Part shown: positions 1 to 64,000 of the stretch, one piece after another | Position numbering within the stretch: position 1 is the stretch's first letter | How the letters are laid out: each line of letters begins with the position of its first letter | Assembly (NCBI GenBank): GCA_020201335.1 | Contig: JAIVGZ010000004.1 | Location: forward strand, 1-64,000 | Length of the DNA: 64,000 nt | Source: Natronospirales bacterium | GTDB taxonomy: Bacteria; Pseudomonadota; Gammaproteobacteria; Natronospirales; JAIVGZ01 | Direction: 5' to 3' | Made by a program: the position numbers and the translations under genes | The notes under the pieces: generated by a model | Database searches by the model: none | What the model was told of the DNA's origin: nothing | Seen by the model: the letters and a program-made list of their open reading frames with translations, nothing else

Positions 1-402
1 AAGCGTTTCGGTTGGGAGACTTCGCTTGGCGCCATCCTTGACCCTGTCGCCGACAAGTTGCTGCTCGTCGGTTGTTTCATCACGCTCGGCTGGCTCGGCA
101 TTCTGCCCTGGTGGCTGGTGCTGACGGTGTTCGCGCGCGACCTGATCATCGTTGTCTGGATCGTGTCACACCATTACCTGCTGGAGAACGTGGAGGTTGT
201 GCCGAGCGTGCTGTCGAAGATCAACACCTTCGCGCAGATTGTCTGCGTGCTGCTTGTCGTCTATGCGGCTGCCAACCAGGTCGCCCCAGTGTTCATCGAT
301 ATGTGGATCGTCATCACGCTACTGACCACCGTGTTCAGCGGCTTGCAGTACCTGGCCATCTGGTCGCGCAGGGCGGCCGGCCTGCGCCAAGCGACCCGCT
401 GA
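1..402 (+). CDS. CDP-alcohol phosphatidyltransferase family membrane protein, 5' partial
   Basis: Open from window start; ...LGAILDPVADKLLL... resembles the C-terminal part of the CDP-alcohol transferase motif followed by TM helices; stop overlaps hda start (ATGA). Confidence 0.75.
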   Translation, partial: KRFGWETSLGAILDPVADKLLLVGCFITLGWLGILPWWLVLTVFARDLIIVVWIVSHHYLLENVEVVPSVLSKINTFAQIVCVLLVVYAAANQVAPVFIDMWIVITLLTTVFSGLQYLAIWSRRAAGLRQATR

Positions 403-1071
403 TGGGCGTACAGCTGCCGCTTGGAGTCGGGCTGACCGACGGGGCGGTGTTCGCGACTTTTCATGCGGGTCCGAATGCCGCTGCCGTACAGGCTGTGCGC
501 GATGCCGCCGCCGGCCGCGGCGAGCCGGTCGTGTTCCTGCACGGCGCCGCAGGCGCCGGGCGCACGCACCTGCTACAGGCGGCGTGCGTGGAAGCTGAGC
601 AGGCCGGCCGACGCGCCGCGCTGCTGCCGTTGCACCGTTGCGCCGCGCTGCCGCCACAAGTCATCGAGAACTGGGAGCAATACGACCTTGTCTGTATTGA
701 TGACGTGGACGGCATCGCCGGCGATGCCGGGTGGGAGCGCGCGCTCTTCGTGCTGTTCAATGCGCTGCGCGCGCGCGGCGGCTGCTGGCTGGCGGCAGGC
801 GCCAATGTGCCGGGCGCGCTGGGCCTCACATTGCCGGACCTCGCGTCGCGCCTCGCGGCCGGGCCGGTGTTCCGGTTACAACCGCTGGACGACGATGGCA
901 GGCTCGCGGCACTCGCACTGCGTGCACGCCGCCGCGGCCTCGAACTGCCCGATGAAGTCGGCCGCTACCTGCTGAAGCATGCGCCGCGCGACATGGTGAG
1001 CCTTTATGGCTTGCTCGAACGGCTCGACCACGCGTCGCTGTCGCAGCAGCGGCGGCTAACCATCCCCTTGG

Positions 1072-1094
<23 letters not shown>
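402..1094 (+). CDS. hda: DnaA regulatory inactivator Hda (DnaA-like AAA+)
   Basis: VVFLHGAAGAGRTHLLQAAC Walker A-like, YDLVCIDDVDGIAG Walker B, DLASRLAAGPVFRLQPLDD; real start is ATG 402 inside the longer ORF 72..1094. Confidence 0.85.
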
Positions 1095-2036
<942 letters not shown>

Positions 2037-2138
2037 CTACGGATGTACACTGTCATCGAGCGCACCGTATTCGATTCAGGTGCTCAAGTATAGGGCTCAA
2101 ATACCTGAATCGTAAGGATAATGCCGGTTATCACCTAC

Positions 2139-2167
2139 TTGACGGTATTCCGGCACGGTGCTAGTGT
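2139..2167 (+). promoter_or_regulatory. Candidate sigma70-type promoter upstream of the LysM lipoprotein
   Basis: TTGACG-17 bp-TAGTGT, about 50 bp upstream of ATG 2217. Confidence 0.4.
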
Positions 2168-2216
2168 TTGGAAGCTTACGATTTAGAATCAACCACTTGC
2201 GGGATGGAGAACAAAA

Positions 2217-2822
2217 ATGACCATGGTTTCTGGCAAGACTTTGTTGATGGCGGCGTTGCTCGGGCTCGCCGTATCCGGATGTGCAACCCAGCCCGCGCCG
2301 GAAGCCACCGGTCCGACCGCGGCTGAACTTGAGGCGGAGCGTGCTGCACGCGCAGCCGCTGAAGCGCGTGAGGCCGACCGCCGTGCGCTCGGTGAAGCAC
2401 GCCAGCTGATCGTGCAGGCGCGTCAGTACACGAACCTGAACGCGGACCAGCAGGGCCGGCTCCGTCAGGCGGACCAGGCAATCAACAACGGCGAAGGCCG
2501 TCGTGCGGTCGAATTGCTGAACCGCCTGCTGTCGGAACTGCGTTCGGCGCGTAGCACTTACCGCGTCGTCGGCGGCGACAGCCTGTGGCGCATCGCCGGT
2601 CGCGGCGAAGTGTACGGCAACTCGTATCAGTGGCCGCTGCTGTACAAGGAAAACGCTGCCAAGATCCAGGACGCGGACCTGATTCATCCGAACCAGGAGC
2701 TCAGCGTCGTTACGCACCCGATGCAGAACGACGTCGACGCCGCCGTCCAGCACGCGCGTAACCGTGGCGCCTGGGAAATCGGCCGCACCGAGGATTCGGA
2801 CCGCCGTTACCTCGGCCGGTAA
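2217..2822 (+). CDS. Lipoprotein with alanine-rich coiled coil and LysM-like domain
   Basis: Lipobox LAVSGC; YRVVGGDSLWRIAGRGEVYGNSYQWPLLYKENAAKIQDADLIHPNQEL. Confidence 0.8.
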   Translation: MTMVSGKTLLMAALLGLAVSGCATQPAPEATGPTAAELEAERAARAAAEAREADRRALGEARQLIVQARQYTNLNADQQGRLRQADQAINNGEGRRAVELLNRLLSELRSARSTYRVVGGDSLWRIAGRGEVYGNSYQWPLLYKENAAKIQDADLIHPNQELSVVTHPMQNDVDAAVQHARNRGAWEIGRTEDSDRRYLGR

Positions 2823-2840
2823 GCAAAGCGACAAGCTGTA

Positions 2841-2872
2841 AAAAAAACCCCGCTTCGGCGGGGTTTTTTTTG
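2841..2872. terminator. Bidirectional rho-independent terminator
   Basis: AAAAAAAACCCCGCTTCGGCGGGGTTTTTTTT. Confidence 0.9.
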
Positions 2873-2878
2873 CAATCC

Positions 2879-2904
2879 TGTGGGAGCGAATCTGTGATTC
2901 GCGA
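2879..2904. repeat. REP-like palindrome, type C (TGTGGGAGCGAATCTGTGATTCGCGA)
   Basis: Same 26-mer recurs at the end of the 10496..10580 cluster. Confidence 0.85.
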
Positions 2905-2908
2905 ATTT

Positions 2909-3178
2909 TTAAAGCACTGTAAATGTGAGCGGCACTTCGTCCAGCACCACCGGTTCGACCTCAATGCCGTCAACGCGCGCGAGGCGGGGGCCGCGTCGTA
3001 GCCATTCGACCAGAGCGTCCACGCCGTCGGCTGGCCCGCACGCGATAACTTCGACGCTGCCATCCGGGCAATTTTTGGCCCAACCGGTGACCCCCAGGCG
3101 CGCTGCTTGCTCCGCGGCGGAGCCGCGGAACCATACGCCCTGCACACGGCCTGTGACCCTGATCTTCGCGGTTTTCAT
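2909..3178 (-). CDS. acyP: Acylphosphatase
   Basis: [38 protein letters not shown]. Confidence 0.92.
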
Positions 3179-3753
3179 TGCCGGTACCACCGTTCGGACA
3201 GCGCGGACAGCACGCGGTCCGGGTACTCACGGCGGCCCGCGCTGCCGTTGTAACGTGCGAGCGCGTTCGTGAGTTCGCCGTTCTCACGGTCAAGGTAGTA
3301 CTTGAGTATCGTGCAACCCATCCGCAGATTCAGCGCCGCATCGAATAGATTCGTGTGCTCGACCTCGAGTTCGTCGAGCCAGAAGGACATGATTTGCATC
3401 AGCCCTTGCGCGCCCGCGCGTGATACAGCGAAGCGGTCGAAACCACTCTCAACTTCGATTACGGCGAGCACGAGTTCCGGCGGTAGCCCGGCTCGGCGCG
3501 CCTCGCGGTGTACGAGCCGCAGCAGTTCGATCCGGTGCGTCGTGTCGGCGACGCGCGGAGCCAGCCGTTGCGACATGTCGAGCAGCCACACCTCAGCGTC
3601 GAAACGGTCATTAAAACTGTCGCTCGCCGCAACCGCATCGGCCAATGCCGCGCGCAGCGCCGGGTCCGGTTCTACCGGCTGCGCGTGCACCGGCATCGTC
3701 GCGAACAACGCTATTAGCACCAGCGTGGGAGCGGTGCTCCGCACCGCGATCAA
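3175..3753 (-). CDS. Lytic murein transglycosylase (SLT domain), start region encoded by a REP element
   Basis: [42 protein letters not shown] start overlapping the proS stop; N-terminus [11 protein letters not shown] lies in the repeat. Confidence 0.85.
3725..3749. repeat. REP-like palindrome, type A
   Basis: GTGGGAGCGGTGCTCCGCACCGCGA at the proS/SLT junction. Confidence 0.9.
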
Positions 3754-5462
3754 TTTCCGCTTAGCTGCTGGGTGAGGAACTCAACCACATCACCCACTTT
3801 CACCATCACCGCCTCCGCATCCTGCCGGCCCTTGTACTCGACCGTGCCTGCGGCGAGGCCTTTCTCGCCGATGACGATGCGGTGGGGGATGCCGATGAGT
3901 TCCATCTCGGCGAACATCACGCCCGGCCGCGCGTCGCGGTCGTCGAGCAGCACCTCTATGCCCGCTGCGGCGAGCGCGTCGTGCAGGTCGGTTGCAGCGG
4001 CACGCACGGCATCAGATTTGTGCGCATTCATCGGCAGTACCGCGACCTGGAACGGTGCGATTGGGCCCGGCCAGACGATGCCGCGGTCATCGTGGTTCTG
4101 CTCGATTGCCGCAGCGACGATCCGTGAGACGCCGATGCCGTAACACCCCATCAGCATCGGCGTTTCGCCGCCATCCTCGGTAACGACGGTCGCGCCCATC
4201 GCGCTGCTGTAACCGGTTCCGAGCTGAAAGATGTGCCCGACCTCGATGCCGCGCGCGATGGACAGCGTGCCGCGCCCATCGGGGCTCGGGTCGCCGTCGA
4301 CGACACGCCGCAGGTCTGCGGTCTCGGCAAGTTCGACGTCCCGGCCCCAGTTCACACCGGTGTAATGGAAGCCGTCCGCGTTCGCGCCGCAGGTGAAGTC
4401 CGCGAGCGCGGCCGCAGCGCGATCGACAATCACACGGACCTTGAGCCCCACGGGCCCGAGCGAACCCGGGCCGGCGCCGACGGCCTTCCGGATGCGCGCC
4501 TCGTCGGTGAAGGTGAGCGGTGCGGCGATACCGTCGAGCAGCTCTGCCTTCACGGTGTTGAGTTCGTGGTCGCCGCGCACGACCAGCGCCACCGGTGCGC
4601 CGTCATCGCCGTCGACCATCAGCGTCTTCACGCCCGCGGCTGCGGCTATGCCGAGCTTCGCGCACAGGTCGTCCATGGTGCGTACGCCCGGCGTCGCGAT
4701 CTTTTCGAGTTCGTGCGCTGCAGCCGGCGCGCCACCTGCCGGTGCAAGCGCTTCAGCCAGCTCGACGTTCGCTGCGTAATCGCTCGTGTCCGAAAATGCG
4801 ATTGCGTCTTCACCGGAATCGGCAAGCACGTGGAACTCGTGTGAATGGCTGCCGCCAATCTCACCCGTCGCGGCGCGCACTGCACGGAAGCGCAGACCTG
4901 CGCGTTCGAACACGCGCGCGTACGCGTCGTACATCCGGTCGTAGGTCTCCTGCAAAGATGCCTGCGAGTCGTGGAACGAATAGGCGTCCTTCATCAGGAA
5001 CTCGCGCGCGCGCATCACGCCGAAGCGTGGGCGTATTTCGTCGCGGAACTTGGTCTGAATCTGGTAATAGGTTATGGGTAACTGCCGGTAGCTCTTCAAC
5101 TCGCGGCGCGCGTAGTCGGTGATGACCTCTTCGTGCGTGGGCCCGAAGCAGTAGTCACGCTCGTGGCGGTCTTTCATGCGCAACAGCAGCGGGCCGTACT
5201 TGTCCCAGCGCCCGGTTTCCTGCCACAGCTCGGCCGGCTGCACGGCCGGCATCAGAAGCTCCAGCGCGCCGGCGCGGTCCATCTCCTCGCGCACGATTCG
5301 CTCGACCTTGCGCATCACCCTGAGGCCGAGGGGCAGCCAGGTGTACAGCCCGGCCGCGAGCTTGCGGATCAACCCGGCGCGCAGCATCAGCTGGTGGCTG
5401 ACGATTTCGGCATCGGCGGGTGTCTCCTTGACGGTGTTCAACGGGAATCGGCTTGTGCGCAT
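3750..5462 (-). CDS. proS: Prolyl-tRNA synthetase
   Basis: [54 protein letters not shown]..., [37 protein letters not shown]. Confidence 0.98.
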
Positions 5463-5490
5463 CCGCGGATTCTAGCAACCTGTAGCGCTT

Positions 5491-6495
5491 ATGACACTTC
5501 GTTCCTGGACCGACAAAGATATTGCGCCCGGTGGCCTCGACGGGCTGTGTGTCGCGGTGTTCGGCTACGGCGCACAAGGACGCGCCCACGCGCTCAACCT
5601 GCGCGACTCCGGCGTCGAAGCCGTGGTCGCGTTGCGCGATGGCTCACCGCGAGGCGCGCGGGCCGCTGCGGACGGGATGACCGTGTGCGCACCGGCCGCC
5701 GCCGCACAGCGTGCGGACCTCGTGATGCTACTCGTACCTGATGACGCGCAACCTGCGCTGTACGAAGAAGTACTCGAAGGTGCGATGAAGCCGCAGGCCG
5801 CTCTGGTGTTTGCGCACGGTTTCAACATCCACTATCGCCGCATCAGCCCGCGTGCCGACCTCGATGTTCTGCTGGTAGCCCCGAAGGGGATTGGCGATCA
5901 GGTGCGCTCAACCTACGAGGCGGGCGCCGGCGTGCCGGGCCTTGTCGCAGTGCACCAGGACGCGAGCGGCGACGCACTCGCGCGCGCGCTCGCGTATGCC
6001 AGTGCGGTCGGGCACGGCCGTGCGGTGATACTCGGAACGACTTTCGCCGACGAGACCGAGACCGACCTGTTTGGCGAGCAGGCGGTGCTGTGCGGTGGGC
6101 TGACCGCGCTCGCGCAGGCCGGTTTCGATACGCTGGTCGAAGCCGGCTATCCACCGGAGCTCGCGTATTTCGAGTGCCTGCACGAGATCAAGTTAATCGC
6201 CGACCTGATGTACGCGCGCGGCATCGCCGGCATGCGTGAGTCAATCTCGACGACGGCGGCATACGGCGACTGCACGCGCGGCCCGCGCATCATCGACGCC
6301 GCCACGCGGGACACGATGCGGGCAATCCTAGCTGAGATTCGCTCCGGGGCGTTCGCCTCCGAACTCGCCGATGAGCTTGCCGCAGGGCGCCCGGCGCTGA
6401 CCCGCGCACAGGCTGAGGCCCGGGCCGGCGCGCTGGAAACGGTTGGTCGCGGGCTCCGCCGGAAGATGCCTTTTATTGGTGATGAATCGGAGTAG
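5491..6495 (+). CDS. ilvC: Ketol-acid reductoisomerase (somewhat divergent)
   Basis: VFGYGAQGRAHALNLRDSG, AHGFNIHY, ETETDLFGEQAVLCGG, YFECLHEIKLIADLMY. Confidence 0.9.
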   Translation: MTLRSWTDKDIAPGGLDGLCVAVFGYGAQGRAHALNLRDSGVEAVVALRDGSPRGARAAADGMTVCAPAAAAQRADLVMLLVPDDAQPALYEEVLEGAMKPQAALVFAHGFNIHYRRISPRADLDVLLVAPKGIGDQVRSTYEAGAGVPGLVAVHQDASGDALARALAYASAVGHGRAVILGTTFADETETDLFGEQAVLCGGLTALAQAGFDTLVEAGYPPELAYFECLHEIKLIADLMYARGIAGMRESISTTAAYGDCTRGPRIIDAATRDTMRAILAEIRSGAFASELADELAAGRPALTRAQAEARAGALETVGRGLRRKMPFIGDESE

Positions 6496-6530
6496 AATAC
6501 GCGGCTTTTCACGCAGACCGGATTCGCTGA

Positions 6531-7124
6531 ATGCCCAGACAGACCCATCCAGGGCTCGCCCGCGAGGGCTGGCCCTTCATTACCGCGGCCGCGGTCGCGG
6601 GTGTCGTTGCATGGTTCATCAACCCCGAGTGGTCGGCGCCGTTCGTTGTCCTCGTCATCGTGTTCGCGATGAAGTTCCGGGACCCATCGCGGGAGGTGCC
6701 GCCGGAGCCGCTTGGAGTGGTCAGTCCGGTCGACGGCATCGTCGAGCTGGTCGAGACGACGCAGGATCCATGCCTCGGCCGCAACGCGATGCGCATACGC
6801 ATCCGCATCGCGCGCTTCGGTGCATACAGCGCGCGCGCTCCAGTTGAAGGCAAGCTGTTGGACTTCAAAGGCCAGCGCGGAATGCGGATCCAGACCGATG
6901 AGAAAGACGATGTCATCCTCATCCTCAACGAAGCACCGGCATTCGCACGCCCTCGCGCGCTGGTCGGCTATGGTTCGCGCGTCGGGCAGGGCCAGCGCTG
7001 CGCGGTGGTGCGTATGGCCCGCATCGCCGAGGTCTACCTGCCGGCGGGCGTACGCGTACAAGTGAAGCCGGGGCGCCGGGTGCTTGCGGGATCGGAGCTC
7101 TTGGCAACGCTAGTACACGATTAA
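6531..7124 (+). CDS. Phosphatidylserine decarboxylase-like protein lacking canonical catalytic residues
   Basis: HPGLAREGWPFI...FRDPSREVP...VVSPVDGIV...RAPVEGKL...GQRCAVVRMARIAEVYLP align with short-form Psd, but the pyruvoyl GS and DVH(V/S)NR His are replaced. Confidence 0.75.
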   Translation: MPRQTHPGLAREGWPFITAAAVAGVVAWFINPEWSAPFVVLVIVFAMKFRDPSREVPPEPLGVVSPVDGIVELVETTQDPCLGRNAMRIRIRIARFGAYSARAPVEGKLLDFKGQRGMRIQTDEKDDVILILNEAPAFARPRALVGYGSRVGQGQRCAVVRMARIAEVYLPAGVRVQVKPGRRVLAGSELLATLVHD

Positions 7125-7154
7125 TCGCGGTTCTAAACCGGTATGATTGGGGGC

Positions 7155-7937
7155 ATGCAGAACCCCGACGAACCTCAGGCGCAAGACGACACCGGCCCAC
7201 GCCGCGCGATCTACCTGCTGCCGAACCTGTTCACCACCGCAGCGATGTTCGCCGGCTTCTTCGCGATCATCGCGGCGATGGGTGGGCGCTTCTCCAGTGC
7301 CGCAATCGCAATCATCATCGCCGGCGTCCTCGACGGGCTCGACGGGCGCATCGCCCGGATGACCAACACGCAGAGCGATTTCGGCAAAGAATACGATTCG
7401 ATGTCGGACCTCGTTTCGTTCGGACTCGCGCCCGCGCTCGTCATGTACCAGTGGGCACTCGAGGGCATGGCGTCGTACGGCTGGCTATGGTCGAAGGTCG
7501 GTTGGTTGGCCGCGTTCTTCTACGCGGTCTGCGCAGCGATGCGCCTCGCGCGCTTCAATACGCAGGCAGGCGTCGTCGACCGCCGCTACTTCGTCGGCCT
7601 CGCGAGCCCGGCCGCCGCCGGCTTGCTGGCGACCTTCGTCTGGGTCGGCCACGACTTCGGTTTCGAAGGCAGCGACCTTGTGATACCGGCCTTGTTGTTC
7701 ACGGTGCTGGCCGGTGCGCTGATGGTCTCGCGCGTCAACTACTACAGCTTCAAGGACCTGAACCTCGGCCAGCGCGTGTCGTTTCCGATGCTGATCCTCG
7801 TACCTCTGGTCTTCATCCTGATCGCGTTGAACCCGCCGAAAGTGCTGTTCCTGATGGGGTTCAGCTATGTGGCATCCGGTCCGGCGATTGAACTCTGGCG
7901 CATTTACCGGCGCCGCCGGAGCGCGGGCGCGGCGTAA
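7155..7937 (+). CDS. pssA: CDP-diacylglycerol-serine O-phosphatidyltransferase
   Basis: RRAIYLLPNLFTTAAMFAGFFAI, VLDGLDGRIARMTNTQSDFGKEYDSMSDLVSFG; start may be 7143. Confidence 0.9.
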   Translation: MQNPDEPQAQDDTGPRRAIYLLPNLFTTAAMFAGFFAIIAAMGGRFSSAAIAIIIAGVLDGLDGRIARMTNTQSDFGKEYDSMSDLVSFGLAPALVMYQWALEGMASYGWLWSKVGWLAAFFYAVCAAMRLARFNTQAGVVDRRYFVGLASPAAAGLLATFVWVGHDFGFEGSDLVIPALLFTVLAGALMVSRVNYYSFKDLNLGQRVSFPMLILVPLVFILIALNPPKVLFLMGFSYVASGPAIELWRIYRRRRSAGAA

Positions 7938-7940
7938 GGC

Positions 7941-8639
7941 ATGGACCCGGTCAGGAAGTTCTACCTCGACGCGATGGACGTGCCGGTATATGTGCGGCGG
8001 GAGCACGCTGTGGAACCTGTCATTGCTGAGCCAGCGCCGACCATCGCGGTGCGGAGCACCGCTCCTACACCCTCGCCCGAGATCGGCTGGGAGGAATTGC
8101 AGCGCCTGGTCGCCGCGTGCACTGCGTGCGAACTCAGCACGATGCGCACGCAGACGGTGTTCGGCGTCGGTGACCCGGGCGCGCGTTGGATGGTGGTCGG
8201 CGAGGCGCCAGGCGCCGAGGAAGACGCCCGCGGTGAACCATTCGTCGGCCGCGCCGGGCAGCTGCTCAACGCGATGCTCGAATCGGCCGGCGCGCCGCGC
8301 GAGCGCGTATTCATCGCCAACACGCTGAAGTGTCGCCCACCGGGTAATCGTGACCCCGCGCCCGCAGAACTCGGAGCATGCCGCAGTTTCCTCGACCGGC
8401 AGATTGAGCTTGTGCAGCCTGAACTCATCCTCGTCGTCGGTCGCATCGCCGCGCAGGCGCTGCTCGATACCGATACCGCGATTGGCAAGCTGCGCGGCGT
8501 CGTGCACCGTTACGGCCCGCGGGAGATTCCGCTGGTCGCAACCTACCATCCGGCCTACCTGCTGCGTTCGCCGGGCCAGAAACGCCGCGCCTGGGATGAC
8601 CTCAAGTTGGCGCTCGGCGTCGCCGCTCCCATCGCGTGA
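7941..8639 (+). CDS. Uracil-DNA glycosylase family protein with in-frame REP insertion
   Basis: [55 protein letters not shown]-encoded [11 protein letters not shown] near the N-terminus. Confidence 0.88.
8044..8069. repeat. REP-like palindrome, type A, intragenic
   Basis: TCGCGGTGCGGAGCACCGCTCCTACA. Confidence 0.9.
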
Positions 8640-8908
8640 GCGCGCAGCGCGAGCCACTGCCGCCGCGCCTGCGGCCGATGCGAATCGCGGATGTCGATGC
8701 GGTAATGGCGGTCGAGAAGGCTGCGTACCCATTTCCGTGGACCGTCGGCATCTTCAGCGATTGCCTGCGCATTGGCTATTGCTGCTGGATTGCTGAAGAC
8801 GCGGAAGGCGTCGCCGGCTATGCGGTGATGGCTGCAGGGCCCCGGCGGGGCGGGGCAAACGGGAAGACGCAATCGTATTGGCAAAAACCCTATAGAATCC
8901 GCGGCCTG
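8636..8908 (+). pseudogene. rimI: Truncated RimI-like N-acetyltransferase, in frame with prfC
   Basis: [57 protein letters not shown] then homology stops; the acetyl-CoA-binding half is absent. Confidence 0.7.
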
Positions 8909-10495
8909 ATGACGACGCTTCCCCCGGAAATCGCCCGCCGCCGTACCTTCGCAATCATCTCGCACCCCGACGCGGGCAAGACGACGTTGACCGAGAAGCT
9001 GCTGCTGTTCGGTGGCGCTATCCAGATGGCCGGCACGGTGAAGGGCCGCAAGGCGGCGCGGCATGCGACTTCGGATTGGATGGCGCTCGAGCAACAGCGT
9101 GGAATCTCAATCACCTCGTCGGTGATGCAGTTCCCGTATCGCGACCGCATCGTCAACCTGCTCGACACGCCCGGCCACGAAGATTTCTCCGAGGACACCT
9201 ACCGGACATTGACCGCAGTCGATTCCGCGCTAATGGTGATCGACTGCGCGAAGGGCGTCGAGGAGCGCACGATCAAGCTGATGGAGGTGTGCCGTATGCG
9301 CGACACACCGATCTACACCTTCATCAACAAGCTCGACCGCGAAGGCCGCGAGCCGATGGAGTTGCTCGACGAAGTCGAACGCGTACTCGGCATCCGTTGC
9401 GCGCCGGTCACCTGGCCTATCGGCATGGGCCGCGCGTTGAAAGGCGTCTACCACCTGTACCGTGATGCGGTTTGCTTATATGAACCACAGAAGGGCGGGC
9501 GGCTCGGCACCAGCCGCGTGATCGACAAGCTCGACAGCCCGGAGGCGCGCGCGGTACTCGGCGACGACTTCGACCGTTACGCCGAGGAGGTCGAGCTGGT
9601 GCGTGGCGCGAGCCACGAATTTGACCTCGACGCGTACCTCGCCGGCGAACTCACGCCAGTATTCTTCGGCTCGGCAATCAATAACTTCGGCGTACGCGAG
9701 CTGCTGGACTCCTTCGTCGAGCAGGCGCCACCGCCGCGCGGGCGGGCCACTACCGACCGCGTTGTGAATCCGGGCGAAGACGCGCTGACCGGGTTCGTGT
9801 TCAAGATCCAGGCGAATATGGACCCGCAGCACCGTGACCGCATCGCGTTCCTGCGCATCTGTTCCGGGCGCTACGAGCAGGGGATGAAGGTGTTCCATGC
9901 GCGCATCGGACGCGAAATACGCGTCGCCGACGCGCTGACCTTCATGGCGTCTGACCGGGAGGCTGCAACGGAGGCGTGGGCCGGCGACATCATAGGCCTA
10001 CATAACCACGGCACAATTTCTATTGGCGATACTTTCACGCAGGGCGAGAAACTGCAGTTCACCGGCATTCCGAATTTCGCGCCGGAATTGTTCCGCCGTG
10101 CGGTACTGAAGGACCCCTTGCGCATGAAGGCGCTGCAAAAGGGCCTGGCGCAACTGTGCGAGGAGGGTGCGACGCAGTTGTTCAAGCCGCTGCGTAGCAA
10201 TGACCTGATCCTCGGCGCGGTCGGCGTACTCCAGTTCGACGTCGTCGCGTACCGGCTTAAGGACGAGTATGGCGTCGATTGCCTGTTCGAGCCGGTACAG
10301 GTTGCGACCGCACGCTGGGTGTACGCGGACGATGAGAAGAAGCTCGAAGAATTCCGTAACAAGGCGCACGATAACCTTGCGGTCGACCACGGCGATTCGC
10401 TGGTTTACATCGCGCCGACCCGGGTGAACCTGCAGCTCACCGAGGAACGTTGGCCGGATATTGAGTTGAGAGCTACACGCGAATACGCCGTGTGA
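8909..10495 (+). CDS. prfC: Peptide chain release factor 3
   Basis: [69 protein letters not shown] 8909 inside ORF 8636..10495. Confidence 0.97.
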
Positions 10496-10580
10496 TGTAG
10501 GAGCGGCCCCAATGTGGGAGCGGCCCTCTGGCCTGTGGGAGCGACCCTCTGGCCTGTGGGAGCGAATCTGTGATTCGCGA
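10496..10580. repeat. Tandem cluster of REP half-units ending in one full type C unit
   Basis: TGTAGGAGCGGCCCCA/ATGTGGGAGCGGCCCTCTGGCC/TGTGGGAGCGACCCTCTGGCC/TGTGGGAGCGAATCTGTGATTCGCGA. Confidence 0.85.
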
Positions 10581-10587
10581 TTGACGC

Positions 10588-12555
10588 TCACCTTATCGCC
10601 CGCACCGCGGTCCGCATCTCTGCAAGGTCGGCGCCGGAGCCGGCGCGCCCGTATCGGTAGCGCAGGTACGCGTCGATAAATGCGTGTACCGCGTCGGCGG
10701 CTTCGGCATCGGCTGCTGCGGCGCGCTCACCGAAGTCCCGCGGTCCTTCGTGTAATGCGCGCGGCGCGAGCCCGCGTTTCGTGAGGCGCCGCTGTAGCGC
10801 GAGGTACAGGCGTACCGCCGGGTCCCGTGGGCGGCTTGGCCGCGCGTGCCTGACCAGCCAGGCGACCAGTAGCGCCATGGCTGCAGCCACCGCAAGAAAC
10901 AGCAGTATCACCAATGTCCGGTAGTCCGCGTTTTCGAAGCCGAGACGCTCGAGCAGGCGTTGCTGCTGGTCGCGGTCGTAGCCGAGCACGAATTGGTTCC
11001 AGCGGTTGTTCATGTCATCCCACTGCAGACGGAGCCGGTTCAATACTGGTATGCCGCGCATTACGCCGGGGTTGCGGCCTTCCTCTTCACCGAGCGCATC
11101 GGCGCCGCGCTCGATGCGCTGCGGCGCGACCGCGCCGGTCGGGTCGACGCGCACCCAGCCCTCATCTTCGAAATACACTTCGACCCATGCGTGCGCATCG
11201 GATTGCCGCACGATGAGGTAATTACCGACGGGATTCAGTTCGCCACCGTGGTAGCCGAGCACAACGCGCGCCGGGATTCCGGCAGCGCGAGCGACGAACG
11301 CGAGAGAGCCCGCGTAGTGCTCGCAAAAGCCGCGCCGTGTGTCGAACAGAAATCCATCAACCGGGTTTGCACCAAGCGCGGGCGGAGACAGCGTGTAGAA
11401 GTACGGCTCGTTGCGGAACATCATCAGCATCGCTCCGAGCAACGCCCGTGGATCGTCGTGCTCGTCGGCCAGGCGCTGCGCGAGGGCCCGCGCACGCGGG
11501 TTGCCGGTGCGCGGCAACTGCGTTGAGCGGTGTCGCTCGAACAGGTTCGCATCAGGCCCGGTGCGGTACTCAAGGTGCGAGCGCATTCGATACAGGATGC
11601 GTTCCCGAACCGGCCGTTCGTGCAGCACCTGGAACGCGCGCGTGACGATCGCGTTATCGGGCGTTTCCGCTGGCAGGTCGAGCGTGAACATCCAGCGGTA
11701 TCGGTGTGGCTCGAGAGAAACCTCGTACGAGACCGCCGGGCTCAGCGCCTCGTAGTTGAAGCCATCCGGCGCGGGCTCGGCGCCCTGTTCCCACGCACGG
11801 CCGTCGAAGCTGCGCAGCACCGGTCCGCGCCAATACAGCTGCCGGGTCGGCGGTTCCTCCTCGTCGAAGGTTACGCGGAACGCGACCGCGTTCGATTGCG
11901 ATAGCGCGGCGATTGCACCGGGCTCCATCCGGTCGGAAAGCCCGGTCACGGCATCCTGGCCGGCCGGCACACCCCATAGCGGCCCGGGTACGCGCGGGAA
12001 CAACACGAACAGCAGCGCCGCGATCGGCAGCGCCTGCAGCAGCAGCGCGCCGGCCTGACGGAACCGCTCGCGAGGCGCGATTCCGGTGGTCGGGTGGGTG
12101 ATGTGCAGTAGCGTCGCGGTGTTTAGCCAAACCGCGCCGACCATGTACAGGCCGGTCAGGATTGTCTGTGAATACAGAAAGTTAGCGATGACGAGGATGT
12201 AGCCGATCATCACCAGAATCATGCCGTCGCGCTTGCGCACTGTTTCAGTGAGCTTCAGCGACAGCATTACGACCAGCATTGCGGTGCCGGCCTCCTGACC
12301 GCCCCACGCACGGAATTCGAGCCCGACTGCGGCGACACCTGCGACCGCGAACAACGCCCGCACCCATGCCGGCGGCATACGCCAGCGCATGTGGGCGGCG
12401 CCGACGCGCCACAGCGCCAGCACGACGAACAGTGCGGTGATCCACACCGGCAAGCGCAATATGTGCGGCGCGAGCACCACGCCGAGGCAGATGAGCACCC
12501 ACAACAGGCGGTCGCTCTCCAGGTGCTCAGTCGCGATGTGCGCGCGCACCGTCAT
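10588..12555 (-). CDS. TgpA-like membrane transglutaminase (DUF3488/transglutaminase/DUF4129 architecture)
   Basis: Multiple N-terminal TMs; RRGFCEHYAGSLAFVARAAGIPARVVLGYHGGE, DAHAWVEVYFEDEGWVRVDPT; start ATG 12555 overlaps upstream stop. Confidence 0.9.
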   Translation of the reverse strand: MTVRAHIATEHLESDRLLWVLICLGVVLAPHILRLPVWITALFVVLALWRVGAAHMRWRMPPAWVRALFAVAGVAAVGLEFRAWGGQEAGTAMLVVMLSLKLTETVRKRDGMILVMIGYILVIANFLYSQTILTGLYMVGAVWLNTATLLHITHPTTGIAPRERFRQAGALLLQALPIAALLFVLFPRVPGPLWGVPAGQDAVTGLSDRMEPGAIAALSQSNAVAFRVTFDEEEPPTRQLYWRGPVLRSFDGRAWEQGAEPAPDGFNYEALSPAVSYEVSLEPHRYRWMFTLDLPAETPDNAIVTRAFQVLHERPVRERILYRMRSHLEYRTGPDANLFERHRSTQLPRTGNPRARALAQRLADEHDDPRALLGAMLMMFRNEPYFYTLSPPALGANPVDGFLFDTRRGFCEHYAGSLAFVARAAGIPARVVLGYHGGELNPVGNYLIVRQSDAHAWVEVYFEDEGWVRVDPTGAVAPQRIERGADALGEEEGRNPGVMRGIPVLNRLRLQWDDMNNRWNQFVLGYDRDQQQRLLERLGFENADYRTLVILLFLAVAAAMALLVAWLVRHARPSRPRDPAVRLYLALQRRLTKRGLAPRALHEGPRDFGERAAAADAEAADAVHAFIDAYLRYRYGRAGSGADLAEMRTAVRAIR

Positions 12556-13517
12556 TGTTTCAGACCGCTGAGTGCAAGCGCCTCGAGGCATTGGCGGCGG
12601 TGCACTTCGCCACTGCCGGGCACGACTGTGCGGTCCGGCAGCCGCACGCCGTAGCGGAAGCCGTCGCGGTCGGCGTCGAGCACCCACCGGCACAGCACCG
12701 ACAAACGCTGCTCGTGGCTGATGCCGCCCAGCGAGGCGTAATCGAACCACTGCGTGGCCTGCAGCGCACCGCTGAATTGCTTGACGCGCAACTGGTCGTC
12801 TCGCGCGTACGCTTTCCACGCGATGTGGCGCGGCGATTCGCCGCCACGGTAGTCACTGAGTCCGGAGAAATCGTCCTGGCCGGCCGCCTCCATCGTGCCG
12901 CGGCCTTCGCCGCTGGCGAGTGGCGGACGGGGTGCATCAGGCGCAGGTGCGGGATACACGATCACGCGCAGGTCCATGTGCAGCACGCCCCAGGCCTGAA
13001 ACAGTCCAAACGGGTGGCGCGTGTAAATGCGCGCTGATGGCACGGTCAGCACGCCGCGCGTTGGCGCCGATACCGGTAACGGCAAGGTTGCGGAATCGAG
13101 CGCGGGCACATCGACGATATACGCCGGCTGGCCTTCCGTGTCGGAGGCGACACCCCAGCGCGCGGTCGGCGAGGGGTTCAGCACGCGCACCGTGAATTCC
13201 GCCTGCTGCCCCGCAAACGGCGACTCGACACGTCCGCGCTCGAGCGTGAGGCCAAGTAGGTTGCGGTGGGCGTGGTGCATCGCGAGCAGGAATAGCGCGG
13301 CCAGCAGGAATGCGAGCATGAACGCCATGCTGTTCGAGTAGTTCATCGCGCCGAGCAGCATGCCGAACACGAGCACCGCGTAGGCGATGCCGAAGCCGGT
13401 CGGCAGGATGTAGATGCGTCCGCGCTTGAGTTCGACCCGGTCTGCATCGCGACCTTGGCGCGCCAGCAGCCACGACTGCGTGGTGTCCTTCCAGCGGCGG
13501 CGCAGCGCCGTCAGCAT
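12552..13517 (-). CDS. DUF58 domain-containing protein
   Basis: DDFSGLSDYRGGESPRHIAWKAYARDDQLRVKQF; clustered with MoxR and transglutaminase. Confidence 0.9.
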   Translation of the reverse strand: MLTALRRRWKDTTQSWLLARQGRDADRVELKRGRIYILPTGFGIAYAVLVFGMLLGAMNYSNSMAFMLAFLLAALFLLAMHHAHRNLLGLTLERGRVESPFAGQQAEFTVRVLNPSPTARWGVASDTEGQPAYIVDVPALDSATLPLPVSAPTRGVLTVPSARIYTRHPFGLFQAWGVLHMDLRVIVYPAPAPDAPRPPLASGEGRGTMEAAGQDDFSGLSDYRGGESPRHIAWKAYARDDQLRVKQFSGALQATQWFDYASLGGISHEQRLSVLCRWVLDADRDGFRYGVRLPDRTVVPGSGEVHRRQCLEALALSGLKQ

Positions 13518-13524
13518 CGCGTGG

Positions 13525-14445
<921 letters not shown>

Positions 14446-14471
14446 CGGTCAATCATACCCAAAAGCCTGTG

Positions 14472-14687
14472 TCAGTAGGGGTCATGGCGGTTCTGCGCCA
14501 ACGCCACGAGCAGCCACCCCACAAGCGCACCGAGCAGGAAAAAGATGAGTACGAGCAAGGCGCGCGACATGCTCATCGACCAAAACAGGAAGCGAATCTC
14601 GACCGCTTCCAGGTTCTGCACGACGAACAGCACCGTCAGTACCGCGAGCGTCGAGAGCAGTACGACCTTCAAGTGGAAGCGCGTCAT
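14472..14687 (-). CDS. LapA-like (DUF1049) membrane protein
   Basis: VLFVVQNLEAVEIRFLFWSMSMSRALLVLIFFLLGALVGWLL. Confidence 0.75.
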   Translation of the reverse strand: MTRFHLKVVLLSTLAVLTVLFVVQNLEAVEIRFLFWSMSMSRALLVLIFFLLGALVGWLLVALAQNRHDPY

Positions 14688-15625
14688 CGTGCGAGCTCCA
14701 GCAATACGCTCGCCGTGAGGTTATACGCGAGCGTGATTGCAGCCGGTTCGACGCGGTCCAGCTTGTCGCCCGGGCTGTGTATCGTGCGGAACACGCTGGG
14801 CACGAGGCCTTCGGCGAGTCCGCTGTCGGGGCCCGCGTTCACCAGCAACCAGAGCTGGTGAACTTCCGTGCGCGGCAGCACGGACAGCGACACGTTCGGG
14901 ATCCCGGCTGCCTGGAAACTCAGGTGGTCGCTCGACGGATAACGCCGGAAATCGATACAGGTCGCGGCGAGCGTCGCGCACGCGCTCGCGACGGAGCGGT
15001 AAAGCGTCGCGTGGCCATGGTCGGTTTGCCCAAAAAAGACGGTATCGCCGTACGCGTTGACGTCGAGGTTGACCATCGCGGAAACAGCGCCGGCCGGCAG
15101 GCTCTGCGCGTAATGGCGCGAGCCGACGAGGCCGATCTCCTCCATGTCGAATAGTACGAAGTCGATGCGACGGTTTAGCGGTGCATCTCGCAGTGCGGTC
15201 GCAACCCGGATGAGCGCGACTACGCTGGCCGCGTTGTCGACCATGCCGTCCAGAAAGGTGCCGTCGCGCAGGTAAGCCGCATCGAAGTGTGCGCCGGCGA
15301 CTACCGCTCCGCCGTAGCCTTGCGGCCCGATGCTGAACAGGACGTTGTGTCCGGCCGGGCGCCCGTCGCTCTCGTCGCGGCCGTCGTTGGGGAATTCGAA
15401 CAGCCGCGTCTCGAAGCCCGCGCGCTCCACCAGCGCAATGACTGCAGCACGGCGAGCGTCGTTATCGGGCTGAATCAGCGACGCCGCGTCTTCGACAACG
15501 CGTTCAAGCGGCGCCGTGGCCGGCGTGAATGCGGGTGCCTCGCCGGCAGGCGGAATTGGTGCGCAGGCGCTGACGAGCGCGAACGTTACCAGCAACGGGG
15601 TTGCGTATGTTTTTTTGGATGGCAT
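14684..15625 (-). CDS. M28-family zinc peptidase, lipoprotein
   Basis: Lipobox LVSAC; GAHFDAAY, DGMVDNAASVVALIRVA, FDMEEIGLVGSRHYAQ. Confidence 0.85.
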   Translation of the reverse strand: MPSKKTYATPLLVTFALVSACAPIPPAGEAPAFTPATAPLERVVEDAASLIQPDNDARRAAVIALVERAGFETRLFEFPNDGRDESDGRPAGHNVLFSIGPQGYGGAVVAGAHFDAAYLRDGTFLDGMVDNAASVVALIRVATALRDAPLNRRIDFVLFDMEEIGLVGSRHYAQSLPAGAVSAMVNLDVNAYGDTVFFGQTDHGHATLYRSVASACATLAATCIDFRRYPSSDHLSFQAAGIPNVSLSVLPRTEVHQLWLLVNAGPDSGLAEGLVPSVFRTIHSPGDKLDRVEPAAITLAYNLTASVLLELAR

Positions 15626-15729
15626 AGGGCAAACACTCCAAGTGAAATGTAGGCGGTTACCCGAGATGTTCGGAGCCGCAACTATGGGAGAATTTACAGG
15701 GAATTATCAAACCAGGAAAGGTGACGGAA

Positions 15730-16176
15730 ATGATCAGACAAGTAGTTGGAACTGCAGCAATCATGGTGTTCGCTGTGGCACTCTCGACCGGATGCGCAAC
15801 GCGCGAAGGCACCGGCCAGATCCTCGGCGGTGCTGTGGGTGCAGCGGCCGGCTCGCAAATCGGCGGCGGCAGCGGTAAAACCGCGGCGATGATCGGCGGC
15901 ACCATACTCGGTGCGATGATTGGCGGTGAGCTCGGCACGCGGATGGACCGGACCGACGAACACCGCACGGTCAAGGCCTTCGAGTCAGGCGAGCGGGCGC
16001 AGTGGACAAACCCGAACACCGGTTATGCATACGACCTGAAGCCGGAAAGCACTTACCACGCCGGGACCGGAACCTGCCGCGACTACACGATGGATGCGGT
16101 AATCGACGGCCGTAGCGAAGTGGTCCAAGGGACTGCCTGCCAGCAGGCCGACGGCAGCTGGGAAATCGTCAGCTGA
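15730..16176 (+). CDS. Glycine-zipper 2TM surface-antigen-like lipoprotein
   Basis: STGCATREGTGQILGGAVGAAAGSQIGGGSGKTAAMIGGTILGAMIGGELGTRMD. Confidence 0.8.
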   Translation: MIRQVVGTAAIMVFAVALSTGCATREGTGQILGGAVGAAAGSQIGGGSGKTAAMIGGTILGAMIGGELGTRMDRTDEHRTVKAFESGERAQWTNPNTGYAYDLKPESTYHAGTGTCRDYTMDAVIDGRSEVVQGTACQQADGSWEIVS

Positions 16177-16189
16177 CGTATTGACCGTT

Positions 16190-17971
16190 TTACGACCGCT
16201 GGGTTTCGATCCAGCGGTCTATCTTTGCCTCGAGTATGTCGAGCGGCAACGCGCCGTCCTTTAAGACTTCCGTGTGGAACGCGCGGATGTCAAAGCGATC
16301 CCCGAGTTCGCGCTCGGCGCGTGCGCGTAGCTCGGAAATCTTCAACTGGCCAATCTTGTACGACAGCGCCTGACTCGGGATCGCCATATAACGCTCGGTC
16401 TCCGCGACCGCGCGCGCCTCCGGCGCCGCCGAATTCTCGTTCATGTAGTCGAGCACCTGCTGACGCGTCCAGCCGTAGTTGTGCAGGCCGGTGTCGACGA
16501 CCAGGCGGATTGCACGCCACAGCTCCGCCGACAGTGCGCCGTAATACTGGTACGGGTCGGTGTACACACCCAGCTCCGTGCCAAGGGTCTCGGCATACAG
16601 CGCCCAACCCTCGGTGTACGCGGTGAAGCCGCCAAAACGGCGGAACCGCGGCAAGCCTTCCAGCTCCTGTTGGATCGAGAGTTGGAAGTGGTGGCCCGGC
16701 GACGCCTCGTGCAGCGACAACGACTCCATGGCCCAGATCGGGCGCGCCTTGATGTCATAGGTATTCGCGTAGAAGATGCCCGGCCGGGAACCGTCAGGCG
16801 CCGGCCGCATGTACGAACCGCCCGCCGCTGAACGCTCGCGGAACGGTTCGACTGCGCGCACTTCGTAGTTCGCCTTCGGGAATATTTCGAACAGCCGCGG
16901 CAGGTTGGGGTCGATGTCCTGCTGCAGGTCGCGGTAACCCTGTATCAGCTGCTCGCCCTCATCGAAGAAGAACTGCGGGTCGCTCTCAGTGAAGCGGAAG
17001 AACTCATGCAGCGTACCCTCGAATCCGACTCGCTCCATCACACCTTCGATTTCCAGGTGCAGCCGTTCAACCTCGGCGAGGCCGATGCTGTGGATTTCTT
17101 CGGGCGTCAGGTCCGTGGTAGTCGTGTTGCGCACCATGAACGCATACCACGCGTCGCCGTTCGGCAACGCGTCGAGGCCGACCGTGGCGCGTGCTTGCGG
17201 CAGGTAGTCGTCGCGCAGAAAATCGTGCAGCCGCGCGTAGGCGGGTACGAGTTTCTCCGCGATCGCCGTGCGGTAGAGGTCGGTGAGCCGCTCGCGCTCC
17301 GCCGACGAGATGTCTTCCGGCATCCGTGCAACCGGTCCCCAGAACAGGCTGGTCTCGGGGTCGGCGACCACATGCGCGGCAAGCTGCGGCAGCGTGCGCT
17401 CGACGAGTATGCGTGGCAGCACGACGCCGGCCTCGATGCCCTCGCGGAAATTCACCTCGGCCTGGGCCATCCAGTCGAGGAAGCCATCAATCCGTGAGAG
17501 GAAATTGTCGTAGTCCTGAACCGTGCGGAACGGTTGCGCGCCGGTGCCCGACCCGAGCTGAACGAAGCTGCTCGGCATCGCGTAGAACTGGTTCATCGGA
17601 ATCAGGTGGGACGGAAACTCACGCGCTGCGATGGACCGCTCGCGCGCGCTGACGAACATGTCGCGGCTCAGCCGGTCCTGGTCGCCCAGCGCTTCGCGGT
17701 CGATATCGAGAATTGCGTCCAGGTAGCGCCGTTCAAGTGCGAGTTGCTCGGCGCGGTGCTCAGGCCCAATCGAGTTTGCAAAGCGGTCGTTGTACCGAGC
17801 GTCGCCGATGAAGGTCGCGTACAGCGGGTTCAGCTCGAGCGTGTCCTCGAAATGCTGTTCGAAGAGCTGGTGGAGGCGGGCGGTCTCGGCCTCGGTGGAT
17901 TGGCCATGGTCGACGGCGCCCGAACAGGCGGCAAGCGTGGCGGCTGCTAGCAACATTGGGATTCGGTTCAT
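16190..17971 (-). CDS. DUF885 family lipoprotein (predicted metallopeptidase-like)
   Basis: LAACSG lipobox; WAMESLSLHEASPGHHFQLSIQQEL, FTAYTEGWALYAETLG. Confidence 0.88.
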   Translation of the reverse strand: MNRIPMLLAAATLAACSGAVDHGQSTEAETARLHQLFEQHFEDTLELNPLYATFIGDARYNDRFANSIGPEHRAEQLALERRYLDAILDIDREALGDQDRLSRDMFVSARERSIAAREFPSHLIPMNQFYAMPSSFVQLGSGTGAQPFRTVQDYDNFLSRIDGFLDWMAQAEVNFREGIEAGVVLPRILVERTLPQLAAHVVADPETSLFWGPVARMPEDISSAERERLTDLYRTAIAEKLVPAYARLHDFLRDDYLPQARATVGLDALPNGDAWYAFMVRNTTTTDLTPEEIHSIGLAEVERLHLEIEGVMERVGFEGTLHEFFRFTESDPQFFFDEGEQLIQGYRDLQQDIDPNLPRLFEIFPKANYEVRAVEPFRERSAAGGSYMRPAPDGSRPGIFYANTYDIKARPIWAMESLSLHEASPGHHFQLSIQQELEGLPRFRRFGGFTAYTEGWALYAETLGTELGVYTDPYQYYGALSAELWRAIRLVVDTGLHNYGWTRQQVLDYMNENSAAPEARAVAETERYMAIPSQALSYKIGQLKISELRARAERELGDRFDIRAFHTEVLKDGALPLDILEAKIDRWIETQRS

Positions 17972-17985
17972 GTTGGCAACAATAC

Positions 17986-18021
17986 CAAAAAAAAAGGCGC
18001 CTGCCGATTGGCAGGCGCCTT
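17986..18021 (-). terminator. Rho-independent terminator for the acidic repeat protein gene
   Basis: On minus strand AAGGCGCCTGCCAATCGGCAGGCGCCTTTTTTTTT. Confidence 0.88.
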
Positions 18022-18045
18022 CTACAACTAGGCTATGACTAGCTG

Positions 18046-19011
18046 TTACCAGTCACGCTCGTCTTCTGCAACGACTCGGTCATCCTCGTCTTCGATTTCG
18101 ACTGACGCGGTGGTTTCCTCATCGCTCATCCAGTCGTCTTCCTCGTCAAGGTCCGCTTCAGCCTGAAACTCTGAATCAGAATCGGTTTCGGTCCGGACCT
18201 GGAACTCTGAGTCAGACTCAGTCTCGAATTCCGAATTGGATTCGGTTTCTGTCTGGGCCTGGAACTCCGAGTCGGACTCGGTCTTGAAGTCCGGATCTGA
18301 CTCCACGTTGAACTGAGCAACCTGCTCGTCACGTGCGACGACCATGTTGATGAACTGGGCGCGAAGGTCCGCGTCGTCGTTCACCTGGTCTACGAGATCG
18401 TTGTACTCGTCACGGCTCCAGCCGTGGCGTTCAATCACCTGGACCTGACGGTCGACCATGCGCGCCTGGAACTCCTGCGCTTCTTCAGCCGAAGCTGCGA
18501 CCGCGAGTTCATCGGCGAGCTCACGAATCTCGTTCTGCATGTCCAAATGGATCTGCGCGAGGGTCTCGAGCTTCTCGTCATCGACCTGGCTGTTCGAGCT
18601 CAACTCGGTGTCCATGTCGGACTCCGTGCTGTACTCGGTGCTGGAGTCGGCGCTGTACTCGGTGCTGGATTCGGTATCGGTCGACCACTGGTCTTCCGTC
18701 GCGAACTCATCGTCGTTATCAGTCTCGACCCGGGCGCTGAACTCATCGTCCTGCGTCTCGACAGAGAACTCATCCGAAGTCGTATCGCTTTCCGTATCCC
18801 ACTGGGATTCGGTCGAAGCGGAGAACTCGTCGTCCTGTATCCGCTCGTTTTCCGGGCGGGTGTCGGTCGTGCTATCCGTACGGTCCTGCTCGGCTTCTGT
18901 TGCGGTGCGGTCCTGAGTACGGTCTGTGTACGGGTCCTGCGCCACGGCCGAATGGCCGATCAGCAACAGCGCACCGGCACTTAGTGCGGCTAACGCTTTT
19001 GATAAATGCAT
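18046..19011 (-). CDS. Secreted acidic low-complexity repeat protein with DUF4168-like core
   Basis: Signal peptide MHLSKALAALSAGALLLIGHSAVAQ; ESDSEFQxxTETxS repeats; central LAQIHLDMQNEIRELADEL...RHGWSRDEYNDLVDQVNDDADLRAQF. Confidence 0.75.
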   Translation of the reverse strand: MHLSKALAALSAGALLLIGHSAVAQDPYTDRTQDRTATEAEQDRTDSTTDTRPENERIQDDEFSASTESQWDTESDTTSDEFSVETQDDEFSARVETDNDDEFATEDQWSTDTESSTEYSADSSTEYSTESDMDTELSSNSQVDDEKLETLAQIHLDMQNEIRELADELAVAASAEEAQEFQARMVDRQVQVIERHGWSRDEYNDLVDQVNDDADLRAQFINMVVARDEQVAQFNVESDPDFKTESDSEFQAQTETESNSEFETESDSEFQVRTETDSDSEFQAEADLDEEDDWMSDEETTASVEIEDEDDRVVAEDERDW

Positions 19012-19226
19012 TGTGGAACCTCCGTTCCTGTTGGTATTGCCTAAGAGGTTGCAAGGGTCGTGCCAGCTATCGAGAAGTGAGGCGCGGCGGGCTTAACGGG
19101 CATTTGGCTCAGGTTTTCTCCGGGCCGCGCCTCCTGTGCCAATCTGGCACAGATTCAGGGAACGCACGGTTTTACTCGGGATTTACAGTGGTTGAAGGTG
19201 GGGGTAGCCAATATGACACATGCGCG

Positions 19227-20672
19227 ATGAAGAATGTCGGAATCCGGGCGGTACTGTTCTTGCTCGTTACGCTGCCTTTGGTCGGCGTGCTCGGCGGTGG
19301 GTTGGTTGTATTGCAGGCACTCGAACAACGCATCGAAGACCGGCTGAAAGAAGACATCGAACTCATCGCACGGACATTGCAGGCGCCGATGAGCCGTTCG
19401 CTACAAAGGCGCAGCGACCGCGAACTCGACCTCGCGCTGTGGTCGGCGTACGGTACCGGCCGCGTATATGGCGTGTATGTGTACGACGAAAACGGTGTAT
19501 TGGTTGCGGGCGCCGACCGCGACCATACCGGACCCGCAGCGCCGCGGCGCGCGGAGCGCGGGGAGATCGCTGAGGCGGGCGGCGAATACGGCTCGCTGGC
19601 TGGGCGCGAGATGTACTCGTATTTCGTTCCGCTGTACGCGACCACCGGGCAGGTGATCGGCCTTCTGCAGGTCACGCGCGACGCCAGCGAGATGCGCGGC
19701 TACCTGCGCCGCCTGCGCAGCAACGGTTTCTGGCTGCTGGTATTCGCCGTCGGCATCCTCGGCACACTGGTATTCGTCGGGCACTACGTCGTGGTGGGCC
19801 GCCCGTTGCAGTCATTGGAAGCAGCAATGGAGCGCGTTGGGGCGGGCCAGGCCGACGTTCGTGCAGCGGAGCGCGGCCCGGCGGAGCTGCGCCAGCTCGC
19901 CAGCCATTTCAACCAAATGCTGGTCGCGCTGCACGAGAAGGACGCCGACATTGTGGTAAAGCGAGCGCAGCAGGAACGACTCGAGGTGCGGCTTCGCGAG
20001 AGTGAGAAGTACGCAATGGTTGGACGGTTGGCATCCGGCGTCGCGCATGAACTCGGCACACCGCTGGCCGTCATTGACGCGCACGCACAGAAGGTCTTGC
20101 GCTCAGCGCAGTCGGGCTCGCCGGAGGCGCAGGGCGCCGCCGGCATACGCGAGGCGGTCATGCGGATGTCTGCGGTGATCCGCCAGCTACTCGGTTTCGG
20201 CCGTGCCAGCCACGCAGCGCGCAACGACGTGTCATTGCGACAGCTGGTAATCCTCGCTGCGACCGACATGGGCGAGCGTTGCCTCCTCGATGGTGCGTCT
20301 TTGGAAATCGATGGACCGGCAGAAGACTGCGTTTTGCGGCGGGCGGATGCGGGACGATTGCGCGAAGCGCTCGGCCACCTTATTCGCAACGCATGCCACG
20401 CGGCAGCCGGCGGCAAAGTGCTGGTCGGCTGGAGGCAGCGCGACGGCGAACCGGCGCTGTTCGTCGAGGATTCGGGTACGGGTATCGACGAGTCGTCTCG
20501 CAGCCGGATTTTTGACCCGTTCTACACCACCAAGGCGCCGGGCGACGGCAGTGGCTTGGGCCTCGCGATCGTGCAGGGTATCGCCGCCGACCATCAGGCG
20601 GAATTAACCGTATACCGTAGCGAGCGGCTCGGTGGTGCAGGGTTCGAATTGAGGTTCCGCCAGGATGCCTGA
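19227..20672 (+). CDS. Sensor histidine kinase (periplasmic sensor, HAMP, HisKA, HATPase)
   Basis: [26 protein letters not shown] (H-box), [15 protein letters not shown]; start ATG 19227. Confidence 0.92.
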
Positions 20673-22053
20673 CCGGCGCGGCAGTCGGCCCACCGCAATT
20701 CTCGTCGTCGAGGATGACGCGGCGTTGCGCGAGCTTATTGCCGAGGAGCTGCGCGAGCAGCAGTACGTAGTGAGTACCGCTGCCGGCATCCAACCGGCGA
20801 AGCAGCACGTCGCGAGCAATGTCTGCGACCTTGTGATCAGCGATATGCGGCTGCCGGACGGCCACGGAATGGAACTGCTCGCGGTGCTGCGTGCGCAGAC
20901 GGATGGCCCCGGCGTAATCTTGATCACCGCATTCGGGTCGGTGCCACAGGCGGTCGAAGCGTTGAAGCAGGGCGCCGACGATTTCCTCACGAAGCCGCTC
21001 GACCTGGAGCACCTGGTGATTCGCGCCGAACGCGTGTTGGACCAGCGCCGCGCACGCGCCGACCTCGCAGCGCTGCGCGCGGCCAGCGACCAGGTGCTGC
21101 GCCAGGGCCAGTTCCACGGGATGGTCGGTTCGAGCACGGTGATGCAGCGCCTGTACACTGCAATACGGCAGGTCGCGCGCTCGAGCGAGCCGGTGTTGAT
21201 TACCGGCGAGAGTGGAACCGGCAAGGAGTTGGTCGGCCGCGCGATCCACGCCGAGAGCGACCGGGCCGCGGGTCCGTATGTGCCGGTGAACTGCGCGAGC
21301 ATCCCGGAAACGCTGCTGGAAGCAGAATTCTTCGGCCATACGGCGGGCGCATTCACCGGTGCGCGCGCCGCGCGTGCCGGGCTATTTATGGAGGCGCAGG
21401 GTGGCACCTTGTTCCTCGACGAACTCGGCGAAATGCCCGTGCCGCTGCAAGCCAAGCTGCTACGCGTGTTGCAAGACCACCGCATCCGCCCAGTCGGTGG
21501 CGACACGGAGCACACGGTAGACGTCCGCATCATCACCGCAACAAACAGGGACTTGGAGGATGAGGTTGCCGCGGGCACCGTACGCGAGGACCTGTACTAC
21601 CGGCTTGAGGCCCTGGCGCTCCACCTGCCGCCCTTGCGCGAGCGAGGCGACGACAAGGTCGAGCTCGCGGCGCATTACCTGGCGAGACTTGCTCGCGACC
21701 TGAACCGGCCGTCGCTCACGCTGTCGGATGGCGCAGTCGAACTGATCCAGAACTACCCGTTCCCTGGAAACGTGCGCGAACTCGCGAACGCGCTGACGCG
21801 CGCAGCGACCTTCTGCACCGAAGACAGGATTGAGCCGCGCCACATGCCAGAACGCGTGCGCAGCGCCGGCGCAGCACCGAAAGGCGACGGCATTGCGTTC
21901 GGACTGACATCAAGCACGCCAATCACGCTCGACGAGCTTGAGCGGCGCTACATCGACTGGGTGCTTGCGTACACCGGAGACAATAAGCGCCGCGCCGCGG
22001 AAATCCTGGGCATCGGCCGCCGGACGCTGTACCGCAAGCTCGACGTGCAGTAG
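20665..22053 (+). CDS. Sigma-54-dependent NtrC-family response regulator
   Basis: [18 protein letters not shown] receiver; [29 protein letters not shown] (GAFTGA), Fis-like C-terminal HTH. Confidence 0.96.
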
Positions 22054-22066
22054 CGCGTCAGCGAGG

Positions 22067-22609
22067 CTAGAGCATGGAGCGGCTGCGGCGTCCGGCGCGG
22101 CGCGTACGGATACGGTTGATCAGTTCGCTGCGCTTGGTGCCCATCCACTTCTCGCGCGTGAGCGGCGTGACCTCGACGCCGCGGCGGGAGGCTTCGCGCA
22201 CGCGGAACTTGCAGAAATCTTCGTACGCCTGCAGCTCGTGTTCGAGCTCGACACGCACGAGTTCAATCATAATCGCGTCGTCGAGGAAGCCGAGCACCGG
22301 GATGTCGTCGGCAATCAGGTCGTCCGGGTCGAGGAAGTAGGCGAGCGCGCTGAGCACGCGACGGCGCTCGGGCGCCGGAAGGTTGAAACCGACGTCTTGC
22401 AGCATCGTCTTCATCGTCTCAATCGTGCCGACGCGTTCGCGGATGAAGTCCGGGAGCTTTTTGGACCGCAACTCTTCGATTAGCGCAGTGGTCCCAGCGA
22501 GGATGTCTTCGTCCTCCTGCTGCTTCGCGGCGGATTTCGCTTGCTTCATCAGCCCGCGGAAGTGTGCGAGGTCCTCGTCACCCAGTTCGAAACTAATTGT
22601 CAGCGACAT
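22067..22609 (-). CDS. YkvA-like (DUF1232) domain protein
   Basis: ALAYFLDPDDLIADDIPVLGFLDDAIMIELV. Confidence 0.7.
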   Translation of the reverse strand: MSLTISFELGDEDLAHFRGLMKQAKSAAKQQEDEDILAGTTALIEELRSKKLPDFIRERVGTIETMKTMLQDVGFNLPAPERRRVLSALAYFLDPDDLIADDIPVLGFLDDAIMIELVRVELEHELQAYEDFCKFRVREASRRGVEVTPLTREKWMGTKRSELINRIRTRRAGRRSRSML

Positions 22610-22624
22610 GCCTTTCCCCTTGCC

Positions 22625-24238
22625 TCATCTGTCGGTGGCCCGGCGGCGCGGCGGCGGTGCCGCATCCAGCCAGCTGAAAAACTTTCCCAACTGCGCGCGG
22701 TGCGCGGGCGGGAGGTACTCGAAATTCCGACCGCGGTCGACATTCTCCCAGAAATGCTTGGCCTCGACCCGCTCGAGTTCGTCCCGTATAGAATGCAGCA
22801 GATCGGCCGGCTCGGCCAGCATGTCCTGCGCAATCAGGCGCGCCTTTGGCTCTTCACCGATGGAAAGATAGTACGCGGCGAGCTTGGCCTGCGCCTTGCG
22901 CACCCCGCGGAGGCCACGCTCCTGCCGGTGTCCCCGCGTTGGCCTATCGAGTTCCAGAAACTGCTTCAGCATCCGGTCTTCCTGCGGGGCGCCCAGATCG
23001 TGCGCGAATTCGCACAGGGCGGCGAGGTCGTACGCGATTGTCTCGGTGACGAAGGTCAGGTTCTCGTCGAAGCTCACATGCCCGTAGTACTTCAGATAGG
23101 CGACCCCGCCGTATGCGGCTTCCGCCTGGCCCAGCTTCAGCAGGCTCTCGATCAGCATTCGGTACTGGTGCAGGACGTTGTAGGCGGTGCGGGTAGCACG
23201 CGCGTTGATTGCCGAGCGCAAATACGAATTCATGAAGCGCAGGACCATGTCGAGCAAGTCGCGGTCGCTTCGCTCCGCGGCCGCTTCGCCGATGTAGCGC
23301 GTGTTTATGGCAATCAGGTAATTAATGTCCTGCATCGAGCCTATTGCCTCGTTGTAGACGCCGAGGTACTGGCGCAGCGCCTTCCACTCGACCCACAGCG
23401 CGCGCAGCTCAAGCTCGTGCATCGTCTCGCCATCCATTGCGACGAAGTCCGGGTTGTCGCTGATGCGTCCGACAATCTGGAACCATGGGTGGGGCTGCGG
23501 CGGCTTGAATGACAGATAATCGAGCACGAGGTCACGCAGCGCATCCACCGCGCGGCTCGCGATAATTTTGTCGCGTCCATCAATCGAGTTGTTCGCGATG
23601 TCGGTGATCTCCTCCATCGAGTTCAACACCCGCTCCTGTAGCAGCGCGGCATCATCCGTCGATTTCGCGGCGCTTCCGCGCCTCGCATTTTCGACCGCCT
23701 CGTGCCCGATGCGCTGGATGATGTTGCCGGGCTCGAGGAACCAGAATACGTACGCGAAATACGGGAGCATCATTGCGAGGCCGAACCCGGCCGCCAACAT
23801 CGCGACGAGGAGCGCAGCACGCGGTACGAAGCCATCTTGCAGCGACATGCTGAGCCAGATCGCCCAGATACTCGCGATCACGAAGTAGGTGAAGACCGCG
23901 ATGTTGACGCGGTCGCGCATGAACATCATCGCAACGCCGGTGTAGCGGTCGGAGGACAGCTGCACGATGATTGCGACGACCGTGAGGATGATGCCGAGCA
24001 CCGCGACCACGGTCATGCCAAGTGCGGGCAGGGCGTCGGTGATGCTGCCGGGGTCGAACGCGAAGAAATGGCCGAGCGCGCTCGTTGCCGGCACGCGCCC
24101 GATGTTGAACATGAAGTAATCGAAAGAGTAGGTGGCTGCGAACATCGCCAGCGCAAAGCCGGTGATTACCGCGACCGGATAGGCCCACATCCGGCGCATG
24201 TCCGGCCTGGGCTGCTGGCGCACGATCCCGTTAGCCAT
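22625..24238 (-). CDS. DUF2254-like integral membrane protein
   Basis: N-terminal TM cluster AATYSFDYFMFNIGRVPATSALGHFFAFDPGSITDALPALGMTVVAVLGIILTVVAIIVQLSSDRYTGVAMMFMRD. Confidence 0.6.
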   Translation of the reverse strand: MANGIVRQQPRPDMRRMWAYPVAVITGFALAMFAATYSFDYFMFNIGRVPATSALGHFFAFDPGSITDALPALGMTVVAVLGIILTVVAIIVQLSSDRYTGVAMMFMRDRVNIAVFTYFVIASIWAIWLSMSLQDGFVPRAALLVAMLAAGFGLAMMLPYFAYVFWFLEPGNIIQRIGHEAVENARRGSAAKSTDDAALLQERVLNSMEEITDIANNSIDGRDKIIASRAVDALRDLVLDYLSFKPPQPHPWFQIVGRISDNPDFVAMDGETMHELELRALWVEWKALRQYLGVYNEAIGSMQDINYLIAINTRYIGEAAAERSDRDLLDMVLRFMNSYLRSAINARATRTAYNVLHQYRMLIESLLKLGQAEAAYGGVAYLKYYGHVSFDENLTFVTETIAYDLAALCEFAHDLGAPQEDRMLKQFLELDRPTRGHRQERGLRGVRKAQAKLAAYYLSIGEEPKARLIAQDMLAEPADLLHSIRDELERVEAKHFWENVDRGRNFEYLPPAHRAQLGKFFSWLDAAPPPRRRATDR

Positions 24239-24294
24239 CACTGACCCCCTCCCGAGCAGGTCATGTTCGGTTCCAGACCTTCGGAATGCAAGCC

Positions 24295-26055
24295 TCAGAT
24301 ATCTGGACCCTGCCGCTCGATGATCCACGCCCGCATCTTGGCCTCCAAGGCTGATAGCGGCATCGCGCCGTCCTTCAGCAGGTGGTCGTGGAAGGCCCGG
24401 ATGTCAAAGCCCTGGCCGATTGCCTCCTCGGCGTCGCGGCGCAGGCGACGCATCAGCATCTCACCGGTCTTGTAGGCGAGCGCCTGGCCCGGCCACGACA
24501 CGTAGCGGGCGACTTCGGTGCGCACGTTCAGTGGCGCGAGGGCCGAATTCTCCAGCAGGCACGCCTCCGCCCGCTCGACAGTCCAGCCGTAGTAATGGAT
24601 GCCGGTATCGACCACCAGCCGGCATGCGCGCCACATCTCGAAGGTCAGACGGCCGAAGTGCTCATACGGGGTCCGGTAGATGCCCATGTCGATCGCGAGG
24701 TTCTCTGTATAAAGACCCCAGCCTTCGCCGAACGCGGTGATGTAGGTGCGGCGTCTGAAGTCGGGCACGCCCTCGAGTTCCTGCGCAAGCGAGATTTGGT
24801 GGTGATGCCCCGGCACCCCCTCGTGCACGGTCAACGCGGGCAGTTCGTACAGCGGTCGCTGGTCGAGCGCATAGGTGTTGACGAGATAGCCGCCGGCGAT
24901 GCCTTGTTCGAGATTACCGCCCCAGTAGCGTCCGGTGGTGTAGGTCGGCGCGATTGACGCCGGCACCGGGCGTACGCCGTACGGCAGCCGCGGCAGCTTG
25001 CCGAAGAAGCGCGGCATCTGGTCGTCCGCGAGCTTGGCCAGACGCGCCGCGTGCATCAGCAGCAGCTCCTCGCTCTCGGCATAGAACTGTGGGTCGGTCC
25101 GCAGGAAGTCGAGAAACTCGGCGAACGAGCCTTCGAAGCCGGTTTCCGCAATCACCGACTCCATTTCTGCACGGATGCGCGCAACTTCGGCGAGGCCGGC
25201 TTGGTGAACCTGCTCGGGGGTCTGGTTGAGCGTCGTGTGGAAACGCACGAGCGCTTCGTAGTACGCGCGGCCGCCCGGTACTTCCGAAATGCCGACGCTC
25301 GCGCGCGGCGCAGCCATGTACTCCCCTTCGAAGAACGCGAGAACTTCACCATAGGCCGGCAGCACTTGGTCATGCAGCACGGCGACGCCTTCCGCCTGCA
25401 GCCGCGTGCGCTCCGCTTCCGGCAGCGCGGCCGGCAGTTCGCGTAATGGTGTGAAGAGTTCACTGTCCTCGGGTGCGGCACTCGCGATGCCCCGCATCTG
25501 GTCGGCGACGCCGGGCAGGATGTGCGCAGGCTGCGTCCAGCCGCTCTCAAGACCGCGCCGCATCCACGCGACCTGTTCATCAAGCCAGGCCGGCAATGCC
25601 TGGAGGCGCGCAAGCCAGGCTTCTCCGTCCGCCACCGTACGGATCCGCGTATTCGTCGCGACCTGTAGCGGGACGGTGTGGAAACCCGAGTCATTGAGGA
25701 AGGGCATACGCTCGGATTCGAACGGCGCGAGTTCGACCTCCGAGCGCAGTACATATTCGAGGATGCCGTGGCTGACCTGCGCGCCAGCGTCTAGCCCGGT
25801 GGGGTCAATCGCCTGCAGGCGTTCAAGAAAACCAGCCATTGCAGCGTTTCCGGCGGCGACCGCGTCCGGCGACCGGTCGGGCCAGCGGCGGGCGGCTTCG
25901 GCGTCACCCTCCCGCCCTGCACGAATCGGGTTGCTCGCCAACTGGTATGCCTCGTAGTCGGCGACCAAGTCTTGGAACGGACCGGCGGGCGGGGTGGTCG
26001 CGCATCCGGCAAGGATCGCGCCGGCGGCAAGGACGGCAGTCAGTCGCATCGACAT
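24295..26055 (-). CDS. DUF885 family lipoprotein, second paralogue
   Basis: AAGAILAGCATTPPAG lipobox; ELPALTVHEGVPGHHHQISLAQEL, YITAFGEGWGLYTENLAIDMG. Confidence 0.87.
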   Translation of the reverse strand: MSMRLTAVLAAGAILAGCATTPPAGPFQDLVADYEAYQLASNPIRAGREGDAEAARRWPDRSPDAVAAGNAAMAGFLERLQAIDPTGLDAGAQVSHGILEYVLRSEVELAPFESERMPFLNDSGFHTVPLQVATNTRIRTVADGEAWLARLQALPAWLDEQVAWMRRGLESGWTQPAHILPGVADQMRGIASAAPEDSELFTPLRELPAALPEAERTRLQAEGVAVLHDQVLPAYGEVLAFFEGEYMAAPRASVGISEVPGGRAYYEALVRFHTTLNQTPEQVHQAGLAEVARIRAEMESVIAETGFEGSFAEFLDFLRTDPQFYAESEELLLMHAARLAKLADDQMPRFFGKLPRLPYGVRPVPASIAPTYTTGRYWGGNLEQGIAGGYLVNTYALDQRPLYELPALTVHEGVPGHHHQISLAQELEGVPDFRRRTYITAFGEGWGLYTENLAIDMGIYRTPYEHFGRLTFEMWRACRLVVDTGIHYYGWTVERAEACLLENSALAPLNVRTEVARYVSWPGQALAYKTGEMLMRRLRRDAEEAIGQGFDIRAFHDHLLKDGAMPLSALEAKMRAWIIERQGPDI

Positions 26056-26100
26056 CGGTTGGCTCCGGTGTGGGACGAGCCGCCATGGTACTGCTAATCT

Positions 26101-26463
26101 ATGCGCATGAAACACAAGCTGCTTATGGCCCTCGCGCTCGCCGCCACCACCGGCGGCGTGCACGCACAACCCGTGTGCCCGACGAACATTGAGGTGCGGG
26201 TCGCTGCGTCGCTGCTGCCCGACGGACGCCCGCTCACGGTCCACGCGCAGTGGCTCGCCGATTGGCAGGGTGTGGTCAGCAATGCGCGCGTAGACAACGT
26301 GATTACCGGACCTGACCGCCCGCGCGGCGAGATGCACCCGCAGCTGCGGCGCGCGATTCAGCACGCGATTGATGAGCAGGTACGCTGCAGCCCTCGCGCT
26401 GAAGGTGAGTCCTCCGTGACTTACCCGTTCGTGCGTGACGTCACGGTGCGACCGGGCGGGTAA
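26101..26463 (+). CDS. Small secreted hypothetical protein
   Basis: Signal peptide MRMKHKLLMALALAATTGGVHAQ. Confidence 0.5.
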   Translation: MRMKHKLLMALALAATTGGVHAQPVCPTNIEVRVAASLLPDGRPLTVHAQWLADWQGVVSNARVDNVITGPDRPRGEMHPQLRRAIQHAIDEQVRCSPRAEGESSVTYPFVRDVTVRPGG

Positions 26464-26484
26464 ACAGCGTCGTCGCTGTCTGAC

Positions 26485-26892
26485 TCAGTGCAGCATCGAG
26501 GTGATTGGGTAGGCGCTGCCCAGCGCCTGCGCGCGACAGCGCTCAAGGTAGGTAACGAGGTCCGCGAGCTGGCGTGGGCGGCCCAGCATCCCGGCGGGCA
26601 CATCCTGTAGGTCGTCGTTGAATTCCAGCATCCAGGTGCGCATCGCGACCGGGTCGCCGGCCGCGAACTCCTCAAGCGCTTTGCACAGCCTGATGAGCAG
26701 CACGCAGTCGCCCCAGCGAGGGTCGTCGGGGTCGAGGCGTCGCGCATCACAGTCGAATGCGGCGATCTCGTGCAGCGCGAGGCCGGTTGCCGCGGCAAGT
26801 TGTTCGCGGCGCAGCCCAAGCCGAGCGGCGGACCTAAGCAGGGCGCGCGTCATCACGGCGCGGCGGCGAATCGTGGTGGCGTCTTCGTTCAT
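26485..26892 (-). CDS. MbcA/ParS/Xre antitoxin-like (DUF2384-type) protein
   Basis: HTH-like AARLGLRREQLAAATGLALHEIAAF plus MRTWMLEFNDDLQDVPAGMLGRPRQLADLVTYLERCR. Confidence 0.55.
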   Translation of the reverse strand: MNEDATTIRRRAVMTRALLRSAARLGLRREQLAAATGLALHEIAAFDCDARRLDPDDPRWGDCVLLIRLCKALEEFAAGDPVAMRTWMLEFNDDLQDVPAGMLGRPRQLADLVTYLERCRAQALGSAYPITSMLH

Positions 26893-26963
26893 GGTTCTTT
26901 TTCTAGACCGATGCGGTGCGTGGCACCGGACCTGCGTCACAGAACCGCTGTATCATATTTCCC

Positions 26964-27767
26964 ATGAAAATTCGGCGACGCGTATTCGCGCTGCTTGAAC
27001 GGCCGCCGCGCGGCAACCGCGCCGCCGCATTCATCCAGCACACAATCATCGTGCTGATCATCGTCAGCGTCGCGGCGCTGGTCGTCGAGACCGTGCAGCC
27101 GCTGGGCACCGATTACCGGGCTTGGTTCCTGTGGATCGAGTGGATTACGGTTGCAGTCTTTACCGTCGAAATCGTGCTGCGCGTGTGGGCGGCGGGCGAG
27201 CACCCGCACTACATTGGGCTGCGCGGGCGTATCCGCTACATGTTCCGACCACTGCCACTGCTCGACATCCTGGCGGTGTTGCCTTTCTACCTGACGTTCG
27301 CCACGGTCGACCTACGCTACCTGCGCGTGTTCCGTGTGATGCGCGTGCTCCGCCTCGCGAAGCTTGCACGGTACTCGGCCGCAATGCGCGCGCTCGGGCG
27401 GGTCGTCGTGTCGCGGCGCTTCGAGCTCGGGGTCGCGCTCGCGCTCGGTTTCTTGCTGTTACTGATTGCGTCCGCTTTGATGTACTTCGTTGAACACGAA
27501 ACGCAGCCGGAAGCGTTCAAAAGCATCCCAGCGACGATGTGGTGGGCAATCGCGACGCTGACGACCGTCGGATACGGAGACCTCGCCCCAATTACCAGCG
27601 TCGGACGCATGCTCGGCGGCGTTATCGCTGTGATCGGTATCGGCATGTTCGCGTTGCCGACCGCCATACTCGGCGCCGCATTCGTTGACGAGCTGAAGCA
27701 AATCAGCGCCCGCAAGGCGGGCAATGGCGCGTGCCCGACCTGTGGGCGCTCACACGGACCGGAATAG
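26964..27767 (+). CDS. Voltage-gated potassium channel-like protein
   Basis: TLTTVGYGDLAP selectivity filter; S4-like LRYLRVFRVMRVLRLAKLARY. Confidence 0.92.
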   Translation: MKIRRRVFALLERPPRGNRAAAFIQHTIIVLIIVSVAALVVETVQPLGTDYRAWFLWIEWITVAVFTVEIVLRVWAAGEHPHYIGLRGRIRYMFRPLPLLDILAVLPFYLTFATVDLRYLRVFRVMRVLRLAKLARYSAAMRALGRVVVSRRFELGVALALGFLLLLIASALMYFVEHETQPEAFKSIPATMWWAIATLTTVGYGDLAPITSVGRMLGGVIAVIGIGMFALPTAILGAAFVDELKQISARKAGNGACPTCGRSHGPE

Positions 27768-27773
27768 CTGCCG

Positions 27774-27875
27774 CTATTTGGCTGCTTTCTTCGCCCGCTT
27801 CGCGGCCTGCTTTTCCTTCAGCGTCATCTTCGGCGCTTTCTTCGTTTCGCGCTTAGTGTCTTTCGATTTGGCCAT
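27774..27875 (-). CDS. 33-aa lysine-rich small protein (not in ORF track)
   Basis: MAKSKDTKRETKKAPKMTLKEKQAAKRAKKAAK; upstream GAGG RBS. Confidence 0.6.
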   Translation of the reverse strand: MAKSKDTKRETKKAPKMTLKEKQAAKRAKKAAK

Positions 27876-27889
27876 TGCATTTCCCTCGT

Positions 27890-28336
27890 TTAGTTTTGTT
27901 GTTCAACCTGCATGACGATGCCATCGACGCCGACGACCCGCACCGGCGTGCCGACCGGCAGGTCGGCGCCACTGACTTTCCACATCGTATCGCCGATGCG
28001 GATTTTGCCGGAACCGTTCACGATGGCGGTATCGAGCGTGTAAACCTTCCCGACGTAATGTTGCCCGCGCTCGTTCAGGTGCGGCTGGTCTGATACCTCG
28101 GGGTGCTTGTCTCGCCACGCGCGCCAGCCCCAGATGCTGCCCACCGCGGCGACCGCGAATATCAGGAGCTGCGCTTCGAACGGCATGCCGGGCCACAGGA
28201 ACACCAGTAAGCCGACGAGCGCAGCGGCGATGCCGAGCCACAGCAGGTAGAAGCCCGGCAGCAGCATCTCGGCGATTAGCAGTAGCAGCGCGCCGATGCC
28301 CCAAGTCCAGAAGTTCAGCGGTTCGATCGGGATCAT
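27890..28336 (-). CDS. NfeD-like membrane protein
   Basis: WTWGIGALLLLIAEMLLPGFYLLWLGIAAALVG; C-terminal OB-like VGTPVRVVGVDGIVMQVE. Confidence 0.88.
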   Translation of the reverse strand: MIPIEPLNFWTWGIGALLLLIAEMLLPGFYLLWLGIAAALVGLLVFLWPGMPFEAQLLIFAVAAVGSIWGWRAWRDKHPEVSDQPHLNERGQHYVGKVYTLDTAIVNGSGKIRIGDTMWKVSGADLPVGTPVRVVGVDGIVMQVEQQN

Positions 28337-28340
28337 CGCA

Positions 28341-29252
28341 TCACCCCTTCGGTTGCAGCACGGCCTTGGCGATTTCACCAATGCCGCCGATGCTGCCGAG
28401 GAGGTTGGTCGCCTCGAGCGGCAGGAACACGACCTTGTGATTCTGCGAGGTCGCCATGAACTTCAGCGACTCGACGTACTTGGTCGCGACGAAATAGTTA
28501 ATCGCCTGGATGTCGCCCTTCGCGATTGCTTCAGACACCATCCGGGTCGCGTTGGCTTCAGCCTCGGCGAGCCGTTCACGCGCTGCGGCGTCGCGCTGCG
28601 CGGCCTCAAGCCGGCCTTCGGCGTCGAGAACTGCTGCCTGCTTCTCACCCTCGGCCTTCAGGATTTCCGCTGCGCGGAAGCCCTCGGCTTCCAGGATGTT
28701 CGCGCGCTTCTGGCGCTCGGCCGTCATCTGGCGGGCCATCGCTTCGACCAGGTTGGCCGGTGGCTTGATGTCCTTGATCTCGATACGCGTGACCTTCACA
28801 CCCCATGGCGTTGTCGCGTCGTCGACGACGACCAGCAATTGCGTATTGATCTGGTCGCGCTTCGACAATGACTCGTCGAGGTCCATCGAACCGAGCACCG
28901 TGCGGATGTTGGTCATCGTCAGGTTCAGCATCGCCGTTTCGAGGTCGCGCACTTCGTACGCGGCCTTCGCGATCTCGATGATTTGGTAGAACACGACCGC
29001 GTCGACCCGGACGACGGCGTTGTCCTTAGTGATGACGTCCTGTGAGGGGACATCGAGGACCTGTTCCATCTTGTTGATGCGGTGCCCAATGCGGTCGACG
29101 TACGGGATGATCAGGCCGAGGCCCGGCTTCAACGTGCGCAGGTAACGGCCGAAGCGTTCGACCGTGTACTCAAAGCCCTGGGGCACGACCGTCGCCCCCA
29201 TGTACAGCGTGATGACCGCGAAGGCCAGAAACACCCACAGGAAGGTAGACAT
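28341..29252 (-). CDS. SPFH/stomatin family protein (QmcA-like)
   Basis: VPQGFEYTVERFGRYLRTLKPGLGLIIPYVDRIGHRINKMEQVLDVPSQDVITKDNA. Confidence 0.93.
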   Translation of the reverse strand: MSTFLWVFLAFAVITLYMGATVVPQGFEYTVERFGRYLRTLKPGLGLIIPYVDRIGHRINKMEQVLDVPSQDVITKDNAVVRVDAVVFYQIIEIAKAAYEVRDLETAMLNLTMTNIRTVLGSMDLDESLSKRDQINTQLLVVVDDATTPWGVKVTRIEIKDIKPPANLVEAMARQMTAERQKRANILEAEGFRAAEILKAEGEKQAAVLDAEGRLEAAQRDAAARERLAEAEANATRMVSEAIAKGDIQAINYFVATKYVESLKFMATSQNHKVVFLPLEATNLLGSIGGIGEIAKAVLQPKG

Positions 29253-29298
29253 TAGAGAGCCCCCAAGCTCGTCCGTGACGTCCTGAGTATAGGGGCGG

Positions 29299-29982
29299 CT
29301 AGCCTAGCTGTCTTGTCTGCGAGTTGGACCCGTAGGCGTGGTGCACCAGGCTGCGCAGGTGACGCACAACCGTCTCGAGGTGCGCTGCGGCGCTGCGGGT
29401 CGCGGCGCCGTGGCCGGGATGCACGAGTGTCGGGAGGAGCCTGCGCGCGGCCGCAGCCGCCTCGGCAACCGTTTCGGGCAGCGCGCGCGGCGGGGTGCTT
29501 AGGCGCCGGTCCGCTTCGACGACCGCGTGGTGCAGCGTGTCGACCTCAATCAGCAGCGAGGCGATGATGCAATACGCGTCAAGCGCCGCCAGACTCTCCG
29601 GCCCCGGGTGGTGCGGATCGGCGAAATAAGTCGAGAGGATGCCGAGCGCACCGAACTCACTGTCGACCAGCGGCGTGGACTGCACCGAGCGGAAGCCGGC
29701 GGCGCGCGCGACCGGGCGCTGCGGCGCGAACGCAATGTCGGTCTCGATGTCGCGGATCACGACGCGCCGCCGTTCAGTTAATGCCTGCGCGTAGCTCGTC
29801 ACCGTCCCGTAGACCATGCCGTCGAACTGCGTGAAGTAGGCGGCGTTGAGGCCGGTCCACTCGACGATGTGCAGGGCGCCTTCCGAGGTCAGCAGCCGGA
29901 CGCACCCGCCGGCCGCATTGTCGACGGCTACCGCGGCTTGTAACACATAGGACAGGTCAGACTTCGTCGGGAGGCGGTACAT
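29299..29982 (-). CDS. GAF domain-containing protein
   Basis: GCVRLLTSEGALHIVEWTGL...RRVVIRDIETDIAFAPQRPVARAAGFRSVQSTPLVDSEFGALGILSTYF. Confidence 0.75.
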   Translation of the reverse strand: MYRLPTKSDLSYVLQAAVAVDNAAGGCVRLLTSEGALHIVEWTGLNAAYFTQFDGMVYGTVTSYAQALTERRRVVIRDIETDIAFAPQRPVARAAGFRSVQSTPLVDSEFGALGILSTYFADPHHPGPESLAALDAYCIIASLLIEVDTLHHAVVEADRRLSTPPRALPETVAEAAAAARRLLPTLVHPGHGAATRSAAAHLETVVRHLRSLVHHAYGSNSQTRQLG

Positions 29983-30115
29983 GGGCGCTTAAGATAGCTG
30001 AACCGACTCTGATAGGAGATAGGGTAAGACCCCTAGCCGACGCACACCATATATCTTTACGGGGAATTTACCGGAGCTTTAAAGGTCTTGGGTGTTGTCC
30101 GTGGTCTGATGCGCC

Positions 30116-32365
30116 ATGGCCGTTCACCCATATCGCCGTCTCGCGGCGCCACTCTTCGCATGCGCATTCGCGCTCTCCGCGTGCGGTGGCGACGGCGATA
30201 CCACATCGGTGCCCAACACCGGCACGAAGGCAGGGCTGCCGGCGCTCGCAGGCACGCTGTTGCCCGCCATCGCGACTGCAACCGACAGCGACGTCAATGA
30301 CCCCGCGGCGCCGCGTACGCCGAACGACAGCTACGCGGCGGCGCAACGCATCGCGAACCCGGTCTCGCTCGGCGGCTATGCGAGTGTGGATACAGATCCG
30401 GATGATGTGTTTGCGGTGACGCTTGAGGGCGGCGAGACGCTGACGCTGCGCATCGCCGACGAGCACGCGGACCTCGACCTGTACTTGGTCGATGCAGGCG
30501 AGCAAGTTGTCGACGCCGCACTCGACCCGGCCGCGCGTGAACGCGTGCTGACCGCGCCGGCCGCAGGCGAGCATTACTTGATTGTGCGCGCGTACGCTGG
30601 CGCGTCGAACTACCTTTTGACAGTCGACCGCGCCACCCGCATCGCATCGGGCTGGCACCTGTCGGACCCGTTCATCGCCGGTGACATCATTTTCCGCTTC
30701 CATGGCGGCGCCACCGGCAGCGCACCCGCTTCGCTGCGCGCACACGCGCGCGCGTCTGGGTGGCTGCGCGGTCGTGGCCACGAGATCGGCGAGCGCAACC
30801 TGCTTGTGACGCGCTCCGAGTTGCCCGCGTCACACGCAGCGGCGCCGAACGCGCTGAAGCACGGAATCATCGACGCCTGGGCGCTGGATGCGGAACCGCG
30901 AGCGAAGCTCGACACGCTGCTCGCATTGAAGGCGCTGTACCACGACCCCGAGGTTGCGGATGCGCAGCCGAACTACCGGTACCGGCTCAACACGTCCGAC
31001 CCGATGGCAGACAGTCAGTGGCAGTACCCGTTGATCAATGTAGCCGATGCGTGGCAGCTGACGACCGGCACCGACGTGGTCGTCGCCGTGCTCGACAGCG
31101 GCGTCGTGCTGGCGCACCCAGACCTCGCCGGCCAGTTGCTGTCTGGGCACGACTTCATGCTCGATGTCCCCGAAGGGGACGACCCCGGCCATAGCCCGCG
31201 TCCGTCAGGCGGTAGCGCGTTCCACGGTACGCACGTCGCCGGTATTGTTGGCGCGCTTGCGGGCAACGGAATCGGTATCGCGGGCATCGCGCACGGCGCG
31301 CGCATTCTGCCGATACGCGTCTGCGACGACGAGACTTGTCCGGCGTACGCGATCGAGCAGGGGCTGCGCTTTGCGGCTGGCCTGCCGAATGACGCCGGCC
31401 GCACGCCGGCGCGCATCGCGCAGGTCGCCAACCTGAGCTTCGGCCGCGAGGGCGGGTCGAGCAGCCGCGAGCAGAAACTGTTCACGAACCTGCACAGCCG
31501 CGGTATCGCCGTCGTCGCAGCGGCCGGAAACGAAAACAGCAACGCGCGCTATTACCCAGCCGCTTATCTGAATGTGATGGCCGTCGGTGCAACAGACGCG
31601 CGGGGTGCACGCGCGCCGTATTCGAACTACGGAAGTTGGATTGACCTCGTCGCGCCGGGTGGTGACCCAACGCGCGACCGCAACGGCGACGGTATCCCAG
31701 ACTCGATTCTCAGTACTGCGGCGAGAGACAGCGATGGCACGGTCCACCCGAACTATCGCTTTATGTATGGCACCTCGGTCGCGACGCCGCATGTGGCGGC
31801 GACCCTCGCGCTGATGAAGGCGGTCGCGCCCGCGCTGACCCCGGCTGACATTGCGCAACTGCTGCAAGCCGGTGCGCTGACCGACGACATAGGCGCGCCC
31901 GGTCGTGACGACCTGTTCGGCCATGGGCAGGTCAATGTATACAAGGCAGTGCTCGCCGCGCGTGACTTCGTCGGTCTGCCGCCCGCTGCGGCGGAGCCAG
32001 AGAATTCGGGGCCGGTCGACGCCGACGCGGCTGAGGCTGCCGCCCCTGGCGGCGCTCACCTCGGCCGACAGTACGTCTTGCTGGTCGATCCTGGGAGCTT
32101 CGCCACGCGCTACATGACGGTTGCCGAAGCGCAATCCGACGGCAGCTACCAGTACCGCTTCCGCGAAGTCGTCCCGGGGACCTACTTGCTCGTCGCTGGC
32201 GCGGACCACGACGGCAACAGGCGTATCTGCGAGGCGGGCGAGCCCTGCGGCGGGTTCCGGGCGTTGTCAGCGCCGGTCCTCATCGATGTCGCCGCCGCCG
32301 ATATCTTCATGGACCCCGTGCTGCTGCAGCACCGCGCCAACCCGGACCGCAGCTACAGCCGCTAA
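30116..32365 (+). CDS. S8 subtilisin-like serine protease, lipoprotein, with N-terminal PPC-like domain
   Basis: ALSACGG lipobox; VVVAVLDSGVVLAHPDL, FHGTHVAGIVGA, YGTSVATPHVAATLALM. Confidence 0.93.
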   Translation: MAVHPYRRLAAPLFACAFALSACGGDGDTTSVPNTGTKAGLPALAGTLLPAIATATDSDVNDPAAPRTPNDSYAAAQRIANPVSLGGYASVDTDPDDVFAVTLEGGETLTLRIADEHADLDLYLVDAGEQVVDAALDPAARERVLTAPAAGEHYLIVRAYAGASNYLLTVDRATRIASGWHLSDPFIAGDIIFRFHGGATGSAPASLRAHARASGWLRGRGHEIGERNLLVTRSELPASHAAAPNALKHGIIDAWALDAEPRAKLDTLLALKALYHDPEVADAQPNYRYRLNTSDPMADSQWQYPLINVADAWQLTTGTDVVVAVLDSGVVLAHPDLAGQLLSGHDFMLDVPEGDDPGHSPRPSGGSAFHGTHVAGIVGALAGNGIGIAGIAHGARILPIRVCDDETCPAYAIEQGLRFAAGLPNDAGRTPARIAQVANLSFGREGGSSSREQKLFTNLHSRGIAVVAAAGNENSNARYYPAAYLNVMAVGATDARGARAPYSNYGSWIDLVAPGGDPTRDRNGDGIPDSILSTAARDSDGTVHPNYRFMYGTSVATPHVAATLALMKAVAPALTPADIAQLLQAGALTDDIGAPGRDDLFGHGQVNVYKAVLAARDFVGLPPAAAEPENSGPVDADAAEAAAPGGAHLGRQYVLLVDPGSFATRYMTVAEAQSDGSYQYRFREVVPGTYLLVAGADHDGNRRICEAGEPCGGFRALSAPVLIDVAAADIFMDPVLLQHRANPDRSYSR

Positions 32366-32413
32366 CGGCTTGCCAACCCGGTAAGATGACGGTCTGGAAC
32401 CGGAGGACCGTCC

Positions 32414-33289
32414 ATGAGCATCCCGGAGAAAGCCTGGTACAACTCGCCACTGCGCATGCTCGCGGTCGTGATCGCCGCCGCGGTGCTGCTCGGCGTCTCG
32501 TTCTGGGGTGGCCTCGACCGCGAAGGCGAGAAGGTTACCAACGAACTCCTGATGAAGGGCACCATTACCTACGCGGTCACACGGGCGGCGATGGCGGGCC
32601 TCAGCGTCGTCGAAGAAATCGAGATTAGCGCAGCGGTCGTGTCCGGCAAGCCGTTCCGCGTACTGCGACCGCTGATCGACCTGCTCGACCGCTTCTCGAG
32701 CGTGCTGTTCTTCTCGATCTCGTCGCTCGCGCTACTGAAGCTTCTGACCTATCTGTTCGGCACCGCAGCGTTCTCACTCCTGTACGCGGGCGTCGTCGCT
32801 GCGGTCGTACTGCTGTTCATCGTGATGCCGCCGTACAAGCAGAAGCTGATGGAGTACTGGCCGTGGCGCGTGTTCCTCGTCGCCACCGTGATCCGTTTCG
32901 CATTCGTGCTGATCGTCGGCCTCAACTTCCTCACGCACCAGGTGTTCCTCGCCGAGCGGCAGGAAGCGGCGATGGCCGAGCTCGAGCACCGCGCCGGCAT
33001 CGTCGAGTCGATTTCCGGTGAGATCATGACGATCTCGACGCCGGGTGCAGACCGCAGTGCTACGCCGCAGCGCGTCGAGCCGGCGCCTGCCGAGCCACAA
33101 GCCGGCTTCTTCGAACGCTGGGGTCAGCGCCTGAGCCCGACGCGTCTGCTCGAAGACCTGAAGGTAAAGGCCGACGCGGTCGTCGACTCGGTGATCGACA
33201 TCACCGTGCTGTTCCTGTTGCAGGCGGTCGTGATTCCGCTGTTGTTCTTCTGGTGCATCGTCAATCTGCTCAGGCGCCTGTCGCCCTGA
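32414..33289 (+). CDS. Integral membrane protein of unknown function
   Basis: Long ORF with several predicted TM segments and plausible GGAGG-type RBS. Confidence 0.6.
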   Translation: MSIPEKAWYNSPLRMLAVVIAAAVLLGVSFWGGLDREGEKVTNELLMKGTITYAVTRAAMAGLSVVEEIEISAAVVSGKPFRVLRPLIDLLDRFSSVLFFSISSLALLKLLTYLFGTAAFSLLYAGVVAAVVLLFIVMPPYKQKLMEYWPWRVFLVATVIRFAFVLIVGLNFLTHQVFLAERQEAAMAELEHRAGIVESISGEIMTISTPGADRSATPQRVEPAPAEPQAGFFERWGQRLSPTRLLEDLKVKADAVVDSVIDITVLFLLQAVVIPLLFFWCIVNLLRRLSP

Positions 33290-33296
33290 TGGAGGT

Positions 33297-34178
33297 CTAG
33301 GTTGACGCGTACGACGCGCCGTCGATCACGAAGCGGTATTTGACGTCGCTCTTCAGCATGCGCTCGTAGGCGTCGTTGACCGTCATCGTGCCGTCGCGCT
33401 TCAGGAGCTGCGTGTACGCGTCGAGGTCGTGGCTCGCGGCGACGGTGTTCAGGATGAAGTCGAAGCTGTTCGCGTGCGCCTTCATCTCCTGCTTGTTCCG
33501 CGATACAACCACTTCGTCGGCGCCGAGCGCTGCGGCGTCCGCGCGTTTGGCCTCCGATGTGGTGAAGCCGACGGTGTGGGCGCCCAGCGCGTGCGCAATC
33601 TTGATGCCCATGTGGCCGAGCCCGCCAATGCCGACAATGCCGACCTTCTTTCCGGGGCCGACTTTCCAGTGCCGCAGCGGCGAGTAAGTCGTGATGCCGG
33701 CGCAGAGCAGCGGTGCGACTGCGGCGAGCTGCTCTTTGGGGTGGGTGACTTTTAGTACGAAATCCTGGCCGACGACGATTGATTGCGAGTATCCGCCGAG
33801 CGTGTGCCCCGGTGGGTCGTCGGTCGCACTGTTGTAGGTCGCGACGAGCCCGTTCTCGCAATACTGCTCGAGGCCCTCATCGCACGCACTGCAGCGCCGG
33901 CAGCTGTCCACGAGGCAGCCGACCCCCACGGTGTCGCCTTCCCGGTAGCGGGTGACCTCGCTGCCGACCGCGGTCACCTGGCCGACGATCTCGTGTCCGG
34001 GCACGCACGGGAAGCGCGTGCCGGCCCATTCGCCGCGGACGGTGTGCAGGTCGGAGTGGCAGATGCCGCAGTAGGCGATTGCAATCTCAACATCGCGCGG
34101 ACCGGGCTCGCGGCGTTCGATGGCGAGTGGCTCGAGCGGGCGGTCGGCGGCGTGTGCGCCGTAGGCTTTGGTGTTCAT
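33297..34178 (-). CDS. Zinc-type NAD(P)-dependent alcohol dehydrogenase (YahK-like) with apparent internal deletion
   Basis: CGICHSDLHTVRGEW, PCVPGHEIVGQVTAVG, GIGGLGHMGIKIAHALG, then LKRDGTM joins directly to TVNDAYERMLKSDVKYRFVID. Confidence 0.85.
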   Translation of the reverse strand: MNTKAYGAHAADRPLEPLAIERREPGPRDVEIAIAYCGICHSDLHTVRGEWAGTRFPCVPGHEIVGQVTAVGSEVTRYREGDTVGVGCLVDSCRRCSACDEGLEQYCENGLVATYNSATDDPPGHTLGGYSQSIVVGQDFVLKVTHPKEQLAAVAPLLCAGITTYSPLRHWKVGPGKKVGIVGIGGLGHMGIKIAHALGAHTVGFTTSEAKRADAAALGADEVVVSRNKQEMKAHANSFDFILNTVAASHDLDAYTQLLKRDGTMTVNDAYERMLKSDVKYRFVIDGASYAST

Positions 34179-34414
34179 GCGGCCATGCTAGTCGCTATGC
34201 TCGACCATCTCCACCCAGCCAGAGCACAGGGTGAAATAGTCCGTGCGCGCGGCCCGCGCGTGTAGGTCATCAGGGGTTGATTCGACAATAACTCAGGGAT
34301 ATTGCCGTACGTTCGGCGAATCGTTAAGTGCCGTTGTCGTAGTGCAGGTGGACGCGTGTTCGCGGTTCCGGTGAAACCTCGACTGCGCACTGAGCGCCCG
34401 GTGCCTATTGTCGA

Positions 34415-35986
34415 GTGGTGCTCACAGGAGTCCTGCTATTCGCGCTCGCCTCCGCCCCGCCTATTTTCGAACCGCTCGAATACGACGTGGCGAGGGTGAA
34501 TATTGCAGTGCTGTCGCAGCCGGCGGGCACGCTGGCTGCGCTCACACTGCCCGGCGGACTCCACTTCGAGGCGGTCGTGCACGGTGTGCGCGTCCACCCG
34601 AATGGCAACAGCACCTGGAACGCGTCGCTCCTGCACGCGGAGCAGGGTGGCTACCTGCTGACCGTGACCGGTGGCGAGGCGTCAGGTCTCGTCGGAACCT
34701 TGATGACACCTCACGGCGAGTACCGGTTGGAGCCGGTGCCGGGCCAGTCGTGGAATGTGGTGTCGATCGACGAGGTCCGTTCCTTCGTGCCCGACGACGA
34801 CGGCGCCCGGATCGTCGAGCCGCGCGCGGGCGGCCCGCTCGCGGCGGGGCAGAAGGCGGGTGCTGCGTCGTCCGATCTGTCGGTGTTCCGGATCCTGCTG
34901 CTCTATACCGACGAGGCGCGCGCCGAGCGTTCCGACGCGCACTGGGGCGCGTGGCTCGACAACCTCATCGCGGTCACCAATTCCGCATTCGAGCAGAGCG
35001 GCATCAAGGTCGCGTTCGAGCTCACCGGCCACCGGCGGGTCGGTGCGAATGACGTGGCCGAGGCGAGCACGCTGCTGTCCGAGATGGTGCCGACCGCATC
35101 CGCTTTCGACGCCGCGGTGTTCGACGAGGTTGAGCGCTGGCGTGTCGCAGCCGCCGCGCATTTCGTGACGCTCGCCAAGCGCGCTACCGGCAGCTACTGC
35201 GGCTACGCGAACATCATGCCGCAATGCGACGGCACCGGGTCGTGCCTGGATGCGGCGATCGGTTACTCGGTGATCTCGGTCAGCTGCGCTTCACTGGTGC
35301 TTGCGCACGAGCTCGGTCACAACTTCGGAAGCCACCACGAGCCGGGCGCCGGCCCTGCCACCCAGCCTTATGCGTACGGGCATGTGAACACGGTCCCGGT
35401 GCGTACCGTGATGAGTGTCAACCAGGCGGCGCCGCGCATCGCGCGCTTCTCGTCGCCGGAACTGGATTGTAACGGCGCACCCTGCGGGGTCGCCGACCTC
35501 AGCGATAACACGCAGGCGATCAACCAGTCGCGTCACCAGGTGGAGCGGTGGATATCCGAACGCAGCGTCGCGGTGTCGGTGATGAAGTCAACCGTCCCGC
35601 GCGGCGGTACCGTGAATGCGCATGTGTCGCTGGCGGGGCTTCTGGGGGGGCGCGTGGACGTCGCGCTGTGGCGGAACGGCGCGTCCGTCGCCGAGTTGTA
35701 CTCGGGCATTGCGCCGCGCGGGTTACTGGCGCTCGTGGTTCCGGGCGACGTCGCCGTCGGCGGTGGCTACAAGCTTGTTGCACGCGCGACGCTGGCACCG
35801 GAGTACTCGGCCGAGTCCACGCAGTTCGCCGTCACTAGCGTGAACGACCCGCCGAAGCCGTCTTCGGGCACCGCACCGCCGGCGTCCGGGGGCGGCGGTA
35901 GCTTAGGGTGGCTTCAGCTGCTGTTGTTGGCGGCGTTCACAGCGCGGCAATCCGTTCGCGCTCGACGCGCGCGGGGAATCACCTGA
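34415..35986 (+). CDS. Secreted zinc metalloprotease (reprolysin-like) with GlyGly-CTERM-like tail
   Basis: LAHELGHNFGSHHEPG; C-terminal SGGGGSLGWLQLLLLAAFTARQSVRARRARG. Confidence 0.8.
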   Translation: MVLTGVLLFALASAPPIFEPLEYDVARVNIAVLSQPAGTLAALTLPGGLHFEAVVHGVRVHPNGNSTWNASLLHAEQGGYLLTVTGGEASGLVGTLMTPHGEYRLEPVPGQSWNVVSIDEVRSFVPDDDGARIVEPRAGGPLAAGQKAGAASSDLSVFRILLLYTDEARAERSDAHWGAWLDNLIAVTNSAFEQSGIKVAFELTGHRRVGANDVAEASTLLSEMVPTASAFDAAVFDEVERWRVAAAAHFVTLAKRATGSYCGYANIMPQCDGTGSCLDAAIGYSVISVSCASLVLAHELGHNFGSHHEPGAGPATQPYAYGHVNTVPVRTVMSVNQAAPRIARFSSPELDCNGAPCGVADLSDNTQAINQSRHQVERWISERSVAVSVMKSTVPRGGTVNAHVSLAGLLGGRVDVALWRNGASVAELYSGIAPRGLLALVVPGDVAVGGGYKLVARATLAPEYSAESTQFAVTSVNDPPKPSSGTAPPASGGGGSLGWLQLLLLAAFTARQSVRARRARGIT

Positions 35987-36045
35987 TTGACCTGCGGGCG
36001 GCAGGAGCGTGAAGCTGTCGTTTTTCCGGCTCGATGGAGGTTGCG

Positions 36046-36426
36046 ATGCGATACCTGATACCAGCGATACTCGTGATGGTTTCCGGACTCGCCGGTCCGG
36101 TGGTGGCCGACGATCAGACCGACGCGGTCCGGACGATGGCGGGCATCCTCGCGGAGCTCAACCATTTCCCGAGCGATGCGGATAAGCGGCAGCTCGACGC
36201 GCTCGCGGCCGACGATGCAACGACCGAGCATGAACGGACAATCGCCGAAGCAATCCGCGATGTCGAACACCGGGTTACGGCGGTGGACCGGCAGGCGCTC
36301 TCCACGCTGGTCGCCGACGACTCGGTGCCGGATCCGGTGAAGACGCTCGCCGGGGTCCTGCTCGACTTGAACCACACGCCATCTGCCGCCGAGAAGGCAG
36401 AGTTGCGGCGGCTAATGGGTCGCTAA
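36046..36426 (+). CDS. Small secreted protein with internal duplicated motif
   Basis: Signal peptide MRYLIPAILVMVSGLAGPVVA; VRTMAGILAELNHFPSDADKRQLDAL repeated as VKTLAGVLLDLNHTPSAAEKAELRRL. Confidence 0.6.
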   Translation: MRYLIPAILVMVSGLAGPVVADDQTDAVRTMAGILAELNHFPSDADKRQLDALAADDATTEHERTIAEAIRDVEHRVTAVDRQALSTLVADDSVPDPVKTLAGVLLDLNHTPSAAEKAELRRLMGR

Positions 36427-36432
36427 AGAGGC

Positions 36433-39200
<2,768 letters not shown>

Positions 39201-39204
<4 letters not shown>

Positions 39205-39506
39205 TTCTCGTTCTTCTTGTCGAGGTGGTCGCGCAACGTCCGCTCGACCATCTTCGGGATCACGTGCTTCATCCGCTCAGCCATCTCTTCGAACATCTCA
39301 ATCAGCTTCGCGTTCAAATCCTGCCTCAGCGCATCGAGTTCGGTGTCGCTGAGCGTATTGCCGGCTTTCGGAACGCGGTCGATGAGCTTGGAGAGCTCGT
39401 CGAGCGCCTTCATCAGGCGTGCGCGTTCGTTGTCCGGGTCGACGACCTCGTCGAGCACCGGTAGCTCAATCTGTCCGCTGTCAGACTTGATGGGTTTCGG
39501 GCTCAT
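39201..39506 (-). CDS. Conserved hypothetical helical protein between valS and holC
   Basis: [43 protein letters not shown]...; start ATG 39506. Confidence 0.6.
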
Positions 39507-39900
39507 GTCCACGGTCGCGGTAGTGCTTGTAGCGGGCGCGGGCCTGCTGTTTCGCGGCATCGTCACCGCCGACGATCTCGGCGATGCGTGCGAAACGCTC
39601 GGCGAAGTCCGGCACTTCGGGTGCGAGGTTGACCAGTAGCTCGGTGAAGCCTTCCGGCGGCACCGTGTGTCCGATGCGCACCGGCGCATCATCTTCTGCC
39701 TGCGTGAGCGCGTGCGGCACGAAGCTCACGTCGCGGAAGGTCCACATCAACTCGTCGAGTTTCTGCGCGTCGGTCGGGTCGGCCGCGTGCACATAGACCT
39801 TGTGGCCGAGCTTCCACGCCTTTTCGGCGAGCCGGCACGCGAGCAGCGGGGCCGCCCGTGCGCCGGCATCTTCGGTAACGTAGAAGTCGACCCGGGTCAT
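39481..39900 (-). CDS. holC: DNA polymerase III subunit chi
   Basis: RVDFYVTEDAGARAAPLLACRLAEKAWKLGHKVYVHAADPTDAQKLDELMWTFRDVSFVPHAL; between pepA and valS. Confidence 0.92.
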   Translation of the reverse strand: MTRVDFYVTEDAGARAAPLLACRLAEKAWKLGHKVYVHAADPTDAQKLDELMWTFRDVSFVPHALTQAEDDAPVRIGHTVPPEGFTELLVNLAPEVPDFAERFARIAEIVGGDDAAKQQARARYKHYRDRGHEPETHQV

Positions 39901-41417
39901 GCCTGCTCGATCAGGTACTGCGTGAGCAACGACACCGGCCGGCCGAGCGCGCCTTTCTCAGTGCCGGACTTGTACGCGGTGCCGGCGATATCGAGGTGGG
40001 CCCAACGCATCTTCTCGGTGAAGCGCGACAGGAAAATCGCTGCGGTAATCGTGCCGGCCTCGCGCCCGCCGATGTTCGCCATGTCGGCAAAGTTCGACTT
40101 CAACTGCTCCTTGTAGTCGTCCCACAGCGGCAACCGCCACACGCGGTCACCGGTCTGCTGGCCGAGCGCGTACAGGCTGTCGGCGAGCTTGTCGTCGTTG
40201 GACATCAGGCCGGTGGCGTGGCTGCCGAGCGCGATGACGACAGCTCCGGTCAGCGTTGCGATGTCGATTACGGTCTTTGGCTTGTAGGTCCGCTCGGTGT
40301 AGGTCAGCGCGTCGCACAGGATCAGCCGGCCTTCGGCGTCGGTGTTCAGCACTTCGACCGTCAGGCCCGCCATCGTCGTGACGATGTCGCCCGGCTTGCT
40401 TGCGTCACCGTCGGGCATGTTCTCGCTCGACGGAACCACGCCGACACAGTTGACCTTCAGGCCGAGTTCGACAACCGCACGCATCGTGCCGAACACGCTC
40501 GCGCTGCCGCACATGTCGAACTTCATCTCGTCCATGCCGGGGCCGGGCTTCAGCGAAATGCCGCCGGTGTCGAAGGTCAGGCCCTTGCCGACCAGCGCGT
40601 GTGGCTTGTCACCTTTCTTCCCGCCCATCCACTCCATCACGATCAGCTTCGCCGGCTGACGGCTGCCGCGCGACACCGACAGCAGCGAGCCCATGCCGAG
40701 CCGCTTCATGTCGGCTTCTTCGAGAATCTTCACCTTGAGTTTCGGATACGCCTTTGCGAGCGCCTTCGCCTGGTTGGCGAGGTAGGTCGGTGTGCAGATG
40801 TTGCCGGGCAGGTTCGCGAGCTCGCGCGCCAGGTTCATGCCGTTGGAAACGGCGTTGCCGTGTTTCAGGCCTAGAGCGAAGCTCTTGTTATAATCGCGGT
40901 GCGGAGCACCGCTCCCACGCGGAGCACCGCTCCCACACTGAAGCAAGCCGACGCGTTTAAGTTTGCGCGGCTTCGCTTTCTCACTTTTCGTCGTCTCGTA
41001 GCGGTACAGCGCGAAGTTCACCGCTTCGGCTGTGTGGCGCGCGGCCCAGTACGGGTCAAGCGACTTGCCGGCCAGGTCGTCGATCGCGAAGCACGCGTCC
41101 GCGGCGCCGAGTTCACCGAGCACCTGCGTAGCGCGGGTCATCGCCTTGCGGAAGACGAGCGGGTCGAACTTGTCCTGTTTGCCGAGCCCCACGAGCAGGA
41201 TGCGCTCGGCGGCCACCCCGTCGAGACCTTGGAGCAGAAGTGTCTGGCACGGCTTGCCTTCGATGTCGCCGCGCTTAATGAGGCGCGACAGCGCGTTGCC
41301 GCTCGCCGCGTCGATTTCGCTGCCCGTTGCGGTCAGCTTGTTGCCTTCGAAAAGGCCGATGACCAAGCAGCCGGTCTTGATGCTCGACGGCTGGCCGGCC
41401 TTGAGGGATAGCTCCAT
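39897..41417 (-). CDS. pepA: Leucyl aminopeptidase with in-frame double REP insertion
   Basis: VGKGLTFDTGGISLKPGPGMDEMKFDMCGSASV, NTDAEGRLILCDALTY; insert [18 protein letters not shown]. Confidence 0.95.
   Translation of the reverse strand: MELSLKAGQPSSIKTGCLVIGLFEGNKLTATGSEIDAASGNALSRLIKRGDIEGKPCQTLLLQGLDGVAAERILLVGLGKQDKFDPLVFRKAMTRATQVLGELGAADACFAIDDLAGKSLDPYWAARHTAEAVNFALYRYETTKSEKAKPRKLKRVGLLQCGSGAPRGSGAPHRDYNKSFALGLKHGNAVSNGMNLARELANLPGNICTPTYLANQAKALAKAYPKLKVKILEEADMKRLGMGSLLSVSRGSRQPAKLIVMEWMGGKKGDKPHALVGKGLTFDTGGISLKPGPGMDEMKFDMCGSASVFGTMRAVVELGLKVNCVGVVPSSENMPDGDASKPGDIVTTMAGLTVEVLNTDAEGRLILCDALTYTERTYKPKTVIDIATLTGAVVIALGSHATGLMSNDDKLADSLYALGQQTGDRVWRLPLWDDYKEQLKSNFADMANIGGREAGTITAAIFLSRFTEKMRWAHLDIAGTAYKSGTEKGALGRPVSLLTQYLIEQA
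40894..40937. repeat. REP-like palindrome with internal tandem duplication, inside pepA
   Basis: TCGCGGTGCGGAGCACCGCTCCCACGCGGAGCACCGCTCCCACA. Confidence 0.92.
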
Positions 41418-41478
41418 GAACTGCTCCTTTAATCCTGGCGGGGTGCGTGGGAGAATGAGCGGCGTAGTTTACTAGAGA

Positions 41479-42382
41479 TTGCCGATGCTTACGACGCTTG
41501 ACCGGTACCTCCTGAAGGAGGTGATCCAGACTTGGGCCGCGGTCACCGTCGTCCTGTTGCTGATCATGCTGTCCAGCCGGTTCGCCCGTTACCTCGGCGA
41601 GGCCGCGGCCGGACAGCTGCCTGCCGACGTCGTCTTCACGCTGCTGAGCCTGACCTCTATCCATTACATGACGGTTCTGGTGCCGGTCAGCCTGTTCCTC
41701 GCGGTGATGCTCATGCTGGGTCGGCTGTACAAGGACAGTGAGATGGCGGCGATGATGGCCTGCGGCATCGGCTACGGACGATTCGCGGGTGTTCATCCAC
41801 TACCGTGACCAGGAAGCGATGACGGTATCGCTCGCAGAGCGTGCTGAGCAGCGCACCGACCCCGTCACCGGCGTGCGCCACCTAGTGTTGCACGACGGCC
41901 GGCACTACAGCGGCGTACCGGGTTCCAACGAATACCGCGCGATTGAATTCTCCGAGCACGGCTTGCGTATCGAGCTGGGTGAAGGCGACGGGCTCGTGCC
42001 GCGCCGTACCGTGCAGCCGACGGGCGCGCTGTTCCGCTCCGACGACCTGGGCGACATAGCTGAACTGCAGTGGCGCATATCGGTGCCGCTGATGGGTTTC
42101 CTGTTGGTGCTGCTTGCGGTTCCGCTCGGCCGGACCTCGCCGCGCCAGGGGCGCTACGGCAAGCTGTTCGCCGCGATCCTCGTGTATGTCGTGTACTCGA
42201 ACCTGATCGGGTTGTCTCAGGTGTGGATTGAGCGCGGACAGTTGTCACCGTGGATCGGCGTCTGGTGGGTGCACGCGGCGGTATTGCTGCTAACCGCGGG
42301 GTTGGTGGTGAAGCATTACGGGTGGCGGTATTCGTTGAAGCGCGGTGCGGAGCACCGCTCCCACACGGGAGCCACCGGGTGA
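41479..42382 (+). pseudogene. lptF: LptF (LPS export permease), split by an out-of-frame internal deletion
   Basis: N-part LTTLDRYLLKEVIQTW...MAAMMACGIGYGR (frame 1) and C-part VFIHYRDQEAMTVSLAERAEQ...ELQWRISVPLMGFLLVLLAVPLGR (frame 2); middle segment absent. Confidence 0.8.
42341..42365. repeat. REP-like palindrome, type A, at lptF 3' end
   Basis: CGCGGTGCGGAGCACCGCTCCCACA encoding RGAEHRSHT at the LptF C-terminus. Confidence 0.9.
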
Positions 42383-43449
42383 GCATTCTCGAGAAATATC
42401 TCGCGAAGACCGTCATCAGCGGGACGCTGATGGTGCTGCTGGTGCTCGTCGCGCTCGGCGCGTTCTTCAATTTCCTCGGCGAGATGGGCCGCATCGGCAC
42501 CGCCGACTATGGGATGACCGACGCGCTCGTGTTTGTGTCGCTGTCGACGCCGCAGCTTGCGTGGGAGATGTTCCCGGTCGCTGCGCTGATTGGTTCGTTG
42601 CTCGCGCTCGGCGCGTTGGCGTCCGGCAGCGAGCTGATTGCGATGCGCGCATCCGGTATCTCGCTGTTGCATCTGGCGCGTGCTGCCGCCGCCGGGGCGC
42701 TGCTGCTTGCGGTGGTCACGCTGTTGCTCGGTGACTTCATCGCACCACCGGCCGAGCAGTACGCGCAGAGTCGGCGCGCGGTCGCGTTGCACGGTGAGTT
42801 GTCGATTGCAGGACGGCAGGGCGTGTGGGCGCGCGATGGCGGCGCGTTCGTCAATGTTCGCCAGCTCTCGAGCGAACAGCGCGTCGACGGCATTTTCATC
42901 TACGAGTTCAGCGAAGACGGCCAGCTCGAGCGCGCAATCCAGGCGGCCGCCGCGCGGTTCCAGCCCCCCGGCAGCTGGGCGCTTGAGCGCGTAGAGGAGA
43001 CTGAATTCCTGCGCGATGGCCGCACGCGCACGACCGCGTGGCTGACGCGCGACTGGGACACGCAGCTGTCTCCGGACCTTCTGAACCTCTTTGTCGTCGA
43101 CCCCGGCAGCCTGTCCGCATTCGGGCTCAGCCGCTATGTCGGGTACCTGAAGCGCAGCGGGCTCGATTCGCGCCGGTACCAGCACGCGTTTTGGTCGAAG
43201 CTGGTCGCGCCGTTCTCCGTGATCGTAATGGTCGTGCTCGCGGTTCCGTTCGTCTCCGGCTCGCAGCGGTCTGCGGGCGCCGGGCAGCGGCTGCTCGTCG
43301 GCATGCTGATCGGCGTCGGTTTTTATATGGTGAACCGGGTACTCGGTTTCTCCGGCGAGGTGTTCAACCTGAATGCGGTATTCGTCGCGTGGTTGCCGAC
43401 GCTCGCGCTCGGCGCCGCCGCGTTGTTCGCGTTGGCGAGGATGCGTTGA
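42379..43449 (+). CDS. lptG: LPS export ABC transporter permease LptG
   Basis: LEKYLAKTVISGTLMVLLVLVALGAFFNFLGEM; GTG start overlapping lptF stop. Confidence 0.9.
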   Translation: MSILEKYLAKTVISGTLMVLLVLVALGAFFNFLGEMGRIGTADYGMTDALVFVSLSTPQLAWEMFPVAALIGSLLALGALASGSELIAMRASGISLLHLARAAAAGALLLAVVTLLLGDFIAPPAEQYAQSRRAVALHGELSIAGRQGVWARDGGAFVNVRQLSSEQRVDGIFIYEFSEDGQLERAIQAAAARFQPPGSWALERVEETEFLRDGRTRTTAWLTRDWDTQLSPDLLNLFVVDPGSLSAFGLSRYVGYLKRSGLDSRRYQHAFWSKLVAPFSVIVMVVLAVPFVSGSQRSAGAGQRLLVGMLIGVGFYMVNRVLGFSGEVFNLNAVFVAWLPTLALGAAALFALARMR

Positions 43450-44066
43450 TGATTGCCTTATCCGTCGATACGAAATTCATCAGCCCGTATGCATTGTCGG
43501 CGTTCGTCGCGTTGCGGGAGAAGGGCGTCCCGTTCGAGCTGCACGAGGTTGACATCGATCTTGGTGCGCAGCATGAGTCGGGGTACGTGGATGCATCGGG
43601 TACCGCACGGATTCCCATGCTCGAGCACGACGGCTTCTTCCTCAGCGAATCCTCTGCGATCGCCGAATACCTTGACGAGGCGTTCCCGGACGCGCCGCCG
43701 CTGTTGCCGCGCGGCGTGCAGGAACGCGCCCGCGCGCGCCAGGTGCAGGCGTGGCTGCGCTCCGACTTGCTCGGGTTGCGCGCCGACCGCAGTACCGAAC
43801 GCGTGTTCGCCGGTGAGCGGCTCCCGCCCCTCGGTGCCGATGGGCGCGCGGCCGCCGACAAGCTGCTTCGCTTCGCCGATGCGCTGGTGCCGGCTGCTGA
43901 CGGCAACCTGTTCGGTGCATGGTCGATTGCCGATACCGACCTTGCGACAATGTTGAACCGGCTCGTGGTGCACGGTGATGAGGTGCCGGCGAAGCTCGCC
44001 GGCTACGCGACCGCACAGTGGCGCCGACCTTCGGTTGCTGCGTGGCTCGAACGGATGCGGCGATAG
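43449..44066 (+). CDS. Glutathione S-transferase family protein
   Basis: FISPYALSAFVALREKGVPFELHEVDID, GTARIPMLEHDGFFLSESSAIAEYLDEAFP. Confidence 0.9.
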   Translation: MIALSVDTKFISPYALSAFVALREKGVPFELHEVDIDLGAQHESGYVDASGTARIPMLEHDGFFLSESSAIAEYLDEAFPDAPPLLPRGVQERARARQVQAWLRSDLLGLRADRSTERVFAGERLPPLGADGRAAADKLLRFADALVPAADGNLFGAWSIADTDLATMLNRLVVHGDEVPAKLAGYATAQWRRPSVAAWLERMRR

Positions 44067-44078
44067 CCCGGAAGTGGA

Positions 44079-44501
44079 CTAGTGGCTGCCGTCGGGCCGA
44101 CGGCTCACGCTGAGCGCAGAGGTGTAGCGTAAGCGCGCGGTCTCAACCGTGCGTTCGACTTTCAGGCGTGCTTCGGCGACCAGTTCGTGCGCTTCCGGCG
44201 TCGACGGCGGTTCCTGTTCCGCGCGTTGTATCGCTTTATCCGCTTCAGTAATCTCTGCGCGCACGAATGGCGCGAGGCGTGGGTTCAGTTGCAGTCCGGT
44301 GAGACGCGCGCGGACCTCAGAAATCCCAGCCGGTCGCTGGTGTGCGACTCGGCCCGTGTACTTTCCTGTGTGTGTACCCATGCGCAGATTGTCCCGTTCG
44401 CGCGCGGTCGCATCCATGCGATAACGCACAGTGGTGTAACGAAAACGGGACGGAAACGCGTTTCCGCGCCAGTAACCCAACAGGCAAGTTACTGAATTCA
44501 T
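44079..44501 (-). CDS. DUF4398-like small protein, start uncertain
   Basis: RARLTGLQLNPRLAPFVRAEITEADKAIQRAEQEPPSTPEAHELVAEARLKVERTVETARLRY; ends without an OmpA-like domain. Confidence 0.5.
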   Translation of the reverse strand: MNSVTCLLGYWRGNAFPSRFRYTTVRYRMDATARERDNLRMGTHTGKYTGRVAHQRPAGISEVRARLTGLQLNPRLAPFVRAEITEADKAIQRAEQEPPSTPEAHELVAEARLKVERTVETARLRYTSALSVSRRPDGSH

Positions 44502-44874
44502 TGAAGCGATTGCCTAGCACGGTCATTTACGGCTGGATTGAATGACCCCAGCGTGGGCTCGGTTGCCATCGCGTAGGCGAAGCGGCCGTGGAACGCCAAC
44601 CAGCTGACGATGCCGAGCAACTTCGCGCCGTCCTCCCACAGGTATCGCGCGCATGCGGTTGCATCGCCGCACTCAACAGACAAATAGCTGCGGCCGCGGA
44701 CCAAAGGAAAAAGCCGAAGTTGGAGATGATGCCCGTGTAAGCGGGCGCTTCCATCACCGCGGCAGCGTCACGCAGCATGACCTCGGGTGGGATGTCCCAG
44801 AGCAGCTTTGCGGCGACCGGTACGCACATCACGAGAAAGACCAATCCGTAGCAGTACAGCAGCGTTCTGATCAT
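44498..44874 (-). pseudogene. Membrane protein apparently split between two frames
   Basis: MIRTLLYCYGLVFLVMCVPVAAKLLWDIPPEV...SAAMQPHA in one frame, ARYLWEDGAKLLGIVSWLAFHGRFAYAMA in the other. Confidence 0.5.
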
Positions 44875-46166
44875 CCGTGGTGCCTGGCTGCCACTCCTGC
44901 GGCGTGCACATAACTGCGCCCGCCGACTATGACTGCGTGGCCGTATAGATAAAGAGTGGGTAAGGGGTCCAGCCAATGCCAGGTCAAACGATGATGCGCC
45001 CGCCAGTGTGCGGCACCCAGTTGCCTGATATAGGCAGACAGTGCGTGGCGACCCAGGTCCGCAGACTTGATTCGATGTCCGAGGCTGCGCAGGTCGCCGA
45101 GCAACCAGTGGAAGCGCCGACCAATCGGGTATGCACTCAAGGTAGCCAGAGCCGGGTCGACCGCGAGCCGCGGCAGGTCGATGCCGCAGCGCAGTGCGAG
45201 TTCGCAGGTTGCGTCGAGCCGCGGGTTGAGTTCGAGGAACACGCAGTCGCCGTCGTCGTCGACGAGGAACTGCGCGCAGCCGGCGCCGTGGTAGTTGAGC
45301 CGGCGGCACAGCGCACGGCAGTAACCGGCAAGTTCGGCCGACGGCTCTACCGAAACACCCTCGATACCAAACCCGGTGCCGTCCGCCTCATCGGTACGCA
45401 CCACAGCCTGTTGAAAGTAGGCGACCAGCTCGCCGTCCCGCGCGATGAATTGGCAGTTGTGGCGTGTACCGCAGAACCAGCGTTGTACGATCAGCGGGTA
45501 GCGCGCGCCGGCGAACGCGGAAAGTTGCGCATCGCTTATACACGCCGCCGCCTTGCGGCCGTTGATGAGCCGGCTCGAGTCCGGGCATTTGATTGCAAGT
45601 GGCAGGCCGATCTGCGAGGCGGCATCGAGGAGCTCGCGGTGCGTCGTTACGACCACGGTCGATACCTGCGGGATGCCGAGTTCTTGCGCGATACGGAAAC
45701 TTCGTGGCTTGTCGAGGCATGCATGCACCGCATCGGCGCTCGGCATCGCGCGCTGCACATACGCAGGCAGCCCTTCGCAAGCCACAAGCGCCTGAATCTC
45801 GTCCTCGCCGACGGGGAAGATGCAGCGGACCTCCGGGTGCTCGGCGAGGAACGCGTGCAGCGCGCTGGCGAACGCGGCGCTGTCGGGCTCGGGATGCGAC
45901 CAGGTGCCGCACGCATGTCGCGACAGCGACGCGAATGGGCGCCGACCGTGGCAGCCGACGATGACACGCCATCCGGATGCCGCGAGCGACCGGACGACGG
46001 CAATCGTCTGTTGGTGGTCCCCGAGCACGAGGACGGACTTCTTCAAACTGGCCTCCCGGTTGCAGGTGTCTCGAAAAGCAGGCAATTCGAGGGTCGCGTG
46101 CGTACGGGTGTGCCGCAATCGGTAATATGCCCCGTTGCTTGGATGGAAAAGCCCTACTTGATTCTC
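44871..46166 (-). CDS. ATP-grasp / carbamoyl-phosphate synthase-like protein
   Basis: LVLGDHQQTIAVVRSLAASGWRVIVGC, LPLAIKCPDSSRLING, GAGCAQFLVDDDGDCVFLELNPRLDA; start uncertain. Confidence 0.75.
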   Translation of the reverse strand, partial: ENQVGLFHPSNGAYYRLRHTRTHATLELPAFRDTCNREASLKKSVLVLGDHQQTIAVVRSLAASGWRVIVGCHGRRPFASLSRHACGTWSHPEPDSAAFASALHAFLAEHPEVRCIFPVGEDEIQALVACEGLPAYVQRAMPSADAVHACLDKPRSFRIAQELGIPQVSTVVVTTHRELLDAASQIGLPLAIKCPDSSRLINGRKAAACISDAQLSAFAGARYPLIVQRWFCGTRHNCQFIARDGELVAYFQQAVVRTDEADGTGFGIEGVSVEPSAELAGYCRALCRRLNYHGAGCAQFLVDDDGDCVFLELNPRLDATCELALRCGIDLPRLAVDPALATLSAYPIGRRFHWLLGDLRSLGHRIKSADLGRHALSAYIRQLGAAHWRAHHRLTWHWLDPLPTLYLYGHAVIVGGRSYVHAAGVAARHHG

Positions 46167-46221
46167 CATTTTGGGAAAAATGGAGCGCCACTTTTCCCAC
46201 GTAGGCACTTAACATAACGGT

Positions 46222-47595
46222 ATGAATCGAAGCCTGTTGTTGATACTTGCCGCCGCGCTTATCACGGCGCCCGCATTCGCAGAGCCATCGCAGTCCGCAT
46301 TTGCGATTACCAATGTCACGGTCATCCCGATGGATTCCGACCGCGCGGTCCCTGCGCAGACGGTAATCGTGCGCGCGGGGCGCATCGAGTCGATAGGGCC
46401 CGCCCGGAGCGCCAGGGTCCCGCGCGACGCGACGACGATCGACGGCCGCGGCCGTTATTTGATGCCCGGGCTCGCGGAGATGCACGCGCACGTGCCGCCG
46501 CAGCCGGATTCTGAGCAGTGGACGCAGGATGTGCTGTTTCTGTACGTGGCCAACGGCATCACTTTCGCGCGTAGCATGCTGGGCGCGCCGCACCACCTTG
46601 AATTGCGTGAGCGCGCGGAGCGTGGCGACCTGCTGTCGCCGCGCATCTACACTTCCGGTCCGTCACTGAACGGCAACTCGGTCGCGTCACCGGACGACGG
46701 CCGGCGCTTGGTCGCCGCGCATGCTGAAGCGGGTTACGACTTCCTGAAAATCCACCCGGGGCTCGACCGCGCACGCTACGACGCGGTCGTCGCGGCCGCG
46801 CACGAGCACGGCATCGCTTTCGGCGGCCATGTACCGTCGGCGGTCGGGCTCTTCCGCGCGCTTGAGGCACGGCAGGCGACGATCGACCACCTCGATGAAT
46901 TCATGACGCCGCTGTTGCGCGACGGTTCTCCGCTCGCGAACGCGCCGGCGAATTTCTTCGGCTGGAACCTGGCCGGGCACATCGACACTGGGAAGATTTC
47001 GGCAGTGGTGCGCGCGACGCGCGAGTCCGGTGTTTGGGTCGTGCCGACTGAGAGCCTGATCCAGCATGTTCTGTTGTCGGAGCCTGGCGCTGATGCGCTC
47101 GCCGCGCGTCCAGAGATGCGTTTCGTGCCGCCCGAGATGCGCGCACGATGGGTGGAGGTGAAGGGCAACGTCCAGGCAAACTCGAATTACGATGCGCAGC
47201 TGGTGCGGCGTTTCGTCGAAGTACGCGCCGAACTGATGCGCGCGCTGCACGAAGCGGGCGTCGGCTTCCTGCTTGGTTCCGATGCGCCGCAGATTTTTAA
47301 CGTGCCGGGTTTCGCGATCCACCACGAGCTGCGCATGCTGGTCGAAGCGGGGCTCACGCCGTTCGAGGTGCTGGCATCCGGGACGCGTAACGTCGCGCGC
47401 TTCATCGGTGAGGAAGATGCTTTCGGCACGGTCGCGGTCGGCAAGCGCGCCGACCTGCTGCTGCTCGATGCGAACCCGCTGGTCAATGTTGCGAATGTGC
47501 AGCGCCGCGCTGGCGTCATGGTGAATGGGCGCTGGTTACCCGAGCGGGAGATTCAGGCGGGGCTCGCGGAAATAGCCGCGCGCTACGCTGATTGA
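46222..47595 (+). CDS. Secreted amidohydrolase family protein
   Basis: GRYLMPGLAEMHAHVPPQ, KIHPGLDRARYDAVVAAAHEHGIAFGGHV, LLGSDAPQIFNVPGFAIHHELRMLVEAGL. Confidence 0.9.
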   Translation: MNRSLLLILAAALITAPAFAEPSQSAFAITNVTVIPMDSDRAVPAQTVIVRAGRIESIGPARSARVPRDATTIDGRGRYLMPGLAEMHAHVPPQPDSEQWTQDVLFLYVANGITFARSMLGAPHHLELRERAERGDLLSPRIYTSGPSLNGNSVASPDDGRRLVAAHAEAGYDFLKIHPGLDRARYDAVVAAAHEHGIAFGGHVPSAVGLFRALEARQATIDHLDEFMTPLLRDGSPLANAPANFFGWNLAGHIDTGKISAVVRATRESGVWVVPTESLIQHVLLSEPGADALAARPEMRFVPPEMRARWVEVKGNVQANSNYDAQLVRRFVEVRAELMRALHEAGVGFLLGSDAPQIFNVPGFAIHHELRMLVEAGLTPFEVLASGTRNVARFIGEEDAFGTVAVGKRADLLLLDANPLVNVANVQRRAGVMVNGRWLPEREIQAGLAEIAARYAD

Positions 47596-47596
47596 A

Positions 47597-47622
47597 TCGC
47601 GGTGCGGAGCACCGCTCCTACA
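47597..47622. repeat. REP-like palindrome, type A (left half of BIME-like pair)
   Basis: TCGCGGTGCGGAGCACCGCTCCTACA. Confidence 0.9.
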
Positions 47623-47652
47623 TTGCTCCAGAGCGCTTGGTGTGACTCCGGA

Positions 47653-47677
47653 TGTGGCAGCGGCCCTCTGGCCGCGA
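47653..47677. repeat. REP-like palindrome, type B, inverted (right half of BIME-like pair)
   Basis: TGTGGCAGCGGCCCTCTGGCCGCGA. Confidence 0.88.
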
Positions 47678-47678
47678 T

Positions 47679-48089
47679 TCAGGCCTTCGGGACAACCACT
47701 AGCTTTGTACCGCTGAGGCGGTCATGCAGCGCTAACCGCTCACGGTCGAACAGCATCCACCATAGGCCGAAGCCGCCGAGCCCGAGCGAAGGGATCGCGA
47801 ACAAGAAGCGGTTCAGTGCGTCGCGCCAACGCACCGGCGCGCCGTCGCGGCGTTCGACCCGTACGCGCCAGGCCTTCATACCCAGCGTTTGCCCGCCGTG
47901 CGTCCAGAACCAGCCGAAGAACGCGAACGCGACTGCGAGGACCCACAACTGCATGAACAATTGGTTGCGCACGGCTTCGCCGCCAGTAAATGGCAGCAGC
48001 GCGAAGGTCGCGACCATCAGCAGGGCGAGCAGCAGCAACGCGTCGTACAGCATCACGCCGAGTCGGCGCAAAAGGCCGGCAGGCGTCAC
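47679..48089 (-). CDS. RDD family membrane protein
   Basis: LLRRLGVMLYDALLLLALLMVATFALLPF, QTLGMKAWRVRV, LHDRLSGTKLVVVPKA; GTG start 48089. Confidence 0.88.
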   Translation of the reverse strand: MTPAGLLRRLGVMLYDALLLLALLMVATFALLPFTGGEAVRNQLFMQLWVLAVAFAFFGWFWTHGGQTLGMKAWRVRVERRDGAPVRWRDALNRFLFAIPSLGLGGFGLWWMLFDRERLALHDRLSGTKLVVVPKA

Positions 48090-48868
48090 GGCCAGCGGGC
48101 CCCGTCGCGTTCGACCTTCACTTCGAACAGCCACGGCCACAGTTTGCCGGTGACGAACAAGCGGCGCCCGTCCGGGTCGAACGCGATGCCGTTCGGTGAT
48201 TCGACCGCGAGGTCCGGTTCGAAGCCGAGTTGTTCGAGCAGCGGCGCGAGCTCGATTAACGCGGTCACCTCGCCGCTGTCGGGGTCGATCTCCGCGATAC
48301 GCGTTGTCTGCCACACATTCGCGTACACCTTGCCGTCGATGTATTGCAGCGCGTTAAGCAGGTCGAGCGGACGGCCGTCGAGCGTGACCTCGACCGTGCG
48401 CACCACGCTTTTGGTTGCGGGGTCGAGGAAGCGCAGCACAGAACTACCGTTGCTGGTGATCAGCAGGCAGCCGTCGTGCGTGAGGCCCCAGCCTTCGCCC
48501 GGGTACCGAAAGCGGCCGGTGCGGGCGAGCGTGTCGGGGTTGTAGCTGTAGCCGCGGGCGTTCAGCCAGGTGAGTTGGTACAGCACGCCGCCGAATACGG
48601 TTACGTCCTCGCCGAACTCGCGGCGGTCGAGCGGAGCCGAGCGCAGCACGCGGCCGCTGTGCAGCTCTACTTCGCGCAGCGTCGATCTGCCGTACAACCC
48701 GGTGCTTTCATAAAGCCGGCTGTCATGCCAAACGAGCCCCTGCGTGAACGCGGCGCGGTCGTGCGGATGACGCTGCACGACCTCGACCGGGTAAACCGGA
48801 ACGGCATGCAAAGGCAGCGCCGCGCAGAGCGCGGCGAGTGTTACGAGTATGGCGCGGAATGCTCGCAT
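48086..48868 (-). CDS. Glutaminyl-peptide cyclotransferase (plant/bacterial type)
   Basis: PVEVVQRHPHDRAAFTQGLVWHDSRLYESTGLYGRSTLREV, GEGWGLTHDG; true start ATG 48868 within ORF 48086..51265. Confidence 0.88.
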   Translation of the reverse strand: MRAFRAILVTLAALCAALPLHAVPVYPVEVVQRHPHDRAAFTQGLVWHDSRLYESTGLYGRSTLREVELHSGRVLRSAPLDRREFGEDVTVFGGVLYQLTWLNARGYSYNPDTLARTGRFRYPGEGWGLTHDGCLLITSNGSSVLRFLDPATKSVVRTVEVTLDGRPLDLLNALQYIDGKVYANVWQTTRIAEIDPDSGEVTALIELAPLLEQLGFEPDLAVESPNGIAFDPDGRRLFVTGKLWPWLFEVKVERDGARWP

Positions 48869-48875
48869 CAGATGA

Positions 48876-48951
48876 TGGCGCTCCCTAGGGGACTCGAACC
48901 CCTGTTCCCGCCTTGAGAGGGCAGTGTCCTGGGCCACTAGACGAAGGGAGC
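48876..48951 (-). tRNA. tRNA-Glu (anticodon CTC), CCA encoded
   Basis: GCTCCCTTCGTCTAGTGGCCCAGGACACTGCCCTCTCAAGGCGGGAACAGGGGTTCGAGTCCCCTAGGGAGCGCCA folds as a cloverleaf. Confidence 0.95.
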
Positions 48952-48979
48952 GGCGAAGCCGTGGTATTATACGCGCGCC

Positions 48980-50323
48980 GTGGCACCCGACAACCTCACC
49001 CCTACAATCATTCCGCGCGCCGAACACCCGATATCCCGGTCCAGCATCTCCCCCGGCGCGCTGAAAGTTCTCTACCGTCTCCACAACGCCAATTATCGCG
49101 CGTGCCTGGTCGGCGGCGGCGTCCGTGACCTGATGCTGGGTCGCGAGCCCAAGGATTTCGACGTTGCGACCGATGCCAGCCCGGACGAAGTCCGGGCGCT
49201 GTTCCGGAACTGCCGGCTGATAGGGCGCCGTTTCCGGCTCGCACACGTCCGCTTTGGCAACGAGATTGTCGAGGTCGCAACCTTCCGCGGGAGCGCGACC
49301 GACGCGGACGATGCGAACGGCGACGACGCCGGGCGCATCCTCCGCGATAACACCTGGGGCACGATCGAGGAGGACGCGGTCCGGCGCGACTTCACGGTTA
49401 ACGCGCTGTTCTACGACATTGCCGACTTCACCGTCCACGACTTTGTCGGTGGCATCGAACACCTGCGTGCCGGTACGCTGCAACTGATTGGCGACCCGGG
49501 GCGGCGCTACCGCGAGGACCCAGTGCGCATGCTGCGCGCCGCGCGCTTTGCCGCGAAGCTCGGATTCCGCCTGCACCCGGATACCGAGGGCCCAATCGCC
49601 GAACTGCGCCACCTGCTCGCCGACATCCCGCCGGCGCGCCTGTTCGAGGAGACGCTGAAACTGTTCCTCGGTGGCTTCGCGGTGCAGGCCTACGAGCACC
49701 TGCGTCACCTGCGCCTGTTCGAAATCCTGTTTCCGGACACCGAGCAGAGCCTTGCGGTTGAGGAGAACCATTTCCCGCGCACGCTGTTGTTGCGAGCCCT
49801 CGAGGGCACCGACCAGCGTGTCGCCGAGGGCAAGCCGGTCACGCCGGCGTTCCTGTTTGCCGCGCTGCTCTGGGAACCAGTCCGCGTACGTGCGCAGCAA
49901 CTGACCGCGGAGGCGTTGCCGGAGCTGGTTGCGTTGCAACAGGCGACCGACGAAGTGCTGTCCCGGCAATTGTCGCGCGTCTCGATTCCGAAGCGCTTCA
50001 GCTTGCCGATGCGCGACATCTTCATGTTGCAGGCCCGGTTCGCGATGCGGCGCGGCAAGCGGCCACTCCGCCTGCTCGCGCATCCGCGCTTCCGCGCCGC
50101 GTACGACTTCTTGGTGCTGCGCGCGGCCGCCGGTGAAGTCGAGCAGGCGCTCGCCGACTGGTGGACCGAGTTGCAAGAGACCGATGGGCCCGGCCAGGAA
50201 ATATTGATTGAATCGGCGCCGGCCGATGCAGATGGCGGTGCGCCGAAGCGCAAGCGGCGGCGCCGCAGGCGCCGCAAGCCGGCTGGCGACGGTGATGGCG
50301 CCGGCACCGAGGCGCCGGGTTGA
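48980..50323 (+). CDS. pcnB: Poly(A) polymerase I / PcnB family
   Basis: LYRLHNANYRACLVGGGVRDLMLGREPKDFDVATDASPDEVRALFRNCRLIGRRFRLAHV; GTG start. Confidence 0.95.
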   Translation: MAPDNLTPTIIPRAEHPISRSSISPGALKVLYRLHNANYRACLVGGGVRDLMLGREPKDFDVATDASPDEVRALFRNCRLIGRRFRLAHVRFGNEIVEVATFRGSATDADDANGDDAGRILRDNTWGTIEEDAVRRDFTVNALFYDIADFTVHDFVGGIEHLRAGTLQLIGDPGRRYREDPVRMLRAARFAAKLGFRLHPDTEGPIAELRHLLADIPPARLFEETLKLFLGGFAVQAYEHLRHLRLFEILFPDTEQSLAVEENHFPRTLLLRALEGTDQRVAEGKPVTPAFLFAALLWEPVRVRAQQLTAEALPELVALQQATDEVLSRQLSRVSIPKRFSLPMRDIFMLQARFAMRRGKRPLRLLAHPRFRAAYDFLVLRAAAGEVEQALADWWTELQETDGPGQEILIESAPADADGGAPKRKRRRRRRRKPAGDGDGAGTEAPG

Positions 50324-50817
50324 ACTTGGATCCGCGCGTTGCGTTCGTCGCGCTCGGCAGCAACCTTGATGAGCCCCGCGTGCACGTTCTGCGGGCGCTG
50401 GCGGAACTCTCCGAACTCCCCCAAACGCGCTGCACCGGTCACTCTTCGTTATACAGCAGCGCGCCGCTTGGGCCGGTCGACCAGCCCGCGTTCGTGAACG
50501 CGGTGGCACGCCTTGAGACGCAGCTCGAACCCCGCGAGCTACTCGATGCGCTACTCGGCATTGAGCGCACGCACGGCCGGTCCCGCGATGGCGCCCGCTG
50601 GGGGCCCCGGACGCTGGACCTCGACCTGCTCTTATATGGTGAGCGCCAGATTGATGAGCCGGGCCTGACGGTCCCGCATCCGGGGCTGACCGCACGCGCG
50701 TTCGTCCTGTATCCTCTCGCCGAACTGGCCCCGGGTCTCGCCATCCCCGGCGCAGGGCCGCTCCATACATTGTTGAGCCAGGTTGACCCCGGCGGTCTGA
50801 CCGCAATCGAGGACTGA
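50320..50817 (+). CDS. folK: 2-amino-4-hydroxy-6-hydroxymethyldihydropteridine diphosphokinase
   Basis: VALGSNLDEPRVHV, RSRDGARWGPRTLDLDLLLYGERQIDEPGLTVPHPGL; TTG start. Confidence 0.94.
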   Translation: MNLDPRVAFVALGSNLDEPRVHVLRALAELSELPQTRCTGHSSLYSSAPLGPVDQPAFVNAVARLETQLEPRELLDALLGIERTHGRSRDGARWGPRTLDLDLLLYGERQIDEPGLTVPHPGLTARAFVLYPLAELAPGLAIPGAGPLHTLLSQVDPGGLTAIED

Positions 50818-50827
50818 GAACCCCGCC

Positions 50828-51478
50828 ATGCGCGAGCAGCAGCCAGGATTCGTGGTGGTCGAAGGACCAATCGGCGTCGGCAAGACGAGCCTTGCCGAGC
50901 GCCTCGCTGCGCGTTTCGGCACCGAGCTGCTGCTTGAGGGTCCGGACGAAAACCCGTTCCTCGAGCGCTTCTACCAGGACCCGCGGGCCGCTGCGCTGCC
51001 GACCCAGCTCTTCTTCTTGTTCCAGCGCGCGCAGCAGATCCAGGCGCTGCGCCAGGCCGACATCTTCCAGCCCGTGCGCGTCGCCGACTTCCTGCTCGAC
51101 AAAGATCGGCTGTTCGCGCAACTGACGCTCGACGCGGATGAGTTCAAGCTGTACGAGCAGGTCTGGGACAAGATGTCGCTCGACGCACCGGAGCCGGACC
51201 TCGTCGTATACCTGCAGGCGCCGGTCGATACGCTGATGGCGCGCGTTGCACGCCGCGGCATCCACTATGAGCAGGGCATCGAAAGGGCGTACATCGAGAA
51301 GCTGTCCGACGCGTACATGCGTTTCTTCTACGACTGGAACCGCTCGCCGCTCTTAATCGTCAACACCGCCGACATCAACCCGATTGACGACGACCGCGAC
51401 TTCGAGCTGCTATTCGCCGAGATCTGCAACGTGAAATCAGGCCGGCACTTCTTCAACCCGGGCCGGCTGGCTGGTTGA
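50828..51478 (+). CDS. Deoxynucleoside kinase family protein
   Basis: FVVVEGPIGVGKTSLAERLAARFG, VYLQAPVDTLMARVARRGIHYE. Confidence 0.9.
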   Translation: MREQQPGFVVVEGPIGVGKTSLAERLAARFGTELLLEGPDENPFLERFYQDPRAAALPTQLFFLFQRAQQIQALRQADIFQPVRVADFLLDKDRLFAQLTLDADEFKLYEQVWDKMSLDAPEPDLVVYLQAPVDTLMARVARRGIHYEQGIERAYIEKLSDAYMRFFYDWNRSPLLIVNTADINPIDDDRDFELLFAEICNVKSGRHFFNPGRLAG

Positions 51479-51492
51479 GGTACCCTTACCCT

Positions 51493-52326
51493 ATGTACAC
51501 CAAGCCTGAAAAGTCGGCATCGAGCGTGAAGAGCGTCTCGCTGACCACCTTCGCGAAGATGAAGGCGGCGGGCGAGAAGATTGCCTGCCTGACCGCGTAC
51601 GACGCGAGCTTCGCTGCGCTGCTTGACGGCGCCGGCGTCGACTTGCTGCTGGTCGGTGATTCGTTGGGCATGGTCGTGCAGGGCCGCGACACGACGGTGC
51701 CGGTCACGCTCGACGACATGGTCTACCACTCGCAGGCGGTCGAACGCGGCATTTCGCGCGCGTTCCTCGTCGTCGACATGCCGTTCATGAGCTACTCGAC
51801 GCCCACGCACGCGCTCGCCAGCGCAACGCGCCTGATGCAGGAAGGCGGCGCGAAGATGGTGAAGCTCGAGGGCGGCGTGCAGCAGGCGGAAGTCGTCGCG
51901 TACCTGACCGAGCGCGGCATCCCGGTCTGTGCGCACATCGGCCTGCAACCGCAACTCGTGCACAAGCTCGGCGGCTACAAGGTGCAAGGGAAGGACGACG
52001 CGGCCGCTCAACGCATGCGCAGCGACGCGCGCGCGCTCGAAGCAGCGGGCGCCGACATGATCCTGCTCGAATGCGTGCCGGACTCACTTGCGGGCGACAT
52101 CGCGAAAGCGGCCGGCGTACCCGTGATTGGTATCGGTGCAGGCCCGGCGGTCGACGGCCAGATCCTCGTCACTTACGACATGTTCGACTTGACCCCGGGC
52201 CGCAAGCCGAAGTTCTCGCGCAATTTCCTAACCGGGCGCGACAGCATGGCCGACGCGGCGCGCGCGTACGTTGCGGCGGTACGTGACGGCAGCTTCCCTG
52301 GCGCCGAGCAAAGCGTCGGCGACTGA
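51493..52326 (+). CDS. panB: 3-methyl-2-oxobutanoate hydroxymethyltransferase
   Basis: KIACLTAYDASFAALLDGAGVDLLLVGDSLGMVVQGRDTTVPVTLDDMVYH. Confidence 0.96.
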   Translation: MYTKPEKSASSVKSVSLTTFAKMKAAGEKIACLTAYDASFAALLDGAGVDLLLVGDSLGMVVQGRDTTVPVTLDDMVYHSQAVERGISRAFLVVDMPFMSYSTPTHALASATRLMQEGGAKMVKLEGGVQQAEVVAYLTERGIPVCAHIGLQPQLVHKLGGYKVQGKDDAAAQRMRSDARALEAAGADMILLECVPDSLAGDIAKAAGVPVIGIGAGPAVDGQILVTYDMFDLTPGRKPKFSRNFLTGRDSMADAARAYVAAVRDGSFPGAEQSVGD

Positions 52327-52329
52327 GCG

Positions 52330-53163
52330 ATGCGCGTCGTCCGCACGCGTGCCGAACTCGCGGCGGCTCTCGCCGATGCGCGCGGCCGTACCGGCCTTGT
52401 GCCAACAATGGGTAACCTGCACCGCGGCCACCTGGCGCTGGTCGAGGCTGTGCGCAAGCAAGCCGATTTCATCGTCGCCAGCATCTTCGTCAATCCGCTG
52501 CAGTTCGGGCCGAGCGAGGACTACAAGACCTACCCCCGAACTTTCGATGAGGATTGCGCGGCGTTCGCGGACGCCGGCGTCGATGTGGTGTTTGCGCCGG
52601 CGGTGCAGGACATATACCCGGACGGCGCGGAAGCAATCGAGCAGGTCACCGTACCGCCGCATCTCGCGGACATATTGGAGGGCGCATCGCGGTCCGGGCA
52701 TTTCAACGGCGTCGCGACTGTGGTCAAGTTGCTGTTCGACGTGGTGCACCCCAATGTCGCTGCGTTCGGCGAGAAAGACTTCCAGCAGCTTCTTGTCATC
52801 CGTTGGTTGGTCAATGCGTATTCGTTACCGGTCGCAATCCTCGGCGTGCCGACGGTGCGTGAGCCGAGCGGCCTCGCGCTGAGTTCGCGCAACCAGTACC
52901 TGACCGCCGACGAGCGTGCGCGTGCGCCGGCAATCTACAGTGCGCTGACCGCGGTTGCGGAGGCAATCCGTGCCGGCGACATCGATTGGGCCGCGCTCAG
53001 CGCCAAGGGCGCCGATGCACTCGCTAGCGCCGGCCTGCAGCCCGAGTATCTGGAACTGCGCAACGCCAACGACCTTTCGGCGCCGCGGGCAGGGGAACCG
53101 CTGGTCGTCCTCACCGCCGCGCGGCTCGGCAAGGCACGCTTGATTGACAACCTGCGGGTGTGA
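52330..53163 (+). CDS. panC: Pantothenate synthetase
   Basis: GLVPTMGNLHRGHLALVEAVRKQADFIVASIFVNPLQFGPSEDYKTYPRTFDEDCA. Confidence 0.96.
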   Translation: MRVVRTRAELAAALADARGRTGLVPTMGNLHRGHLALVEAVRKQADFIVASIFVNPLQFGPSEDYKTYPRTFDEDCAAFADAGVDVVFAPAVQDIYPDGAEAIEQVTVPPHLADILEGASRSGHFNGVATVVKLLFDVVHPNVAAFGEKDFQQLLVIRWLVNAYSLPVAILGVPTVREPSGLALSSRNQYLTADERARAPAIYSALTAVAEAIRAGDIDWAALSAKGADALASAGLQPEYLELRNANDLSAPRAGEPLVVLTAARLGKARLIDNLRV

Positions 53164-53244
53164 CACTCTTCTCAGGTGAATACCCCCTTTTACGCGGTAA
53201 TGGGGGGGGGTAGAATCCTTAATATGTACGCTGGATTACATTAG

Positions 53245-53652
53245 GTGGACCCGGGTCATGTTGACCGCCTCGCACTCCGCATCGTTGAAGATGAGGGGAC
53301 GCGCGTGGCTGCTTCGTTACACGACGCCGACCTCATCCTGCACATCTGTGACAAGATGCACCCCTCGATATCTCGCCTCGCCGGCTCACTCAGCTATCGT
53401 GCGTTGCTGTCCCGCGCGCTGGCGATTGCGCGGGTGCGGGGGAAGACGCTCGGCGCGCTCCGTTTCGAAAGTGACGGGAAGCTCATATTTGACCCGGAGC
53501 ATCCGGCCGCGGAATTCCTGAATCCGGACACGGTCAGAAAAGATGCGGTTATTCTTGTCGCTGCGTTCCTGGGCTTGTTGATGAAATTGATTGGTGATGT
53601 AGTAACCGTCCGGATTGTCTGTCAGGTCTGGCCAGAGGTGAAGGCAGAATGA
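53245..53652 (+). CDS. Uncharacterised 135-aa protein upstream of and overlapping the kaiC-like gene, C-terminal hydrophobic segment
   Basis: GTG start; stop overlaps next start (ATGA); KDAVILVAAFLGLLMKLIGDVVTV. Confidence 0.7.
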   Translation: MDPGHVDRLALRIVEDEGTRVAASLHDADLILHICDKMHPSISRLAGSLSYRALLSRALAIARVRGKTLGALRFESDGKLIFDPEHPAAEFLNPDTVRKDAVILVAAFLGLLMKLIGDVVTVRIVCQVWPEVKAE

Positions 53653-55112
53653 CTGTCGAAATTCGCAAAATTCCGACCGGCGTACCGGGTCTCGATGAGA
53701 TCCTCGGCGGCGGTCTCCCGGAATACTCGTTCAATATCCTCGGTGGTGGCCCCGGCTCCGGCAAGACCACGATTGCGCACCAGGTGATGTTCGCGAATGC
53801 CACGCCCGAGAAACCGGCAGTCTATTTCACGATCCTCGGCGAGCCTGCGATCAAGATGCTGCGCTACCAGCAGCAGTTCAGCTTTTTCGACGGCAGGAAG
53901 GTCAATGAGTCAATCTTCTTCATCAACCTGAGCGAGAAGGTCCTCTCCGCATCGCTTGATACGGTCATGGACGAAATCATCCGCGAGGTCGAGGCGATTA
54001 ACCCGGGCATCGTCATCGTCGATTCGTTCCGCACCTTGACCCGTAAGCTGGCGACCTCGGAGGTGGACGACCTCACTCTGCAGGAATTCGTGCAAAAACT
54101 CGCGCTGCAGTTGACGACCTGGGAAGCAACGACCTTCCTCGTCGCCGAGTACGACGATACCGAGCGCCGCGACAACCCCATCTTCACGGTCGCAGACGGG
54201 TTGCTCTGGTTGTTCCAGCAGCAGGAGAGCAATTCGATTGTCCGGAAGCTGCAGGTGGTGAAGATGCGCGGCGTGGAAACAGTGCCGGGCATGCACACTT
54301 TCCGCATCAACGATGGTGGCGTGCAGACCTTCCCGCGCAACCTCGGGCTCCTAGGGCGGGACGAGGCTGCGCGCGACGCGCCACCCTTGTCGAGCGGCAT
54401 CCCGGAGCTGGATGTAATGCTCGGCGGCGGGATTCCAGCGGGCGACAGCCTTTTGATTGCCGGCCCGACCGGCTGCGGAAAGTCCCTGATCGCCACGCAC
54501 TTCATCGAAGCGGGCCTGCGCAACGGCGAAGCCGGCATCATAGCGGTCTTCGAGGAGCGGCCGGATGATTATGCGAAGCGGGCGGACGGGTTCGGCCTGG
54601 ACCTCACCGGGGGGGTCGACGCGGGCAAGTTGGAAATCATCTACCTGCGACCGCTCGACCTGTCCGTGGACGAAACGGTGTACGAGCTGCTCGACGCGGT
54701 GCAACGCACCGGGGCGACACGGGTCGTCATCGACTCGCTGGCCGGGTTCGAGATGGCGCTCGCGCCGGGTTTCCGCACCGACTTCCGAGAGGCACTTTAC
54801 CGGATGATCGGTGCGCTGACCTCGGCAGGCGTCACCATCGTGACGACCGTTGAGGTCACGGAACGCTTCACCCAGATTGAATTCAGCGGTTACACCGTTT
54901 CGTTCCTGAGCGACGACATCATCCGGCTGCGTTACGTCGAATTCGACGGCGAGATCGGGAAGGTGATGTTCATCGTGAAAATGCGCGGTGGCCACCACAG
55001 CAAGGAGATTCGGCGGTACGAAATCCAGTCCGACGGCATCGCAGTCTCGGACGAGCCGCTGCGCGGCTACACCGGCCTGCTCACGGGCATCCCGACGCGA
55101 CCGAAGCCCTAA
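53649..55112 (+). CDS. KaiC-like double RecA/ATPase domain protein
   Basis: Two KaiC-type repeats: IPTGVPGLDEILGGGLP...GGGPGSGKTTIA and GIPELDVMLGGGIPAGDSLLIAGPTGCGKSLIATHF. Confidence 0.92.
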   Translation: MTVEIRKIPTGVPGLDEILGGGLPEYSFNILGGGPGSGKTTIAHQVMFANATPEKPAVYFTILGEPAIKMLRYQQQFSFFDGRKVNESIFFINLSEKVLSASLDTVMDEIIREVEAINPGIVIVDSFRTLTRKLATSEVDDLTLQEFVQKLALQLTTWEATTFLVAEYDDTERRDNPIFTVADGLLWLFQQQESNSIVRKLQVVKMRGVETVPGMHTFRINDGGVQTFPRNLGLLGRDEAARDAPPLSSGIPELDVMLGGGIPAGDSLLIAGPTGCGKSLIATHFIEAGLRNGEAGIIAVFEERPDDYAKRADGFGLDLTGGVDAGKLEIIYLRPLDLSVDETVYELLDAVQRTGATRVVIDSLAGFEMALAPGFRTDFREALYRMIGALTSAGVTIVTTVEVTERFTQIEFSGYTVSFLSDDIIRLRYVEFDGEIGKVMFIVKMRGGHHSKEIRRYEIQSDGIAVSDEPLRGYTGLLTGIPTRPKP

Positions 55113-55169
55113 GGTCTTCACCCCGGTGGCCGTTGTCCGGGTCCGACATTGTCCGTTAAAATGCGCGTC

Positions 55170-55550
55170 ATGAACCTGACCCTGCTGAAATGCAAGCTCC
55201 ACCGCGCCACGGTGACCCACGCCGAGCTCGATTACGAGGGCTCCTGCGCGATCGACGGCCGCTTGCTCGACGCCGCCGGCATCCTCGCCTACGAGCAGAT
55301 TCAGATCTACAACATCACCAACGGCGAGCGCTTCACCACCTACGCGATCCGCGCGGAGGAAGGGTCCGGCATCATCTCGGTGAACGGTGCTGCTGCGCAC
55401 AGGGCCAGCCCGGGCGACCGCGTCATTATCTGCGCTTACGCACAGTTGAACGCAGCCGAGGCTGCTAACTTCAAGCCGAAGCTCGTGTATTTGGACGAGC
55501 ACAACAACGTCACGCACACCCGCAATACCATCCCGGTCCAGGTCGCCTGA
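55170..55550 (+). CDS. panD: Aspartate 1-decarboxylase
   Basis: [39 protein letters not shown] self-cleavage site present. Confidence 0.95.
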
Positions 55551-55557
55551 GTACCGC

Positions 55558-57129
55558 ATGAGCGCACCGACCGCGCTTCCGGCCTGGAAGAAGCTGTCAG
55601 CGCACAAGGAACGCATCGGCGGCAGCGGCCTGCCGGGCCTCGTCGTCGATGAACCCGACCGCTTCAGCAAGTTCTCGGTCCGCGCCGATGGCATCCTCTA
55701 CGACTACTCGCGGCAAAACATAGACTCCGAGGTGCTGGCGGACCTGCTCGCGCTCGCCGAGCAGCAGAATCTGCCCACATGGCGCGGCCGGCTGTACGGC
55801 GGCGACCCGGTAAACGTCACCGAGAAGCGCGCCGCCTTGCACATGGCGCTGCGCACGCAGCCCGGCGACCGCTGGGAAGTCGGCGGTGTGTCGGTGACCG
55901 AGGACGTGATCGCCGAGCGCATGCGCGCGTACGCATTTGCAGAGGCAATCCGAACTGGCGCGTTGCGGGGTTCAACGGGCGCGCGTTTCACCGATGTGGT
56001 GGAGCTCGGCATCGGCGGCTCGCACCTCGGGCCGGCGCTCGCGTGCGATGCACTCGCTGCGTTCAGCGACCACGCGACGCGCGTGCACTTTGTGTCGAAC
56101 GCCGACGGCGCGGACCTCGCACGCACGCTCGCGCATTGCCGCCCGGAGGCGACGCTGTTCATCGCCGCGTCGAAGACCTTTACGACGCAGGAAACCCTGT
56201 TGAACGCGCGCACCGCGAGGGCGTGGCTTGAGTCTGCGTTGGGGGAAGGGCAGTTTGCGAAGCACTTCGCCGCGGCGACCGCGGCGCCGGACCGTGCCGA
56301 GGCGTTCGGTATCCCGCGCGAGCACGTGTTCCGGCTGTGGGAGTGGGTCGGTGGCCGGTTCTCGCTATGGAGCGCGGTCGGCCTGCCCGCAATGGTCGCG
56401 CTGGGCCGGAAACATTTCGACGAGCTGCTCGCCGGCGCCCGCGACATCGACGTGCATTTCCGCGATGCGCCGCTGGCGGAAAATATTCCGGTGCTGATGG
56501 CGCTGGTCGGTATCTGGAACCGCAACTTCTGTGGCGCGACGAGTCACGCGATCCTGCCGTACGCTGAGGCGCTGTGGCTGCTGCCCACGTACCTGCAGCA
56601 GCTGGTGATGGAGAGCCTCGGCAAATGTGTCGACCGGGACAACGCGCACATAGACTACAAGGCGGCACCCGTCGTCTGGGGCATGCAGGGCACCAGCGGC
56701 CAGCACGCGTTCTACCAGCTGTTGCATCAAGGCTCCGACACGATTGGCGTCGACTTCATCGGTTACCGCGAAGCGATTGAGGGTGACCCGCAGCACCACC
56801 CGGTAGTGCTCGCAAACCTGGTCGCGCAGGCGGAGGCGCTGCTGGTCGGCAGCCAGAACCCGGACGCGTACCGCAGTTGTGCGGGTGGGCGCGCGTCGTC
56901 GGTGCTGGTCTTCGACCGGCTCGACCCGCGCAACCTTGGCCGGCTGATTGCGCTGTACGAGCACCAGGTGTTCGTGCAGTCGGTGATCTGGAACTTGAAC
57001 GCGTTCGACCAGTGGGGCGTTGAGCTCGGCAAGCAGCTCGGCAAACCGCTGCTCACGGAGCTCACCGGCGGTGAGCGCGCCGAACACGACCCGGCGACCG
57101 CGGGGCTGGTCGACTACCTGCTGAAGTAG
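55558..57129 (+). CDS. pgi: Glucose-6-phosphate isomerase
   Basis: ELGIGGSHLGPALACDAL, VGGRFSLWSAVGLPAMVALG, NAFDQWGVELGKQL; stop codon lies in a REP unit. Confidence 0.96.
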   Translation: MSAPTALPAWKKLSAHKERIGGSGLPGLVVDEPDRFSKFSVRADGILYDYSRQNIDSEVLADLLALAEQQNLPTWRGRLYGGDPVNVTEKRAALHMALRTQPGDRWEVGGVSVTEDVIAERMRAYAFAEAIRTGALRGSTGARFTDVVELGIGGSHLGPALACDALAAFSDHATRVHFVSNADGADLARTLAHCRPEATLFIAASKTFTTQETLLNARTARAWLESALGEGQFAKHFAAATAAPDRAEAFGIPREHVFRLWEWVGGRFSLWSAVGLPAMVALGRKHFDELLAGARDIDVHFRDAPLAENIPVLMALVGIWNRNFCGATSHAILPYAEALWLLPTYLQQLVMESLGKCVDRDNAHIDYKAAPVVWGMQGTSGQHAFYQLLHQGSDTIGVDFIGYREAIEGDPQHHPVVLANLVAQAEALLVGSQNPDAYRSCAGGRASSVLVFDRLDPRNLGRLIALYEHQVFVQSVIWNLNAFDQWGVELGKQLGKPLLTELTGGERAEHDPATAGLVDYLLK

Positions 57130-57150
57130 GAGCGGTGCTCCGCACCGCGA
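57126..57150. repeat. REP-like palindrome, type A, overlapping pgi stop
   Basis: GTAGGAGCGGTGCTCCGCACCGCGA. Confidence 0.9.
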
Positions 57151-57295
57151 TGGCAGAGGTCTCAAGTGGCACCGCGCCCACCGCACCGCTCGCTCCTATG
57201 GGTTCACCGGCTTTTACAGAGCCGGCTGAAACCCATAAGTCGCTTCGCGCTTGCGCCGTTCGCTTCTGGCGCGATTCCTTGGACAGGTTGTGCCA

Positions 57296-57320
57296 TCGCG
57301 GCCAGAGGGCCGCTCCCACA
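57296..57320. repeat. REP-like palindrome, type B
   Basis: TCGCGGCCAGAGGGCCGCTCCCACA. Confidence 0.9.
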
Positions 57321-57350
57321 TTTCTCCAGAGTGCTCGGCATGACTCCGAA

Positions 57351-57375
57351 TGTAGGAGCGGCCCTCTGGCCGCGA
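57351..57375. repeat. REP-like palindrome, type B, inverted
   Basis: TGTAGGAGCGGCCCTCTGGCCGCGA. Confidence 0.9.
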
Positions 57376-57397
57376 TGCTCGAGGGTCAGGTGCCGAA

Positions 57398-57423
57398 TGT
57401 AGGAGCGGTGCTCCGCACCGCGA
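57398..57423. repeat. REP-like palindrome, type A
   Basis: TGTAGGAGCGGTGCTCCGCACCGCGA. Confidence 0.9.
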
Positions 57424-57460
57424 TGGCAGAGATTCGATAGAACGCGCCGCCGGCAGGCGG
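57404..57460. repeat. 57-nt exact direct repeat, copy 1 (copy 2 at 57562..57618)
   Basis: AGCGGTGCTCCGCACCGCGATGGCAGAGATTCGATAGAACGCGCCGCCGGCAGGCGG in both copies. Confidence 0.93.
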
Positions 57461-57561
57461 CGTTGGAATGTCACGCCCGCCGTGCAGCGGCGAAGCGAAT
57501 CAAAAATCGCATTTTTGATGAGCGTGGAGGCGCGCCGGCAGGCGTCGCCGACGAGAACAAC

Positions 57562-57618
57562 AGCGGTGCTCCGCACCGCGATGGCAGAGATTCGATAGAA
57601 CGCGCCGCCGGCAGGCGG
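57562..57618. repeat. 57-nt exact direct repeat, copy 2
   Basis: Identical by eye to 57404..57460. Confidence 0.93.
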
Positions 57619-57629
57619 CCATCCCGAAG

Positions 57630-57655
57630 TCGCGGATTACAGATCCGCTCCCACA
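57630..57655. repeat. Variant REP-like unit
   Basis: TCGCGGATTACAGATCCGCTCCCACA. Confidence 0.8.
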
Positions 57656-57693
57656 AGTTCAACAGGATGACCGCGCCGGCAGGCGCCGCTGAC

Positions 57694-58731
57694 TTAAATA
57701 TGCCGCGCCAGCGCCCACGCGACGTGTTCGCGCACCAGCGCAGACGCATCAGCCTTCCGTGATTCAAGCGCCGCGGTGACCGCAGGACTCGACGGCGCGT
57801 TCCCGAGCGCAACCGCGATGTTCCTGAGCCAGCGCTCGTGCCCGATGCGGCGGATCGCGCTCCCTTCGGTATAGCGCGCGAACTCTCCGGCATCCCACGC
57901 AAACAACTCCGTCAGCGTTGCAGTGTCCAAGCCGTGCCGCGGTGCGAAGTCGGGTTCCGAGGTGCGCGTCGCGTAGCGGTTCCACGGGCACACGAGCTGG
58001 CAGTCGTCGCAACCGTAGATGCGGTTGCCCATCGCTGCGCGGAATTCCTCCGGTATCGGCCCGTGGTTCTCAATCGTCAGGTACGAGATGCAACGCCGTG
58101 CGTCGAGTTGGTACGGTGCGTCGATCGCACCGGTCGGGCACGCGTCGATGCACGCGGTGCAGCTCCCGCAGTGGTCGCTCACGGGTTCGTCGAGTGGCAG
58201 GTCGAGGTCGGTGTACAAAACGCCGAGGAAAAACCAAGACCCCGCTTCGCGGCTGAGCAGGTTCGTGTGCTTGCCGACCCAGCCAAGGCCTGCCTTTCGC
58301 GCGAGCGGTTTCTCGAGCACCGGCGCCGAATCGACAAACACGCGGTAGCCAAACGAGCCTGCTGCAGCTTCGATGCGGTCGGCGAGTTGCTGCAGCCGGC
58401 GCCGCAGCACCTTGTGGTAATCACGGCCGAGCGCGTAGCGCGACACGAACGCGCGTTCCGGTGCGCGCAGCGCTGCCCAGGTGCGTTCCGGGTCCTCGGG
58501 GAAGTAGTCGAGGCGCGCGACGATCACGCGGCGCGTACCGGGCACCAGTTCATCCGGGCGCGAACGGCGCGTGCCATGACGCGCCATGTAGCCCATGTCA
58601 CCGTGGCGCTCGGCCGCGAGCCATTCACCGAGCCGCGCTTCGTCGGCCGCAAGATCGATGTCGGTAATGCCGACCTTCTGGAAGCCCAGTTCAAGGCCCC
58701 ATGCGCGGATCTGTGCGGCGAGTTCGTTCAC
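57694..58731 (-). CDS. queG: Epoxyqueuosine reductase
   Basis: DSAPVLEKPLARKAGLGWVGKHTNLLS, CGSCTACIDACPTGAI, CDDCQLVCPWN; start may be 58767. Confidence 0.94.
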   Translation of the reverse strand: MNELAAQIRAWGLELGFQKVGITDIDLAADEARLGEWLAAERHGDMGYMARHGTRRSRPDELVPGTRRVIVARLDYFPEDPERTWAALRAPERAFVSRYALGRDYHKVLRRRLQQLADRIEAAAGSFGYRVFVDSAPVLEKPLARKAGLGWVGKHTNLLSREAGSWFFLGVLYTDLDLPLDEPVSDHCGSCTACIDACPTGAIDAPYQLDARRCISYLTIENHGPIPEEFRAAMGNRIYGCDDCQLVCPWNRYATRTSEPDFAPRHGLDTATLTELFAWDAGEFARYTEGSAIRRIGHERWLRNIAVALGNAPSSPAVTAALESRKADASALVREHVAWALARHI

Positions 58732-58740
58732 CAACCTATA

Positions 58741-60177
58741 ATGCCGCACATGACTGCACTGTCCCAAGCCGCGTACCGGGCCGCCGACATCCGGGCGGTC
58801 GAGGCGCGTGCCGCCGAACGGTATGGGCTCGCCGGCACCGACCTCATGGAGCGCGCCGGCGACGCAGCGTTCGCGCTGTTGCGCGCGCGCTGGCCGGACG
58901 CGCGCAGCGTCACCGTGCTCGCGGGGCCCGGCAACAACGGTGGCGACGGCCGCGTTGTTGCGAGGTTGGCCGCGATGGCCGGTTTTTCCGTAACACTTGT
59001 TGCGGCTGACTCAATCGCGGCCAGAGGGCCGCTCCCACAAGTACTTGGTGATGTCGACGTGATTGTTGATGCGCTGTTCGGCATCGGCTTGAACCGCGCG
59101 CCGGACGGTGCAACTGCCAGCTGCATCGAGGCGATGAATGCACACCGCGCGCCGGTGCTTGCGCTCGACATCCCCTCGGGGTTGCACGCGGACGACGGCA
59201 CCGCACCGGGTGCAGTCGTGTGCGCCGATGCGACGATTACTTTCCTTGCGGCGAAGCGCGGCCTGTTCACCGCGGACGGCCCGCGTTGCTGCGGACGCGT
59301 TATTGTCGCCGACTTGGGCGTGCCGGCCGGTGCGTTCGACGGCTGCACGCCGGTTGCGACGTTGGTGGAAACCGGTTTCGCCGCTCGCGCACTCGGCCCG
59401 CGTGCGACCGACGCGCATAAGGGCCGTTGCGGGCACGTGCTGGTGATCGGCGGGCGTTCCGGGATGAGCGGTGCGGCGCGGCTCGCCGGTGAAGCCGCGC
59501 TGCGTTGCGGCGCGGGGCTCGTCAGCATCGCTGCGGCACCGGGCAGCGCCGCGGCAATCGGTGCCGGACGGCCGGAACTGATGGTGCACGAGTGCGCCAA
59601 CGCCGACGCACTCGTACCTTTGCTCGAGCGTGCGTCGGTGATTGCGCTTGGCCCAGGTCTCGGTACCGACGCGTGGGCGCAGGCGATGACCGGCATCGCG
59701 TTCCGTGCCGGAGTACCAGTGGTGGTCGACGCTGACGCATTGAACCTGCTGGCGGCGAGTCCGTTCCGGCGCACGGACTGGATCCTCACGCCGCACCCCG
59801 GTGAGGCGGCGCGCCTGCTGGGCCGGCCCGTGCCGGAGCTAATGGCCGACCGTTTTGGCACGGTTGAAGCGCTGGTCGAGCGGACGGGCGGTGTCGTCGT
59901 GCTGAAAGGCGCGGCGACGATTGTAGGCGTCCCCGACTCGACGCCATACATCATCACCGCCGGCAACCCTGGCATGGCGAGCGGCGGCATGGGTGACTTA
60001 TTGACCGGCGTAATCGCCGCACTCCGCGCGCAAGGCCTCGACGCTGCAACGGCCGCGTGCGCCGGCGCGCAAGTACACGCCGAGGCTGGTGACGCCGCAG
60101 CGGAGCGCTTTGGCGCACGCGGTATGGTTGCGAGCGATCTGTTTCGCGCGCTGCAGCGCGGGGTGAACGGGCGGTGA
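58741..60177 (+). CDS. nnrD: Bifunctional NAD(P)H-hydrate epimerase/dehydratase with in-frame REP insertion
   Basis: VLAGPGNNGGDGRVVARLAA, VDVIVDALFGIGL, TAGNPGMASGGMGDLLTGVIAAL; insert SIAARGPLPQ. Confidence 0.93.
   Translation: MPHMTALSQAAYRAADIRAVEARAAERYGLAGTDLMERAGDAAFALLRARWPDARSVTVLAGPGNNGGDGRVVARLAAMAGFSVTLVAADSIAARGPLPQVLGDVDVIVDALFGIGLNRAPDGATASCIEAMNAHRAPVLALDIPSGLHADDGTAPGAVVCADATITFLAAKRGLFTADGPRCCGRVIVADLGVPAGAFDGCTPVATLVETGFAARALGPRATDAHKGRCGHVLVIGGRSGMSGAARLAGEAALRCGAGLVSIAAAPGSAAAIGAGRPELMVHECANADALVPLLERASVIALGPGLGTDAWAQAMTGIAFRAGVPVVVDADALNLLAASPFRRTDWILTPHPGEAARLLGRPVPELMADRFGTVEALVERTGGVVVLKGAATIVGVPDSTPYIITAGNPGMASGGMGDLLTGVIAALRAQGLDAATAACAGAQVHAEAGDAAAERFGARGMVASDLFRALQRGVNGR
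59015..59039. repeat. REP-like palindrome, type B, intragenic
   Basis: TCGCGGCCAGAGGGCCGCTCCCACA. Confidence 0.9.
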
Positions 60178-60632
60178 GCGCCGGGCGCGTGCTCGAGGAC
60201 GCGGCCGCGACCGAAGCGGCCGGCGCGGCGTTGGCCACCTCGTTGTCCGGCCGCACCGGCGTTATTGCGCTGCATGGTGAACTTGGCGCCGGCAAGACGA
60301 CGCTGGTGCGTGGGCTGCTGCACGCGCTTGGGCACGCCGGTGCGGTGCGAAGCCCGACTTACACGCTGGTTGAGCCTTATACGCTCGGCGGCATGCGCGT
60401 GCTGCACCTCGACCTGTACCGGCTGGCCGATGCCGCCGAGCTTGACGCGCTGGGGCTGCGCGAGGAGGTCGGCGATGCGCTGGTACTCGTCGAATGGCCG
60501 GAGCGCGCGGCACGCGCGCTGCCCGCTGCGGACCTCGACCTTGTGTTGAGCCACGACGGCGAGCGCCGCCGTCTGGCCGTACACGCCCACTCGCCGCTGG
60601 GCGAGGCCTGCGCTCAAGCCCTTGATAATTAA
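60174..60632 (+). CDS. tsaE: tRNA threonylcarbamoyladenosine biosynthesis protein TsaE
   Basis: IALHGELGAGKTTLVRGLLHALGHAGAVRSPTYTLVEPY, HLDLYRLADAAELDALGL. Confidence 0.94.
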   Translation: MSAGRVLEDAAATEAAGAALATSLSGRTGVIALHGELGAGKTTLVRGLLHALGHAGAVRSPTYTLVEPYTLGGMRVLHLDLYRLADAAELDALGLREEVGDALVLVEWPERAARALPAADLDLVLSHDGERRRLAVHAHSPLGEACAQALDN

Positions 60633-60689
60633 TGAATAATCTAGTGTTTGCTCTCCTGTGAGTCTGCAATAGCTTGTCCTGCCAAGCCA

Positions 60690-60721
60690 CGGATAAATAA
60701 ACGAAATTCTTGATTTATCCG
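60690..60721. promoter_or_regulatory. AT-rich inverted repeat upstream of amiC
   Basis: CGGATAAAT-14 nt-ATTTATCCG in a GC-rich background. Confidence 0.45.
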
Positions 60722-60769
60722 TAATCCCGTGTATACCTATAACGGCGAAGTAACGGGAGAGGCACCCAA

Positions 60770-62080
60770 GTGCGAGGTTGGGCCGCAATTATTCTGCTGA
60801 TGCTGCCGCTGGTGGCGGTCGGTCAGTCTGCGCGTGTCGAAGGCGTGCGCGTTTGGGAGGCGCCCGATAACGTACGCATCGTGTTCGACGTCAGTGGGCC
60901 CATTGAGCATTCGGTATTCAAGCTCGACGGCCCCGACCGCATCGTCGTCGACATCACCGACGCGGTTGCGCGCAACCTGCCGGCGACCGGCATCAACGGC
61001 GGTCTGGTCCGCAACGTGCGAACCGGCGTCCGTAACGGAACTGATGTACGCGTCGTTCTCGACCTGTCGGGGCCCGCACAGCCGCGCAGCTTCCTGCTAC
61101 GCCCGAATGACCGTTACGGTCACCGGCTGGTGATTGACCTCGCGCCCGCCCAGGCGCAAGTGCGTCAGGCAGCGGTCACCCGGAGCGCGCCGACTGCGCT
61201 ACGCGACCTTGTGATCGCAATCGATGCCGGCCACGGCGGCGAGGACCCGGGTGCAGTTGGCCCAAGCGGCCTGCACGAGAAGGAAGTCACGCTGCAGATC
61301 GCGCGCCGCCTCGCACGGCTGGTCGAAGCAGAATACGGGATGCAAGCTGTTCTGACCCGTACCGGTGACTACTACGTTGACCGCAGCGAGCGCATCAACC
61401 GTGCACGCGCGGCGCGCGCCGACCTGTTCGTATCGATCCATGCCGACGCGTTCACAGATCCACGCGCGCACGGTTCATCGGTGTACACGCTGTCCGAACG
61501 CGGCGCGACCAGCGAGGCCGCGCGGCTGCTCGCCGAGCGCGAGAACGCTGCCGACCTGATTGGAGGCGTGCGGCTGAACGACAAGGACGACATGCTCGCG
61601 TCGGTGCTGCTCGACCTGTCGCAGACCGGCGTGATCGGCGCGAGTCGAACCGTTGGTGCCGCGGTCCTGGAACAACTGCATCAAGTCGGGCGTGTGCACA
61701 AGCGCGAGGTGCAGGCGGCAAATTTCCTCGTCCTCAAGGCACCCGACGTGCCGTCGATCCTCGTCGAGACCGCGTTCATCTCGAACCCGACCGAAGAAGG
61801 CCGGCTGCGTGATGCGAACCACCAACAGGTGCTCGCGCAGGCGGTGATGGGTGGCATCCGCGCGTATTTTACCGACCACGCGCCGCCGACCACGCTGGTT
61901 GCGGTCAACGGCATTGGCGGCGGACAACGCGGTGGCGTGCCGCACGTGATTGCGCGCGGAGAAACGCTGTCGCACATCGCGCGGCGCTACAACGTGAGCA
62001 TCCAGCAACTGCGCTCCAGCAACAACATCGCATCTGACCGTATTCGCGTCGGGGATACGCTGCTCATACCGTCAGCCTGA
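60770..62080 (+). CDS. amiC: N-acetylmuramoyl-L-alanine amidase (AMIN, Amidase_3, LysM)
   Basis: IAIDAGHGGEDPGAVGPSGLHEKEVTL, ILVETAFISNPTEEGRL, IARGETLSHIARRYNVSIQQL; GTG start. Confidence 0.93.
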   Translation: MRGWAAIILLMLPLVAVGQSARVEGVRVWEAPDNVRIVFDVSGPIEHSVFKLDGPDRIVVDITDAVARNLPATGINGGLVRNVRTGVRNGTDVRVVLDLSGPAQPRSFLLRPNDRYGHRLVIDLAPAQAQVRQAAVTRSAPTALRDLVIAIDAGHGGEDPGAVGPSGLHEKEVTLQIARRLARLVEAEYGMQAVLTRTGDYYVDRSERINRARAARADLFVSIHADAFTDPRAHGSSVYTLSERGATSEAARLLAERENAADLIGGVRLNDKDDMLASVLLDLSQTGVIGASRTVGAAVLEQLHQVGRVHKREVQAANFLVLKAPDVPSILVETAFISNPTEEGRLRDANHQQVLAQAVMGGIRAYFTDHAPPTTLVAVNGIGGGQRGGVPHVIARGETLSHIARRYNVSIQQLRSSNNIASDRIRVGDTLLIPSA

Positions 62081-62096
62081 CTGGTAAACTCGCTGG

Positions 62097-64000
62097 ATGC
62101 CCATCCAGCGCCTGTCGCCCCAGCTCATCAACCAGATCGCGGCCGGCGAGGTCGTCGAACGCCCCGCATCCGTATTGAAAGAACTGGTCGAGAACGCGCT
62201 CGATGCGGGCGCGACCTCGATTGAGGTCGATGCCGAGCAGGGTGGCGTGCGCCGGCTGCTGGTGCGGGACGACGGCGGCGGCATCGCCGCCGATGAACTC
62301 GCGCTCGCGGTCGCCCCACACGCGACCAGCAAGATCGCGTCGCTCGACGAACTGGAACGCGTCGCGACGCTTGGCTTTCGTGGTGAAGCGCTCGCGTCGA
62401 TTGGGGCGATCGCGCGCCTGTCGCTGACCAGCAGCGTTTCTGCTGACGGGGCGGGGGTGCGCATTGAGGGTGACGGCGGCGGTGAGTGGAGCGAACCGGC
62501 GCCGGCGGCGCACCGCCGCGGCACGACCGTCGAGGTGCGCGACTTGTTCTTCAATGTGCCGGCCCGGCGCAAATTCCTGCGTACCGAGAAGACGGAGTAC
62601 GGTCACCTTGAGACGGTGTTCCTGCGCGCCGCGCTGTCGCGCTTCGGCGTCGCGTTCCGGCTGACGCATAACGGACGCCTGGTGCACGCGCTGCCAGTCG
62701 CCGACACGCGCGAAGCGCGCGAACGGCGGATTGCCGCGCTGTGCGGCGACGGTTTCGTCGAACAGGCGTTGTTCGTCGAGCACGAAGCGGCGGGGCTCAA
62801 GCTGTATGGCTGGATCGCGCAGCCGACCTACTCGCGTGCCCAGGCGGACCTGCAGCACTTCTTCACCAACGGCCGCATGATCCGGGACCGGCTGGTCGCC
62901 CACGCAGTACGCCAGGCGTTCCACGACGTAATGTTCCACGGGCGCCACCCCGCGTATGTGCTGTACCTCGAGCTGGATCCGGCGCTCGTCGATGTCAACG
63001 CGCACCCGCAGAAACACGAAGTGCGTTTCCGTGATTCGCGGCTTGTGCACGATTTCCTGTATCGCACGATTGCGCAAATCATCAATGCGCAGCGGGCGGG
63101 GAGCGGGCTATCGACGGCGTACAAACCTGACAATATCGCGGTGCGGAGCACCGCTCCCACACTGGAGCAAGCTGCACTCGGTTTCGCCGTGCAGGACCGC
63201 ACCGCGATTGCAAGCGAACATACCGCGCGTGCGGCAGCCCCGCTCGACGATGCATCGCCGGTACCACCCCTCGGCTACGCAATCGCGCAACTGCATGGTG
63301 TGTACATCCTCGCAGCCGACGATGCGGGCTTGGTCTTGGTCGACATGCACGCGGCGCATGAGCGTATCGGCTATGAGCGGCTGAAGCGCGAATGGGCGGA
63401 GGGTGGCGTTGCGTCGCAACCGCTGCTCGTGCCGCTGCGCGTGCCGGTGACGCCTGCGGAAGCCGCGGCCGTCGAGGACGCGCAGACGACGCTCGCCGGG
63501 CTCGGGCTGGAGCTTGAGCGGGGTGGGCCGGATTCCGTCACGGTGCGCGCTGCGCCGATGCCCCTCGCCGACGGCGATCTTGAAGGACTCGTGCGTGACC
63601 TTGCCGGAGACCTTGTTGAGCGTGGGCGCAGCACGCGGGTAGAAAACCGCGTGCACGAATTGTTTGCGAACATGGCCTGCCAGTACCGCGGCATGGACAT
63701 CGGCACCGCGAAGCCGGCGACGCCGCACCGGCTCGTCGATATACTCGACCCGAGTGAGCGCTACTCGGCGCAGCGTTTCCGTGATGACGCGCTGCGCGAG
63801 ATTGCGCACATCGTTGCGGCCGGCCGCACGCCGCTCCTGGTCGGCGGCACGATGCTTTATTTCCGTGCACTGTTCCGCGGTCTGTCTGACCTGCCTGCTG
63901 CGGACCCCGCGGTGCGCGCCGGCATCGACGCGCGCGCGCGAGTAGCTGGTTGGCCGGCGTTGCACGCGGAACTCGCGCGTGTCGACCCTGCGGCCGCCGA
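62097..64000 (+). CDS. mutL: MutL fused in frame to MiaA C-terminal part, 3' partial, with in-frame REP insertion
   Basis: [54 protein letters not shown]; ...LFANMAC then [33 protein letters not shown] of MiaA; open to window end. Confidence 0.9.
63137..63162. repeat. REP-like palindrome, type A, inside mutL linker
   Basis: TCGCGGTGCGGAGCACCGCTCCCACA. Confidence 0.92.

Follow-up and report, generated by a model that had tools for sequence, protein, structure and literature searches.

The phosphatidylserine decarboxylase (Psd) family is already known, as is the concept of a dead homologue kept as a regulator. Self-cleavage of E. coli Psd uses D90/D142-H144-S254 (PMC7952604), and H144 mutants are unable to decarboxylate phosphatidylserine (PS) (PMC7952604). 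Searches of open-access papers found no description of a dead Psd that extends across a bacterial clade. Within that literature the terms 'phosphatidylserine decarboxylase' and 'pseudoenzyme' occur together in no one paper, and nothing relevant came from searches for proteins that are like or related to Psd. Here we examine PsdL, encoded in the window (the whole 64,000-nucleotide stretch of DNA that was analyzed). Judging from its sequence and those of its relatives, PsdL is very probably catalytically dead and kept by selection.

PsdL is a short-form Psd homologue between ilvC and pssA

The PsdL open reading frame begins immediately 3' of an in-frame stop (6531-7124, + strand). The sequence-only reading had identified its product as a short-form Psd homologue, and the alignment together with matches to NF003680 and PF02666 bears this out. 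NF003680 matched with E=9.6e-32, yet the score of 110 bits is far from the 262-bit equivalog cut-off, and PF02666 scored 32 bits, just above its cut-off of 22. Both this above-cut-off match and the placement in the ilvC-psd-pssA gene order assign PsdL to the Psd superfamily (PF02666) by descent. The conserved gene context claimed earlier was verified by Pfam and NCBIfam matches of the neighbors, and the gap between the PsdL stop and pssA is 18 bases. The features of the locus are as follows.

5491..6495, + strand: ilvC, 5' neighbor of PsdL (PF07991, PF01450, NF004017)
6531..7124, + strand: PsdL, very probably dead short-form phosphatidylserine decarboxylase homologue, 197 aa (ORF, PF02666/NF003680)
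6561..6674, + strand: two hydrophobic N-terminal helices, residues 11-30 and 32-48, predicted membrane anchor (AlphaFold2/DSSP; hydropathy 1.5-2.1)
6816..6836, + strand: FGAYSAR replacing FNVHxNR, with Tyr99 at the catalytic His (alignment with canonical short Psd)
6846..6911, + strand: signature part one, E106 and TDEKDD at 122-127, flanking the shortened segment (alignment conservation)
6972..6998, + strand: signature part two, GxRxGQGxR, residues 148-156 (alignment conservation)
7017..7022, + strand: Ala163-Arg164 replacing the pyruvoyl-forming Gly-Ser (alignment with canonical short Psd)
7143..7937, + strand: pssA, type II phosphatidylserine synthase, 3' neighbor (PF01066; TIGR00473 at 110.3 bits, cut-off 107)

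AlphaFold2 modeled PsdL from nine sequences as two N-terminal helices and a beta barrel (pLDDT 85, pTM 0.80). The best Foldseek match to the model was EIIA-Glc (1gpr, E=7.8e-6, TM 0.52), with weaker matches to M23 peptidases, and in the Foldseek viral library predicted giant-virus Psds matched at E=1.5e-3 to 9e-3. The model was closer to EIIA-Glc than to any solved Psd chain in this search. A sequence search of the PDB with PsdL alone found nothing, and one with the PsdL profile gave weak matches only, to E. coli Psd (E=0.05) and to EIIA-Glc. The likeness of the predicted model to EIIA-Glc is taken as a resemblance of fold and carries no claim of family.

PsdL lacks the catalytic residues of Psd

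Alignment with canonical short Psd pairs FGSRVDVYLP with MARIAEVYLP of PsdL. The substitution of A-R for the canonical G-S pair and the absence of His from the active-site motif, both claimed from the sequence alone, are evident in this alignment at A163-R164 and at Tyr99. The active-site (substrate) segment between xPxEG and xxT has 14 residues in PsdL versus exactly 32 in 22/22 canonical proteins. The Asp of SPVDG is retained. Judged by sequence, PsdL has none of the three features of an active Psd, namely a Gly-Ser cleavage site, a catalytic His and a 32-residue segment.

A Gly-Ser elsewhere in the protein, if it were the true cleavage site, would have contradicted the sequence-only reading. 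The sole one nearby is G148-S149 (YGSRVGQG). Because 81% of the dead relatives have Glu at the S149 position, G148-S149 is ruled out as a cleavage site that has moved.

The dead form is a single clade across Gammaproteobacteria

A profile built from seven relatives was used to search a class-wide sample of 369 Gammaproteobacteria genomes. It gave one match in each of 127/369 genomes, with the dead form in 105 (more than a quarter of the sample) and the canonical form in 22. Altogether 131 distinct proteins were read, 22 of them canonical and 109, including PsdL of the window, without the His/Gly-Ser pair. Counted by genome, the dead form numbers 108, 105 from the class sample and 3 from a search of the order. 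These genomes span 54 families and 75 genera; the canonical form occupies 12 other families, with zero overlap.

The catalytic His column holds Tyr, Phe or Trp in 92/109 dead proteins and His in 22/22 canonical ones. The two dead proteins with His at this column are both without Gly-Ser. Conversely, Gly-Ser is present in 12/109 dead proteins, each without His, and in 22/22 canonical proteins; L016:5986-6600, L034, L036, L047 and L059 are among the twelve. Since these twelve have Gly-Ser and no His, the sequences indicate that loss of His probably preceded loss of Gly-Ser. Substrate segments of the dead proteins vary from 14 to 44 residues and are mostly shortened, versus exactly 32 in the canonical proteins. 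The Ser column contains A, R, G, S, C, H, T, K and others, with no conserved nucleophile.

A tree was computed by quick search with SH-aLRT support after removal of the diagnostic columns. The dead and canonical sets fell on opposite sides of one branch (SH-aLRT 100), which answers the earlier question of whether the variant without His is a conserved clade: the 109 proteins form one. The tree was then extended with 15 proteins of the same class, taken as canonical, and 13 other-class proteins as outgroup, in which a simple pattern recognized an intact His motif in 11/15 and 12/13, respectively, and left the other five unmatched. The dead set still lay on one side and the outgroup on the canonical side. 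On this quick-search tree with SH-aLRT support, the dead clade is of single origin. Reading a part of the other-class matches turned up no dead form. A plasmid search for PsdL relatives gave only distant Psd, with <30% identity among the matches listed.

A separate long-form Psd accompanies the dead form

The search for a second, intact psd found a long-form Psd encoded separately, on a different contig of the window's genome (G000:C48:13877-14536, E=9.4e-61). Its SPVDG, DYHRIHMP and MGST motifs are intact. The dead gene is therefore not the sole Psd of the cell. Across genomes, a separate long Psd is present in 102/108 with the dead form versus 0/22 with the canonical short form (Fisher p ~1e-19, where the split tracks one tree branch and the genomes are not independent). 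YHRxH and Gly-Ser are kept in 21/21 long Psds read, the window's own and 20 from dead-form genomes. No long Psd was found in six dead-form draft genomes (G201, G224, G317, G289, G101 and G247). G224 and G317 belong to a single genus.

Selection has maintained the dead clade

Dead pairs with usable dS gave dN/dS values of 0.04-0.31 (Nei-Gojobori). The dead clade no longer holds constant 35 positions that are invariant in canonical proteins, His and Gly-Ser among them, while its conservation exceeds that of canonical proteins at 11 positions (P57, P60, L61, E106, D123, E124, D126, R150, G152, Q153 and G187). E106, D123, E124 and R150 occur all together in 107/109 dead versus 4/22 canonical proteins. 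In the dead clade R150 (99%), G152 (97%) and Q153 (94%) dominate positions that are weakly conserved in canonical proteins. Because four canonical proteins already have E106, D123, E124 and R150, the sequences suggest that the signature is older than the catalytic loss and was fixed afterwards.

Purifying selection and shared residues after catalytic loss, the marks of a pseudoenzyme under selection, are both found in the dead clade. The pattern is consistent with a function that was retained and altered, rather than with decay. The missing residues, the shortened segment, the separate intact Psd and the conserved clade also lend good support to the sequence-only reading of PsdL as a probable pseudoenzyme.

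PsdL is lost repeatedly and persists outside the operon

ilvC lies 5' of the short-form psd in 119/124 loci. Under a strict distance limit pssA was counted 3' of psd in 97 loci, and many of those missing from the count fail only through overlapping stop-to-stop frames. Open frames of 543-577 aa in a few genomes that could be taken for an IlvC-PsdL fusion were rejected as off-frame read-through over ilvC in GC-rich DNA.

In several of 20 inspected genomes without PsdL, pssA follows ilvC directly across a short gap that contains no remnant. In G002, from the same order as the window, ilvC adjoins pssA and PsdL is absent. About 15 sampled families, read by eye, hold genomes both with and without PsdL. 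These families and the remnant-free ilvC-pssA junctions indicate that PsdL has been lost repeatedly and is dispensable in some lineages.

Genome G178 (99% complete) has a window-like neighborhood of proS, PsdL, a UDG gene and a prfC-like gene from which ilvC and pssA are absent; both are encoded on other contigs (C12 and C39). PsdL sits there between proS and the UDG gene with its full signature. G178 (locus L200, G178:C10:96000-106000) also has two long-form Psd homologues. In genus g78 (G089 and G211; also L012) a different contig carries pssA, and the genes that follow PsdL are cvpA- and purF-like, named from sequence resemblance only. PsdL therefore persists without pssA co-transcription in G178 and in genus g78.

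PssA as a candidate partner

A type II PssA match was found in 356/369 class genomes, most of them without PsdL. Strict dependence of type II PssA on PsdL is thus rejected, and PssA has no general need of PsdL. In G215 (2.2 Mb, 99% complete), where the short Psd is canonical, the search for type II PssA gave no match at E<=1e-6.

PsdL had been suggested to be a regulatory or scaffold partner of PssA, and this idea fared unevenly. Gene order is conserved, as the suggestion would have it. A joint AlphaFold model, made as a fused PsdL-PssA read-through with TAA read as Gly and only two paired rows, reached pTM 0.55 with no confident interface. Comparison of PssA sequences found no residues specific to dead-Psd genomes, and lineages in which pssA has left the locus still retain PsdL. 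The PsdL/PssA distance correlation of 0.55 is expected from shared descent alone, and ancestry rather than function may account for the gene order. PssA is the first-choice partner because of the ancestral adjacency and because a type II PssA match is present in all dead-form genomes of the class sample, though the latter is weak support given that 356/369 genomes have such matches. We tentatively propose PssA as the partner of PsdL.

Possible functions of PsdL

The same dead version, of one origin and under selection, is present in more than a quarter of the sampled genomes, and therefore PsdL probably has a non-catalytic job. Taken loosely, as a dead accessory of the PS/PE branch, this job has about an even chance of being correctly named. 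A narrower role at the membrane, regulating type II PssA allosterically or serving as its PS-handover subunit, is possible but doubtful. On the favored reading, the operon ilvC-psd-pssA would have been present in an early gammaproteobacterial ancestor. Decarboxylation would have passed to a second, long-form Psd, freeing the short form from catalysis, and the short form would then have lost its His, its substrate segment and its Ser. What was kept may be a membrane-anchored barrel protein in which a non-catalytic contact was retained or refined, with E106, D123-E124-x-D126 and R150-x-G152-Q153 as the newly fixed residue set. PsdL would bind PssA, or PssA and its PS product, at the membrane, and this binding could set PS production or pass PS on.

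The main rival is that PsdL acts as a prozyme, which binds and activates or stabilizes the separate long-form Psd. The long Psd co-occurs in 102/108 genomes as a living homologue, and trypanosome AdoMetDC offers a precedent in another pyruvoyl decarboxylase (PMC5201418). However, six draft genomes, two from one genus, have PsdL and no long Psd found, the long psd and PsdL of the window's genome are on different contigs, and genomes with a long Psd and no PsdL match exist, five of them in the window's order. We consider this rival unlikely, and somewhat less likely again is a lipid-binding carrier or sensor that uses its former lipid face to hold PS or some other phospholipid and needs no specific enzyme partner. 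Such a carrier would agree with the retention of the predicted membrane anchor and barrel fold, and canonical Psd binds PS (PMC7952604), but most active-site residues are gone and the substrate segment, shortened in most cases, varies in length (14-44 versus exactly 32 residues).

The loss of catalytic positions and the traceless deletion of the gene in several lineages could also be explained by a neutral relic, a redundant short psd decaying inside an old operon. This is improbable in light of the dN/dS range of 0.04-0.31, the single old clade with open frames across 54 families, the signature in 107/109 dead proteins and the retention of PsdL in G178 and genus g78 after the operon broke up. 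Even less probable is a new enzyme whose active site has migrated or whose chemistry is different. The strictly conserved polar residues E106, D123, E124 and R150 could be catalytic, but four canonical Psds already have them and the Ser is not replaced by any conserved nucleophile. Least credible of all is that PsdL is still a decarboxylase, acting through another Ser or without a pyruvoyl group. G148-S149 is present, but the S149 position is Glu in 81% of relatives, PsdL has no His and the genome has a separate intact Psd.

The family models used here label the dead proteins phosphatidylserine decarboxylase, so PE synthesis is likely mis-assigned to the dead gene in many genomes. Control of PS/PE levels in bacteria is a poorly understood step, for which a pseudoenzyme spanning 54 families, with clean losses and retention outside the operon, constitutes a natural experiment. 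If PsdL does regulate PssA, it would be a previously unknown PS/PE control point in a large part of the Gammaproteobacteria, one that arose once a second Psd made the first redundant.

Comparison with known systems

PsdL resembles short-form Psd (PRK05305 / NF003680, PF02666) in length, N-terminal hydrophobic helices, ilvC-psd-pssA position and the RDPxRxxP, SPVDG, xPxEGK and YLP motifs. It differs in having no His, no Gly-Ser and a shortened substrate segment, in the release of 35 invariant residues, and in having its own signature and a second Psd alongside. EIIA-Glc is a barrel-fold protein that regulates other proteins through binding. Its barrel fold is like the one predicted for PsdL, but the two share 12-19% identity, at which homology is not established, and PsdL alone has a predicted membrane anchor. 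PanZ, the activator of PanD, is unrelated to PanD and is not a dead PanD, whereas PsdL is itself a Psd homologue. The role proposed for PsdL is nonetheless like that of PanZ, an accessory of a pyruvoyl decarboxylase pathway in some Gammaproteobacteria (PMC3496974, PMC4410942). Compared with the trypanosomatid AdoMetDC prozyme, PsdL is bacterial, has only a proposed partner and activating role and has a distant long-form Psd as the living enzyme; like the prozyme, it is a probable dead homologue of a pyruvoyl decarboxylase found beside an active one (PMC5201418).
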